Shown: one piece after another, positions 1-64,000 of the stretch
Position numbering within the stretch: the first letter of the stretch is position 1
Layout of the letters: each line of letters begins with the position of its first letter
Assembly (NCBI GenBank): GCA_029204225.1
Contig: CM055092.1
Span: 85,631,878-85,695,877 of the forward strand
DNA length: 64,000 nt
Source of the DNA: Diphasiastrum complanatum
Taxonomy: Eukaryota > Streptophyta > Lycopodiopsida > Lycopodiales > Lycopodiaceae
Direction: 5' to 3'
Program-made: the position numbers and the translations under genes
The notes under the pieces: generated by a model
The model's input: the letters and a program-made list of their open reading frames with translations, nothing else
The model's database searches: none
Told to the model about the DNA's origin: nothing

Positions 1-99
1 TTGAGCTACGATTAAAAAGTTACGTCAAGTCAAATGTATTAGTGTTATAATATTTTAATAATATAAACATCATCTTGCACGAATTCTTAAAGGGTCTTT

Positions 100-513
100 T
101 TGGAGCTCAAAACTCCTCTAATGGGTGATCTTCAGGAGGAACTGTACATGGAGCAACCCAAGAGCTACATTTTACCTACAAAGCCAAATTATGTGTGTTT
201 TCTACATAAGAGCTTTTATGGCCTTAAGCAAGCACCAAGGACTTGGTATGCTAAGCTTAGCATTTTTTTATCCTTTCAAAGCTTTATTATGGGTGAGTAT
301 GATCATTCACTTTATTATAGGTTTGCAGGGAATGATGTTACCATTTTGCTAATCTATGTGGATGATATCATCTTTAGTGGTGGATACAATCAAGATGTGG
401 AGGATTTCAAGAGTGCTCCTAAGAAGGAATTTGAGGTGCATGATCTTGGTAATTTGCATTTCATTTTAGGAATAGAAATGATTATATCTTCTCAATCTAC
501 ATTTCAGGAATAG
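100..513 (+). pseudogene. Ty1/copia reverse transcriptase fragment
   Basis: This 137-residue open stretch is the middle of a copia reverse transcriptase, which copies element RNA to DNA in virus-like particles. It shows the copia pattern LYMEQPKSY, then FYGLKQAPRTWY, then the catalytic YVDD box near residue 87, then LGNLHFILGIE. The RT amino end is missing and the frame stops at a TAG at 511-513. Just after it the reading continues one base out of frame (DVLQRFHMVDAKSC, about 516-558), so a frameshift separates it from the RNase H part downstream. It is one decayed pol with the next entry. The family assignment is firm; it is not functional. Confidence 0.9.
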
Positions 514-564
514 AAGTGATGTTCTACAAAGATTTCATATGGTAGATGCAAAATCTTGTGACCT

Positions 565-1317
565 ATGGAGTCAAATGTAAAGCTAACTATAAGAGGTAAT
601 GAAAGATCATTCAAGGACATTACTCTCTATAGAAAGCTAGTTGGTGCACTCATATACCTAGCTATCACAAGACCATATCTAAGCTATTGTGTTGGTAGAT
701 TGAGCCAATTCATGCAAGATCCTAGTGAGGAGCATTGGCAACTAGGGAAACGAGTTTTGAAGTACATCATTGGAACTCAAGATTTTGGCATATTGTATGA
801 GGGATCATTACCTAACTTGTTTGAATTTTCAGATTTGGTCTTTGCTAGAGATAAAATGGATAGGAAATCCATTATTTCTCATTGTATTTTCATAGGTGAT
901 GCAGCTATATCATGGATGTCGAAGAAACAAGCCACTATCTCATTGTCATCTAGTGAGGCTGAGTACAAAGCTCTTACACATTGCACAAAGGAGATGGTAT
1001 GGATCAAGAAGATGATCAAGGATCTTCACTTGCTGGATTTTTCAGAGAGCCCAATCATCTTTTGTGAGAATGTATCAGCCCAAAAGTTGGCGACCAATAC
1101 TATCTTTCATGCTAGGAGCAAGCTTAATGAGATGGCACATCACTTTGTCCGGAAGAAAGTCATGGCAAAAGAGGTGGAGCTTCAACATGTGTCCTCAAAG
1201 GAATGTGTAGCTGATATATTCACCCACAACATTGGGAAAGACTTGTTCATGAAGCATAGGACTTCACTTGTAGTGTTTGCGAAATCTATGCTTAAACTAG
1301 TTGAAGAGGGAGTGTGA
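565..1317 (+). pseudogene. Ty1/copia RNase H fragment
   Basis: This is the carboxy end of the copia pol that begins at 100. It reads through the RT-RNase H connection (TRPYLSYCVGRLSQFM, HWQLGKRVLKYI), then the RNase H core with ATISLSSSEAEYKAL near residue 125, and a degraded terminal ADIFT box (residues 213-217). RNase H removes the RNA template strand during reverse transcription. The normal ADADWAG-type segment is damaged (residues 85-100), so activity is unlikely. It ends at TGA 1315-1317, directly in a purine-rich tract, as expected for the 3' end of copia pol. Confidence 0.88.
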
Positions 1318-1600
1318 GAAATTTCAACTAGTTTAAGTATTTTGGTCATATTTGTATATTTGGCAATTGAGGCCATTTTTCATATTAGACTTAGAGTTTG
1401 ATTTTTTTCAAAGTTATATTAGTCTAAAAGCATTTGAATAAACACTTTTAAAAAGTGTGGGAAACTATAGAACATGAGTTTTGGTGAGATTCAATTTGAG
1501 TGAGTTTGGATCTCTTTCTTTAAGTAGATGGTGATTTTTTCACATTGGCAAGATTGATAGAGTTGATCTATTTCTAACCAAAGATCAAGTTATGGAATTG
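1301..1600 (+). repeat. Putative polypurine tract and 3' LTR of the first copia
   Basis: The run GAAGAGGGAGTG (1303-1314) lies at the end of pol, where the plus-strand primer belongs. Sequence from the TG at 1313 onward is non-coding and AT-rich. No second LTR copy exists in the window to fix the borders, so both the start and the end near 1600 are guesses from position. Confidence 0.4.
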
Positions 1601-1613
1601 GATCTTAAATGAT

Positions 1614-2180
1614 TTGCAATTATTCACAGAATACATCTCTACTGAATTCAAGGAGTATTGCCTTAACAATAACATTGAGCAACAATACATTACCTCCTAT
1701 TTGCCTCAGTCAATTAGTCTTGCTGAGAGAAAGAACAGAACCTTTGTCAAATCGGCAAAGTGCCTGTTAGCACATGCAACACTTTCGAAGTCCTTCTGGG
1801 GAGAAGCAATTTCCATTGCATCTTATATTCAGAACAGGTGTCCTACAGAAGGTCTCTCAGATAAAACACCGTATGAATTTTGGACAGGCTCCAAATCTTC
1901 TTTATCGAACTTACGGATTTTTGAATGTATCGCTAATGCAAAAATTCTGCATGATCTTAGGAAGAAGCTCGACTTCCAAAGTATCAAGTCTATCTTCATT
2001 AGCTACACTACTTTAGATAAATCTCATAAGCTGTATGATCTTGGCGAGTCAAAGACATTTACTAGCCGGGATGTCATCTTCGTTGAAGATCAGTTTATCG
2101 ACCTCACAGGTAAGGGCAAATCTCATATAGTCGAACTATCGGACTCTCCCAAATTATCAAACTTTCAAGTTCAAAATTAG
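1614..2180 (+). pseudogene. Ty1/copia integrase, C-terminal half (family B)
   Basis: The stretch begins inside the integrase catalytic core (FKEYCLNNNIEQQYI) and continues through the last core segment with the catalytic Glu region (LAERKNRTFVKSAKCLL) and the post-core region (FWGEAISIASYIQNRCPT, PYEFWTG, LRIFECIANAKI, TSRDVIFVED). Integrase inserts element cDNA into the chromosome. The zinc-binding end and first catalytic Asp are missing, so the 5' side is truncated at about 1610 against a stretch that may be the LTR of the preceding element. The closest relative in the window is the minus-strand copy at 58770-59864. Confidence 0.85.
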
Positions 2181-2643
2181 ATTATTCCTATTGAAGGTCC
2201 AAGCTCGTCTACAAATCCAAAGATGATGATCTTGTAGTTCAGCGACTACAACATAATGAAGAATCAACATTGACCACTACACAAAAGATCCACAAGAGAA
2301 GGCAGACCACCTATCAGGTATATCGACAAGTCTGCAACTTATCTTGTCAAGAGTTGATGACTGTCGAAGAGGCACTCAGTCAACCGATTCCAATCTATGG
2401 AAAAAAGCTATGGATAAAGAGTATTCGTCTCTTATCAAGAACTAGACTTAGACTATTGTCAGATTACTTGCCAACAGAAATGTAGTTGATTGCAAATGGT
2501 TTTACAAAATCAAGTACAAGGTAGCTGGAAGTATCGATTGATGAAAGACTCGACTTGTCACCAGAGGATTTTCTTAGGTACAAAACGTCGACTACACTAA
2601 GACCTTCAATCCAGTTGTTAAACCTTTTTTTATCAGAATTTTA
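2181..2643 (+). pseudogene. Degraded linker and RT amino end (family B)
   Basis: Broken coding in shifting frames joins integrase to reverse transcriptase. Readable pieces are a segment near 2355-2400 matching the pre-RT box (EALSQPIP...WKKAMDKEYS in mixed frames), VDCKWFYKIKYK near 2487-2521, and VDYTKTFNPVVK near 2590-2625. Several stops and frameshifts make it non-functional. The order matches the intact family, so it is the same element as its neighbours. Confidence 0.7.
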
Positions 2644-3057
2644 TTGTCATTTGTTGTTATAGCAGATTTGGAAATATATCAAATGGATGTTCAGACAACA
2701 TATCTTAATGGAGTTATCGAAGAGGACATTTACATGGTGCAACCTAAAGGTTACAATATCGAAGTTAAACACAATCATGTTTGTAAACTCCATAAAGCAG
2801 TTTATGGCTTGAAGCAATCTGCTCAAGCATGGTTTCAAAGGATCAATATTTTCCTTATTGATCATGACTATAAACCAAGCACTTCAGATTTGAATGTCTA
2901 CTTCAAGTTAGGGAAGCATTCTTTTATTATCATCACTTTGTATGTAGACGACACATTGCTTTTGAACAACAATATCGATCTGATAAAAGAAGCTAAGAAA
3001 ATGCTATCTTTCAAATATGACATGACTGATCTGGGCAAAGCTCATTACTGGCTATAG
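2644..3057 (+). pseudogene. Ty1/copia reverse transcriptase (family B)
   Basis: RT core with LEIYQMDVQTTYLNG (first catalytic Asp in MDV), EEDIYMVQPKGY, AVYGLKQSAQAWF, the YVDD box near residue 100 followed by TLLLNNN, and MTDLGKAHYWL at the end. It stops at TAG 3055-3057, where the reading should continue into LGIQIQ. The expected SDLNVYF segment is kept. The minus-strand copy at 57614-58445 is close in sequence, so both belong to one family. This is a dead copy because of the stop and the broken flanks. Confidence 0.88.
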
Positions 3058-3918
3058 GTATTCAAATCCAAAGAGACAGAAAGCATAAATTGATTTACAT
3101 TACTCAGCAAAGATATATTCACAATGTCTTAATCAGATATAATCTAATGAATTGCAAATTATCTCTCACAGATGAAGCCAGGAGTCAAGATGTCGAAGGA
3201 CCAGTGTCCCTAAACAATCGAAGAGAAGGAGCACATGCATGAGTATCGCTATCATTCTATAATAGGATCTCTTATGTAATAGCTTTTGTAGTCAATTTCT
3301 TAAGTCAGTTTATGACCAATCCTTGTATTACACATTGACAAACTCTTATTAGGGTTTTGAGATATCTTTGAGCTATTGTGGACCTCTGCATTTGTTATGG
3401 AATATTATCAATGGTCATTTAGATGAAAGTTGGGCAGGAGATGTAGACACTCGTACACTTTCGAATGAACATTCTTCCTAAAAAATGGTCCTATTTCATG
3501 GAACAATCGCAAGCAAACTTTGATTGCTCTATCTTCTACTAAATCAGATTATATCTCAGCCTCTCAAGCTACAAATGAAGTAATATGGTTGAGAAACTTA
3601 TTTTAAGATATCAGTCAAAATCAATATGCTCTGACAACTTTATTTTGTGATAATCAAAGTGCTATTGCTTTATCAGCCAACCCTAGATGCTATTCTAGGA
3701 GTAAGCACATTGAAAGTAAGTATCACTATGTTAGAAGCAAAGTTATCAATAGATGAAAGTTGGGCAGGAGATGTAGACACTCGTAAATCCACTTCCGAAT
3801 TTACATTCTTCCACAACAATGGTCCTATTTCATGAAACAATCGCAAGCAAATTTTGATTGCTCTATCTTCTACTGAATCAGAGTATATCTCAGCCTCGCA
3901 AGCTACAAATGAAGTTGT
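3058..3918 (+). pseudogene. RNase H region with an internal 330-bp-spaced duplication
   Basis: Decayed RT-RNase H connection and RNase H in several frames. Readable parts are the LSQFMTNPC region near 3300-3330, DESWAGDVDTR near 3421, and LIALSSTKSDYISASQATNE near 3520-3580. The block from DESWAGDVDTR through SASQATNE occurs twice, at about 3421-3590 and 3751-3918, each followed by different sequence. Between the copies lies the next RNase H segment (LFCDNQSAIALSANP, about 3640-3680). This is a partial tandem duplication after insertion, since neither copy sits in a continuous frame. Confidence 0.75.
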
Positions 3919-4970
3919 TTTCTAGTTTTCTTTGTGTTACTGCACAGTTTGCAAAAATACTCAAGAATCACTCACAAGTGGCTCCGACATATGAAGCTGA
4001 TAGTGCCATGAAGTGATCCATTGTCCTGTCACCAAAAAACATAGGTACGCTCCCACAGAATTGTGTCACGTATATCGACAGATAAGTTCTAATAAACCGA
4101 ATAAGAAATGCAGCAGGGAAACCTCTTAAGTTCCTCGCTGATAGTACGCTTACCTATTGAAGTGCTGCGTGACTATTCGATGGTTTGTGAGCACTCAAGT
4201 CCAGCTACAATCACAGTCTTTGCACGTAAATGCATCCACCTGCTTGTACGTATATCAACCCTCTAGGGCCGGTACTCTTGAGAGAAGAGTGGCAGGAGGA
4301 GGATGATGGTAATATTGCACGAAATGAAAGCCGTAGTAAATCAAAAAAAGAGAAGAGGATCACTCTTATAATTTTCTTCAATTTAGGGCTGATACTGATT
4401 ATCCGGACATACGACGGGTGGAATGGCGCCAAATAAATAATTCAAATTTTTTAGCAACTAAACTTTTCATTTTTTGGTTTTGTTTTTTGTTTTTTGTTTG
4501 CTCAAAGAAAGGGACGGCAAGCACCCTGATTCCTTAAAGGCTTAAATTTAAGAGTCTTATTCTCATTTGATGTGGTTCATGCCCTACATGTCATGTTGTA
4601 TTTAGGTGCAAATTTTAAATGCCCATTATCATTGTTGCACTAAAATGAAAGTTAACAACAAGTCACATGTGTCGAGGAAAAGCGGATGGAGACCGGGAGG
4701 CAAAGGAGATACAAGCCTCCAATATGAAGGTGAACCTCTTGTTAGAGATGTTGGTCATCATCATGACGAGAGTCATTACTTAATGTGTGGCTATCATTGA
4801 AATCAAAAGTAAAAATGTGCACGGAAGTATGAATCTAAATGTTGTTCATGGAGGGGGGTAGGCACACACAAACTTGGAAAACTAGTAATTGTACACCAAG
4901 AAACTATTGGAAGCTGGCATGTATAGAAAAAAATTTTTTCCTACAATCTTAGTGAATTACACTTAACATG
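3919..4970. other. No recognisable gene
   Basis: Non-coding stretch after the family B element. Two overlapping opposite-strand open frames at 4211-4436 show no motif and are treated as chance. Near 4480-4500 there is a T-rich run with TTTTG repeats. Confidence 0.5.
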
Positions 4971-5068
4971 ATAAAAACAAATGATAGATGATTAAGGAAC
5001 ACACATGATAGATGATAGAGGAACACAAATGATAAAAACAAATGATAGATGATTAAGGAACACAAATG
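4971..5068. repeat. Short tandem repeat, period about 60 bp
   Basis: The phrase AAAACAAATGATAGATGATT followed by AAGGAACACA occurs at about 4975 and again at about 5035. A shorter copy (GATAGATGATAGAGGAACAC) lies between them. It is a small local tandem duplication. Confidence 0.7.
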
Positions 5069-5100
5069 AGTATAGAGGCTCTTAATTTGATTGCAATGAC

Positions 5101-5289
5101 ATGGGTAAGAGCAACAACAAAGTTGTTGGTGGAAAAGCTACTCCACATGTAGAGAAGAAAATGAATGAGGTGTCTAGGTTGGATGACATGTCCTTGATAC
5201 TCTTTTGCATGAATGTACAACAAATAAAATTGCTAGCAAAGAATGCATTAATTGAATTAGAAAACTTATTGACAATATTTTTAATATGA
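5101..5289 (+). CDS. Unknown small ORF inside repeat R1
   Basis: A 62-codon ATG-initiated frame with a basic start (MGKSNNKVVGGK) and an amphipathic rest (HVEKKMNEVSRLDDMSLIL). I do not recognise it. The part from residue 11 on is repeated with few changes, and still open, at 30784-30944. It may be part of a gene captured or copied by an element, or simply unselected sequence. Confidence 0.3.
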   Translation: MGKSNNKVVGGKATPHVEKKMNEVSRLDDMSLILFCMNVQQIKLLAKNALIELENLLTIFLI

Positions 5290-5534
5290 ACATATCGATT
5301 TTAAATGAATAACATAAATAGAAAAAATGTTGATAATTGTATCACATGTGCTGGACATTTAGTGGTTCAAAAAATTGGAGCCATTTTGCTACTTTCTCCA
5401 TGCTAGGGAGCACCAAGATATCATGTTCGGAAGGCACATGCCTTTCGACAAGTGATTTTTGAAAATTAATACCATTAATATCAAGAGGAATTTTAAGAAG
5501 GTTGGGCTATTTTACATATACTTTTGTCCTGTAA
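5129..5534 (+). repeat. Dispersed repeat R1, copy 1
   Basis: About 406 bp, closely matching 30784-31197 in the same orientation, from GTGGAAAAGCTACTCCAC through GGGAGCACCAAGATATCATG to CTTTTGTCCTGTAA. Flanks differ sharply at both ends. It carries no LTR-element coding. Copy 2 is preceded by a T-rich tract ending in AG, which suggests an exon edge there (see findings). Confidence 0.85.
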
Positions 5535-5861
5535 CAAATATTTGTCGATTCCACAGAAATGTCGTAAAATGTTTAATATTTTCTTGCGTGATTCGCAAAA
5601 TTTTCGCATGAGATGCTTTCGTGATGGTATCGCTCGTGAAATTTCACAATGTCGTCGCAGGCAGGCCTCACGAAATTTTTGAGCGTGATGCCTTCACGAA
5701 AATTTCCTGATGTCTACGTGAAGAACGTGAGGATGGAATCATTGTTAGTAATTCAATATATTTTTGATAATGTCATGGGAATTGAAAAAAAACATTAAGT
5801 TCTTCAAGAAAATGTGAGATACAAAAAGAGAGGTAGGATCATGTGCAACACTTAAGGATGC
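5535..5861. other. Non-coding, with short palindromes
   Basis: No gene seen. Between 5580 and 5720 several variants of TCGTGAAATTTCAC recur in both orientations, including the perfect 12-bp palindrome GTGAAATTTCAC at 5636-5647. The motif CACGAAATTTTTGAGCGTGA lies nearby. It could be a decayed foldback element. Confidence 0.4.
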
Positions 5862-6240
5862 TTGTCAAAGACACCTTTGAGTCCAGAAATACATCAAGGT
5901 TGCTTACCTTTAGTGAAGGACTTCAGTACAAAACTTGCTTGCGTTGGAGAGCCAATCAACCAAAGAGAGCTCATCCAAATAATCTCGAAAGGAATGAATG
6001 AGAACTATTCTAACTTGGTCCAATCATATGACATCCAAGAGAACCTTCCTAAAATGGAAAGCCTACAAGAATTCCTTCTGGATGAGGATATTAGGCAAGC
6101 AAGTGTCGTGTTAAGATTGGGACAACTCTCTCTCAGGGATGGGGAGTTGGACAAAGTACTTTTCATTCAAGGAATGGACAAGGATAAGGCAAAAGAAGGA
6201 TTCAAGAAGAAAGTCGAGCAACACAAGGAAGATCGTTTTT
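5862..6240 (+). pseudogene. Copia gag fragment
   Basis: The frame (opening with TTG, so the true start is not here) reads like the middle of a copia Gag of the UBN2 type: GEPINQRELIQIISKGMNEN, YSNLVQSYDIQENLPKMESL, then RQASVVLRLGQLSLRDGE. The same pattern is seen more completely in the minus-strand gag at 38060-39066 (IGEKIHDGELVQIVLNSLG, FANLVQSFAIQDSLPTIETL). Gag forms the particle that packages element RNA. The zinc knuckle is absent and the frame runs on into LTR-C-like sequence after about 6240, so it is truncated there. Class confident, exact family not. Confidence 0.7.
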
Positions 6241-6439
6241 ATGTCCACGTCCTATATATAGGTTTCAATATATTCCAAGACTTGGATACCCGGTACTCCA
6301 TTGAATCAAGCTTATTAGTTATGCCACATCATACTAAATGTAACCGGCAAGTATTTAATAACCTTGTGAGGCCCAGACACACTAATTGGAGTTAGTACAA
6401 GGTTTGAGACCGTATATGCATGTGTAGAGTATCATTAGC

Positions 6440-6499
6440 AATCTATGTATAGAGAATCCATGTATATGAATTCCATGCATAATGAATCTATGTATAGGG
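6440..6499 (+). repeat. Four 15-bp tandem repeats in the LTR C promoter region
   Basis: Four consecutive 15-mers of the form AATCTATGTATAGAG, with variants (AATCCATGTATATGA, ATTCCATGCATAATG, AATCTATGTATAGGG), lie about 40 bp upstream of the TATA box. The same array is present at 60694-60753. Position suggests upstream promoter elements. Confidence 0.65.
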
Positions 6500-6535
6500 G
6501 GGTTAAGACCTTGCATTTTGACATGCACTAGGGCT

Positions 6536-6543
6536 TATATAAG
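6536..6543 (+). promoter_or_regulatory. TATA box of LTR C
   Basis: TATATAAG within GGGCTTATATAAGGAGGCC. It is conserved at 60790-60797, and a variant (CTCTATATATTGAGGCC) is in the inverted copy near 27155-27175. It is likely the RNA polymerase II core promoter of the LTR. Confidence 0.6.
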
Positions 6544-6730
6544 GAGGCCAAACTCGCCCTACTACACCATCATTTGGTTGATTCATTGGCATGATATCTC
6601 TCTACTCTCATGCTTCGTATTCTTTGGCTTGGGGGCTTCTAGAGTTCTATTGGTTGCTTCGACTTGGTTGGGTAGTTTCTCTAGCAGTGTGTTCTCTATT
6701 GTTTTGTCTCGTAAGCAGGCAACTATTACA

Positions 6731-6743
6731 TGGGCATCAGAGC
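6731..6743 (+). other. Primer-binding site, family C
   Basis: TGGGCATCAGAGC directly follows the LTR end and matches the initiator-Met tRNA site TGGTATCAGAGC with a small change. The second copy at 60967-60979 reads TTGGAATCAGAAC. Confidence 0.65.
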
Positions 6744-7905
6744 AAGGCTTACACGAAGATTGGAGAACTTGGAAAAGTGCTTTTTTTTGTCGAAATTTTG
6801 GTGTGAATCAATTGGAATTTTCTTCTAGGAGGAGATCATGATGGCAAGTGGGTGTAGTATCATGGTTTCCATTTGCATGTTGCTAAGATCCATTTCTCTC
6901 GAATTTTTTTTGGGTTTTATGGAAAATTGTCCTAGGAAGCCAATTTGTGATGCTTTTTTGAAGCTGTAGATCTGAACTTTCCAGAAAGTGTACTTATATT
7001 TTAGGGATCATTAATGATGAAATTAATGATGCATGCCGGTTATTTTAATGATTTACGGTTCTAGGCTATGTTTTGGTCAAAATTGCTTGTTTTTCATGCT
7101 TTTTGACTCAAAATTGATAGTAAGAACACAAATCCAACAAAATCGGATCAATTAGGTGGCTATAATTCTGTAAATTGATTGGATGTGCTAGAGAAAGAGT
7201 TGCATGTCATAAAATTCCACTTTATAGTAAAGAAAAAATCAAAAAATATCTAAAAATCATCATTTTTGCTTGTTTTTTTTTTTTTTTTTCATAAAGTTGG
7301 ATAGTAGGTGGCATGTAGATCTTGTAAAGAGGTGAACCAAAGTCTTTTGAATCTTTACCTGAAGTTAGAGCCAAGAATTCCATGAATTGGACTTGTAGAA
7401 GGTCAAAAAAGACCAAAAACTAGCTTGTTTTTGCAGGTTTTGGGGGATGGATTGCTCTCAATCCATAAGGAGATCATGTTAAAAATGTATACAACATGAT
7501 TAACATTCCTTTTGCCTTTGCCAGCAAGCTATCAACCCTGTAAATGGATGGCCGGTGGGTTATGCTTATTCTCCATCAATTTTGAAGCTATTTTGACTTC
7601 TACAAACCAAGAAATCTTCGTTCTCAGCCTATACTACTTCATAGGATCTGTATGAATGCTTCACGGAATTCTTATAGACCATTTAAGACTGTTGGTAACA
7701 TCACTTTTGAGTTTGGAGAGGTGTCTGACTGATTTTACATCATATGCACTACTAGAAGTGTGACCAACTACAATTTTTCAGACGTTCTGTTCTCACACAT
7801 GTAAAGCCTAGGTGTAATTTGGTGCATTGTAGCCCAAGTTATAATCGTTTGAAATTTTGGCAGTTTTGTGAGTGAAATTGACAAAATCTGAAATTGTTCT
7901 TATTG
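6744..7905 (+). repeat. Family C internal leader, non-coding
   Basis: Closely matches 60980-62103 over about 1.1 kb. Both copies have many stops in all frames and no gag or pol, so this is untranslated leader or a non-autonomous interior. Includes the shared phrase AGGGATCATTAATGATGAAA near 7000-7020. Confidence 0.7.
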
Positions 7906-8610
7906 CATGCCAATCTTTTTCCTAATTTGTGGTACTGTGCTTGCATGTTGATTTTAAGTGTGGTTCTGACATGCATGAAGGATTTACAGTCGATTTGAGT
8001 GGTTATACGCATGTGCTCGGATGTTTGGGTCACAAATCAATGATATTGGCTGACAAATTCCGTAAAACTGGAGTTTACGTAAAAAATTCCATACTGACGT
8101 TTTGTGTTGATGTAGTGTGCTTTGCATGCCAGTTAGACATTGGTTCAGTAACATTATAAATCAAACAATACTTTGATTTTTTGATTTCGATTACCTATTG
8201 TACTAACAATATTTTCGTCAGAATTTTTTGAATTATGTAAATTGTGCCAAAAATCGAGTTTTTTTTTGGAAAATCAAAATTTCGGTCATTTTTCGTTATC
8301 TATGGGATGAGTTTAGATTAGTGAATTGACTATACTGAGTTTTTCAGTCAGAGTTAGTCACACTGATTTCACTAAGGCTAAATTATTTCTCGGTAATAGA
8401 TAGTCTAAAATTGAGAAAGAACCGCAATGAATTTGCTGACAGTTTCTACTATATGATATTTTAACTTTTGGAGTATGGTACACCCAGGTTAAAAGTTCAA
8501 ATTGTTATTTTTTTTTGGTTGAATTTTAAAATTTGGTTAAAATTTAAAATCGTTTACTTATCAGATATATTTCTAATCGATACTGATTGTTAGAAATGGG
8601 TCAAGCATTA
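7906..8610. other. No gene seen
   Basis: AT-rich, no coding or repeat match noticed within the window. It could be more of the family C interior, because the second copy is cut at 62103 by other sequence. Confidence 0.4.
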
Positions 8611-9014
8611 GGGCCCTTTTTGAACTCAAAAAGGGCCTCTTCCTTGCCTAAACATGTTTGCTAATTAGGATTAATTAGTTCATTAATCGTCCTATGTGGC
8701 AGCTCACCCTGGGTTTATCATGGGTTAACTTCTATTTTAATAGGCTTCACTTAGGCCTAGCATAATATAGCAAGGACACATCCCCACAATTATGCTATAT
8801 AGTCTTGTCCTATTATCATTACTACGGGTTGAGGAAGTAGGGTTAGACGAGGGTTAATGGCTGGGTTAGAATTTGAGATCTATTTTACACCATTGGATGT
8901 GCCATGTCATATGGACCACTCCATCTCAATTGTCACTCTCTTATTGGTACACATGTCGTCATTAACACTAATTATAATTAGTGAAGAGGCCCTTTTTGGA
9001 CTCAAAAAGGGCCC
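8611..9014. mobile_element. TIR element of 404 bp with palindromic ends (Tourist-like MITE)
   Basis: Terminal inverted repeats of about 33 bp (8611-8643 and 8982-9014) match at all but about four positions. Each begins GGGCCCTTTTTGA and is itself a hairpin, since GGCCCTTTTTG pairs with CAAAAAGGGCC a few bases later. Flanks are TTA on the left and TAA on the right, compatible with TA or degraded TWA target duplications. No transposase is encoded. The GGGCC start recalls Tourist/PIF-Harbinger MITEs; the superfamily is inference. Confidence 0.75.
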
Positions 9015-9075
9015 TAATGTAAACGTTTGTGCAAGATACTGTGAAAATTGAATTTTAAAATCCTCAAACAAGCCT

Positions 9076-10001
9076 GTAGACAGATAACCTAGCAGATCTG
9101 CGGTAAAAAATGAGAAAAGGCCACTTTTTCAAGTTGAGAAAAAATCACCATTTCTCCACGGAATTTCATGTTTGAACACTCTATAGACTTGGAATCAGTA
9201 GAGCAACTAGGCCTCAGATCGCACTCAAATAGATCAGAAAAGGAGTTTGATCAAGCTAGAAACAGGCTAGGAAGGCGCGGCCGTGCAGAGAAGGTGGAGA
9301 CAGATCGCGAGCCAGTTGCGCACCCTCACCCGAGTGGGTATTTAGTGCACGAAGGTGCCTAGCGGCTGTGTGGAGGTCCATCAATGCCCAGAAGGATTAA
9401 GAGCCATATGATTGAGTTCCATCGCGATGGACGGTGCTGATTAAGGGCCTCATGAGCATTGTGAATCGTTGGATCCAAGATAATCACTGGATTGCTTTGG
9501 AACCATTTTAAACTTCAAATAAAGGGGCTTGAAGGGCAAAGTGAACTTCAACTTCTTTAAAAATCCTCACTTTGAAATTGGAGTTGGGTCCCAATTTTCT
9601 TGAGGGTTAAAGTTTCTTCAAGCTGAAGAAATAGTTCAAAAACTAGAAAAGCCCTTATTTTCTAGTCCTTAAGCCTATTTGACTCAAACGAAAGGCTATA
9701 ACCTCCAAACAAAGAGCACCCAGACTGTGCAAGTATGGTACCGCAAAACAGAGTGATTGCAGCGGAGAAAGTGTTCGAAGCATGCCAAAAGCAATTTCAC
9801 CATTCCATTGGGCACTTAGTTGGGAGTCGGCGACAAAGTGCATTTCGGAAGGCGTCGCCGATTTGGCTTCCAATATGGCAGAAAAGCAGTGGGTGGCCTG
9901 GTAAAGAAAAAATAGCAGGTCATTATTTTCAACTTCTAATATCGCAGTTGGCCTCGGCATACAACTTTTAGCCTACGGTTGAAGTTTCAAGCAATTTTGG
10001 G
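9076..10001 (+). repeat. Family A copia 5' leader (no coding)
   Basis: Matches the leader of the near-complete family A copy (50436-51294 and again 51482-52349), from AACCTAGCAGAT to GAAGTTTCAAGCA just before gag. No LTR precedes it here; the left edge lies about 60 bp beyond the TIR element. An open frame runs antisense at 9960-9655 and is kept open in the other leader copies (see findings). Confidence 0.75.
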
Positions 10002-10482
10002 ATGGCAAACATGGGAGAGTCCATTTTGAGTGAAAGTAGCAAATTAGACGAGATTTCCAACTATGCAGTGTGGAAATTCAAAATGAAAAACCACTCTGAT
10101 GGAGAAGGACATGTGGGATGTCGTCACAGGTGATGAGAGAAGACCGCCAAATGAAGCGGACATCAAAGTGTTCAATAAGAAGGTGAGAAAAGATTTGAGC
10201 TTCATTAACTTGTCAGTGAAGGATCACATCATTACCCACATTTGTGATGTTGTTACACCCATACAGGCATGGGATGTGCTAAAGGAAGTTTGAAACGTCA
10301 AAACTATCAAGAATCATGTTTTTGAAGTCAAAACTGAATAGTGCCTGCATGGAGCAAGGAGAGCACATTCAGACGTACATGACCAGAATCAAGACAATGA
10401 GGGATGAAATGCACTCTATTGGTGAGCGCATACGTGATGTTGAGCTAGTGCACAATGCATTGTGCAGCATTGCCGAACTCTA
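10002..10482 (+). pseudogene. Copia gag amino half (family A)
   Basis: Starts at ATG 10002 (MANMGESILSESSKLDEISN, YAVWKFKMKN), then frameshifts near 10093 into the frame at 10099-10293 (MEKDMWDVVTGDERRPPNEA, INLSVKDHIITHICDVV, AWDVLKEV). It continues out of frame to about 10482 (SIGERIRDVELVHNALC region). This is UBN2-type copia Gag, the particle protein. It is then joined directly to RT sequence, so the zinc knuckle, protease and integrase are deleted. The region inverted in the 16204-16281 copy is in the ancestral orientation here (10295-10380). Confidence 0.85.
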
Positions 10483-10484
10483 AG

Positions 10485-11215
10485 GATGGGAGAATAAAGT
10501 ATGTCACTTGAAGAAAGCGCTTTATGGTCTTAAATAGGCACCAGGTGCGTGGTATAGCAGGATTGATGCCTACTTTCATTCTACGGGGATGGTGAAAACA
10601 CATTCTGATCCAAATCTTTATGTCTTATGCTTTGATGGTATGGTTGCTTTGATTACTCTTTATGTTGATGACTTGATTATCACAAGAAATAATCAAGAGA
10701 TGATAGACATGATAAAGAAAGACCTCATGGACTAATTCAAGATGACAAATCTCAGCCTAATGTATTATTGCCTTGGAGTGGAGGTGTGGCAAAAAGGACA
10801 TGTAGTGGCTTTAACACAGGTGAAGTATGTCAGAGAGTTGCTGCACAAGTTCAGGTTGCAGGATTGCAAGTCAGTGAACACTCCTATTGAACCAGGTAAA
10901 AAGCTTTCTAAGCTTGATGAGTCATAGCCATTTGATGTTATGCTGTATAGGCAGTTAGTAGGGAGCTTGATTTACCTTACCATGACTAGACCAGATATAT
11001 GCTATGTTGTTGGTATTATAAGTCAGTTTATGGAAGCACCTATGGAAACGCATTGGAAGTCAGCTAAGCGCATTTTGCATTATGTCAGTCGTGAAATTCA
11101 TGTTGTTCATTGTAGTAAGGACAAACAACTAGCTGATATTTTCACTAAGCCACTTGTTAAAAAAAAGTTTGATAAGTTTACATCAAATCTTTCTGTACTT
11201 AAAGTTTGTTGACTT
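10485..11215 (+). pseudogene. Copia RT-RNase H with internal deletions (family A)
   Basis: Begins inside RT (HLKKALYGLK then a TAG, APGAWYSRIDAYF), with the intact catalytic box YVDDLII near 10660-10680. It continues with a stop at 10733-10735 and the frame MTNLSLMYYCLGVEVWQKGH (10742-10927). A TAG at 10925-10927 is followed by YRQLVGSLIYLTMTRPDICY. RNase H is cut from RILHYV straight to SREIHVVHC, removing the active-site core, and ends ADIFTKPLV...SVLKVC at 11212. Two deletions and several stops make it dead. The end matches other family A copies residue by residue. Confidence 0.88.
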
Positions 11216-11264
11216 TAAAGCTAGATATATGACTGTATAAAAAGTAGACTCTACTTTCATAAAC

Positions 11265-12388
11265 CTAGGATATCTCTATTGCATAAATAGACTTCAGTTG
11301 AATGGTAGTTACTATCACTCGAGTTGAAAATATTTGAAGGAAGAGTTCACATTGTAATAGAGTTTTTGGATCCATTTCTAAGTGTATACTTATAATTGAC
11401 TTTTCATTTATTTAGATATTGTCATATATCATCTATCCTGTTAACATTTATAAAATTGATAATTTCTTTATAGGAGGGGTGAAGTGATGGGATAAAATTC
11501 TATTTCAAGATTTGTTGGTTGCATAGTTTTCAGAAGAGAACCAACTGTGATATAGAAATAAGATTTTTCTGAAAGTATTTCTAGATAAATTCAAAGTAAG
11601 GTACCAACTTGGAACTATTCGAATAAGAGAAATTCTCTAGGGATTGTGTGGACAATCTAGAACTAGAACATGTTTGAAATTTGAATCATTATCTATTAGT
11701 ACAATGAAAGGTCAAAAGTTACTAATTCCAATTTGATTGGAATAGGAGTAAATTTGCTCAAGATTTAAATTTGGAAGGTTTGTTAAATCAACCTAATCTT
11801 AGTGGAGTGGTGGCTAATTTTTTAGCACATAAAATGGAGCTAATTTTCAAAGTTTTATGTAATATCTAATATAAGTTGATTAAATCAGTGTGTGACTGGC
11901 ACGGATTTGGCCAATATAGCCCATGCCAAAGGGGTCCCAGTGCACCCAAAAAGAACTACCAAGTTTCAAAATAAATTAGTCGAATTGGCTATAACGTTTT
12001 ATTTCGGCTAGTGTATGACAGACTTCATCTATGTAACCTTGGGTTTTTATTAATATAAAAAGGTATTTGAGATTTTGCAGGACGTCTTTGTCCTTGAGAC
12101 CTAAAAAAAAAATCTGAGACCGAAGAGTTTAAAGAGAATCGGCATCAACCCAATGGCAGCAATTCTTGTGCAAATCATCGTCATAATTGACAAAAGGGGA
12201 AGAACCAACAATCCAAGTAAAGACACAAACCTCATTCTAAGTGTTATTGGGACCGAAGGATAGACCCTTAAAAGACAAAGTGCAGCCTTCCAAAAGCAAG
12301 GATAGTCCTAAAAGGGTATGACTCATCACAAGTACTATGGGACATTTCAACTTGACAAAATGAAAAGAAAAAAGAAAGAAGTGTCCTC
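11265..12388 (+). repeat. Family X repeat, copy 1 (3' internal tail, PPT, LTR)
   Basis: Matches 14752-15889 directly and 34412-35500 and 46960-47600 inverted. A purine tract TAGGAGGGGTGAAG (11471-11484) precedes TGATGGGATAAAATTC (11485), the likely LTR start; the LTR then runs at least 900 bp. No coding. The left edge abruptly replaces the family A 3' end (TAGACTCTACTTT then CATAAACCTAGG), so X and A were joined by insertion or recombination. Confidence 0.7.
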
Positions 12389-13567
12389 TTTCTTGCATAA
12401 AATACTAGAAGAGACCACAATCTTAAAGACCCTGGACCAAAGTACAAGGGGTCTTGCTTTTCTAAAAGAGAATGGAACATATAAAATTGACAAGTCTCCT
12501 CTGCACCACCCTTCAAAAATGAAAAGTCAAAACATGGTCCAATAGGCCCCATGCACACTTAATTGGAAATAAAATATGGGTGAAGAAAGCACATGGGTAA
12601 TGAGCAAGAAGGTCTTTCTGGTGTGACTATGAGTTAACCACCATTTTGGCCTCATTCCAAGGTGGGAAACCCTCCTCATCCCCTTGGAGATTTTACTTAT
12701 TGAAGAGCTTAGGTTTTTGAGAGACTACAAGTGGTTGATCATTTCATCATTCTATTAGCAAGAGAGAGTTGATTATGCATTATGAGTTCCTCTTTTGAGT
12801 GTCCATTGAGATGTGAGTGGTTGTTTGAATGAGAGACATCCAGAGATACACTACCATCACTGCCAAAGAGACCTTCGTTGAGCTAACTACACCTATGCTG
12901 AGCCAAACATTGTTTCTATCCTGAAAAGCATGTATGAATGTAGTCCTGAATAATCCATTTTGAGATAGATCTCTGATTTGTTAGAGAGACATCTATTGAG
13001 TGCTGATTTTCAACTGATTATGTAGGCTACTGAGCATTGACTCATTACTATTGTTTATTGTGATTATGAGGGAAGACTTTTATGTATCCAAAGCTACCTT
13101 CTGAGAGTAGATTCCTTACTGTTTTCATGAGACTAGCTTCTGTTATTTGAGCCATTTCCGAGGTCTGTTCACTTACCACTGATAGAGAGATGCCATCGCT
13201 ACCAGACCTGAGAGGAGAGTCCATCGCTGATATAGCCATACATTCTGAGAGAGCCAATGAGCAGCAGCGTGCCCCATATCATCGTTGTTTGGGTGCATAT
13301 TTACCTCTGTTGTCTAAGCCACTAATGAGGCCTGATCACTTACGATTGATAGAGGGATGTCATCACTGCTTTGGAGGTCACAGTTGAGCCAAAAATATTA
13401 CCAAGAACATATACAGATAGCAAAAGCTCATACTTTGCTCCATCGTTGTTTCTATTGAGATTCTGAAAGATCAACCAATCGACAAAAGTGCTCCCCATCC
13501 CATCCCTGTTGACAGAGGAGGCTACGTTCTACCATCCATATTTCAGAGTCTTATTTTGAGCACCTAA
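12389..13567. other. No gene seen; degenerate repeats
   Basis: Opposite-strand open frames here lack motifs. Around 13160-13380 a phrase like CACTTACCACTGATAGAGAG...GCCATCGCT recurs about 170 bp later in altered form (CACTTACGATTGATAGAGGG...GTCATCACT), suggesting an old tandem array. Confidence 0.4.
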
Positions 13568-13770
13568 ATGCAATACCTGTACTGTTTTCTGGTGGACCTG
13601 AGTGCATTTTCACACGTTCATTCACACTTCCTATGGCATAATCAGACATGATCCTAGTGCCATCACTCAACTCACTGCTGCTACCAATGAACCATTGACC
13701 TTAGAGGCAGAATGGATATGTGAACCCTCGCGCTTCAAGTTTGCAGCTAATTGCAATTTTTGTGGCAGTT
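13568..13770 (+). repeat. Dispersed repeat R2, copy 1
   Basis: About 200 bp matching 21695-21895 directly, from GCAATACCTGTACTGTTTTC to TTGCAATTTTTGTGGCAGT. No coding recognised. Confidence 0.75.
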
Positions 13771-13849
13771 AATCTTCGTTGTACCTTAGCTTAAACATAT
13801 TTTCAGGGGGACTGAAAATTCTAAGGGGGGGGGGAAAGAGTGGACATCA

Positions 13850-15889
13850 GAGGTAGTAAGTGTGATCGGGAAATGTATTTTGCAATTAGGATCTTGGTAA
13901 TTCTTGGAAATAATTGTTTAATACCGGATATTAATTTCCTGGATTGAACTCATTTAGTTGAATTCAAAGCCGATATCTTTGTAACCATTGAGTTTATCCG
14001 CTGTTGTGGATGTCAATTGTGATGTTAGAACTGGAATCTGATACATGGATTACATTGGATTTGTTACTTGATAGAAGCTTGTCCCTAAAGTTCTCTCTTG
14101 GATCCATAGGGATTCAAAGCTTATCACTAACTTGGAAGGACCAAATGTAATGTTGAACCATGTTAATTCTTCTATTTAAATCACAAGATCAGGTATTGAT
14201 GTGTGGTATCCATCTGATAGGCATGCAAGTCATCCAAAAAAATGGATTCTGCAGGTTTTGGGAGCAAGAGATAATATCCTATATGGACTATAGGAGAGCT
14301 AGATAATCCATGGATCTCAAGAATATCTAATAAGGCGGTTAAGGGTTTTCTGGAAGGAAGAGCTATTGGTATGGGACATTAGTAATTTTGAAAAGAAAAT
14401 TCTAGGACTGTAAAGATCTGATTATCAGTGGAGTATTTCAGTACCTAGTCATGATAGGCGAAAAGAAAACCATTGATTAAATGGGGGGTATTTTGGAAAA
14501 TTTTGAGGTTCAATCTGGATTCCAATGGTTATCTCACTATTTACAAAATCGGGAACCCTCAAATCTATTTCTCATTTTTTTAATTAATCCTTTACTTTTT
14601 AGCGATTTCTCAAATATAAGACATTAGATTGGCTTATATGATTCTTTCCAACATGAGATTATTCTTCTGAAAGACTTTTATATCATATGAATTACTACTT
14701 GAGTGAATAGACTTGAAACTTAGATAAATTCTAAGGTGATTGTGTTTCAGTTTCATAAACCTAGGATATCTTTGTTGCATAAATAGATTTCAGTGAAATG
14801 GTAGTTATTAGGTTGAAAATATTCAAAGAAAGAGTTCAGATTGTAATAGAGTGGATCCTTTTCTAAGGAAGACACTTATTACTGACTTTTCATTGATTTA
14901 GATATTGTCATATATCATCTTGCATGTTAACGTTTATAGAAATTGATAATTTCTTTAAAAGGAGGGGTGAAGTGATGGGATAAAATTCTATTTGAGGATC
15001 TGTTGGTTGCATAGTTTTCATAAGAGAACCAGTTGTGATATAGAAATGAGATTTTTCTGAAAGTAATTTTGGATAGATTCAGAGTAAAATACCAACTTGG
15101 AACTACTTGAATAAGAGAAATTCTCTAGGGATTGTGTTGACAATCTAGAACTAGAACATGTTTGAAATTTGAATCATTATCTATAAGTAGTACAATGAAA
15201 GGTCAAAAGTTACTAATTCCAATTTGATTGGAATAGGAGTATGTTTGATCAGGATTTAAATTTGGAAGGTTTGTATTAAATCAACCTAATCTTAGTTGAG
15301 TAGTGGCTAAGTTTTTAGCACATAAAATTGAGCTAATTTTTAAGGTTTTATGAAATATCTAGTATACGTTGATTAAATTAATATGTGACCGGCACAGATT
15401 TGGCTAGTATAGCCCATGCCAAAGGGGTCCCAGTGTGCCCAAAAAGAACTACCAAATTTCTAAATAAATTAGTCTTAGAATTGGCTATAAAGTTTTATTT
15501 CGGCTAATGTATGCCAGACTTCATCTATGTAACCTTGGGTTTTTATTAATATAAAAAGGTATCTGAGATTTTTCAGGACATCTTTTTCCTTGAGACCCAA
15601 AAAGAAATATGAGACCGAAAAGTCTAAAGAGAATCAGCATCAACCCAATGGCAGAAATTCCTGTGCAATATCACCGACAAAATTGACAAAAGGGGAAGAA
15701 CCAACAATCCAAGTAAAGACACAAACCTCATTCTAAGTGTTATTGGGACCGAAGGATAGACCCTTAAAAGACAAAGTGCAGCTTTCCAAAAGCAAGGATA
15801 GTCCTAAAAGGGTATGACTCATCATAAGTACTATGGTACATTTCAACTTGACAAAATGAAAAGAAAAAAGAAAGAAGTGTCCTCTTTCT
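13850..15889 (+). repeat. Family X repeat, copy 2
   Basis: The longest X copy in the window. Its left part (about 13900-14490) matches 47830-48340 inverted and 62104-62405 directly. The purine tract AAAAGGAGGGGTGAAG (14957-14972) precedes the LTR start TGATGGG (14973). The LTR-like part continues to 15889, where family A leader begins (ACGACAAAAGTTTCAAACAA). No coding frame. The part from about 14485 also forms one arm of a large inverted duplication with 33040-35713. Confidence 0.7.
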
Positions 15890-15919
15890 TGTACGACAAA
15901 AGTTTCAAACAATTTTGCG

Positions 15920-17133
15920 ATGACAAATATGGGAGAGTCCATTTTGAGTGAAAGTAGCAAATTGGACAGGATTTCTAACTATGCAGTGTGGAAATTCAAA
16001 ATGAAAAACATACTGATGGAGAAAGACGTGTGGGAAGTCGTCACAGGTGATGAGAGAAGGCTGCCAAATGAAGCAAATATCAAAGTGTTCGACAAAAAGA
16101 TGAGAAAAGCTTTGACCTTCATTAACTTGTCAGTGAAGGATCACATCATTACCCACATTTGTGATGCAGTTACACCCAGACAGGCATGGGATGTGCTAAA
16201 GGAGACATCTGATCTGAATGTGCTCTCCTTGCTCCATGCGGGCACTATTCAACTTTGACTTCAGAAACATGATTCTTGACAATGAGAAATGAACTGCAGT
16301 CTATTGGTGAGCGCATACGTGATGTGGAGCTGGTGCACAATGCATTGTGCGGCATTGCAGAACCGTATCAGATGTTTGTGAGCGGAATAGCATCAAGAGA
16401 AAGATTGCCAACCTTTGACGAGCTCACAGGAATCTTGATGCAGGAAGAACAACGGCGAGAAATGGTGAAGGCTAGACGTCAAAATACTGACGATCAGGCA
16501 CTTGCGACATGCCAAAAACAAGGCAAGGGCAAGGGCAAGAAGAAGTCTAAGCAGCAATTTTCCAAGTCTCAGGAGGATGAGGGATCTTCTAGTAAAACTA
16601 AGAAGAAAGGCAAGTGCTTCCATTGTGGTAAAAAGGGCCATTGGAAGAGTGAATGTCGCAAATTCTTGGCAGAACAAGGCAAGGGAAAACCAAAACAAGC
16701 AGGTAACCTTGTCGATGAGGGTGAGATTGAAGACTCTAGCATTTTCATATCTGCATTGTCATCTAATCAAGATGATCAAGCATGGTATATTGACTCGGGA
16801 GCCACAAGACACATGACAGGTAACAAGAATTGGCTCAATAGTTTGAAGGTGTTGGATAATGGAACATCTATTTCACAAGCAAATGGTGAGGTGTGCAAGA
16901 TCAAGGGGATAGGCATCATTTCAATCCAACTAACTGATGGCAAAAGTAGGATGACCAAGGAGATACTTTACGTACCAGGTTTGAAGAAAAATCTACTTTT
17001 TGTTGGAGTCATTACTGATCAAAAGTTGAAAGTAGAATTCGCCCATGATCGTTGCTTTGTGAAGAATGTGAACCAAAAGTTCAAAGTTATTGCAGATGGA
17101 GTAAGAGAGCCCAGTCAAAATTGTATAGATTGA
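15920..17133 (+). pseudogene. Copia gag-protease (family A) with a micro-inversion
   Basis: Gag starts at ATG 15920 (MTNMGESILSESSKL) and reads 112 residues before breaking at an inverted segment (16204-16281). The frame resumes at ATG 16282 (MRNELQSIGERIRDVEL) with a basic stretch, the zinc knuckle CFHCGKKGHWKSEC near residue 115 of the 285-residue frame, and the protease active site DSGATRHMTGN near residue 173. Gag binds RNA and the aspartic protease matures the particle. A one-base loss near 17110 shifts the frame (VREPSQNC then stop). That same lesion occurs in the minus-strand copy at 33183-33650, showing common descent. Not functional. Confidence 0.9.
16204..16281. other. 78-bp micro-inversion within gag
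   Basis: The reverse complement of this segment matches the normal gag sequence at about 52655-52725 (ATCATGTTTCTGAAGTCAAA, GAGCACATTCAGA). The flanks match in the forward sense. The identical inversion, with the same breakpoints, is present at 34027-34104. Confidence 0.85.
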
Positions 17134-17268
17134 ATGCTAAAATTAAGGGGCAACACGGACTTGTATTGTCCATTCCATCGCAAACTGAGTTGTGGCATAA
17201 GAGGCTTGGTCACTTGAACTTGCGAAGCCTCAGTTTGATGAGAAAATTGGAGATGGTAACAGGATTGC
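17052..17268 (+). pseudogene. Copia integrase amino end, truncated (family A)
   Basis: After the frameshift the protease-integrase linker continues: YRLNAKIKGQHGLVLS, then the zinc-binding start LWHKRLGHLNLRSLSLMRKL (H and H of the HHCC finger). It ends at VTGLQ, where family X-like sequence (CAGGACGTCTTTG, compare 12078) takes over. The remaining integrase is absent. The minus-strand arm at 31678-33264 keeps it. Confidence 0.8.
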
Positions 17269-17357
17269 AGGACGTCTTTGCCCTTGAGACCCAAAAAAGA
17301 ATCTGAGACCAAGGAGTTTAAAGAGAATTGGCATTAGCCCAATTGCAGCAATTCATG

Positions 17358-17931
17358 TTGAGAAGATCCAAATTGGAAACCTGTACTACCGATTCCTCTT
17401 CAAAATGTTCATATCTCTACATTGCATGCAGAGGTGCGTATAATAGAAAAAAATATATATCTTCCCATCTTGTTGTCATGGAATTCTGAGCTAGAGGCAT
17501 CTGCGAAGGAAGATATTTCCAGATTAGAGAATGTGTTGTCCAAAGCAGGCTTACATAAAGGCCATGTTAAAATAAAAAAAGACGACAAGCTATTAGGTAA
17601 AATAGGAAATATTCCATGCAAGCTGAGCATTGGAAGATCCAAAGCTCGTAGATTTTTGACAAATTATTCTAGAAAAGCATCCAAGATTCAATACTTGGTT
17701 TGGAAAGAGATAATAGCTGCAACTCAATATTTCAAAGAAGAAGGTTCTACTCGTCTACGCAAAGTAGAAGTTTGGAGAAAATTAGACAACATGGTGAAAT
17801 ACTTGAGAAAATATAAATTTTTAAATACTGATGTACAAATGATACAAAAAATAACCAGTGAATTTGTGGATGCAGTTTGTCGGTCAAATTTCAGATCAGG
17901 AGAAGGGACTGGAAATTCTCTATACAACTAG
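17358..17931 (+). pseudogene. Unknown transposon-like protein, C-terminal fragment
   Basis: Open from about 17362 to TAG 17929-17931 without an ATG start, so it is an internal or 3' exon or a 5'-truncated gene. It begins NWKPVLPIPLQNVHISTLHA and aligns with NLKCVLPIHLKYVHICTLHA at about 37786-37845 (15 of 20 identical), so both come from one family. The rest is basic and helical (KARRFLTNYSRKASKIQYLV, VWRKLDNMVKYLRKYKF). It is not a retrotransposon protein. I recall similar uncharacterised transposon-encoded proteins with a conserved His-x-Leu-His-like segment, but cannot name the family. It is joined on the left to family X sequence. Confidence 0.6.
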
Positions 17932-18350
17932 TCAATGACATAATTCTTTTCCTCATCTTTGTTTGCACCAGTCCTTGAAAATGTCCCTATTGAAGACCAC
18001 ATGCGTGAGTTGCCTCATGCGAGTGATGACGTGACCACTGCAGTCATCCTCCACTATGTGCTTCTCCGCATCTATGTCATAGGATGGCAAGATGTCAGCT
18101 GACGAAGAGGTGGCAAAGGGAGTGTCAAGAGGAGTGGGGGAGTTGACTACAATGGGAATGATTCGGGGAGAAGTTTGAAGACGATCACGAGAAGAGTGGA
18201 GAGGCATATGAAGAGGAGAAGGTTGGAGAGGAGTTTGAGCAGGAGTGTAACCAACAAGGGTTTGAATGGGAGAAAAAATGGGTGGCAGAACGGGGGACTT
18301 GATGAGTCAAGGTACTGCCCCTGAGGTGTAAGCACGGTCAATTCTCGCAA
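17932..18350 (-). other. Possible decayed Pro/Ser-rich coding, minus strand
   Basis: The minus strand reads a Pro/Ser-rich stretch (PIFSPIQTLVGYTPAQTPLQ) and continues as the frame at 18207-17953. No domain recognised. Could equally be chance. Confidence 0.25.
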
Positions 18351-20465
18351 TTCGAGCCTGGCGCTGTCTGCACGTAGGACAGATGAGGCAAAGTGCTGCC
18401 TAGGTAGGTGAAAGCATGGTCTGTACCTTATGGGGTGCGGAGCGACATATTCGAACTGTACGGGTTAACCATTGATACAGAGATGCAGCTCGAATTCGGG
18501 TGTAAAGCACGGGTGGTTAGCTGCCGGTGCGGGATAGCTGCCGATCGTTTAGCTATAAGGGCTATCGACCAAAAAGTGGTGGGGTGTGACTGAGGCAATG
18601 TGCTGCTTAATGGTGAAAGCACGGATAGTTGGAGGGGTGTCCTATGTGGGCTGATTCTTGTGATCAATTTGTATGGGCGCGGCCAGGCAAAGGTCCGTTG
18701 GCAGGACCATCTCAAAGGGGGACCTTGTCTTTGTTACTTGTTAGTAAACCTGCCTGAGTGTCTTACTTGTATGTATTCGTGGTGAGTCTTAGTACTCGTG
18801 CTTTGCCTGGTTTGCATGATTGCTTGTGATACAAGGAGCTGATGGCTCGAGAAGGAACCTTTTCTTTTGAAGGCTGATACCATCAAACAAAGAGGACTAC
18901 AGAATCTGTGGGGCGGATTTGCAGTTCAAGTACTCGCACGTGAACGGCAACGAAACGATTCAATGTTTGCAAAGGATGGATGGCTAGCCAGTTTCTTGGG
19001 TTAGTTTCATTTGCGACAACGCCCACCACAAGCAGGAAGTCAAAAGTTGGAAAGGGCAATTTCAGGGGAGATCTTCTATGGAGCAGTTGGCCTTCATTTT
19101 GGGACGGCCACCTTTGGAACTAAAACTCACTGAGCATGGGTGATATCCAATATCAGTTGGGTTTTTCCTCAAAGGGGAAAGACTAGGATCCTCTTCAGAG
19201 ATTGGCAACAAGTTGGATCAAGCCATAATCCTAGCAGATGGGAAGCAAAGTGTTGGAAAGGCTTTTTGTCCGAAGGACTCTACTGTAAGTCCGATCAGTT
19301 GATTTTATAAGTGGAGGGGACCTATCACACACACTTCTCTCTCTTGGGACAAATTTTGAATGAAAGTTGATCAAAACGGGGGCAAATTCAAGGTTACCTA
19401 GCAATACTCACATGAGGAGACTGGCGAACTTTGGACCTAATAAGTTGACAAGTTTTTGTTGTGGAAAGGAAAGCTTGTTATAGGCTTTCTCTGGACCAGC
19501 AATGATGAGGAAACATATGAGTACGCTGGCTTGTGTTACGTGTAAGGCAGCTGATCAATGAAGGAACTGTGAAAGTTGAGTCTTGCATGAGAGACTTGGT
19601 ATTTCGAACGAACGCTAAGGGACAGTTCGCGTTGAGATTGGACTAGTGCAAACTCTGGGTGCATGTGTCTGATTCAAAGAGAGCTATTTGAAGCCAAGCT
19701 CGATGTACACTTCTTGTTTTGACTGTGAGGCAAATGAACAGTGATGGAATTGTGAAAGTCAAGTTTTGCGCAACGGACATGGTGCTTCAAACAAACGCGA
19801 AGAGATAGTTTGGATGCGGATCAAGCTGGTGTGACCCTTTGGCTTTCCATGAGGTCAATGGTTACATTTGGGCTGATTCAAAGAGCTACTTCAAGCTAAG
19901 TGAGAGGTGCATTGCGGAGTACTCAATCTTTGCCTACCTTAAAGAGCCAAGATGGAAAAGTATCAAGATCAGGCTAAGACGAGGAGAGAAATCAAGGTGC
20001 AGAAGCAACAAGGCACGGAGTGGACCATAAGGTGGGCAATCAAACGATAAATCCTTTGGCTCAGGGAGCCTTGGTACCTGTGCGGAACTAAACAAATCTG
20101 GAGCTCAGGGAGCTCAACACAAAGTGCATCAAGGACAAATCAGGAGCTCAAAGGAGTTCCAAAGTCGGAAGTCAGAAGCGACAGGGGCGAACATTTCAAA
20201 GAAAAGCCTCTGTCACCAGTTAATAAGGTTTTTGGGTTTTACGAAAGCGATATCAAGTCTACGCTTTTCCCAGACAAAGATATATTTTCAAGTTATGTAA
20301 TTTTTCAGTACAAAGAGCTGAGCCTCCGACTTGTGGTGTGCCAGCTTCAATGTTAATAAAAAGTGGCCAGTAAATTGAGTACTGTGCCAAGTAGCTTAAA
20401 TGTATAGTTATTTTAATAAAGAGACACCTTTACTTTAATCTGACATCTGATGAGGACATCAGATT
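18351..20465. repeat. GC-richer non-coding region with degenerate tandem repeats
   Basis: No gene seen. GAGGCAAAGTGCTGCC...GTGAAAGCATGG at about 18385 recurs as GAGGCAATGTGCTGC...GTGAAAGCACGG at about 18594. AACTGTGAAAGTTGAGTCTT at 19563 recurs as AATTGTGAAAGTCAAGTTTT at 19747 with about 184-bp spacing. TGATTCAAAGAG at 19671 recurs at 19873. Base composition differs from the neighbours. Leader or LTR of an unrecognised element is the likeliest explanation. Confidence 0.45.
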
Positions 20466-20469
20466 TTAT

Positions 20470-20700
20470 AAAAGTGGAGTGGATGTTGTAAAGCTACCTT
20501 TACAAGCTTTACTTCCGGCGCCATCGGTGCCAGCTATGTCCCCGACGCCAGCAGTGCCCCTGCTGCTCCCAGCGTCAACGGTGCCGGCGCCGCTCCCGGC
20601 GCCACCGTGACAAGAATCCAGTCGTTGCCAAGTTCCTATGGCTGAAAATCTTTGATCTGTTCTAGCGGAGTCCAGAGAGCTCAGATCGATGTGCAATTAC
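20470..20700. other. GC-rich stretch with GGCGCC motifs
   Basis: Imperfect repeats of GGCGCC/GGTGCC (about 20517-20610) encode Pro/Ala/Ser in one frame (LPAPSVPAMSPTPAVP, about 20510-20557) and Gly/Ala on the other strand. No domain; low-complexity sequence. Confidence 0.4.
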
Positions 20701-21694
20701 CTCACACGATCTAGGCATGATTAAAGGAAGCCTGGGGATCAATAAAATCTAGAGAGAGAAAATGACTTTCTAGAAAGAGAAAATTCTAGAGAGAGAAAAA
20801 TGTGCTTTACCAGCTTGGGTAGAGTGCTTGGTATGAGGGGGGGGGTGCAGAATCACACCAATACTATAGGGGAGTGCGGGTTGCGACTTAGGGCGAGCTC
20901 CAACCAAGTCTCAGCCTCCCTTGCTGGAATGTTGTCATGGCTCTCGCCTTGGCATGCTAGCGCCCCGGAGACTAGGGTCGGTCACACACTTGAAATGTAA
21001 CCTTCTCAGATTTATCAATAAAGTGGGATTTTTCTCAAACTGACTCTGATTACCTTCTGGGTTTCAGTGTTCTGTAAAAGCGCCAGTTGTAAGGCCGCTT
21101 TCAGAATTTTTAACTTGGCACATAGCTGAGGGTCGTATCCCGGGACGCCAGCGGTATGCTGTCGGGACCATTTGGTCCAGGAACTGGTTGTCTCCATATC
21201 TGTCGCGGGTTGTGGTTCTGAGTGTTCCTTGCATGAACATGAATGGGTTAAGCTCTTGGGGAATGGGCTCTAACCTGTCGGCTAAGTTGGATGGCTTGCT
21301 TGGGTGGAAGTTACCTGTTTATGGCTGTCCAGTCTGGCGTGGCGCCAGGTTGGCTTCCAGCGCTCGTGACGAAGCTTTCGGTTGGTTAAGTCTGATGCAA
21401 GTCAGACCGCTTGCTTGGAATGGATGTTACTCGTTTGTAACAAAGCTTCGAGTTGGTTAAGTTTGATGTATGTCGGGCGGCTTGCTTGGAGGGAAGTCAC
21501 CCACATCGGGACCGCCGATCTGGCATGGCGCTAGGTTGGATCTCAATGTTGGTTTTCGGAACTTCAAGCTGGTTAAGTCTGATCGTTGTTGGCGATTTGG
21601 CTGCTTGTATGTCAAGTGGGTTTGGATGGCAAGAGTTGAAGGCTGGAAAGCTAAGTCGTGGTTCCCGGCTCCCTTTGGGATGCCTGCACTACAG
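20701..21694. repeat. Leader/LTR-like region with degenerate repeats
   Basis: AATAAA lies at 21018. From 21240 to 21600 the phrase GTTGGTTAAGTCTGATG followed by GCTTGCTTGGA recurs three to four times in altered form (near 21290, 21382, 21451 and 21570). No coding with recognisable motifs, although some frames are open because the sequence is GC-richer. Confidence 0.4.
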
Positions 21695-21895
21695 CGCAAT
21701 ACCTATACTGTTTTCTCGTGGACCTGAGCGCATTTTCACACGTTCATTCACACTTCCTGTGGCACAATCAGGCGCAATCCTAGTGCCATCTCTCAAATCA
21801 CTGCTGCTACCAGTGAACCACTGATCTCAAAGGCAGAATGGATTTGCAGACCCTCGCACTTCTAGTTTGCAGCTAATTGCAATTTTTGTGGCAGT
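21695..21895 (+). repeat. Dispersed repeat R2, copy 2
   Basis: Direct match of 13568-13770, roughly 85 percent by eye. Left and right flanks differ. Confidence 0.75.
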
Positions 21896-23277
21896 GGTCA
21901 ACCGCACTTCTGTTGGTTTGGAGTGGAAGCCATCGTCAAATTTCAGGTATCATCCTTTTACATATGTTGTTTGACTTCCATGAAATGCTAGAGAAAATTG
22001 TTGTGTCATTTTTCTTGAAAGCTATTTTAGGAGTTGGGATAAGAAATGTGTACTTTGATATTATGAAGCAGATTAAGAGTGTTTATTCTCCAAGTATTAT
22101 AAGGAAAGATTTTTTTTATACTTAGAGAATTGCCATTTTGCTATGGTCATTTAAGTGTGAAGTTTGAAAGGTACATGTGTCTCAGTATTGTAATTTCACC
22201 CTATCTCCCTTGAATATAGGAGGAATATAGGAGGTGGGTCCATACTGGACATAGTTGGAATACACCATTTAGAGCTAAAATCTCAACCTACTTGCATGTC
22301 TACTTAGGATACCCCGTTGGAATATACGGATCCTAGTTACACACTAGCAAACATTTGAAAACCAAGATGTTTTGGTGGTTGTACAACACACTTGACACAA
22401 ATCTCTCTTTATCAAGAAAATAATCTACCTTTTGTCATAGAGAGGTCAAAAGAAATACATGAATGAGTGTATTAAGTCATTAGAGACTGGAAAGACAAAC
22501 TTTATAACTCTCGTTGAAAACTGAAAAAATTATTGACTGATGTAGGATACTCTAGAAATCCATTTCGATGAAAATCTAAAAGATGTTTCACTTGAATCTT
22601 CCCATAAGATTAGATGCTCACAATCTAATCCTCTTTTAGAGAGCGGTGTGTTTTGCATTGTCTTGAAAAAGTGAGAAAGGATCGTTATGTGAGATATCTC
22701 ATGCATCACAAATCCAGAGTTGTCTTTAGGGAAGGTGTTTCAACCAACCATCCGCTAGGACATGATATTCCATATACTAATACATCCCATTTGAATATTG
22801 TTCTATAGGTTGGGTTGAAAATTATGTCCGTCGACGAATAGTGTCTCTCCTAGGAGCACCTAGACTCAAGGAGATAATGGGATCAACTGAGCCTTGCATC
22901 CTACCCATCGTGAACCTGAGAAGAATGAGAGATATCATAATTCTTATCCTATTCTAGAGGATAGAATCTTGATGGAGGTATAGATCTTAACACTCCAATA
23001 TCCCACCCACTAGAGAACACCTTAAGTATGATTGTTCTTTGTCACCTGACTCAAAGTGAGTTGAAGATATTGATTTCTTACTATCATTTGGTGACATTTG
23101 TCAGTTGATCCGGAGAGGTATCTTGAATCATCATTTCTATTTCCCTTAGTTCTATCACTATTTATAACCAAGGGATGTCCTAACGTGACAAATAAATACC
23201 TCCATTAGTATCCTTTGAGGTAAGATCTAACAAGATGGTAGGAGACCTACTGAGAACCATTAGTAGTCCCTAACACT
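21896..23277. other. No gene seen
   Basis: No convincing coding, repeat or RNA gene. Immediately precedes a gypsy gag piece, so it may include that element's LTR or leader. No primer-binding site was found. Confidence 0.35.
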
Positions 23278-23465
23278 GTGGGAGAACTACCCAAGCTCAA
23301 AGGAGCAATTCGTGAGTATCATGGAGCTCCATATGAGGATGCCGAGTTTCATATCAATGCCTTTTGGACCGCCTACCTTATACACATAATCAATGCTCCC
23401 CACCATGAGATGAAGTTCTTTGCACTCACTTTGACTGGGTCAGCCAGGAGACTGAGAGCAAATTC
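23278..23465 (+). pseudogene. Ty3/gypsy gag fragment
   Basis: The frame reads LKGAIREYHGAPYEDAEFHI, NAFWTAYLIHIINAPHHEM, KFFALTLTGSARRL. This is the retrotransposon gag core, with the characteristic F..AL..GSAR pattern preceding the expected W. It ends near residue 62, where minus-strand copia sequence begins. Gag is the particle protein. Only about 60 residues survive. Confidence 0.6.
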
Positions 23466-23467
23466 TT

Positions 23468-23935
23468 GGTTAGATTTGGAACGTGGAGAACGTTGGACAA
23501 CAACTTGACTTCACCTCTTTTGAATTCAACTCTGACTGTTCCTTTACCTTTGATTGAATGTGATGAGTTGTCTCCAAGTTGCACAACTCGAGACTGGGTG
23601 AAAGACTTATAGTCCTTGAACCAATCGTGATGGTGAGTCATGTGTTGAGTTGCTCCGGAATCTAGATATTAGGAGTCAATATCCTATTGTTCTCCGACTT
23701 TGGTCATGAAAGCTGCTTCATCTTCATCTTCTTCTTCTTGTTACTGATTTGAGTGACTGGTTGTAGCACTATGTGCTTGTTGTTGGAACTGCTTATTCTT
23801 TTCATTGTTGTACTTTAAAGTTCGGCAGCCCTTGATTTTGTGGCCAGTGCTCTTACAGTATCTGCAGAAAAGTTTCTACACTGGTTGGAATGATGAATAG
23901 CTTGATTTCGATCCTGGACCAGAATTTGGTCCAGA
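23468..23935 (-). pseudogene. Copia gag zinc knuckle and protease, minus strand
   Basis: Reading from 23935 downward: a Ser/Gln-rich linker, the zinc knuckle CRYCKSTGHKIKGC near 23866-23825, then the protease active site DSGATQHMTHHHDW near 23665-23625. The rest of the protease follows (LLSNVLHVPNLTKNLLSVS) to about 23468. Frames are broken between knuckle and protease. It is preceded on the same strand by integrase, the reverse of normal order (see findings). Different family from A and B. Confidence 0.8.
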
Positions 23936-24182
23936 CTACATGTTTTTTGCAAAAAGTCCTATTCTTCCTTTTAGCCACTCCATTTTGTTGTGGGGTCCTT
24001 GATGCTGTATACTCGCTCTTGATCCCATGCTCATCACAAAAGGCCTTGAACTTGGTAGATATGTACTCACCACCATTGTCACTCGTTAAATACTTGATCC
24101 TTGTGAAAAATTGGTTCTCTCTTGCATTCTTGAACTTGATAAAGGTATCATACACTTCATATATGCAGTAGGGAGGGAGCAT
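23936..24182 (-). pseudogene. Copia integrase core fragment, minus strand
   Basis: Reads YDTFIKFKNARENQF, YLTSDNGGEYISTKF (catalytic Asp in SDNGGE), IKSEYTASRTPQQNGVAKRK (catalytic Glu position of the DDE core replaced by Lys in AKRKNRT, normally AERKNRT). It is then joined directly to gag linker sequence. The amino end and the first catalytic Asp are absent. Non-functional. Confidence 0.85.
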
Positions 24183-25070
24183 TTGGTGAAATTCTAGAAT
24201 AGGATATAATCGTACGGTTCAGGGAGTTTTGATTAGCACTCTACTATGTTTTCTTTCTTTTTGCTCTTCATGTGTGTTTAGGGTTTAGGGTTTAGGGTGT
24301 GTGTGTGTGTGCATGTAAGTCTGATGCCATTCGTTTATGTTTCATGCTTACTACTTCATGCTACGATAAGTCATAGTTTATGTGTTACATATTCGTTTAT
24401 GTTTCATGCTTTAGTTCATGTTTCATGTTGTTAGTTTCATTTTGTTAGGTTTCAGGCTTACATGATTTGATGTTGCTTATAAGAAGTGTGAGAGAGAGAG
24501 CGAGAGTGTGTATAGATTTGACTTAGAGTAGGTGGGTCTATTGACTATATACCGGCCCTTGTTCCGAGGTTTGCTGTTCCGAAGAACAATAGTATCATTT
24601 CTGATTTTTTTTTTGTTGAACTTGCAATTTTGAGTTGCTTTTTTAGTTGCAATTTTGAGTTGTTTTCTTTGTTGGACTTGGAATTTTGAGTACTTGTATA
24701 TGTGTTTGGTAGAGTATATATCATGAGATAGAGAATGAGAGAAGAAAGAAAATGAGAGAGAGAGAGAGCTAAAGGTAATCAAAGCTCCCAATTCTAGGAA
24801 GGTGTGTGGCCCTTGTTTTCTTCCATTAAAGACGTGGTTCAAATGTTTTTTGTTGGAAGTTCCACAAGAAAGCCCAAACACCGCAGGTAGGGAGCATGTG
24901 GTGACATTCTAGAAACGGATATAATCGTATGGTTCGGGAGTTTTTATTAGCACTCTATAATGTTCTCTTTTTTTTCTCTTCGTGTGTGTGTGTGTGTGTG
25001 TTTCATGCTACTAGTTTATGCTATATGTTATATGTTAGTTTATGTTTCATGCTTTTCTTCTCAAATCCTA
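24173..25070 (+). repeat. Two direct copies of a 180-bp repeat with microsatellites
   Basis: GGGAGCATTTGGTGAAATTC...GGATATAATCGTACGGTTC...TTAGCACTCTACTATGTT (about 24173-24300) recurs with few changes at about 24888-25010, spacing about 717 bp. Each copy ends in a (TG)n run. The first also has TTTAGGG units. AG-rich microsatellites lie at 24488-24500 and 24752-24766. Could be LTRs of a small element or a tandem unit; no coding inside. Confidence 0.65.
24277..24297 (+). repeat. Interstitial TTTAGGG telomere-type repeat (3 units)
   Basis: Three perfect TTTAGGG units followed by GTGTGTGTGTG. Too short to be a telomere; consistent with a plant genome. Confidence 0.8.
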
Positions 25071-25979
25071 ACATATCATGGTTATAGAGTTTAGTTTACT
25101 TTTATTGCTCTTAGTTTAGGTTTCAATCATATTTAGTGTGTGTGAGAGAGAGATACCGAGTCAAAGGTATGGGGACAATATCAGTAGATAAATACATTTT
25201 CATCCATAAACAACAATAAACCCTAAACTTCAAATAACAATAATGAGACCCTAAACTTTGATAAACCCATGGGAAATAAAATAAAGAATTAAACCATGAG
25301 GGCAAATTAGGACGTACAATGAATTCTTGGAATATTAATGATTAACCAAATCCATTTAGGATACATTGTACGGGGGCTCACTGGCACTAGAATCTAGTTG
25401 TATGGGCCAATTGGGTGTTTCATCTAGCTATGATGCCACCAAAGAGGCGCCAAGGAGACTGATGGTGTGCAAGCCATTCACATCCTTGAACTTGAGGGTT
25501 CACAACGTTAACATCAACAAGAGAAAAGGTTACAGCTACTTCAAACTTAATAATTATATATGTTTGTTTAGATTTAAACAAGTATCAATGTTTTACAGAT
25601 GAAGACCTTTTCTATTGTAGATCTTCCTCTGTCACATGTTGACACTTGTTTGAATTTAAATAAACCAGATGCAACCACTTAGATTTATTAAGTTCAAAGT
25701 AGAAACATCATTCTCTCTTCAATTTCGCTAAGCATCAGATTCAAGGACTGCTAATGGCTCACATAGCATTTTGTTGACCTTACTGTGGCCCTCTTTTGTG
25801 TCATCATAGAAGAAATACACAATCATTGCATACAAGTCACTTGTAGGGCCAATGAGCACCTATTACAGTGTAGTCCTCAATGTGGATTAATTTGGACATC
25901 ATTAATATTACAATCATTAATTAATGCACCCTTCATTTTCCCTCATAGTTTTGGCGTTGTTCATTTTTCTCACTGTTTA
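25071..25979. other. No supported gene
   Basis: A 78-codon frame at 25366-25602 (MYGGSLALESSCMGQLGVSS) and a longer frame from 25785 lack recognisable motifs. The second is out of frame with the better coding candidate that follows. Confidence 0.35.
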
Positions 25980-27000
25980 GACAAGGTAGACTTTTCAAGC
26001 TTGATGCTTTTGTTATGGCTAACAAAAAGGATGGAATGGAAAGGGAGATTGGTCTCAACTTTCCAAAGTTACCTTTTAGCATCAATAAGATTGGTGGATC
26101 TTATGCAGAGTCTAAAAAGCTTCCTTATGCTAGATCTAGGTCAAGATCTAGTATGCTTCTTGGAGATGTTCATCTTTGTGCTAACTTGGCTAGTCTTGAG
26201 GATAATGATGGAGTTTCAATGGTTCTTCATGGCAAGTGCAAGCATGCAAAAGGTAAGGAAATAGCTAACTTCATCAATGGAGGTGAAGGTTCTTCCTTGG
26301 AAAAGGTTGTTTCTAATGATTTCTTTGATCATATAGAAAAGGATGTTGCTAGGTGCATTCATGAAGGAGGTGGTTATTCTACATTCTTTTGTGATGAGTC
26401 CAAGGAAGTCATTTTTGCAGCAAGTGGAGTCACATGTCTTCATAAAGAGAGTAGATAAAATGGTTCTATCAAGAGACTTGGTGAGGGAGATAGTCACAAG
26501 TCAAGAAGAAGAGAAGTATGTGAAGAGTTCAAAGTAGGATGTACTTTGAAAGATTTAATTGAGAATGATAGTGAGGAAGAATCATTATCATATGAGTCCT
26601 TACCTAAAACATTAAGTAGAAGTTCTTGTTTGAAAGAAGAGAGTACTTCAATCATTCTTATGTTGAAGGTACTAATCATTTTTTCATGGCTTCTAATGTT
26701 TTTGAGGTTTCTACTTCTTATGATGCAATCATTAAGAGGGAGTCTTATGAAGGAAAGATCAATGAAATATTGGTTCTTGGGAAGATCCAAGTCATGGATC
26801 TCACATCTCTTCATCAACTCAAAGGATTCTATGATTATGAATTGATCACTCATGATCGAGATGGCAAAATGTTGGTTGGAGAAGACTACATGGAGCAAAT
26901 CGAGATGCAATTTCTTCAAGGCAAGGGAGATCTCATTGGTGAGCTTATTGAGGTTTGTTATGAGCTCAAGAAGGCTGAATTTATTAGGTTTGATACTCAT
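25980..27000 (+). pseudogene. Unknown protein, decayed reading frame
   Basis: Plus-strand reading gives coherent protein-like sequence: LFRQGRLFKLDAFVMANKKD, then GGSYAESKKLPYARSRSRSS (basic), VHLCANLASLEDNDGVSMVL and FINGGEGSSLEKVV up to TAA 26456-26458. It stays in the same frame to about 26640 with one more stop. A frameshift then leads into an acidic, helical carboxy part (KINEILVLGKIQVMDLTSLH, LITHDRDGKMLVGEDYMEQI) ending at the family C LTR near 27005. I do not recognise it. It lies outside the LTR (beyond its 3' end), so it is older flanking sequence: a host gene relic or an ORF of another element. Confidence 0.45.
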
Positions 27001-27007
27001 CTTCACC

Positions 27008-27484
27008 TAGACAAAACACACTATGGAGCAACCACCCAACCAAGTAGAAGCAACCAATCAACTCTAGAAGCTTCACCCCCAAGCCAAGGAATAAGAAGCA
27101 TGAAGGTAGAGTGAAACCATGGCAATGAATCAATGACCACAATGAGGAGTAGGGCAAGTTTGGCCTCAATATATAGAGCCAAAAGCAACTTGGGCACATA
27201 GCCATGCATAGCCTTAATTTTTCTATACATAGATTCACCTAGAATAGAGTCCTAATCATGGACCAACTATTCATAGAATTGCTATTGATAACTCTACACA
27301 TTCATACATTATCTCATACCTTGTCTAAACTCCATTTAGTGTGTTCTGGGCCTCACAAGGATATTAGCTACTTTCGGGTCACATCCAGTATGAAGTGGCA
27401 TAACTAACAACTTGATTTACTGGAGTACCGTGTATCTAAGACTAAGAGTATACTGAATCCTACTTACCGGTCATGGAGATGTCA
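27008..27484 (-). repeat. Family C LTR, minus strand (3' LTR position)
   Basis: Inverted match of 6290-6700 including the CCTTGTGAGGCCCAGA phrase (27341-27356), the TATA region and the SW-rich end. On the minus strand it starts TGACATC at 27484, just after the purine tract AAGGAGGGAAGAA (27498-27485). That suggests a 3' LTR whose element lay to the right. The end near 27008 is truncated relative to the 6730 copy. Confidence 0.7.
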
Positions 27485-27956
27485 TTCTTCCCTCCTTAAA
27501 CTGCTTCTATCTTTAGAAGCTCACTAAACAGGAAATAATAACAAGAACAAATCTTTTAACTCTCAACATCAACCTAGAAAATCATTATCCTTACTTTACT
27601 TTTCACATCAAACAAGTACTTAGAGATAATCCTATTTTCCAACTGATAATTTCTACACTAGAGTACAACTCAGGTTTGAAAAGTACACTAAGCGATAAAT
27701 TTTTCATCTGGGTTATATTCACCACAAGTTAGTAACATCACCTTCCTGTAAAGCACTTACATAAAACACTGAGTGAAACAACCTAACTTAAGAGGTTAAA
27801 GTTAAAGAAATAATAAAATAATTATAATTACAGTCTGAAATTATCCACAACTATGACAGATAATTCATTATCTTTCAAGTACACATATCCTTAGAATCCA
27901 AATTCTAAGATATGATAACTCATTCAATTAGAATCTATGGGAGAATCATTAAGATA
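27485..27956. other. No gene seen
   Basis: Should be the 3' interior of the family C element on the minus strand. No coding recognised. Ends at the truncated family A LTR. Confidence 0.4.
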
Positions 27957-28075
27957 CCCAGGTTGCCGTTGGTGGGACGCGTGTCCCGTCGACTTGCCTC
28001 GTGGCGAGGCCAACTGATCCTTATCCACTGATAGGACCCACAGACAGTAACACAATGATTCTTCTTTAATTCTAA
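27957..28075 (-). repeat. Family A 3' LTR, truncated, minus strand
   Basis: Inverted match of the first 120 bp of the LTR at 56206. Starts TTAGAATTAAAG at 28075 after the purine tract AAGGGAGAGAG (28086-28076) and stops after GGCAACCTGGG. Confidence 0.85.
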
Positions 28076-28131
28076 CTCTCTCCCTTTAAGTAGAGTCAAC
28101 TTTTTATACAGTCATATACATAGCTTTAAAG

Positions 28132-28890
28132 TCAACAAACTTTAAATACAAAAAGCTTTGATCTAAACTTATCAAACTTTTCTCCAGTATGTGGCTTAGT
28201 GAAAATATCAGCTAGTTGTTCTTCTGTGCTAAAATGAACAACATGAATTTCACGACTCAACAGCCTCTCACGTATAAAGTGATACCGAATCTCAATGTGT
28301 TTAGTTCTCACATGGAACACTGGATTCTTTGCTAGCTGAATGCCACTCTGACTGTCGCTATGTAATGTCATGGGATTTTTCTGCTTCATGCCAACTTCCT
28401 ACAAGATTTGTCTCAACCATATAGCTTCATGTGTTGCACTACACATTGCCTTATACTCTGCTTCTGTGGTGGAAAGAGCAATTGTACTTTGCTTCTTACT
28501 GGACCAGGAAAAGCAACTACCACAAAACTGGAATACATACCCTGTGGTGGATCTATGATCATCATAGTCACCTCCCCAATCCGCATCCACATAGCCACAC
28601 AACTCAGGTAAACCATCATGCTTCTTGTAAATCAAGCCATACTCTGAAGTGCCTTTCACATAACGCAAAATGCATTTAGCTACCTTCCAATGCATTTTCG
28701 TAGGTGCTGCCATAAACTGACTTACAATGCCAACAACATAGCATATATCTGGTCTAGTCGTGGTAAGGTAAATCAAGCTCCCTACTAACTGTCTATACAG
28801 CGTAACATCAAATGACTGTGACTCATCAAGCTTAGAAAGCTTCTTACCTAGTTCAATAGGAGTGTTTACTGGTTTGCAATCCTGCAACAT
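28132..28890 (-). pseudogene. Copia RT end and RNase H (family A), minus strand
   Basis: Reads from LQDCKPVNTPIELGKKLSKL (28887) through YRQLVGSLIYLTTTRPDICY and the RNase H core with CGYVDADWGGDYDDHRSTTG, STIALSTTEAEYKAMCSATH to QIL. A single TAG (28401-28399) replaces a Glu codon. The same frame continues EVGMKQKN, HSDSQSGIQLAKNP, EQLADIFTKP and SKLFVFKVC to the stop at 28132. All RNase H acidic residues are present, so this is the best-kept RNase H in the window despite the one stop. RT catalytic part is missing here because the element is broken at 28890. Confidence 0.92.
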
Positions 28891-29529
28891 ATGGATAATG
28901 GAACGTCTGTTTCACAAGCAAATGGTGAGGTGTGCAAGATCAAGGGGATAGGCACCGTTTCAATCCAACTACCTAATGGCAAAAGCAGGACGATTAGGGA
29001 GGTACTTTACGTACCAGGTTTGAAGAAAAATCTACTTTCTGTTGGGGTCATTACTGATCAAAAGTTGAAAGTAGAATTTGCCCATGATCGTTGCTTTGTG
29101 AAGGATGTGAATCAAAAGTTCAAAGTTATTGTGGATGGAATAAGAGAGCCCAATGCAAAATTGCACAGGTTGAATGCTACAATCAAGGGACAACATGGAT
29201 TTGTATCATCCGTTCCTTCGCAAACTGAGTTGTGGCACAAGAGGCTTGGTCACTTGAACTTGGGAAGCCTCAGTTTGATGAGGAAATTGGAGATGGTAAC
29301 AGGATTGCCTACTATAGAAGACCACTTGAAATTGATGTGCGAATCATGTGTATATGGGAAGCAGCATCGAGAGAAGTTCAATAAAGGTGGTGTTGCAAGA
29401 GCAAAGAACATCCTGGATTTAATCCACACAGATTCATGCGGGCTTATGAGGACCATGTCCTTAGGTAAAGCCTTCTATTTCATGACCTTTATTGATGATA
29501 TGTCACATAAGACGTGGATCTACTTGTAA
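28891..29529 (+). pseudogene. Copia protease end and integrase start (family A)
   Basis: An uninterrupted 212-residue frame. It starts inside the protease region (DNGTSVSQANGEVCKIKGIG, LYVPGLKKNLLSVGVITDQ), then linker, then the integrase zinc finger LWHKRLGHLNL...CESCVYGKQHREKF (HHCC), then the first core strand with the catalytic Asp (LIHTDSCGLMR) and YFMTFIDDMSHKTWIYL. It is cut at a stop at 29527. It lies head-to-head with the minus-strand RT/RNase H piece with no spacer. The same segment also exists inverted at 33470-32840. Confidence 0.9.
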
Positions 29530-30783
29530 GTTCAAAGGTAACACCTTTTGCTTAGTTCTAGAGCTATCAGGCCGATCCTTTTACAAGCCCTATTGTTTTC
29601 TTTGTACTTGATAATTAATGATGTGAATAGATGTGTTTTGGCGGTGGTGTGCGAGAGAGCAATTCTACTTCTTGCCTTGAAGAACTTAATGTTGTGTTTG
29701 TCTAATTGAATCGATCCTTCTAAGTTTTTCAACTTTGTACCAGAGCCTTGGGGTGATTGCAATCAGTGGGCAACGACGAGAATCAGATTTGAGAAAAAAT
29801 CTATAGTGAATTTAATGACGGTGAAGGCTTTGAAAGTAGAGCTTTATAGCAGCAACTGGATTCGAGTGGCAACTTTGGTGTATCAAACCAAACAATTAGA
29901 GATTTATAAAATTTCTCAAGCATATGAAAAGCCTTCCACTACACTTGTGTTTCGAGTACTTGTTTGAATCAAAGTCTTGGGTTAACGGAAATCTGAAAAT
30001 TTTCAGAGAAGAAATTCTTGAGGAGGAGTTTGCAGTTGGTGTGTGCTCTATACTCCACCGATTGACGAACTGTTTGAATCAGTGCATTATTTGTAGTGGG
30101 GCAACCTCAGTGGAAGAGGTTTTGTCAGAAAGTCATGAAAGAGGCAAAAATTTGCTGAGTATAAGTTTGGATTTCACAGCACAAAAACACGAATCTGTCC
30201 CCACACATAACACTTTTGGAAGCTGTAAAGTGGTGGAGGGCACCCAAGGTGGTTTAAGCTAGCCGTACAAGGACGTGGAGGGTCGGGGGTCAGAGAAGAT
30301 GTTGTGTAAAGGTTTTGCTAAGCAACATTTTTCATGCTTCTGATAATGATGCTAGATGGGATTTACTAGCTCCTTGCAAGTGGCATGACATACAGAAAAT
30401 CTATGGAAAAATAAGCTCGTAAAATGTCTTTCGGATTGTTTCACAATTGTTATAGAGAAATGTTTGGAATATTCAGTGTTAGCGATAATCGTGATGTGTG
30501 TTCTGTTCTTCTTTAAATTTTTTTCCAATTAAGTATTCGATGATATTCTACTCTTGCCGACTCAAAATCCAAAAACATAAGTCTTCTGCATACGATCATA
30601 GAAAATGATGCTGATTTTTGTCCATTCTTTTGTAAGCAGACTGTCCTATGATGACGTGACCTATGATTGCAAATGGGTAGTCACACAACCACAACTCATT
30701 CCTATTAATATACATGAAATCCAGTGAGACATATGATAGCTTATCACAAACAATTTTTTTTTTTGTTTTTTCTTTGCTCTATA
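29530..30783. other. Non-coding; possible LTR end, PBS and leader
   Basis: At 29735-29746 TTTGTACCAGAGC loosely resembles the copia PBS TTGGTATCAGAGC, so 29530-29734 may be an LTR end and what follows its leader. A 112-codon frame at 29924-30262 has no recognised motif. A T-rich tract ending TCTTTGCTCTATAG (30770-30783) borders repeat R1. Confidence 0.3.
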
Positions 30784-31197
30784 GTGGAAAAGCTACTCCA
30801 CATGTAGAGAAGAAAATGAATGAAGTGTCTAGGTTGGATGATATGTCTTTGATACTCTTTTGCATGAATGTACAACTAATAAAAGTGCTATCAAAGAATG
30901 CATTAATTGAATTAGAAAACTTATTGACAATATTTTCAATATGAACATATCGATTTTACATGAATAACATAAATGAAAAAAATGTTGATAATTGTATCAC
31001 ATGTGCTGGACGTTTAGTGGTTCAAAAAATTGGAGCCATTTTGCTACTTTCTCCATGCTAGGGAGCACCAAGATATCATGTTCGGGAGGCACATGCCTTT
31101 GAACAAGTGATTTTTGAGAACTAAAACCATTAATATCAAGAGGTTTTAGGAAGGTTGGGCTCTTTTACATATACTTTTGTCCTGTAATTGTTCCATG
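30784..31197 (+). repeat. Dispersed repeat R1, copy 2
   Basis: About 414 bp matching 5129-5534. Begins exactly after a polypyrimidine tract ending in AG and ends TGTCCTGTAA against family A pol. The encoded frame (ATPHVEKKMNEVSRLDDMSL) is kept open for 50 residues with few changes. Confidence 0.85.
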
Positions 31198-31677
31198 AGG
31201 TCTTTCTTATCATGTCTATCATCTCTTGATTATTTCCCGTAATAATCAACTCATCAACATAAAGAGCAATCGAAGCAACCATACCATCAAAGCATAAGAC
31301 ATATAGATGGATTAGAGTGTGTTCTCGCCATCCCCTTTGAACAAAAGCAGACATCAATCCCGCTATACCACGCACGTGGCGCTTGTGTAAGACCATAAAG
31401 CGCTTTCTTCAAGCGACGTGACGTACTTAATTTTCATGCCCTTCGCTACAAAGCCTTCAGGTTGATCCATGAACACTTCTTCTTCTAACTCACCATTTAG
31501 AAAAATAGATTTCACATCCATCTGATGCAAAGGCCAACCAAAATCTGAAGCTAAAGCAATAAGTAGACGTAGAGTATTCCACTTACAAACTGGCGCAAAG
31601 GTCTCCTCGTAGTCGATGCCTTTATTTTGTGTGTATTTGTGCTTTGCTATACTTCCATCTGCATGGTACTTAGTCCT
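31198..31677 (-). pseudogene. Copia RT (family A), minus strand
   Basis: Reads from CKWV/TKYHADGSIAKHKYTQ (31680) through [51 protein letters not shown]. After a degraded stretch it reaches LYVLCFDGMVASIALYVDEL at about 31320-31255. The catalytic YVDD box is YVDE here, a changed catalytic Asp. Frameshifts and stops lie between 31400 and 31440. The frame ends at repeat R1. Its natural continuation is the piece at 28890-28132, so about 2.3 kb of foreign and inverted DNA separates the two. Confidence 0.88.
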
Positions 31678-33264
31678 CTATACCCATTTGCAACCAATGG
31701 GTTTCTTGCCAATTGGTGGTTCTACTAAGTTCCATGTGCTATGTTTAGCAATTGACTCCATCTCCTCTCCCATGGCCTTGACCCAAATGTCATCATCCGT
31801 CGCTTCACCATAAGTCGAAGGTTCTTTGCTTTGAATAATGCTAGATAAGAGAGCATAATTTGCTTCATACCTTTCAGGTAGTGTCTTCTCTCTTGTTGAT
31901 CTTCGTAGCTCTCCCTGGTTAGATGATCCTGGAAAGTCATCTATATCGCGGCTCTCCAACAATCTCTCAAACCACTTAGGGAGCTTCCTGTCAGGTGATC
32001 GGCTTCCTGGTGAAATTGTATCCCACGGTACATCCTTCTCCTTGCGTTTGTCACCTGCAACTTCAATCCTTCTTGCACCAAAAGGTTTGTCCCTACCTCT
32101 CCAACCTATTTCTTGAGGTTGAGTAGTAGTATCTTGAGATGTATCCTCATGTTCATCACTCGGAAGGTCAATGAATGGATCATCATCAGGTGGTATCCTC
32201 ACTATACCATCTTTCCTAGTGGATGTGTCTATCTTCTCAGCATCCTCGTCTTCATACATCTTGGATTCATCAAAGATAACATCACGGCTTATATGGATCT
32301 TGTTTTCCACTGGATCAAAACATCTATAGCCCTTCACACGATCATCATATCCTAGGAATATGCACTTGATAGCTTTTACATCAAGGTTTCGTCTCTCTTC
32401 CTTAGGAATGTGTATAAAGGCCTTACATCCAAAGATTCGCAAGTGGTCCACCTTTGGCTTCTTCTTCGTGAATGCTTCCTCAGGTGTTATCTTTGGTATG
32501 GCAATGGTAGGACTCCTATTTTGAAGATAGACTGCCGTGCTACATGCTTCTGACCAAAAATCTTTTGGTAGTTTCATCTCAGCTAGCATAGATCTGGCAC
32601 TTTCCACAATCGTACAATTTTTGCGCTCAGCTACACCATTGAGAGCAGGAGTATGAGCTTGCATAAATTGTCTTTTAATTCCACATTGATCACAAAGATC
32701 ATTAAAGTCATTAGACTTGTACTCACCTCCACTATCTAATCTTAGGACTTTGATCTTCCTACCTGTCTGATTTTTGACCAATGCTTTGAAGCTCTTGAAG
32801 TTATCAAATACATCTGATTTCTTCTTCAAGAAGTAGATCCACGTCTTATGTGACATATCATCAATAAAGGTCATAAAATAGAAGACTTTACCTAAGGACA
32901 TGGTCCTCATAGGCCTGCATAAGTCTGTGTGGATTAAATCCAGGATGTTCTTTGCTCTTGCAACACCCACTTTATTGAACTTCTCTCGATGCTGCTTCCC
33001 ATATACAAAAGATTAGCACATCAATTTCAAGTGATCTTCGATGGTAGGCAATCCTGTTACCATCTCCAATTTTCTCATCAAACTGAGGCTTCGCAAGTTC
33101 AAGTGACCAAGCCTCTTATGCCACAACTCAATTTGCGATGGAATGGACAATACAAGTCCATGTTGCCCCTTAATTTTAGCATTCAATCTGTACAATTTTG
33201 ACTGGGCTCTCTTACTCCATCTGCAATAACTTTGAACTTTTGGTTCACATTCTTCACAAAGCAA
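31678..33264 (-). pseudogene. Copia integrase (family A), minus strand
   Basis: Nearly complete integrase. The HHCC finger (LWHKRLGHLNL...) reads to LMC, where a Glu codon became TAA (33015-33013), then the same frame continues FVYGKQHREKFNK. The catalytic core carries LIHTDLCRPMR (Asp), RLDSGGEYKSNDFNDL (Asp) and ALNGVAERKNCTI (Glu). After the core come PEEAFTKKKPKVDHLRIFGC, KCIFLGYDDRVKGYRCFDP and a long acidic linker (PPDDDPFIDLPSDEHEDTSQ) to the RT start near 31680. A 430-residue uninterrupted frame covers most of it. All three core acidic residues are retained. Confidence 0.93.
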
Positions 33265-33890
33265 CGATCATGGGCGAATTCTACTTTCAACTTTTGATCA
33301 GTAATGACTCCAACAAAAAGTAGATTTTTCTTCAAACCTGGTACGTAAAGTATCTCCTTGGTCATCCTACTTTTGCCATCAGGTAGTTGGATTGAAATGG
33401 TGCCTATCCCCTTGATCTTGCACACCTCACCATTTGCTTGTGAAATAGATGTTCCATTATCCAACACCTTCAAACTATTGAACCAATTCTTGTTACCTGT
33501 CATGTGTCTTGTGGCTCCCGAGTCAATATACCATGCTTGATCATCTTGATTAGATGACAATGCAGATATAAAAATGCTAGAGTCTTCAATCTCACCCTCA
33601 TCGACAAGGTTACCTGCTTGTTTTGGTTTTCCCTTGCCTTGTTCTGCCAAGAATTTGCGACATTCACTCTTCCAATGGCCCTTTTTACCACAACGGAAGC
33701 ACTTGCCTTTCTTCTTAGTTTTACTAGAAGATCCCTCATCCTCCTGAGACTTGGAAAATTGCTGCTTAGACTTCTTCTTGCCCTTGCCCTTGCCTTGTTT
33801 TTGGCATGTCGCAAGTGCCTGATCGTCAGTATTTTGACGTCTAGCCTTCTCGCCGTTGTTCTTCCTGCATCAAGATTCATGTGAGCTCGT
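33183..33890 (-). pseudogene. Copia gag C-terminus and protease (family A), minus strand
   Basis: Zinc knuckle CFRCGKKGHWKSEC (about 33695-33654), then protease with DSGATRHMTGNKNW near 33520-33480 and LYVPGLKKNLLFVGVITDQ. It ends in the same frameshift (VREPSQNC then stop) as the plus copy at 17100-17133. Near 33850 a 7-bp deletion relative to 16463 breaks the upstream gag frame. Confidence 0.88.
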
Positions 33891-34049
33891 CAAAGGTTGG
33901 CAATCTTTCTCTTGATGCTATTCCGCTCACAAACATCTGATACGATTCTGCAATGCCTCACAATGCATTGTGCACCAGCTCCACATCACGTATGCGCTCA
34001 CCAATAGACTGCAGTTCATCTCTCATTGTCAAGAATCATGTTTCTGAAG

Positions 34050-34388
34050 TCAACGTTGAATAGTGCCCGCATGGAGCAAGGAGAGCACATTCAGATCGGA
34101 TGTCTCCTTTAGCACATCCCATGCCTGTCTGGGTGTAACTGCATCACAAATGTGGGTAATGATGTGATCCTTCACTGACAAGTTAATGAAGGTCAAAGCT
34201 TTTCTCATCTTTTTGTCGAACACTTTGATATTTGCTTCATTTGGCAGCCTTCTCTCATCACCTGTGACGACTTCCCACACGTCTTTCTCCATCAGTATGT
34301 TTTTCATTTTGAATTTCCACACTGCATAGTTAGAAATCCTGTCCAATTTGCTACTTTCACTCAAAATGGACTCTCCCATATTTGTCAT
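34050..34388 (-). pseudogene. Copia gag amino end (family A), minus strand
   Basis: ATG at 34388; a 112-residue frame identical to that at 15920-16258 except for the last residue. It is broken by the same 78-bp inversion (34027-34104). The leader upstream is only about 25 bp before family X sequence starts, exactly as in the plus-strand copy. Confidence 0.92.
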
Positions 34389-34411
34389 CGCAAAATTGTT
34401 TGAAACTTTTG

Positions 34412-35713
34412 TCGTACAAGAAAGAGGACACTTCTTTCTTTTTTCTTTTCATTTTGTCAAGTTGAAATGTACCATAGTACTTATGATGAGTCATACCCTT
34501 TTAGGACTATCCTTGCTTTTGGAAAGCTGCACTTTGTCTTTTAAGGGTCTATCCTTCGGTCCCAATAACACTTAGAATGAGGTTTGTGTCTTTACTTGGA
34601 TTGTTGGTTCTTCCCCTTTTGTCAATTTTGTCGGTGATATTGCACAGGAATTTCTGCCATTGGGTTGATGCTGATTCTCTTTAGACTTTTCGGTCTCATA
34701 TTTCTTTTTGGGTCTCAAGGACAAAGATGTCCTGAAAAATCTCAGATACCTTTTTATATTAATAAAAACCCAAGGTTACATAGATGAAGTCTGGCATACA
34801 TTAGCCGAAATAAAACTTTATAGCCAATTCTAAGACGAATTTATTTAGAAACTTGGTAGCTCTTTTTGGACGCACTGGGACCCCTTTGGCATGGGCTATA
34901 CTGGCCAAATCTGTGCCGGTCATAATCAACTTGTATATTAAGATATTTCATAAAACTATGAAAGTTAGCTCGATTTTATGTGCTAAAAATTAGCCACCAC
35001 TCAACTAAGATTAGGTTGATTTAATACAGACCTTCCAGATTAAAATCTTGATCAAACTTACTCCTATTCCAATCAAAATGAAATTAGTAACTTTTGACCT
35101 TTCATTGTTCCAAAATTACTTTCAAAAAAATCTCATTTCTATATTACAGTTGGTTCTCTTCTGAAAACTATGCAACCAATATATCCTCAAATAGAATTTT
35201 ATCCTATCACTTCACCCGTCCTTTTAAAGAAATTATCAATTTTTGTAAACATTAACATGAAAGATGATATATGACAATATCTAGATCAATGAAAAATCAG
35301 TAATAAGTGTCTTCCTTAGAAAGGGATCCACTCTATTACAATCCGAACTCTTTCCTTGAATATTTTCAACCCCAGTGATAGTAGCTACCATTCCATTGAA
35401 ATCTATTTATGCAACAGAGATATCCTAGGTTTATGAAATTGAAACATGATCACCTTATAATTTATCTGAATTCCAAGTCTATTCACACAAGTAATAATTC
35501 ATATGATATAAAAGTCTTTCAGAAGAATAATTTCATGTTTTAAAGAATCATATAAATCAATCTGATGTCTTATATTTGAGAAATTACTAGGAAGTAAAGG
35601 ATTATTTAAAAAAGTGAGAAATAGATTTCAGGGTTCCCGATTTTGTAAATAGAAAGATACTCATTGGGATCCGGATTGAACCTCAAAATTTCTCAAAATA
35701 CCCCACATTTTTG
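34412..35713 (-). repeat. Family X repeat, copy 3 (inverted)
   Basis: Reverse-complement match of about 14485-15865. LTR start on this strand at 35209 (TGATAGGAT) after a purine tract (AAAGGACGGGTGAAG, 35225-35211). Together with 33040-34411 it forms the second arm of the large inverted duplication. The match ends near AAATACCCC at 35713. Confidence 0.8.
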
Positions 35714-35734
35714 TAGAAACACCAATGGAGCAAG

Positions 35735-36190
35735 ATGTAAAAGTGCTCAATAAAGGTGGAAGAATCCTTCATGGACATCACTCTTTCTAGGTAGCTTACA
35801 GGCTCATTGATGTGGATTACCATTACAAGTGGACAAACTCAACATCTCTTATTGGTTCTCCAATAGTTGTCAACTGGTCTCGTAACTCCTTAATTCGCAT
35901 GAAATAGCTATTCCTTCATTCTCCTCCATGCGAACACCTATGAGTTTGGTCCTCAAAAACATGATTCGTGAGGAGTTCGTCGTCTGAAAGTATGTTTTGA
36001 GTGTCTCCCAGACGTCTCTTGCTGTCACAAATTCACTAATATGGGCAATGACATGGTCCTAACAAATTTATCAAAGATAAGGCCTTCTGTGCCCTTTTAT
36101 CAAATGCATGAATGTCGGTTGGATATGCAGTCGACCATTGCTCCACCCCAGTGACAATGTCCCATAGCTCCTTTTCCATGAAAATACGCT
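35735..36190 (-). pseudogene. Copia gag, another family, minus strand
   Basis: Starting at ATG near 36190 it reads MKRIFMEKELWDIVTGVEQW, AFDKRAQKALSLINL, then after a frameshift HVIAHISEFVTARDVWETL, TTNSSRIMFLRTKLIGVRME, and LRDQLTTIGEPIRDVEFVHL. This is the UBN2-type copia Gag pattern but clearly diverged from family A. Several frameshifts and stops; no zinc knuckle before family X sequence begins at 35713. Confidence 0.75.
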
Positions 36191-36322
36191 TCATTTAGAA
36201 TTTCCAAAAGATTTGTCATTGATTTTAAGACTATGTTATGGAATAAATTTAAATTGTAATCAATTAAATTTAATATCATTATGGTATCTTTATTCTATTA
36301 AATACGTTCATTGTATTTTCAG

Positions 36323-37930
36323 TGGATGCTGCAAAAGTCCTTCAAGTGCACAGAGATCAACAAACAATCGAAAGACAAAAGTTGGCCAAGCATCGAAAGA
36401 AATGTTTGAAATGTCCACAAAAAAATTTGGGCCTTGTTATTGATGACATGGATCAGAAGAAAACAATGTTGCCTCATTTTGTCAGATCGAGCTCTGACAC
36501 CACTGAAGAGAATAAACAGGTAGAAATTGATTCGTCTAGACTATCCTAGAACCCGAATGGAATTCAATTATGTCTGCCGGCTACTGCCTGCTATGACAGA
36601 GCTACAATCCTCCAGAGTGTAGACAGACACTACTGACCTATGTTATAATACGTTTAAGCATTCAACAAGATAATCTAGTGTGCGAAACTATGAATAAACG
36701 GCTGATTACAAACAATCAACAATCAGACATAAAAGTATTCGAGATCATTCAATAAGTCATTATCAATGATCGTCTTTCTTGTAAGTGTTGTTGTGAAATC
36801 CACACAACACGTCGGCATGAGAGATACGATCTCTCTCACGAACTATATCAGATCGTCTCGCTTACTAGCGAACGTCCGAAACATAAGGTAGCAACATTGT
36901 GCTTAGCTCATATTGATGTTTTATCAATTTGATGTTCCAACCGATTCTCTCAATTTCAATTTGCTTATATGGATGGAGGGATATATGGTTTAAGTTAATT
37001 AGAAATTACAAGAACAGTTGATTAAGCACGTTCCAATGGTATCCAGATTGCCTCCAACATCATCTATGCAGGAGCTTGTCCTTCTGGTTTTTTCTTGATT
37101 TCCTTTGTACTTGCAGCGTGAAGATTTGCCACCTTTCGGTCTTCGTGTCTTGTTCGCCTTCGTGTGTTCTTTGTCCTTCGGCTTCACCATTGAGCTTATT
37201 TTTGGTCCACGAACATTTTACCTTCGCGTTCATCTCGCATTCGGGTGTTCTTCAGTCCACAAACATATGACCTTTGTTTTTGGGTATTTTTCAGTCCTCG
37301 AAGCTTTGGTCTTCGCTTTCAAGCAGTTCCCTTGTGTTTGTGCGGACATGAGCTCAAAATCTAACAAAGCTTTGTGGCTGGAAACATTTTGTTTCTTCCG
37401 ATAGCAACATTCTAGGTACTTTTCTATGACGTGTTTTCTATTAAAATTATATTTCTATTACAATTATATTACTCATGTTACTTGCTCTATTATAGGTTTT
37501 GAAAGAAAAGCATGGAATTCTATCATGGATATTTTCACATACAGATTATGGAAAGATTATAAAAGAACATATGGAGGGTCAAAAACTTACAATGGAAAAT
37601 CATGGCAGTTTTCAAATTCAATGGCACCTTGCAGGCGATTTGAAAAAGTTGAAATGCATATATAATGTTTCTCATGGGGCAACATCTAAGCATCCATGTA
37701 TTTACTGCATGAAAGATTGCTATGATATAAATGTGGGATGAACAAACAATGGTCCACAAACAAGGGAACTAGAAAATCCAAATCTGAAATGTGTTTTGCC
37801 AATACACTTAAAATATGTACACATATGCACATTGCATGCTGAGATAAATTTGCAGCACATCTTTCTACACCATGCCACATATTTTGCAAGAGAGTACGGG
37901 AGCTTAAGTACTTTAACAAGTAAAGGTGAG
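36323..37930 (+). pseudogene. Unknown transposon-like gene with introns (DMDQ family)
   Basis: Two exon-like blocks. Block 1 (36323-36519) is bracketed by a splice acceptor (TTGTATTTTCAG) and donor (AACAG then GTAGAA). It encodes KVLQVHRDQQTIERQKLAKH, KCLKCPQKNLGLVIDDMDQK and KTMLPHFVRSS. Block 2 (from 37496, acceptor CTTGCTCTATTATAG) begins in the matching phase: HGILSWIFSHTDYGKIIKEH, QIQWHLAGDLKKLKCIYNVS, HGATSKHPCIYCMKDCY. One TGA (about 37739) follows, then NLKCVLPIHLKYVHICTLHA to about 37920. This is not a retroelement protein. The IDDMDQKKT...PHF pattern and the C-x2-C segment recall uncharacterised transposon proteins; the name and function are unknown. A homologous later part is at 17358-17931. 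Block 3' end is replaced by a minus-strand copia. Confidence 0.6.
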
Positions 37931-38059
37931 AATGTCCTCCAAATCCAAGGTAGAACTCCAAATGTCCTCCAAGCCAAGCTCCAAGATGCTTTCCCAACTC
38001 CAAGCTAGGATGCCTCCACCTGCAAGTAAGGATCTGCAAGGCTCGAAGGATATCTCCTC

Positions 38060-39066
38060 CACCTGTGTCATTTGCTATAGAAAGAAATTTATTAGCACCA
38101 TTGAAAGAGTGCAAGGTTGAGAATGTGTCCTTTTGGAAAGTCATGTGGGAGCTAGCCCCACTATCAATCCACCAAGTGTCCTTTGAGTTGCTTTTGCTTG
38201 TTGGAGTGGATGTAGATGCCATCAAAGATGAGATCTCCTCATCTACATCCTCTTCATATGCAAGGTTCCCTGGTTTGTCCTCCTTCTCTTTTGATCTCAG
38301 CCTCTTGTAACATTCGGATGCATAATGCCCCTTCTTTCCACAAAAGAAGCATTTTTGCTTTGACTTGTCCTTTGAGCTTGATGCATCATCCTCTTCTTTG
38401 GCCTCTTTTGGATGCTTCTTGTTGCCCTTGAATGAGAAATTGGCTTTCTCATCTCCATCCTGGAAAGACAATGAACTCATTCTTGCCTTGGTGTGGAACA
38501 TCCTACACTCTTTAGCCACTAATACACTGTGAAGTGTTTCTATAGTTGGCAAAGAGTCTTGGATGGCAAAACTTTGGACCAAATTTGCAAAATCATCTCC
38601 TAAACTATTAAGAACAATTTGTACAAGCTCTCCATCGTGAATCTTCTCTCCAATGGAAGCCAACTCCCTATTTAGAGACTTAATTATGAGTACATAATCC
38701 TATGCACACTCCTCACTTCTTTTCATGCTTTGCAAAATCTGATTTCTAAGCATGAGAACCCTCGAAGTGTTACTAGATTCATAGATTGATTTTAAAGACT
38801 CCGAAGCCTCTTTAGCACTTTTACATGATGATGCTTCCCTCAAAAGATCATTGCTCGCATTCATTTTCAAACAATGAAGTGCTACCCTATATCTCTTTTT
38901 GTATCTCACTAATTCCTATGCACCTAGAGATTCATCTTCATCCTCAATCAAGAACTCATAAAGGTCTTGGAGCACCAAGAGTGACTCCATCCTAACCTTC
39001 CAAATAGCATAATTTGTAGAATTCAATCTCTCACTAGCTTCTAGAAGGTATGCTCCAATATATTCC
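38060..39066 (-). pseudogene. Copia gag-protease start, minus strand
   Basis: Gag starts MEYIGAYLLEASERLNSTNY (39066) and stays in one frame with only two stops (38916-38918 and 38700-38702): YAIWKVRMESLLVLQDLYEF, HCLKMNASNDLLREASSCKS, SLGDDFANLVQSFAIQDSLP. It continues to the zinc knuckle CFFCGKKGHYASEC near 38350-38310 and the protease site DTWWIDSGASSHMTF near 38165-38120. It ends at SIANDTGGG, about 38060. Relatively young decay. Upstream it is fused without a leader to gypsy integrase sequence. Confidence 0.88.
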
Positions 39067-39079
39067 ATCTTACTAGTGA

Positions 39080-39973
39080 CCTCTACAAACAAGAAATATA
39101 GTTTGTATGAGACTTTGTTTATCACTTGGATAACCTTAAAAGGAGTGCAATACCTAGGCGTCAACTTACCAGTTTTCAAGCCGCTAGAGTGACTAGGGAC
39201 TCTAAAAAACACCCAGTCGTTGACCATGAATACCTTGTGCTTTCGAGATAGATCAACATAGTGCCTTGCCCTGCCTTTGGCACTACTTATGCTATCTTTA
39301 GCCAGCTACAACATTTCTTCCATATCCGCAAGGAAATCAGCTATGGCTTGCACCCGTAGGTTTTTCATGTCAACATTGATTGGTGATCGAGGTTGAAAAC
39401 CATACATAAGCATGAAAGGGCTGAATCCGGTTGCTTAATGTTTTGCACTGTTATATGCAAATTCCACCAATAGAAGGTATTGTTTCCAATCAGACTGCCG
39501 ATGGCCCACATATGCTCGAAGCATATCCTCCATCGTCTGATTGGTCCTTTCTGTTTGACCGTCTGATTTTGGATTATCTGTAGAACTCATGCTTAAAGTT
39601 GTTTCCAACTTTTCAAATACTGCTTGCCAAAAATTCCCAGTGAATTTTGGATCACGGTCACTAACAATATCGCAAGGTAGCCCGTACAATCGAAAAAGCT
39701 TCTCAACAAACAGTTGAGCTAGTTCTGAAGCTTTAATAGTAGTTTTCGTTGGGATAAATTGAGCAAACTTCATAAGTCTATCAACAATGACCCAAACCGA
39801 TTGTGGCCCTTTCCTGTACGTAGAAGCCCGACCACAAAATCCATAGATATACTTTTTGACTTTTCTGTAGGAATATCTAAAGGATGTAATAGGCCACTAG
39901 CTTTAAGTCTCTCTGCTTTATTTAACTGGCACTTTGTACATTTAAGTACATAGGCCTCTACCTGACTTTTCAT
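39080..39973 (-). pseudogene. Ty3/gypsy integrase, minus strand
   Basis: Reading from 39973: zinc-finger end CTKCQLNKAERLKASGLLHP, then ISMDFVVGLL (first catalytic Asp), a frame break near 39770-39800, then DIVSDRDPKFTGNFWQAVF (second Asp), TDNPKSDGQTERTNQTMEDM (catalytic Glu) and WKQYLLLVEFAYNSAKH. After a stop, the post-core part VNDWVFFRVPSHSSGLKTGK, LTPRYCTPFKVIQVINKVSY follows at 39227-39080. Integrase joins element cDNA to the chromosome. All DDE residues are visible but frames are broken. No chromodomain is seen because copia gag begins at 39066. Confidence 0.88.
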
Positions 39974-40129
39974 CTTAGGCCACCAAAATTGCCTTCAAAC
40001 TAAGTCAAGTGTTCTTTTTATACCCGGATGTCCTACGCATGGACTATCATGACACTCATGCAAGATTTGGGCCCTTATAGTGTTATTCTCTAGTACACAC
40101 ACCTTTCTTTTATGAAACAAAATCCTGTT

Positions 40130-40741
40130 TCAAATGAGGAAATCCGTTTCAGTATTTCCTTGATTCGAGGAATTTTGCAAATTTGAATCAACCCCCGAAA
40201 GTACTTGTTGCCAATACTTTTCAAAAAAAGGATCAGACTCATATAGTCCTTGAAGAAATTGAAACAACCCTGGTTCTATAGCAGTAAAGCATAACAAATA
40301 AATGACTGGTAACCGACTCAAAGTATCTACTAGAGTATTTTGACTTCCTTTACAATAACGTATAGAAAAGTCAAAGATTTGCATCAGCTCAGCCCATAGA
40401 GCTTGCCTCCCCTTTAAATTTGTAGCATCATAGAAATATCGAAGAGTCTGATGATTTGTCAAAATTTCAAATCTGGCTCCACACAAATAGTGTCGTCAAA
40501 TTTTCAAGGAATGAACAATTGCAAACAGTTTCTTCTCATAGGTACAATATCTAGACTGAGCAAGATTGAGTTTCTTGCTTTCATAAGCCACAAGATGTCC
40601 ATCCTGCATTAAAACAGCTCCAATAGCATAATCACTGGCATCGGTCCTAACCACAAAAGCCTTATTAGGATCACCATTCATGTTGATGGAACTTTGGATA
40701 TGGGCGATTACAATGGATATTTTGTCATGAGACGAGCTCAT
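40130..40741 (-). pseudogene. Ty3/gypsy RNase H, minus strand
   Basis: RNase H of gypsy type: FVVRTDASDYAIGAVLMQDG (catalytic Asp), HLVAYESKKLNLAQSRYCTY, EKKLFAIVHSLKI, a stop (40496-40498), then RFEILTNHQTLRYFYDATNL, RQALWAELMQIFDFSIRYCK and GSQNTLVDTLSRLP. The RT is missing: sequence upstream of about 40675 does not match RT and is instead the start of another relic on the plus strand. The stretch 39974-40129 is the degraded spacer to integrase. Confidence 0.87.
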
Positions 40742-41677
40742 GAATTGACCAAATTATATATTAGCGATCCTCTCAGAGATTGGCATGTATAGCCACATGT
40801 AGAGAAGGATCGTATCTTAGAGGCATTGCATAGGAAATTTCCCTGTGACACTCCATTTAGTGATAAATCGATTAAGACAAAATTTGGCGAGCAGATGCGT
40901 CACTATCATGACTCTGCCAACAATCTCAAAGGCCAGGTAGACCAGGCAAGCCAAGCTCGTGTAGCAAAAGTAATTGGACTTTGCTCATGAGAGAGTTTAG
41001 GAAAAACCCCCCATAAACATGACAAGCATAAGAAAGCCACAAGAGTAAGACTGAGCATGAATAGTATTAGTCATCTTAGCTCTGGGGGAAAACAACGTTT
41101 TGTAGATTATTTTGTGAGTAATTTTTAACCATAAATTTCATTGTTAAGTTCTCTTCATAGCCTAAGTCAACTAACTTATATTCATAGCTTAATTGCTAAC
41201 AAGTTTCTTTGATGTGTCTACAGAATACGATCTATGGTAGAGAGCTAACTGAAGAAGAATATAAACTCTGTTAATTTCATTTTGACGAATGAAAACAATG
41301 TTATTTGTAAAGACTTGAGTGATTAAATGCTCTTCGAGTTGTTGGATGATCGTTGGGATACAAAACAAAATGAGAAAGTTGAGTTTAGAGTATGTAAGTC
41401 ATCAATGACATTTAGATATCAAATAGACAAACAAATGCTGACTTTGTTGCTGTATCATAGAAGATGAATAAAATCCAAAAATGAATGGAAGCCACTAGAT
41501 CAAGATTATGCATTAAATCATCATGAGCAACTTTAAATAACAGTGAAAAGAAATGACAACATTCTTGTTATGGAAGATTGGAGTCTCAATCACATTTGAT
41601 TAGAACTAGACATGTTGCATTTTGATCTTCTTCAATACTATCAATTTCAATTGAATGGTGTTAAGGTACGGTTTTTT
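40688..41677 (+). pseudogene. Unknown gene relic with introns
   Basis: A readable plus-strand frame from about 40688, with only two stops before the first intron: MGDYNGYFVMRRAHELTKLY, VEKDRILEALHRKFPCDTPF, KTKFGEQMRHYHDSANNLKG, then basic HKHDKHKKATRVRLSM and GGKQRFVDYF. A perfect donor GTGAGT at 41114 and acceptor TTTGATGTGTCTACAG ending 41223 bound a 110-bp intron; the next exon reads NTIYGRELTEEEYKL. Weaker coding continues to about 41677 (LLDDRWDTKQNEKVEFR, ELDMLHFDLLQYYQFQLNG). No domain recognised. It converges on the protease gene to its right. Confidence 0.45.
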
Positions 41678-41915
41678 ATATGAAAATTTTATTTTTTTGT
41701 TTCTTAGTGATTAAGTTTTACAAGATAAAAGAACTTAAATAGTTTCTCATGTGTAGGTAAGAGCAAGGCAGGAAGAGCGTATAAAATGCAAAATACATAG
41801 GAACATCCATCAAAATTGAAGATCCTTAGAATTTGAACAGCGTGATTTTCTATTATGTCGTATAATTTTTTGTATACATCATGTTTAAAAATATAGTAAC
41901 CGCTCAAATTGAGTA

Positions 41916-43648
41916 TCATTGTTCAAGTTGAGGATCTTTCTTTTCTATGATCTCTATATCCATTTCTCTATATGGAAGTAACTTTCTTGGAGAATGTGTA
42001 ATTGAAACTGGAAATGAATTTTCAATAAAAAATTTTATTGTCTCCTGCCAGAAATGCATTATCTCTTCTGGGGAGACCTTCGAGCAAGAGAACTGCAAAA
42101 AAAAAAACACAAGCACATGTTATTAATGAAGAATAAGTGATTGAGAATTATGAATATGTGATTCTGATTGTGATTGTGAATAAATAGATAACCTCAAGCA
42201 GATTTAGAAGCTTATCATGTAGTGCAAGCCAATTAAAAAAATGTTTGGCATTGTATATCGTATACCAGCCACAACTAACACAGTCAGTCTGTTGGGAGGA
42301 CTACAACGTGCATGTGATTAAATTGAAATCTACAAAAAAAAAAACTGTGTCAAATCGATATCAGATAAAAATACCTTTGTATCAAACCTTTTAAGCTTTG
42401 TAAAGGTTGTTGCACTTGGCATTGGAAAGAGTTCCAATACCTTCTGAATAGAGCACTTCGGATTACAAACACCCTCATCGTTGAGATACAAAGACAAAGC
42501 ATCTAAACTCTAGTGGCCACTATAATCAGAAATCAATATGTTCTTTAGACTGCAAGTAAAATCACAATTCATATGAAAAAATCAACTTATTAAAATGTGA
42601 AAAGCATACACATACTTGTGTATGCATGGGAGCACGAACAATGGAGTCCCCTCTCTGATGTTTTTTATCATCTCAGAGTGCATGTGGCAAAATCGAGAAA
42701 GTGGAAAGCACTCATGAATTTTATGAAACATGAGACATCTAAAAAAATTGGAGTTTGAAAAAACTAAAGGCAAGAATATTGAATGCCCCCCCCTCCTACA
42801 TTTTCTCCTAACATGCTACCCTTATTTTCTAATTCACCTGTATCTAATTTATTAATTTATTTTGGAAAATTGTAAAGTAGACCTAGAGATTTAAGATGTG
42901 TAGATAGTAATTGGTCATATTGTACATATTTTGGAGACCCTACAAATGTAAGTCCAGGGAGTGCATGAAGTAGGGAGTGATACAGACAAACCCAAAATGA
43001 ATTCTTTTCAAACAATGAGTCATTCTTTAACTTTACAGATTGGTCTAATTCTGTTGTTGACAGTGAGGGGGGGGACATAGGAGGTTTAGGAGGAGAAGAA
43101 GCTTTAGGAGGAGATGGAGCAGATTTAGGAGGAGAAGAAGATTAAGGAGGAGGAGACGGAGGATATTTAGGAGAGCTAGGAGATTTAGGAGAAGAGGAGA
43201 TTGCTCTCAAGATATCCTTGAGAGGAGACACATGTGAAAAATCTCTGGCTCTTTGAGGAATGCAGAAAGACGTCCTCCTCTTTGAGACGTCCCACTCTAC
43301 ACCCGAAATACGAGGCAATCAGTTGAGGTTCCTTCCAAATTTTTTTTTGACCATCGATTTTGGAGGAGAGGACGAAGCTGGTCGGAAGCACTCATCAAAT
43401 TTTTCATGTGCCCCGTAGCCTAACACAATCGTCAAATCCTTCGACGTGATAGTCACCCGCTTGGCATGAACAACTACAACAACACAATCTGAAAACAATT
43501 TCACTTTGAAATCCTCATAGGTTGTAGCAATTTCAGATGATGAGTCTGTTGAATAATCTATTGTTCCCTTGATTGAAACATCTACATCTGTTCCAATCGA
43601 AGTAGATGAACAAAATACTAATATAGGGGTTGAAGCTTAAGCATCCAT
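41916..43648 (-). pseudogene. H3-like / Pro-rich / Ulp1-like (C48) protease gene
   Basis: Minus-strand gene with at least five exons. The first block (43648 to about 42810) has a segment KLFSDCVVVVVHAKRVTITS, KDLTIVL (about 43505-43425) matching the last helices of histone H3 (HAKRVTI..KD). A Pro/Ser-rich part follows (SSPKSPSSPKYPPSPPP), then SFWVCLYHSLLHALPG. Exon 2 (about 42735-42617) ends PLFVLPCIH. Exon 3 (about 42554-42373, acceptor TTTTACTTGCAG) reads LKNILISDYSGH...SLDALSLYLNDE. Exon 4 (42300-42193) reads SSQQTDCVSCGWYTIYNAKH. Exon 5 (from about 42098, acceptor TTTTTTTTGCAG) ends at TGA 41916. His, Asp, Gln and Cys are ordered and spaced as in Ulp1-type cysteine proteases, which cleave SUMO-like substrates. 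Phases agree from exon 2 on. Four or more stops make it a pseudogene. Confidence 0.6.
43430..43505 (-). other. Histone H3-like helix segment
   Basis: The residues HAKRVTITSKDL match the near-invariant end of H3 (HAKRVTIMPKDI) at 9 of 12 positions, preceded by LFSD where H3 has LFED. The rest of H3, including the tail and first helix, is absent, and the downstream sequence is unrelated. Confidence 0.6.
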
Positions 43649-43977
43649 AACTTCATATTATGAGAAAACCCTCTCGTTCTATAATCCTCTCTGACTCTCT
43701 CCCAACTGAAACTCCTATTAATATATCAACTCTACTCGATGTTCATGTATACTTTATAAATAAGGATAGTATATTTCTTTTAATGATATATAAAATGTTT
43801 TTGATATGAGAGAGGATGAAGTCTTCTCAATTTTTGCACAACAATTCTCAGAATTTTTTGACATAATTGATTATAGTTATAATGATCTTGAAAGTGAGAT
43901 AGATTTTGATTAAGATGGTGATTGGAAATCTGGCAAGGGGGCATTGTAGGCCATAATTGAGAAATCGAAAGCCTATG

Positions 43978-44849
43978 GGCTAAAAGCATGGTTTGGTAGT
44001 ACAACATGGAGTTTAAAGGACACTACCTTTTTGGGTAGAAATGTTCTTTTGTATTATTATACACTATTTTTAAATAGAGGGTACCTTCAGATTCACCTGC
44101 ATGGAAACACATCAACAAAGAGTATTCGAGCTTTACCAACGAGTCAAGAAATGTGAGATTTGGTCTTGCAATAGATAGTTCAGTCTAGAACTTGTTACCT
44201 TTGCAATAAAGCATATTGTTTCCATGATCCATCGTGGATATCCAGCATCGCGCACGTGAGCTTCTTTTCCATTTACTCATCGAACAAAAAATCATTTATG
44301 TTTGGTCCAATATGTGTCATGTTGATATATGGATTAGAGCTAGAGAGCAATCAAATACAAATTATTCGGGTTCATGATAAGGTATCATATGTCTCGTTGG
44401 ATTTCATGTATTTTGATGGGAATGAATCATAGTTTGACTTGCCATAATGTTTTAACTGTGCCTTGAAAATTGGTCATCTAACATATCATTGGAAAGCACT
44501 TGTCAAGTGCTTTCTAACACACCAAACTCCATTGGAATTGGATTTACCACTAAAAAGATATGTCATTTTTAATGTGGACTCAAAAAATTATGATTAATAA
44601 AGTCCCCATACCTTTGACTTGCCATAACTCTTTAACTGTGGCTCGAAAGTACGTTATGTAACATGTCAAAGCACTTTCTAACGCACCAAACTTCGCTGAA
44701 ATTGGACTCACCTCTAAAAAGTTATGTCATTTCTAATGTGGACTCAAAACAATTATGAGTGATAAAATTCCCAAAAAGTGAAATGTACTACCAAAAGGTA
44801 CAATGAAAAATGGGTTCTTTTTTTGTACCACCAAACCATGCTTTTAGCC
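43978..44849. mobile_element. Non-autonomous TIR DNA transposon, 872 bp
   Basis: Ends are 25-bp inverted repeats with one mismatch (GGCTAAAAGCATGGTTTGGT at 43978, its complement ending at 44849). TATG lies on both sides (43974-43977 and 44850-44853), as a 4-bp target duplication. Interior has no transposase and contains a tandem repeat (44434-44770). Removing the element plus one TATG restores the interrupted exon frame. Superfamily undetermined. Confidence 0.8.
44434..44770. repeat. Tandem repeat, two units of about 183 bp
   Basis: GACTTGCCATAATGTTTTAA at 44434 and GACTTGCCATAACTCTTTAA at 44617 each start a unit containing AGCACTT..CTTTCTAAC, CACCAAACT and TAATGTGGACTCAAAA. Lies inside the 872-bp TIR element. 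Confidence 0.8.
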
Positions 44850-45469
44850 TATGAAGAAACTTTGCCGAATGAGGAGGAATTTTTGGAATTAAAAAAAAAA
44901 CATCCTCCAAGGAATCATTATATCTCTTCGAGAATTGTAGAAGTCATTGGAGGACATGACATTAGCAGAACAAACATCATTAAATTTGACGATCATGATA
45001 TGGTAAGTAGATATTATATTGGTTTTGATATTGTGCAGTTTTCTTTCAATCAAAAGTTGAAGTTTGAAATTGTATTGTTATCTTTCATTCTAAATTTATT
45101 TGATTAACTCTTTTATAGGATTCTATTGAACTAGATTCTTTTGGTATGAGACATGGAGGCCTTTGACGTATATCACTTGGGAGAAAGAATGTATCTCTTT
45201 CTCATTATTTGAAAAACTTTGAAAATAATGAGATTTGTATATATCATGGATCTTTTAATCCATATGCTGCCACTGTCATTATGGCCTTCAAGTCGTTATC
45301 TATTAGTTTAAGAGGCTCTATTTACTCTAGAGGAACGTATAAAATAGCTTTTTGTGAAAATGGATCTGGCCATTACAATATTGGGTTATACCCCCAATGA
45401 TACTACAAAAAGATCATGTACAATGGCCATTTATTCAGGTTACAGAGATATGAGCAAACGTAAAAATCT

Positions 45470-45720
45470 AGAATTTTTGGATTAGGGAGATTATTCTTCC
45501 ATGACAATACCATATGCTTGAATCTTGAAGATGATGAATGTAAGAGAAGCTCCCTATGATCTTGCTTACAAGATAAACCACAACGGAAAACACATTATGG
45601 AGAAACCACCCAACCAAGTAGAAGCAACCAATCAACTCTAGAAGCTTCACCCCCAAGCCAAGGAACAAGAAGCATGAAGGTAGAGTGAAACCTTGGCAAT
45701 GCATCAATGATCACAATTCC
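45470..45720 (-). repeat. Family C LTR fragment, minus strand
   Basis: Inverted match of the last part of LTR C (CAACCAAGTAGAAGCAACCA, complement of the sequence near 6650-6690 and identical to 27038-27057). The upstream two thirds, including the TATA box, are missing. On the minus strand it ends near ATCTTGTAAGCAAG (45565-45578). Confidence 0.7.
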
Positions 45721-46959
45721 ACAAATAAGATAACTTATCTTGTGAAAATATATGTGAGATCCATAGGTCCTCAAATATAACACCGGAGTAGAGAAATTCA
45801 AAAACACTACTTCAAATTCTTACTCAAACAATAGATCAAGAATTAATCATCACACTTAAGAATCATTACGATTTCTCATAATCCTCTGACAATAATTAAA
45901 TATCTATTTATGATTCGTCAACCATAAATATTTAGATTCACATGATTCGTCAATCATAATTTTCTGAAATCCAAAACATACTTAATCATCTACAGGATAC
46001 TGGAGTATATGTTCCATATAACTCAGGAAAAGTAAGAAAAAATCTTTTCCAACAAGAAAATACTATATTTTAGGAATACTCTCCAATCGGGATTCTTTAA
46101 TTGAAATGCGAGATATTCAAGCTTTATAAGCCACTGGTAATTAAAGACATAAAGCATACCAAATGGCAATCATCTTCAACTACAAAAATTTTAGATTACA
46201 ATCCAGAATCACATCTAGATACCCAAATTCCTACTGAATTACAACTCAGTTCTTTATTCTTGTATTCATTATGCTCGTTATGCAATTGAGCTCTCTAGGA
46301 TACAATCACTAATGAGCTGAGTCCCTTCCTTAACTAAGGAATACTCTATCCCAAGAATATTGTATATCCAATGCACACAATTTTAAACTGATGAACTGAA
46401 ATGATTTACTAATCATGTGTCTTACAAGCAATATAAATAAAAACCCATCAGTTCCCTGCGAATCCACATCACACTAATCGTTTTACCAATTAACTTCATC
46501 TTGGAGTAATCAACTACTCAAGTTAACTGCCAATGATTCAGAAATCTCAAATGTCTAGGTGAAAAACTAGTATGACACCACATTTAGAACCTTATCCAAA
46601 TCATTTGTAAGTTTATCCATAAATCTTCTATACAAAGATTTGTTAACTCTGCAAGTATCTGTCAAACAATACTTGATCATATGTCTGTGTTCACTGACTA
46701 GGTTAAGTGCACCAAATAGCCCTAGTGACCAGAAATACACAGTAGATTCATACAAGATTAATCGTGCACATATGAGTATAATCTCACTATGACCCAGTAC
46801 ATAAACACATTCATACCTGGCAGATTCCTCCAGAACCCTCATATGTTACTCACATATCTCACTGAGATCTTGTAACTCAGCTACAAAATATTTTCTATTT
46901 CATATGAGTAAATAACATACCCGAAAAATCTTTGAGACGAATTCAATCTCAATAGTTTT
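45721..46959. other. No supported gene
   Basis: AT-rich. A 91-codon minus-strand frame (46842-46567, MRVLEESARYECVYVLGHSE) has no recognised motif. Possibly more of family X on its LTR side. Confidence 0.35.
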
Positions 46960-48340
46960 CCAATCCAATTTGTTTTAATAGCATAATTTCTTCCACTCAA
47001 ACAACCCCTCTCTGATCCTAGTACTAAAACTAAGATTAGGTTGTAACTCTTAGACTTAAATTCTAATCAAACTTACTTCTATTCCAATTAAAATGGAATT
47101 AGTAAGCTTCGAACTTTTATTGTACTACTTATAGATAATGATTCAAATTCCAAACTTGTTCCAATTCCAGATTGTGCACACAATCCCTAGAGAATTTCTC
47201 ATATTTCAAAAAATTCCAATTAGGCATCTTACTCTGAATCTATCCAAAATTACTTTCAGACTACATTTCTATACCGCAGTTGGTTCTTTTTCAAAAACTA
47301 TGCAACCAACAGATTCCCAAATAGAATTTTAATCCACCACTTCAGCCCTCCTTTTAAAAAAATTATAACTTTCAATAAAAGTTAACTGGAAAGATGATAT
47401 ATGAAAATATATAAATCCAAGAAAAGTTAGTAATAAGTGTTTCCACTACAGAATTTCACTTCATTACAAACATGACTTCTCCTTCAAATATTTTCAATCT
47501 GAGTGATAGAAACCACTATTCCATCGAAATCCTTTTATGCAACAGACAAATTCTATGGTTTAAGAAATTGAAACATTTTAACCTTAGAATTTATCTGAAT
47601 TCCAAGTCTATTCACACAAGTAGTAATTTATATGGCATAACAGTCTTCCAGAAGAATAACTTCATGCTGGAAAGAATCATATAACTAGTCTGATGTCTTT
47701 TAAGAAATTATTAAAAAGTAAGGGATTTACTAAGAAAGTGAGAAATAGATTTGAGGGCCTCTAATTTTGTAAATAATGAGATACCATATTAGAATCTAGA
47801 TTAAACCTTAAAATCTCCCAAAATATCTCACATTTGATCGAATGGTTTTCTTCTTTCCCATATTGCGACTAGGTACTAAACACACCATTGATTATCAGAT
47901 CTTTACAGTCCTAGAATTTTCTCTCCAAAATTACTGATGCCTCATACCATCAGCTTTTCCTTCCAAAAAATCCTTAACCGCCTCATTTGATATTCTAGAG
48001 ATCCACTGATCATCTAGCTGTCCTATAATCAGTATAGGATATTATCTCTTGTTTTCAAAACACTGGAGAATCCATTTATTTGGATGACTGACATGCCTAT
48101 CAGATGGATACCCAAAATCCAAATCTGATTATGTGACTTAGACAGAAGAATTAACATGGTTCAATATTACATCTTGATCCTTTCTGGTTAATGATAAGCT
48201 TCAAAACCCTATTGATGCATCAAATCTAGGGACAAGCTTCTGTCAACTAACAGATCCAATGTAATCCACGTATTAGATTCCACTTCTAACCTCACAATTG
48301 ACATTCAAAACTGCGGATAACTCAATGGTTACAAAGATAC
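46960..48340 (-). repeat. Family X repeat, copy 4 (inverted)
   Basis: Inverted match of about 13900-15300. LTR start on this strand at 47339 after the purine tract AAAAGGAGGGCTGAAG (47355-47340); the LTR is truncated near 46960. The internal part 47760-48340 matches 14490-13900. Confidence 0.7.
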
Positions 48341-49039
48341 TAAAACTACAAACAATAACTGTATGAAAAACTCCATACTACAAGAAAACTAAAGCACGAT
48401 TCAAAGAGATATTAGAAAGCAACAAGATCTTAACAAGTAATTAGATAAGTTAAAGGCAATAAGATCACTATGACATAATAGCAAGCAAGGAGGATGAAAA
48501 TGAGAGCAATAGCAAACAAGAAATGAGAGGAATGAGAGAAAATGAGTTGCCAAAACGCCAAAAGGTGTGGTTAGGAAATTTCAAATCACTTGTTGCCCAA
48601 CGATGGTGGGTCTCTGTCGCTGTAAACGTTACTAGGCGACGGATAATTGACTTAAAAAAACTAGCTACAAATAATGAGCAGTAGTGACATTTGTCAAGAA
48701 TTTAGCAACATATATTCAGATTCTTTTACCAATTCTTAGAATTATGGACAATATTCTAGGATAATTCCTAGATTTGTGGACAATGCTGAGTACTACGGTG
48801 ACCTTGTACATTGTAGCTTGTTGTATAGATATGTATTATTGGGAATGCAATTAATATCAATGCAACAAAATTGAACATTTTGTTATGCAAAACCTTTGTA
48901 AAAAAATAATTTTCCAATATTCATGTCTTAGAAAAGGTTCATTGTTCAAGCTTTGTCGTGTGTATGCTCCATCACGATCTGGTACTTATTCTATGGCATT
49001 TTCTCTCTCATATCCAAAGATCTCTTTGATCACTCTCTC
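48341..49039. other. No gene seen
   Basis: No coding, repeat or RNA feature recognised in this AT-rich stretch. Confidence 0.4.
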
Positions 49040-49795
49040 TACTCATGACATTGATTATTAAACACGAGCCACCTGCAAAAGTAGAATTTTTTGAGGAACA
49101 AGATGGGCAAGAGATACATATGTTGAAAGTGAAAGTTGTTGATTCTCATGTAGTAATCCATGCATTGAAGTCTCTCATTCTCTTCATTCTCTCCGCTTCC
49201 ATAGACATATTTTGGACTGATGGCAACACATAATTGAAGACCAAGAGGAACCATTGATGATATCAATATTTGCAATGGAAAAAATGCAGAAGATCAACGG
49301 AGACCAAGAATATATCGTAAATATCAATGAATTTTGATGCATCCTTCTTCAAAATGCACTTTCCAGAAAAGAAAAAGATCCAATAACATATATAGAAGCT
49401 TTTGGAAAGCAAGGATAATGGATTTTAAAGTATCGGCTGCCGATCAATCTACCACGGAACTTTTAGTTTTGTATCCATCAAATTTTGTTGAATGGCAATC
49501 AACTCAAGTGCAAGAATAGTTGATGTCATACATTCTGATATCGGTATTTTGCAATATAAAGGTTGTTCTCCAAAATCTATTTTAGAGTCGAGAGTTGTTT
49601 TTTATGATCAACTAGATTTTTCAAGTGAAGAATGGATTTCTCCATATTTACCATTTTCAAAAAGTTTTTGATTTAGACTTTATATAGATATTCAAAGTAT
49701 ATTAAAATGTAGCACTGGTTCAAAGAATAATAGATTACCACCTTTTACTATTTTTGTTGATTTTTTTTTCAAATGCAATGCTAATGAGTCTAAAG
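49040..49795 (+). pseudogene. Unknown coding relic cut by the family A LTR
   Basis: Plus-strand coding-like pieces in shifting frames: IIKHEPPAKVEFFEEQDGQE and IHALKSLILFILSASIDIFW (49045-49233), IIEDQEEPLMISIFAMEKMQ (49228-49320), VSAADQSTTELLVLYPSNFV (49334-49519), then ARIVDVIHSDIGILQYKGCS and FYDQLDFSSEEWISPYLPFS (about 49512-49665) and PPFTIFVDFFFKCNANESK to 49794. The 5' LTR of family A starts at once after it. No domain recognised. It could be a further part of the 43806 relic. Confidence 0.35.
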
Positions 49796-50052
49796 TTAGA
49801 ATCACTGTGTTACTGTACTGTGATTCCTATCAGTTGATAAGGATCAGTTGGCCTCGCCACGAGGAAAGTCGACGGGACACGCGTCCCACCAACGGCAACC
49901 TAGGTCATGCATGGGTTGCCTGAGTGAAGAACTATATGTACAATGTAATTTCATTTTGAGAAATACAGTTGCTATGTGAGCTTGTTGTGGAGAGTGTTTT
50001 TCTTGTGTTACTGTGTAGCATGATCTGTGTTCCTGTGCAAAGCAAATTCTAA
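49796..50052 (+). repeat. Family A 5' LTR (257 bp)
   Basis: Matches 56206-56476. Starts TTAGAATCACTG and ends GCAAATTCTAA; the ends TTAGAAT and ATTCTAA are inverted repeats, in place of the usual TG...CA. Contains ACTATATGTACAATG, a possible TATA region, near 49930, and GGGACACGCGTCCC, nearly palindromic, near 49873-49890. Confidence 0.88.
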
Positions 50053-50054
50053 GT

Positions 50055-50066
50055 TGGTATCAGAGC
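50055..50066 (+). other. Primer-binding site, family A
   Basis: TGGTATCAGAGC, a perfect match to the plant copia site complementary to initiator-Met tRNA, two bases after the LTR end. Confidence 0.92.
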
Positions 50067-50304
50067 CGTACAGGGAGTGTATACAAAACATCATCGTCGT
50101 TGAAGAGAGCTTTGAGAGAACTGTCTTCTGAGAGTTCGGGGTTTACGGTGGGTTGAAGACAGAAAGAGAAGCACTGGTGCACGGTTTCTAGTTTATAGAG
50201 GCTTGCCAAGCTCAGCAGAGGGATTATTAGCCTATGCATAGCATCAAACGGGGAAAAATTTGGTAAAAAATTGACAATTTTGAAGCCAGTTGAAAATTGA
50301 AACC

Positions 50305-52394
50305 GGGTTTGGGGTTACGGTTTTTTATACATAACTGGTGATTTCTTCGCTGTTTGTGCACCGTTTTGGATGTCGTAAGGTATTGTCAACTAGCCATGGA
50401 GAGATTCTGAATTTTATGTCAGAGATTTCTCTCCAGACAGTTAACCTAGCAGATTTGTGGTAAAAGGTGAAAAAGGCCACTTTGTCAAGTTGAGCTAAAA
50501 TCACCGTTTCTCCACGGAATTTCATGATTGAACACTCTATAGACTTGGTATTAGTAGGGCGACCCTGCTCCAGGCCTCAGATCATGCTCAATCCAAAAGC
50601 GAAATTGATCAAGCAGGAGTGTGGAGCTCACGCACGACGAACGGGCTAGCAGCTTATTGTTTTGAAGTGTCCAGCGGCTTCAGAAGTGTAGTTCGACGCA
50701 CTGATGCAGGGAAGTCCACAAGTTCATCTCCACAACGATTGACGGACAGGATTAATTGCATCTGGACCACAGAATTGAAACCTATCGTTGGATTTAACTA
50801 AAGTGGGCCCTGAAGAATTGAAGTGTATTTTGGCCTTCAATTTCATTAAAATTTTTCATACTAAAATTGGAGTTGGGTCCCTTCACAAGTGAAGAGTAAA
50901 GTTTCTTCAAGGTGAAGAAACAGTTCAAAAACAAAGAAAATCCCTATTTTTGGGTCCTTTGCACGTTTTGACCCAGCCGAAAGGCTATAACCTCCAAACG
51001 AAGGACACCCGGACTGCACCTGCAAGTACTGTACAACAAAACAAAGTGATTGCAGTGGAGAAAGTGTTCGGAGTGCATCAAAAGTGATTTCACCATTCCA
51101 CTGGGCACGTAGTTGCGAGTTGACGACTAAGTGCATTTCGGAAGGTGACACCGATTTGGCTTTCAAATTGGTGGGAGAGCGGTGAGTGGCCTGGTAAGGG
51201 AAAAAGTGCAGGTCACTATTTTCAACTTCTGACATCATAGTTGGCCTTGACATACTGCTTTTAGCCTACGACAGAAGTTTCAAGCGGTTTTGCGATGGAA
51301 AACATGGGAGAGTCCATTTTGAGTGAAAGTAGCAAATTGATTTGGGGTTTGGGGTTACGGTTTTTTATACATATCTGGTGATTTCTTCGCTGTTTGTGCA
51401 CCGTTTTGGATGCCGTAAGGACACGAAGAAAGCTTATTACATTGTCAACTAGCCATGGAGAGATTCTGAGGTTTATGTCAGAGATTTCTCTCCAGACACT
51501 GAACCTAGCAGATTTGCGGTAAAAGGTGAAAAAAGCCACTTTGTTCGTTTCTCCACGGAATTTCATGATTGAACACTCTATAGACTTGGTATTAGTAGGG
51601 CGGCCCTGCTCCAGGCCTCGAATCATGCTCAAATCGATCCAAAAACGAAATTGAACAAGCAGGAGTGTGGAGCTCACGCGCGACGAACGAACCAGCAGCT
51701 TAGTGTTTTGAAGTTTCCAGCGGCTTCAGAAGTGTAGTGCGACGCACTGATGCAGGGAAGTCCACAAGATCATCTCCACAACAATTGACGAACAGGATTA
51801 ATTGCATCTGGACCACAGAATTGAAACCTATCGTTGGATTTAACTAAAGTGGGCCCTGAAGAATTGAAGTGTATTTTGGCCTTCAACTTCATTAAAAATT
51901 TTCATACTAAAATTGGAGTCGGGTCCTTTCACAAGTGAAGAGTAAAGTTTCTTCAAGGTGAAGAAACAGTTCAAAAACAAAGAAAATCTCTATTTTTGGG
52001 TCCTTTGCCTGTTTTGACCCAAACGAAAGGCTATAACCTCCAAACGAAGGACACTCGGACTGCACCTACAAGTATAGTACAACAAAACAAAGTGATTGCA
52101 GTGGAGAAAGTGTTCGGAGTGCATCAAAAGTGATTTCACCATTCCACTGGGCACGTAGTTGGGAGTTGACGACTAAGTGCATTTTGGAAGGTGACGCCGA
52201 TTTGGCTTTCAAATTGGTGGGAGAGCGGTGAGTGGCCTGGTAAGGCTGGTAAGGGAAAAAGTGCAGGTCACTATTTTCAACTTCTGACATCACAGTTGGC
52301 CTTGACATACTGCTTTTAGCCTACAGCTGAAGTTTCAAGCAGTTTTGCGATGGAAAACATGGGAGAGTCCATTTTGAGTGAAAGTAGCAAATTG
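50305..52394 (+). repeat. Tandemly duplicated family A leader
   Basis: Unit 1 (50305-51339) and unit 2 (51343-52394) match along their length, each from GGTTTGGGGTTACGGTTTTT to the first codons of gag (AGCAAATTG). Unit 2 has an extra stretch (CACGAAGAAAGCTTATTAC) near 51422. Unit 1 therefore leaves a decoy gag start at 51295 that stops after 28 codons (51379-51381). Confidence 0.88.
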
Positions 52395-53685
52395 GACGGG
52401 ATTTCCAACTATGTAGTGTGGAAATTCAAAATGAAAAACATATTGATGGAGAAAGATGTGTGGGAAGTCATCACAGGTGATGAGAGAAGGCCGCCAAATG
52501 AAGCAGATATCAAAATCTTTGACAAAAGGATGAGAAAAGCCTTGACCTTCAATAACTTGTCAGTGAAGGATCACATCATTACCCACATTTGTGATGCTGT
52601 TACACCCAGACAGGCATGGGATGTGCTAAAGGAGCAGTTCGCGACGTCAAATCTGTCGAGAATCATGTTTCTGAAGTCAAAGCTGAATAGTGCCCAAATG
52701 GAACAAGGAGAGCACATTCAGACGTACATGATCAAAATCAAGACATATGAGGGATGATCTGCATTCTATTGGTGAGCGCATCCGTGATGTGGAGTTGGTG
52801 CACAATGCATTGTGCGGCATTGCAGAACCCTATCAGATGTTTGTGAGCAGAATAGCATCAAGAGAAAGATTGCCAACCTCTGACGAGCTCACAGGAATCT
52901 TGATGCAGGAAGAGCAACGGTGAGAAATGGTGAAAGCTAGACATCAAAATATTGACGATCAAGCACTTGTGACACGCCAAAAACAAGGCAAGGACAAGGG
53001 CAAGAAGAAGTCTAAGCAACAATTTGCCAATACTCAGGAGGATGAGGGATCTTCTTGTAAGACCAAAAAGAAAGGCAAGTGCTTCCATTGTGATAAAAAG
53101 GGCCATTGGAAGAGTGAATGTCGCAAATTCCTGGCAGAACAAGGCAAGGGAAAACCAAAGCAAGCAGGTAACCTTGTTGATGAGAGTGAGATTGAAGACT
53201 CTAGCATCTTCATATCTGCATTGTCATCTAATCAAGATGATCAAGCGTGGTATTTTGAATCGGGAACCACAAGACATATGACAGGTAACAAGAATTGGTT
53301 CAGTAGCTTGAAAGTGTTGGATAATGGAACATCTGTTTCACAAGCAAATGGTGAGGTGTGCAAGATCAAGGGGATAGGCATTGTTTCAATCCAACTACCT
53401 GATGGCAAAAGCATGATGATCAGGGAAGTACTTTACGTATTAGGTTTGAAGAAAAATCTACTTTCTGTTGGAGTCATTACTGATCAAAAGTTGAAAGTAG
53501 AATTTGCCTATGATAGTTGCTTTGTGAAAGATGTGAACCAAAAGTTCAAAGTTATTGCGGATGGAGTAAGGGAGCCCAATACAAAATTGTACAGGTTGAA
53601 TGCTACAATCAAGGGGCAACATGGACTTTTGTATCGTCCATTTCATCGCAAACTGAGTTGTGGCATAAGAGGCTTGGTCACTTGA
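52350..53685 (+). pseudogene. Copia gag-protease (family A)
   Basis: ATG 52350 (MENMGESILSESSKLDGISN) reads 135 residues of Gag including SVKDHIITHICDAVTPRQAW and MFLKSKLNSAQMEQGEHIQT. A one-base gain at 52745 shifts the frame; it resumes MRDDLHSIGERIRDVELVHN from 52747, with an Arg codon turned to TGA at 52921. The next open part (52927-53685) has a basic stretch, the zinc knuckle CFHCDKKGHWKSEC and the protease site, here ESGTTRHMTGN instead of DSGATRHM, so the catalytic Asp has become Glu. An extra T near 53625 shifts the frame before integrase. The normal orientation of the gag segment inverted elsewhere is seen here. Confidence 0.93.
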
Positions 53686-54977
53686 ACTTGGGAAACCTCA
53701 GTTTGATGAGAAAATTGGAGATGGTAACAGGATTGCCTACCATAGAAGATCACTTGAAATTGATGTGCGAATCTTGTGTATATGGGAAGCAACATCGAGA
53801 GAAGTTCAATAAAGGGGGTGTTGCAAGAGCAAAGAACATCCTGGATTTAATCCACATAGATTTATGCGGGCCTATGAGGACCATGTCCTTAGGTAAAGCC
53901 TTCTATTTCATGACCTTTATTGATGATATGTCACGTAAGACGTGGATTTACTTATTGAAGAAGAAATCAGATGCATTTGAGAACTTCAAGAGCTTTAAAG
54001 CATTGGTCGAAAATCAAACAAGTAGGAAGATCAAAGTTCTAAGATCAGATAGTGGAGGTGAGCACAAAACTAATGACATCAATGATCTTTGTGATCAATG
54101 TAGGATTAAAAGACAATTTACCCAAGCTCATACTCCTGCTCTCAATGGTGTAGCTGAGTGCAAGAATTGTACGATTGTGAAAAGTTCCAGATCTATGCTA
54201 GTTGCGATGAAACTACCAAAAGTTTTTTGGTTAGAAGCATGCAGTATGGCAGTCTATCTTCAAAATAGAAGTCCTACCATTGCCATACCAAAGATAACAC
54301 CTGAGGAAGCATTCACGAAGAAGAAACCAAAGGTGAACCACTTGCGAATCTTTGGATGTAAGGCCTTTGTACACGTTCCTAAGGAAGAGAGACGTAAACT
54401 TGATGTAAAAGCTATCAAGTGTATATTCCTAGGATATGATGATCGTGTGAAGGGTTATAGATGTTTTGATCTAGTGGAAAACAAAATCCATGTAAGTCAT
54501 GATGTTATCTTTGATGAATCCAAGATGTATGAAGACGAGGATGCTAAGAAGATAGATACATCCAGTGAGAAAGATGGTATAGTGAGGATACCATCTGATG
54601 ATGATCCATTCATTGACCTTCCAAATGATGAAAAAGAGGATACATCTCAAGATACTACTACTCAACCTCAAGAGACAGGTTGGAGAGGTAGGGACAAACC
54701 TTTTGGTGCAATAAGGATTGTAGTTGCAAGTGACAAACGCAAGGAGAAGGATGTACCGTGGGATACATTTTCACCCGGAAGGCGATCACCTGACATGAAG
54801 CTCCCTAAGTGGTTTGAGAGATTGTTGGAGAGCCGCGACATGGATGACTTCCCAGGATCATCTAGCCAGGAAGAGCTACAAAGATCAACAAGAGAGAAGA
54901 CACAACCTGAAAGGTATGAAGAAAATTATGCTCACCTGTCTAGCATTATTCAAAGCAAAGAACCTTCGACATGGTGA
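53517..54977 (+). pseudogene. Copia integrase (family A)
   Basis: The supported integrase begins near 53640 (SQTELWHKRLGHLNLGNLSL; HHCC finger with CESCVYGKQHREKF). The core has LIHIDLCGPMRTM (Asp), KVLRSDSGGEHKTNDI (Asp) and PALNGVAECKNCTI, where the catalytic Glu is kept but Arg is Cys (normally AERKN). Post-core HLRIFGCKAFVHVPKEERRK, CIFLGYDDRVKGYRCFDL and the acidic linker follow to TGA 54977, caused by a small deletion after QSKEPST. The 40 residues before 53640 are the protease end read out of frame. Confidence 0.92.
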
Positions 54978-55375
54978 AGCGAATGATGATCAAGGCCATG
55001 GGAGAGGAGATGGAGTCAATTGCTAAGCATAGCACATGAGACTTACTAGAACCACCAGTTGGAAAGAAATCCATTGGTTGCAAATGGGTATATAGGACTA
55101 AGTATCATGCAGATGGAAGTATAGCAAAGCACAAGGCAAGATTGGTGATCAAAGGGTATGCAAAAAGTAAAGGCATTGACTATGAGGAGACTTTCGCACC
55201 AGTATGTAAGTGGAATAATCTACGTCTACTTGTTGCTTTAGCTTCACATTTTGTTTGGCCTTTGCATCAGATGAATGTGAAATCTGCTTTTCTAAATGGT
55301 GAGTTAGAAGAAGAGGTGTTCATGGATCAACCTGAAGGCTTTATAACGAAAGGACACGAAGTGGGTTTAACATAG
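54978..55375 (+). pseudogene. Copia RT amino part (family A), catalytic core deleted
   Basis: After a Trp-to-TGA change at about 55038 the frame reads [92 protein letters not shown]. It then jumps to VGLT and a TAG at 55373-55375. Compared with 10485-10815 and 31198-31460, about 110 codons including YGLKQAP and YVDD are missing. The short shared sequence AAAGGACA at the joint suggests microhomology-mediated loss. The copied Asp in MNVKS is also changed from MDVKS. The element cannot reverse-transcribe itself. Confidence 0.92.
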
Positions 55376-55768
55376 GTGAGGTATGTCAAAGAGTTGCTGC
55401 ACAGGTTTCGGTTTCAGGATTGCAAACCAGTAAATACTCCTATTGAACCAAGTAAAAAGCTTTCTAAGCTTGGTGAGTCACAGTCATTTGATGCTACATT
55501 GTATAGGCAGTTAGTAGGGAGCTTGATTTACCTTACCATGACTAGACCAGATATATGATATGTTGTTGGCATTGTAAGTCAGTTTATGGCAGCACCTACG
55601 GAAATGCATTGGAAGGCAGCTAAACGCATTTTGCGTTATGTGAAAGGCACTTCAGATTATGGCTTGATTTACATGAAGCATGATGGTTTACCTAAGTTGT
55701 GTGACAATGTGGATGCGGATTGGGGAGGTGACTATGATGATCGAGTATGTATTTCAGTTTTGTGGTAG
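55376..55768 (+). pseudogene. Copia RT-RNase H connection (family A)
   Basis: VRYVKELLHRFRFQDCKPVN, TPIEPSKKLSKLGESQSFDA, YRQLVGSLIYLTMTRPDI, a TGA in place of Cys (55556-55558), then MAAPTEMHWKAAKRILRYVK, GLIYMKHDGLPKLCDNVDAD (RNase H first acidic residue) and WGGDYDDRVC. A loss of about 14 bp relative to 28565-28545 removes RSTTG and shifts the frame. Confidence 0.9.
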
Positions 55769-55837
55769 TTGCTTTTCCTGGTCTAGTAAGAAGCAAAGTA
55801 CAATTGCTCTTTCCACCACATAAGAGATTATAAGGCA

Positions 55838-56149
55838 ATGTGTAGTGCAGCACAGGAAGCTATATGGTTGAGACAAATGTTGGAAGAAGTTGGCATGAAG
55901 CAGAAAAATCCCACGACATTACATAGCGATAGTCAGAGTGGCATTCAGCTAGCAAAGAATCCAGTGTTCCATGCGAGAACTAAACACATTGAGATTCAGT
56001 ATCACTTTATACATGAGAGGCTGTTGAGTCGTGAAATTCTTGTTCATTGTAGCACAGAAGAACAACTAGCTGATATTTTCACTAAGCCACTTTTTGGAGA
56101 AAAGTTTGATAAGTTTATATCAAAGCTTTCTGTACTTAAAGTTTGTTGA
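55838..56149 (+). pseudogene. Copia RNase H end (family A)
   Basis: MCSAAQEAIWLRQMLEEVGM, TTLHSDSQSGIQLAKNPVFH, ARTKHIEIQYHFIHERLLSR, EQLADIFTKPLFGEKFDKFI and the family end SVLKVC before TGA 56147-56149. The preceding STIALSTT..EYKA piece (55797-55837) carries a stop and a shift. Confidence 0.9.
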
Positions 56150-56194
56150 CTTTAAAGCTATGTATATGACTGTATAAAAAGTAGACTCTACTTT

Positions 56195-56205
56195 AAGGGA
56201 GAGAG
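56195..56205 (+). other. Polypurine tract, family A
   Basis: AAGGGAGAGAG immediately before the 3' LTR; the same tract precedes the inverted LTR at 28086-28076. Confidence 0.85.
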
Positions 56206-56476
56206 TTAGAATTAAAGTAGAATCACTGTGTTACTGTACTGTGGGTCCTATCAGTTGATAAGGATCAGTTGGCCTCACCACGAGGCAAGTTGACGGGACA
56301 TGCGTCCCGCCAATGGCAACCTGGGTCATGCATGGGTTGCCTGAGTGAACAACTATATGTACAGTATAATTTCATTTTGAAAAATACAGTTGTTATGTGA
56401 GCTTGCTGTGGAGAGTGTTTTTATGTCTGTGTTACTGTGTAGCATGATCTGTGTTCCTGTGCAAAGCAAATTCTAA
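56206..56476 (+). repeat. Family A 3' LTR (271 bp)
   Basis: Matches the 5' LTR with several substitutions and an 11-bp difference near the start (TTAGAATTAAAGTAGAATCA against TTAGAATCA). Ends ATTCTAA. No matching 5-bp target duplication is evident beside the two LTRs (CTAAAG on the left, GTTGCA on the right). So the element either recombined or the site has decayed. Confidence 0.88.
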
Positions 56477-57230
56477 GTTGCAAGACAATAGCGGATAGAA
56501 ATCGCGCACTCTAAAGATGTCTCTGACTAACTGAGAATAAGTCTGATAATAAGTAGCTCTGCTGATAAGCAGTAGCGTAATAGCAAACTCTAAAACAAAT
56601 ATCTAAAGACTGAACTAGAATTCTCAAGAGAGTTCAAGCTTGAAAGCTTGATAGAGAGCTAACAACAATACTTTCTGATTGTAAATGATCTACTTGATAA
56701 GAGCATAGGAAGTGTCGTGTAATAACACTCATCCCCTTCACAATTTACAATAAAATTTCAGATGATGAAAAGAGATGTATGAACAACTAATTTATACTAA
56801 GTAATTAGGTCATCAAATGCGGTTGCTAGTTGGCTGGTGTCCAATGGCATTCATCCAGTTCCTTCTTAGAAATTGATTGTTGATAAGTGGTGAAAATTGG
56901 CCATAAATAATCAGTCTGCATAAATGAATCAAAACTGTCACTCTGTAGAAATGAACATAAACTGCCACAGGCGACAGTGTCGCAAAAAGACAGTGTTGTT
57001 GAGCTTTTGCGAAAAATCCGACAATGTCCTTAAATTACATTTAGGGTAGTCCCACACTTTGCCAAAGTCATTTCCTTAGCATTTGAAGCACTTTAGAAAA
57101 AGCAAAAAATGCGACTCTGCATATTTACTCGTAAATCCTGATAGGCGACAGTGTCGCTAAAATGCAAAAAATACGACACTATAATTTTACTCGTAATTCT
57201 TGACAGACAAAAAATGTGACACTGTTGTCA
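56477..57230 (-). repeat. Family B 3' LTR, minus strand, left part diverged
   Basis: About 56880-57230 matches 60190-60541 (GTCACTCTG..GAAATGAAC, CTTAAAT.ACATTTAGGGTAG, ACTCGTAAATCCTGA). On the minus strand the LTR starts TGACAACAG at 57230 right after pol. The part left of about 56880 does not match the other LTR, and its end was not found. Confidence 0.65.
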
Positions 57231-57613
57231 AACTTCATGGAATGCTTTGGTAAAAACATCTGCTATCATATCTTGCATTCTACAATACTGCAATCTGACC
57301 TCTTCGTTGAGAACTTTGCTTCTGACAAAATGATACTTCAGTTCAATGTACTTACTCCTTGAATGAAATCTAGGGTTGTTGATAAAGCAATGGCACCTTG
57401 ATTATGACAAAATAATGTCGTCGAAGCATATTGATTCAGACCGATATCTAAGAGTAAGTTCCTCAACCAAATTGCTTCCTTTGTAGCTTGAGAGGCTACA
57501 ATATACTCTGATTCAGTGGAAGATAGAGCTATTGAAGATTACTTGGGACTATTCCAGGAAATTGGACCATTGTTGAGGAAGAACGTGAATTCGGAAGTGG
57601 ATTTACGAGTGTC
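57231..57613 (-). pseudogene. Copia RNase H (family B), minus strand
   Basis: From about 57610 downward: SWAGD of the first RNase H motif joins DTRKSTSEFTFFLNNGPISW, then SSIALSSTESEYIVASQATK, ATLFCHNQGAIALSTTLDF in broken frames, and ADVFTKAFHEV ending beside the LTR. The stop at 57614 falls in the middle of DVSWAGD. Homologous to 3410-3918. Confidence 0.8.
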
Positions 57614-58773
57614 TTAATCTCCTGCCCAACTTACATCTGTATAACCACTGAGTAAATTGAGTTTGTCATTGCCGACTGCTCCATAACAAATGCAAAAGTC
57701 CATAGTAGCTCGAAGATATCTCATGACTCTGATAAGAGCCTTCCAATGTGTTACACCAGGATTAGTCATAAACTGACTGAGAGAGCTGACTGCAACAACT
57801 ATTTCTAGCCTAGTACATATCATGGAGTACATAAGAGATCCTATAATAGAATGGTAAGGATACTCACGCATCTGCTGCTTCTCATGAATTGTTTGGGGAC
57901 ATTGGTCCTTTGACAATTTGAGACTTGGTTCCATTGGTGAGAGAGCTAACTTGCAATTAAGCAGATTATATCTGACTAACCTCTGTTGTTTAATGTAGAC
58001 CAACTTCTGGTTCATGTCTCTGTGGATTTGTATACCAAGGCAGAAATGAACTTCGCCTAGATCGATCATGTTGAATTTAGAAGATAACATTGTCTTGGCC
58101 TCTTTTATCAGATCGGTATTGTTGCTGAAAAACAAAGTATCATCCACGTATAAAGTGATAATGATAAAAGAATGCTACCTTGCTTTGAACGTTTGAATCT
58201 GAAGAGCTAGGTGTGTAGCCGTGATCAATAAGAAAAGTATTGGTCCTTTGAAACCATGCTCGAGCAGATTGCTTCAAGCCATAAAGTGCCTTATGGAGTT
58301 TACACACATGATTGTGTTTACCCTCGATGATATAACCTGTGGGTTGCACCATGTAAATGTCTTCTTCGATAACTCCATTGAAATATGCTATCTGTACATC
58401 CATTTGATGTATTTCCAAATCTGATGCAACGACAAATGATAGCAAAAGTCGATTAGAAGAATGCTTGACTACTGACTGAAGGTCTCAGTGTAATCAATGT
58501 TTTATACCTGAGAAAATCCTCTAGCGACAAGTTGTGCCTTTCTTTGTTGATGCTTCCATCTACATTGTACTTGACTTTGAAAATCCATTTGCAATCAACT
58601 AAGTTTCTGCTAGCAGGTAATTCGACAATTGTCCATGTCTGGTTCTTGATAAGAGATGAATACTCTTTATACATAGCTTCTTTCCAGAGATCTGAATCAG
58701 GTTGATTGAGTGCCTCTTGGATAGATGTCGGTTCCTGAACAAGGTAGGCTGCAGACTCGTCTATGTACCTCAC
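57614..58773 (-). pseudogene. Copia reverse transcriptase (family B), minus strand
   Basis: Amino part SIQEALNQPDSDLWKEAMYK, LVDCKWIFKVKYNVDGSINK at 58773-58453. Then LEIHQMDVQIAYFNGVIEED, LHKALYGLKQSARAWF and DHGYTPSSSDSN, then a frameshift near 58190-58145. Next comes DDTLFFSNNTDLIKEAKTML (catalytic Asp pair split by the shift), IDLGEVHFCLGIQIHRDMNQ and TRLEIVVAVSSLSQFMTNPG. Three frames in all. Dead, but the best-kept family B RT, together with the copy at 2644. Confidence 0.9.
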
Positions 58774-59988
58774 AGGTGGTCTGCTACCTCTTGAAGATCT
58801 TCTGGGTAATAGAGGAAGTTGATCATTTCCATCATACTGTTGGTGCTAAACTGCAACTTCATCATCTTCTGATTCGTCGTTGATTTGTTGTTCATCAAAA
58901 GTAGAAGAGCTTCGACCTTCAATGGAATAGTCGACTGAGGAACTGGAAATTTCAATATGTCAGGAGAATCTAACAGGTCGGTTACATGGGGACTATCTTT
59001 TCCTTTGAGGTCTTGACACTGATCTTCGATGAAGATGACATCCCGGCTAGTGAATATTTTTGACTCGATAGGATTGAACGACTTGTAGGCTTGATCTGAA
59101 GTAGTGTAGCTGATGAAAATACATTTGATACTCTGAAAGTCGAACTTCTTCCTGAGATCACGAGGTATCTATGCAAAAGTAGTACTCCCAAAAACTCATA
59201 AGTTTGATGAAGAAGGTTTGGTACTTGTCCAAACTTCGAATGGTGTTTTGTCTAAGAGACCTTTAGTAGGACATCTGTTCAGAATATAGGTTGCTGTTGA
59301 AACAACTTCAGCCCAGAAGGACTTCGGAAGTGTCGCATGTGATTACATGCACTTTGTTGATTCAACTAAAGTTCTGTTCTTTCTCTCAGCAAGACCATTT
59401 GATTGGGGCAAATAGGAGGTAATGTATTGTTGCTCAATGTCGTTGTTAAGGCAATACTCCTCAAATTCGATGGATATGTATTATCCCATGTTATCTGATC
59501 TCAGTGCTTTGATTCGTTTGCTAGTTTTATTCTCAGCATGCTCTTTGAATTGTCTCAATTTGATGAAAGCATCTGATTTTTGTTTAATCAAATAAACCAT
59601 TGTTCTTCTAGAGAATTCATCAATAAAGGTAATGAAATACTTTGCATTTATCAATGAAGGAGTTTGCATAGGCCCACATATATTTGTATGAACATCATCT
59701 AATAGACCTTTTGCTGCATGCCTATGGTTTGATCTAAGAGGAATCCTAGCCTGTTTTCCAAAGATGCAGCTATGACAGATAGGGAGATCGACCTTACCAG
59801 AATGATAGTTGAGTTCAAGAACGATGGATTGTCTTGATATGTTCAAAACAGATGCATAATTCAAGTGTCATAAGTGATGATGCCATAGTAATGCTTTATT
59901 GACTAGAATAGAGGTTTTCAAGACTTGACTAGACTCAGAATAACAATGTGCCAATCAATATAAGTAACCCTGCCAATCTATATAGAAT
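58774..59988 (-). pseudogene. Copia integrase (family B), minus strand; gag absent
   Basis: The finger part reads KALLWHHHL..HLNYASVLN and LPICHSCIFGKQARIPLRSN. The core has DDVHTNICGPMQT (the first Asp is Asn in HTNICGP), ITFIDEFSRRTMVYLIKQKS, KALRSDNMG at a stop (59481), then the pieces [40 protein letters not shown] and VTSRDVIFIEDQCQDLKGKD in broken frames. The amino end runs straight into the PBS at 59989, so gag and most of the protease are deleted. Confidence 0.85.
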
Positions 59989-60000
59989 GCCCTGATACCA
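59989..60000 (-). other. Primer-binding site, family B
   Basis: On the minus strand TGGTATCAGGGC follows the LTR end CCGACA; one change from TGGTATCAGAGC. Confidence 0.85.
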
Positions 60001-60541
60001 TGTCGGAAATAGGTTGGATAATGTAATGCGGAAACTTCCTACTTGCAATGCATGACTACGCCTATCAAAAATTGAACAAAGCAGTAGTGATGAAAATAAA
60101 ATCACGTTCAATCCTTAGCAACTAACTTTGAAATCTCTAGATACTAAGTGATTACGTAGCCAAACATAAAGTATTGAATTCTCAGACAATTTCTATCAGT
60201 TAGAAAATTAGCCAGAAACAGTCTTATCTGTATAAATGAACAAAAACTGTCACTCTGCAGAAATGAACGTAAATTACCACAGACGACAATGTGGCAAAAA
60301 GGTGACAATCTCGAATTTCTGCGAAATACCTGATAGTGTCCTTAAATCACATTTAGGGTAGCCTTACACTTTGCGAGAGACATTTCCTTAACATTTGAGA
60401 CACTTTGGAAAAAGTGCAAAATGCAACTCTGCATATTTACTCGTAAATCCTGACAGGCGACAGTGTCGCTAAAATGCAAAAAAACGCCACTGTAATTCTA
60501 CTCGTAATTCTTGAAAGGCAAAAAATGCGACACTGTTGTCA
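60001..60541 (-). repeat. Family B 5' LTR (541 bp), minus strand
   Basis: Bounded by TGACAACAG (60541, minus strand) and CCGACA (60001), so it has canonical TG...CA ends, and is followed by a PBS. Carries several CGACA/TGTCG motifs, including GGCGACAGTGTCGC near 60455-60470. Confidence 0.8.
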
Positions 60542-60544
60542 AAG

Positions 60545-60599
60545 TCCGTGTATTTCTGCAGATTGTATAAAAACACTTGCAAATCTGCAGAGACACGGA
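60545..60599. other. Inverted repeat hairpin, 17-bp stem
   Basis: TCCGTGT and TCTGCAGATT (60545-60564) pair with AATCTGCAGA and ACACGGA (60582-60599), with a small bulge and a 17-base loop. It sits immediately upstream of the family B 5' LTR on that strand. Confidence 0.75.
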
Positions 60600-60684
60600 A
60601 AAATCCATAGAACTGGATAAACAATGGATGAGGATTAAAACTGATTAGTCAATTAGTAAGAAAGAGAATAATCCAACATAGTGT

Positions 60685-60979
60685 ATCATTAGCAATCTAT
60701 GTATAGAGAATCCATGTATAGGAACTCCATGCATAATGAATCTATGTATAGGGGAGTTAATACCTTGCATTTCCACATGCACTAGGGCTTATATAAGGAG
60801 GCCAAACTCATCCTACTACACCATCATTTGGTTGATTCATTGGTGGGATCTCTCTGCACTTGGCTTGGGGGCTTCTAGAGATTTATTGGTTGCTTCCACT
60901 TAGTTGGGTGGTTTCTCTAACAGTGTGTTCTCTATTGTTTTGTCTTGTAAGCAGGCGACTATTACATTGGAATCAGAAC
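60685..60979 (+). repeat. Family C LTR (left-truncated) and PBS
   Basis: Matches 6428-6743, including the four 15-bp repeats (60694-60753), TATATAAG (60790-60797) and the PBS-like TTGGAATCAGAAC (60967-60979). The LTR's first 150 bp are missing. Confidence 0.75.
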
Positions 60980-62103
60980 AAGGCTTACGAAGATTGGAGA
61001 ACTTGGAGAAGTGCTACTTTCCATCAAAATTTTGGTGTGGATCAATTGGAATTTCTTCCAGGAGGATAGCATGATGGCAAGTGGGTGTAGTATCCCGGTT
61101 TCCATTTGCATGTTGCTAAGATCCATTTCTCTCGAAATTTTTTTGGGTTTTATGGAGAATTGTCCTAGGAAGCCAATTTGTAATGTTTTTTTGGAGCTTG
61201 TTCTTGTGTAGCTCATATATTGTGTAATTCTAAATTTTTCAAAAAGTGTACTTATATTTTAGGGATCATTAATGATGAAATCAATGATGCATGCTGGTTG
61301 TTTTCATGATTTACGGTTCTAGGCTATCTTTTGGTCAAAATTGCTTGTTTTTTCATGCTTTTTGACTCAAAGTTGATAGTAAGAACACAAATCCAACAAG
61401 ATCAAATCAATTAGATGGCTATAATTCTGTAAATTTATTGGATGTGCTACAGAAAGAGTTGCATGTGATAAAATTCCACTTTATAGTGAAGAAAAAATTG
61501 GAAGATATCCAAAAAATCATCATTTTTACTTGTTTTTTTTTCATTAAGTTGGATAGTAGGTGCTTGTAAAACACCATGTAGAACTTGTAAAGAGGTGAAC
61601 CAAAGTATTTTGAATCTTTCCCTAAAGTTAGAGCCAAGAATTCCATGAATTGGGCTTGTAGAAAGTCAAAAAAGACCAAAAACTAGCTTGTTTTTGTGGG
61701 TTTTGGGAGATGGATTGCTCCCAATCCATAAGGAGATCATGCTGAAAATTTATACAACATTATCAGCATTCCTTTTTACCTTTCAATCAAGCTATTAGCC
61801 CTGTAAATTGATGGCCGGTGGCTTATGGTTATTCTCCATCAAGTTTGAAGCTATTTTGACTTCTACAAACAAAGAAATGTTCGTTCTCAGCCTATACTGC
61901 TACATAAGATCTATATGAATGCTTCATGGAATTCTTATAGACCATTTAAGACTGTTGGTAACATCACTTTTGAGCTTGGAGAGGTGTCTGACAGACGCTC
62001 TATTCCCACACATGTGAAGCCTAGATGTAATTTGGTGCATTGTAGCCAAAGTTATGGTTGCTTGAAATTTTGGCAGTTTTGTGAGTAAAATTGACAAAAT
62101 TTT
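60980..62103 (+). repeat. Family C internal leader, second copy
   Basis: Matches 6744-7900 with small insertions and losses. Ends abruptly at ATTGACAAAATTTTG, where family X internal sequence begins. Confidence 0.75.
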
Positions 62104-62405
62104 GCTTAAATCACAAGATCAGGTATGGATGTGTGGTATCCATCTGATAGGCATGCCAATCATCCAAATAAATGGATTCTCTAGGTTTTGGGAACAAGAG
62201 ATAATATCCTATATGGACTATAGGACAACTAGATGACCAATGGATCTATAGAATATCAGATAAGGCGGTTAAGGGTTTTCTGGAAGGAAGAGCTAGTGGT
62301 ATGAGATATCAGCAACTTTGGAAAGGAAATTCTAGGACTGTAAAGATCTGATTATCAATGGAGTATTTTAGAACCTAGTCATGATATGGGAAAAAGAAAA
62401 CCATT
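62104..62405 (+). repeat. Family X internal fragment, copy 5
   Basis: Matches about 14172-14480, from TAAATCACAAGATCAGGTAT to AAAAGAAAACCATT; also inverted at about 47860-48140. No LTR part. Confidence 0.75.
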
Positions 62406-62439
62406 AATTGCAATGTTTATTGAGAAAACATTGAGCATA

Positions 62440-62945
62440 CTTAGATTAAATAATGAAGATGAAATATGAAGCTCCAAGTACTTCTATGCCCAATATGAAG
62501 TGAAGTTGACCAAGATCTACCATCTTAGATTTTAGAGATAAAGTTTTCCTAGTTTTCTCTATGCCATCAATGTTATTACCACTAGGTATGATGTCATCTA
62601 CATAAACCAACAAAAGTGCAATGCCATTTACATCAAAATTTATGTACAAACTTGTATCATACTCACTTTTAGTGAATCCAATGGAAACTAGAAAGTCATT
62701 CACTCTTGAATTCCAAGACCTTGATGCTTGCTTCAAGCCGTACAAGCTCCTTTGAAGATGTTGATGAAGCCTTGGGGCTGCTCCATGAAGATGTCTTCCT
62801 CCAAATAACCATTAAGGAATGCATTAGAAACATCCATTTGGAAAAGCATCCAACCAAAATCTGAAGAAGGATTAACCCTATGGTGACCATCTTGGCCACG
62901 GGTGCAAATGTTTCTTCGTAGTCTATGGTTTCTCTCTTGGGCATA
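62440..62945 (-). pseudogene. Copia reverse transcriptase, minus strand
   Basis: Amino part [20 protein letters not shown], then after a frameshift [26 protein letters not shown]. Next is [40 protein letters not shown], the catalytic LLVYVDDIIPSGNNI and MVDLGQLHFILGIE, stopping near 62446. All core motifs are present across two frames. Similar in style to the fragment at 100-513 (same YVDDII and LHFILGIE ending), so they may be one family. Confidence 0.88.
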
Positions 62946-63653
62946 TCCTTTGGAAACTAGCTTTGAATTGTGCTTGCTTATACTCCATCCATGTCGAGTT
63001 TAAGCTTGGAGATCCATTTACATCTAATCACATTCTTTAGACGTCTATCAACAAGGATCCATGTGCCATTTTCAATCACAAAGTTGTATTCATCTAACAT
63101 TGCTTGGAACCACTATGTGGAACTTAATGCATCTTCTACACATGAAGGTTATTCAAAATTTGAAATGAATGAAAAGGATGAAGATGGATTACCCTCGGCT
63201 TGCTTACCCTTGTCTTGATATGTGAGTCTCATTGGCTCCATTCTTGCCCTTGATGACCTTCTTGGAGTGATTGGTACACTCGGCTCTTGCTCCTCCTCAA
63301 GATCAAGATTGTCTTGATCCTCGGCCACCTCTGTCCTGATAGGTGATTTGGTTGAGTCATTTTACTTTCATCAAATATGACATCTCTAGATACAACAAAC
63401 TTGGGAATGTATACCTAGTATGCTTTGCTTTCATTTCCATACCTGAGCATGATCCCTTTGATTGATGATGGCTCTTCCTTGGTCCTTGTCTGCAACGGTG
63501 TATGCACATAACAAATGCATCCAAAAACCCGTAAGTCCTTGAGATTGGGCTACTTCCCATAAAAGACTTTAAATGGTATTTTGCCTTCAATAGAGCTACA
63601 TGAATTGACCCCGTCTTAAAATGTATGTAGTTGTGGCCATATTGCCTTGTCAC
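62946..63653 (-). pseudogene. Copia post-integrase region and RT start, minus strand
   Basis: From 63653: PFKVFYGK, then PNLKDLRVFGCICYVHTPLQ, IMLRYGNESKAY, VYIPKFVVSRDVIFDESKMT in broken frames (post-core integrase). Then an acidic and Ser-rich linker, and a decayed pre-RT box near 63110-62950 ([20 protein letters not shown]). Integrase core is missing. Confidence 0.75.
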
Positions 63654-63935
63654 TTATCTAGTTAGGTTGTATAGTAATAACAATGGTTAGAGCAAGTCAT
63701 TAGCTTTATAACAAGTAGAATCATGATTTGTTAACCTTTGACAAATATTTGTCAGACCTTTTGATAGTTGCTCGATAATTGTTAATCTCGATGTTGACCC
63801 ACCTGTTAGCGATTGTTGTATATTTCAATAGATTGTGCAATAACATGAGTAAAATCTATAAAAACTAACTACATGAATGAATCTATATTAATAATTGGAT
63901 TATAAAAATAATAATCCAACACTCTCCCTTAATCT
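63654..63935 (-). repeat. PPT and LTR start of a copia, minus strand
   Basis: On the minus strand a purine tract AAGGGAGAG (63931-63923) precedes TGTTGGATTATTATTTTTAT (63922), a typical copia LTR start with an internal inverted repeat GGATTAT..ATAATCC. The LTR is then cut by integrase-end sequence at about 63655, so it does not belong in register with that pol piece. The last 65 bp of the window would be the 3' end of this element's interior. Confidence 0.6.
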
Positions 63936-64000
63936 AAATCCATGAACGCCTTGATCTTTAAACTTAATATTGCACATTTTGTGTGCATCCAAGCTCAATG

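Follow-up and report, generated by a model that had tools for sequence, protein, structure and literature searches.

A degraded mobile-element gene of Diphasiastrum complanatum that probably joins a divergent histone H3 to a C48/Ulp1-like module

The window, the whole 64,000-nucleotide stretch of Diphasiastrum complanatum DNA analysed here, carries on its minus strand a relic which, judged by its sequence and that of its relatives, very probably derives from a mobile-element gene fusing histone H3 to a C48/Ulp1-like module. We propose, with a probability of about 0.6, that the four exons of this degraded gene once encoded one protein, composed of a divergent H3, a Pro/Ser-rich linker and the C48/Ulp1-like module; that this protein acted against silencing is possible but less likely than not. 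The element that carries the gene is a DNA transposon that fits none of the families compared, with three further genes (B, C and D) and the terminus CATTAGGG.

The window relic and its exon structure

The exon structure was derived from an alignment of the window copy with five relatives (L005, L006, L014, L015 and L017), and the aligned copies represent one gene of four exons. The features in the window are as follows.

43424-43525, minus strand: H3-derived segment of exon 1, the end of the fold with HAKRVTITSKDL (Pfam Histone and DNA homology)
43085-43423, minus strand: Pro/Ser-rich linker, ends approximate, with in-frame TGA and TAA
42616-43084, minus strand: remaining part of exon 1, for the N-terminal half of the C48-like module, with a frame change in the window copy (six-copy alignment; homologous to frames that are open in L017 and L045)
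42375-42519, minus strand: exon 2, with the His of the C48-like module (six-copy alignment)
42193-42300, minus strand: exon 3, QQTDCVSCGWY with the oxyanion-type Gln and the Cys (alignment)
41916-42092, minus strand: exon 4, C-terminal part, stop codon at 41916-41918 (alignment)
43536-45538, plus strand: gene B, belonging to the same element and running divergently from the H3 gene, its first ~140 residues gone
41312-41697, plus strand: a piece of gene D from the same type of element, running convergently to the H3 gene (tblastn E 2.5e-35)
37502-37870, plus strand: gene C fragment, a candidate transposase and a candidate member of the same insertion (tblastn E 1.5e-19)

The sequence HAKRVTITSKDL lies at 43433-43468 on the minus strand, where the original prediction had recognised a near-H3 carboxy end, and the minus-strand frame 43319-43636 holds VHAKRVTITSKDLTIVLGYG. 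Pfam Histone matches the exon over 43424-43570 with an E value of 1.8e-6 and 28.6 bits, above the cut-off of 26.4; neither the H3 tail nor the beginning of the fold is present. DNA homology to the relatives begins only at 43525, and the tblastn match extends to 43585. The plus strand at 43536-43673 encodes part of the divergent gene B, whose pieces in the window were detected by tblastn with E values of 3e-15 to 3e-44. The exon 1 first drawn therefore stands in its H3-like part, whereas its upstream part is the complement of gene B. Both divergent genes, the H3 gene and gene B, have lost their 5' ends in the window copy.

The Pro/Ser-rich linker follows the H3-like segment as predicted, and is interrupted by an in-frame TGA (43319-43321) and TAA (43142-43144). 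Together with the frame change inside exon 1, these stops make the window copy a relic, as had been supposed; the copy is dead. Three near-identical copies (99%) on C1 duplicate it, and two of them, when compared, have 7.55 kb in common with the window relic at 99.4-99.7%. Being duplicates, they lend no independent support. In addition, retrotransposon-like frames were seen by eye in the translations at 37689-40495, in the interval from the gene C fragment to the gene D fragment, and a second gene C fragment with 33.6% identity to type B gene C lies at 17365-17811, away from the H3-C48 relic.

In the window, exon 1 ends with CAC AA followed by GTATGT. Exon 2 starts at 42519, where TTATAG is followed by TGGCCAC in the window, and by TGATCATTGG at the same boundary in L014, L015 and L017. 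Exon 3 starts with TCCTCCCAACAG and exon 4 with TTCTCTTGC. The codon for the Trp after the His in the relatives is TAG in the window (42510-42512). This alignment corrects the exon 2 boundary given before: the acceptor that an ISDYSGH exon would require (inferred as GCAG before TCTAAAG, 30 bases upstream of 42519) is present in L005 and L006 and is missing from L014, L015 and L017. With exon 2 starting at 42519, the His of catalytic type falls in S-G-H. Of the four catalytic residues, two had thus been misassigned, as PLFVLPCIH and ISDYSGH are not the sources of the His and the Asp. The third motif was placed correctly, QQTDCVSCGWY lying behind an acceptor within 42265-42300 with its Gln six residues ahead of the Cys.

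The two halves of the gene in relatives across the genome

The 1.74 Gb genome from the same source as the window was searched with two queries. With the window H3 exon, 150 matches were scored from 3687 first-look candidates; with the L017 frame, which comprises the H3 fold, the linker and the start of the C48 part, 113, counting the query itself, were scored of 15221 first-look candidates. Each of these 113 reaches into both the H3 fold and the C48 region within a single reading frame, the shortest covering only the last dozen residues of the fold, with a query biased toward fused copies and with some places that resemble duplicated contigs. At least 38 of the 150 H3-exon matches lie within a listed fusion match. 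Ten of the 113 L017-frame matches are free of stops. The L045 copy is open over all four exons, from MAQTKQTARR to the exon 4 stop, and has HS instead of the HW typical of most copies. As relatives carry both halves in one frame and L045 is open throughout, the window holds the relic of one fused gene, and the suggestion that the H3-like part and the Ulp1-type module belonged together is borne out. A (CA)n coding repeat (THTHTH) of variable length follows the MNSI motif in exon 2 of L014, L023, L046 and L047, and differences in its length accompany frame changes in several copies.

Less damaged relatives show a whole histone fold and an H3-like tail tip, a larger unit than the H3-like helix originally described. 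Relatives score 41-100 bits against Pfam Histone; L013, for example, opens with MARTKQTTRG and shows a complete fold (Pfam E 1.6e-19). Three types of element were distinguished. In type A, which carries the fusion, the 86-residue fold of four copies gives a gapless alignment to host canonical H3, with 37-42% identity. In type B (L032, L033 and L034) the fold is 56% identical to host H3, and in all three copies the H3 gene stops directly after the fold, with no C48 part; L032 starts with MARTKQTAR, followed by a long RS- and Pro-rich tail. Type C (L035) starts with MARTESTAR and has a fold 49% identical to host H3. The folds of types A and B are 34-35% identical, and those of the three types 34-51% identical pairwise. 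In L032 and L033, roughly 300 RS-/polyproline-rich tail residues precede the fold. Two different H3-like genes (3322-4317 and 6528-6830), with gene C pieces between them, were observed in one 9.5 kb stretch of L035.

In the relatives the tail tip is near ARTKQTAR, and the remaining tail is not H3-like. The tips of the type A copies L013 and L045 are each one residue off the MARTKQTAR of type B; the exact ARTKQTAR tip was found in none of the type A copies compared, Arg2 often being replaced by Trp or Gln. All 11 type A tails that could be read have Lys4, counted as 10 of the 11 aligned rows (L024 is out of frame) plus L013. From Lys4 to the fold there is no lysine in L013, L017 and L045, and one in L015 (GRKRD). 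Position 4 is Glu in type C, which weakens a general argument from Lys4.

For the second half, Pfam including PF02902 gave no match at E<=10 with single window exons or two spliced relatives, the best PDB match (E 0.34) was to an OTU protease, and an NCBIfam search returned nothing of note. Profile-profile comparison gave a different result from the Pfam HMMs, so that the lack of a C48 profile hit, set beforehand as a refuting outcome, holds for the latter and not for the former. A profile of seven rows, compared by hhalign with a C48 profile built from four sequences only (L049, L050, a SENP8 chain and an Ulp1 fragment), yielded Prob 80, E 1.4e-5 and, across 71 columns, a score of 43.2; HW and QQ..CG line up in order with the SENP8/Ulp1 motifs. 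In the controls, the best of 100 column shuffles scored 22.1 and the reversed profile 14.3; against the host SENP8-like L049 alone the match was weak (E 0.043, Prob 1.2). PF02902 was found at three places in the genome, and L049 and L050 were treated as host C48 genes, serving as references only.

The catalytic-type His is kept in 11 of 11 aligned copies and the Trp after it in nine of 11, the exon 3 Gln in seven of seven readable copies and the Cys in six of seven. The position of the expected Asp is Asn (LKMNSI) in all eight readable copies, which makes protease activity doubtful. By its profile and motif resemblance, the second half is related to C48/Ulp1, with uncertain activity. The AlphaFold model of H3-C48 exon 1 was too poor to use (mean pLDDT 33.6).

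Pairwise dN/dS was calculated for 15 copies (105 pairs), with pairs dropped if dS was up to 0.08 or the sites numbered <=60. The values were 0.44 for the H3 fold (101 pairs), 0.51 for the linker (73 pairs) and 0.63 for the tail beyond residue 9 (38 pairs), and 0.48, 0.18, 0.22 and 0.45 for exons 1 to 4 of the C48 part (102, 97, 85 and 64 pairs), the lowest on exons 2 and 3; the pairs share history and the linker is about equal to the H3 fold. The third-position excess was 1.51 for H3, 1.43-1.68 for C48 exons 1-3 and 1.15 for exon 4, compared with 0.90 and 1.39 in short intron controls of 84 and 99 bases. These values indicate past purifying selection on both halves, short of proof.

The mobile element that carries the gene

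Genes B and D adjoin the H3 gene in types A and B, gene C occurs in all three types, and gene B is found in type C too. The L017 copy unites the terminus, gene C, gene B, the H3-C48 gene and gene D. Subtraction of 13 canonical H3 matches from a list of 150 left 137 H3-like matches. For 22 of these a listed gene C match is no more than 15 kb away, against 0.27 expected by random placement. The two genes are on opposite strands in 20 of these 22 pairs and 2.9-4.2 kb apart in 19. For type B gene C, 113 copies were scored at 74-97% identity to the query, most above 90%, and these copies are young.

For those pieces of genes B, C and D that were searched, Pfam and PHROGs gave nothing convincing and no transposase family; in particular, no Pfam match to a MuDR-type, Tnp2, KDZ or hAT transposase was obtained among them. 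A PDB search with gene C exon 2 gave no match, and its AlphaFold model was too poor to use (mean pLDDT 41.8). In IMG/VR, 39 stretches fit the gene C pattern and none was confirmed as a relative. The gene had originally been regarded as a possible passenger of a Mutator-like (Kaonashi) or KDZ-type transposon; location in a mobile element is upheld, and the placement is not, as the tested pieces of the other genes match neither kind in Pfam. The N-terminal exon of gene D at L033 1141-1454 appears BAH-like by eye, with no Pfam match.

The ends are best resolved in type B. Two copies in different flanking sequence have the same starting point to the base, and in one of them the left end recurs inverted at the right (36 columns, 97%). 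The 31-base terminus with at most one mismatch occurs 656 + 629 times, and a control 0 times. In five facing pairs of termini, read at both ends, the first base is C and the last G in all. When the flanks of these five pairs and of a short derivative in the window were joined, uninterrupted relatives were found for three of the six, and five empty alleles differ from the join solely by the absence of its terminal C and G. Therefore, type B makes no target-site duplication, none being present at the three sites. The flanks had pointed to a preference for CpG targets; this was abandoned, since the empty sites assign the terminal C and G to the element. The short derivative, at window 8606-9019, is a 414-base two-ended element (MITE) with type B inverted termini, and an empty relative of its site is present on C9 (L067).

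In type A, the start CATTAGGGGAAATATGGGC lies at L013:840, and among the 39 other scored copies 34 have their start no more than ten bases from that point. The 32-base terminus with at most two mismatches occurs 330 + 302 times, and a control 0 times. The right end and the target sites of type A were not found among the copies compared, so the absence of a target-site duplication is established for type B only. A terminus at L015 6200 was rejected as the type A right end because its interior faces away from the H3 gene, and is read as a separate insertion. A break at L017:6911 is common to 34 of the 39 other copies; it has no CATTAGGG-type end and would leave the N-terminal part of gene D beyond it, and is probably L017's own disruption rather than a true end. 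The joined L039, L034 and L040 were likewise discarded as an element left end, as L037 and L038 indicate truncation there. The termini at L013 840-871 and in L052 contain an internal near-palindrome, for example GGCCCTTTTTG..CAAAAAGGGCC, which could form a hairpin.

Proposed role, alternatives and known systems

Histone marks are a host route to transposon silencing. By analogy with the VANC proteins of VANDAL elements, we infer each step of a mechanism in which the H3-C48 protein would enter nucleosomes or bind H4 on element DNA. Its tail keeps Lys4 and is without a counterpart of Lys9 or Lys27, so that the element chromatin, as proposed, could not bear the usual silencing marks. The C48 part may remove or bind SUMO on silencing factors at the element, and the net effect would be that the element shields itself from silencing, as VANC does for VANDAL by another route. 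This anti-silencing role is put forward tentatively. A bolder and rather doubtful extension is that the elements represent an undescribed plant DNA transposon superfamily without target-site duplication, with its own H3 variant as a core gene, which in types A and B keeps Lys4 without the silencing lysines, carries a fused deSUMOylase-like module in type A, and would give self-chromatin that cannot be silenced. If true, an element with its own altered-tail H3 would attack histone-mark silencing at its substrate, and whether transposons encode their own chromatin would become directly testable in one plant. With its many partly intact copies and its clean empty sites, the family can be dated and is amenable to experiment.

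Three other explanations were weighed. H3 and Ulp1 fragments might be functionless passengers, transduplicated and amplified with a fused frame that had no role. A precedent is the hAT-captured H3 of Pseudocercospora fijiensis, present in 784 copies, of which, according to the available part of PMC6710886, all amplified ones are inactivated, and 103 of the 113 L017-frame copies here have stops in exon 1. However, dN/dS is below 1 in both the H3 and the C48 parts, an H3 gene is kept in all three element types although their folds are only 34-51% identical, and the tail tips of types A and B stay near H3 while the remaining tail does not. We consider such functionless transduplication unlikely. 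A real H3 fold could also be joined to an unrelated domain whose HW and QxxxxxC mimic Ulp1 by chance, which would agree with the failure of HMM and PDB searches, the Asn at the expected Asp and the small reference alignment of four sequences. Such mimicry is improbable given the score of 43.2 against at most 22.1 in shuffles, the occurrence of HW, QQ and CG in the SENP8/Ulp1 order, and dN/dS values that are lowest on exons 2 and 3.

An endogenous virus, with H3 and the protease as viral chromatin and maturation genes, would account for several genes including an H3 and a protease-like one, and for tested pieces of B, C and D that match no transposase family. The inverted terminal repeats, the short two-ended derivative at window 8606-9019 and the clean empty sites argue against it, as does the lack of a confirmed gene C relative in IMG/VR, and a viral origin is very improbable. 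We retain a mobile-element gene encoding an H3-C48 protein as the preferred reading.

Mutator-like elements make target-site duplications of about 9 bp, and CACTA elements have CACTA termini, a Tnp2 transposase and 3-bp duplications. Unlike the former, the present element gives no MuDR-type match in the gene pieces tested and no duplication at the three type B sites; unlike the latter, it has CATTAGGG termini, no Tnp2 match in those pieces and no duplication in type B. The gene C exons tested give no KDZ match. The element differs from hAT elements in having no hAT transposase match in the pieces tested, and no duplication in type B compared with their 8 bp. Compared with host canonical H3 (L026 and L029), the tail tip is similar and the 86-residue fold aligns ungapped; however, fold identity falls to 37-42% in type A, 56% in type B and 49% in type C, the remaining tail is replaced and type A has a C-terminal fusion. 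The HW and QxxxxxCG motifs of SENP8/NEDP1 and Ulp1 (C48) occur in type A in the same order, whereas type A has Asn at the expected Asp and no C48 HMM match at E<=10.

Among the papers listed in searches of the open literature, with subscription papers and bioRxiv outside the scope of the search, neither an H3-C48 fusion nor a plant transposon H3 was found described. Fungal transposons with H3 and plant transposons with Ulp1 are both known, and a fusion of the two is apparently undescribed. The H3-carrying hAT of Dothideomycetes, as presented in the available part of PMC6710886, likewise has H3 captured in a DNA transposon with hundreds of copies, but it has its own hAT transposase domain, a 20-bp TIR and an 8-bp TSD. 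According to the same part, most P. fijiensis copies are inactivated and cut short, 11 of 784 being near full length, and putatively active ones exist in P. tritici-repentis; the word Ulp1 does not occur in the text of that article. The Kaonashi (KIU) VANDAL MULEs and CACTA-ULP elements, in the available parts of PMC13317346 and PMC2528002, also bring an Ulp1 domain into plant DNA transposons, but with MuDR- or Tnp2-type transposases, neither of which was found in the tested pieces of the present element, and the word histone is absent from the text of both articles. The same parts report that KIU-carrying VANDALs cause hypomethylation of related elements. VANC is the functional parallel drawn on here: as far as the available parts of PMC13317346, PMC10398659 and PMC5735166 describe them, the VANC proteins of VANDAL elements counter the silencing of their own family, and some of them carry an Ulp1 domain.
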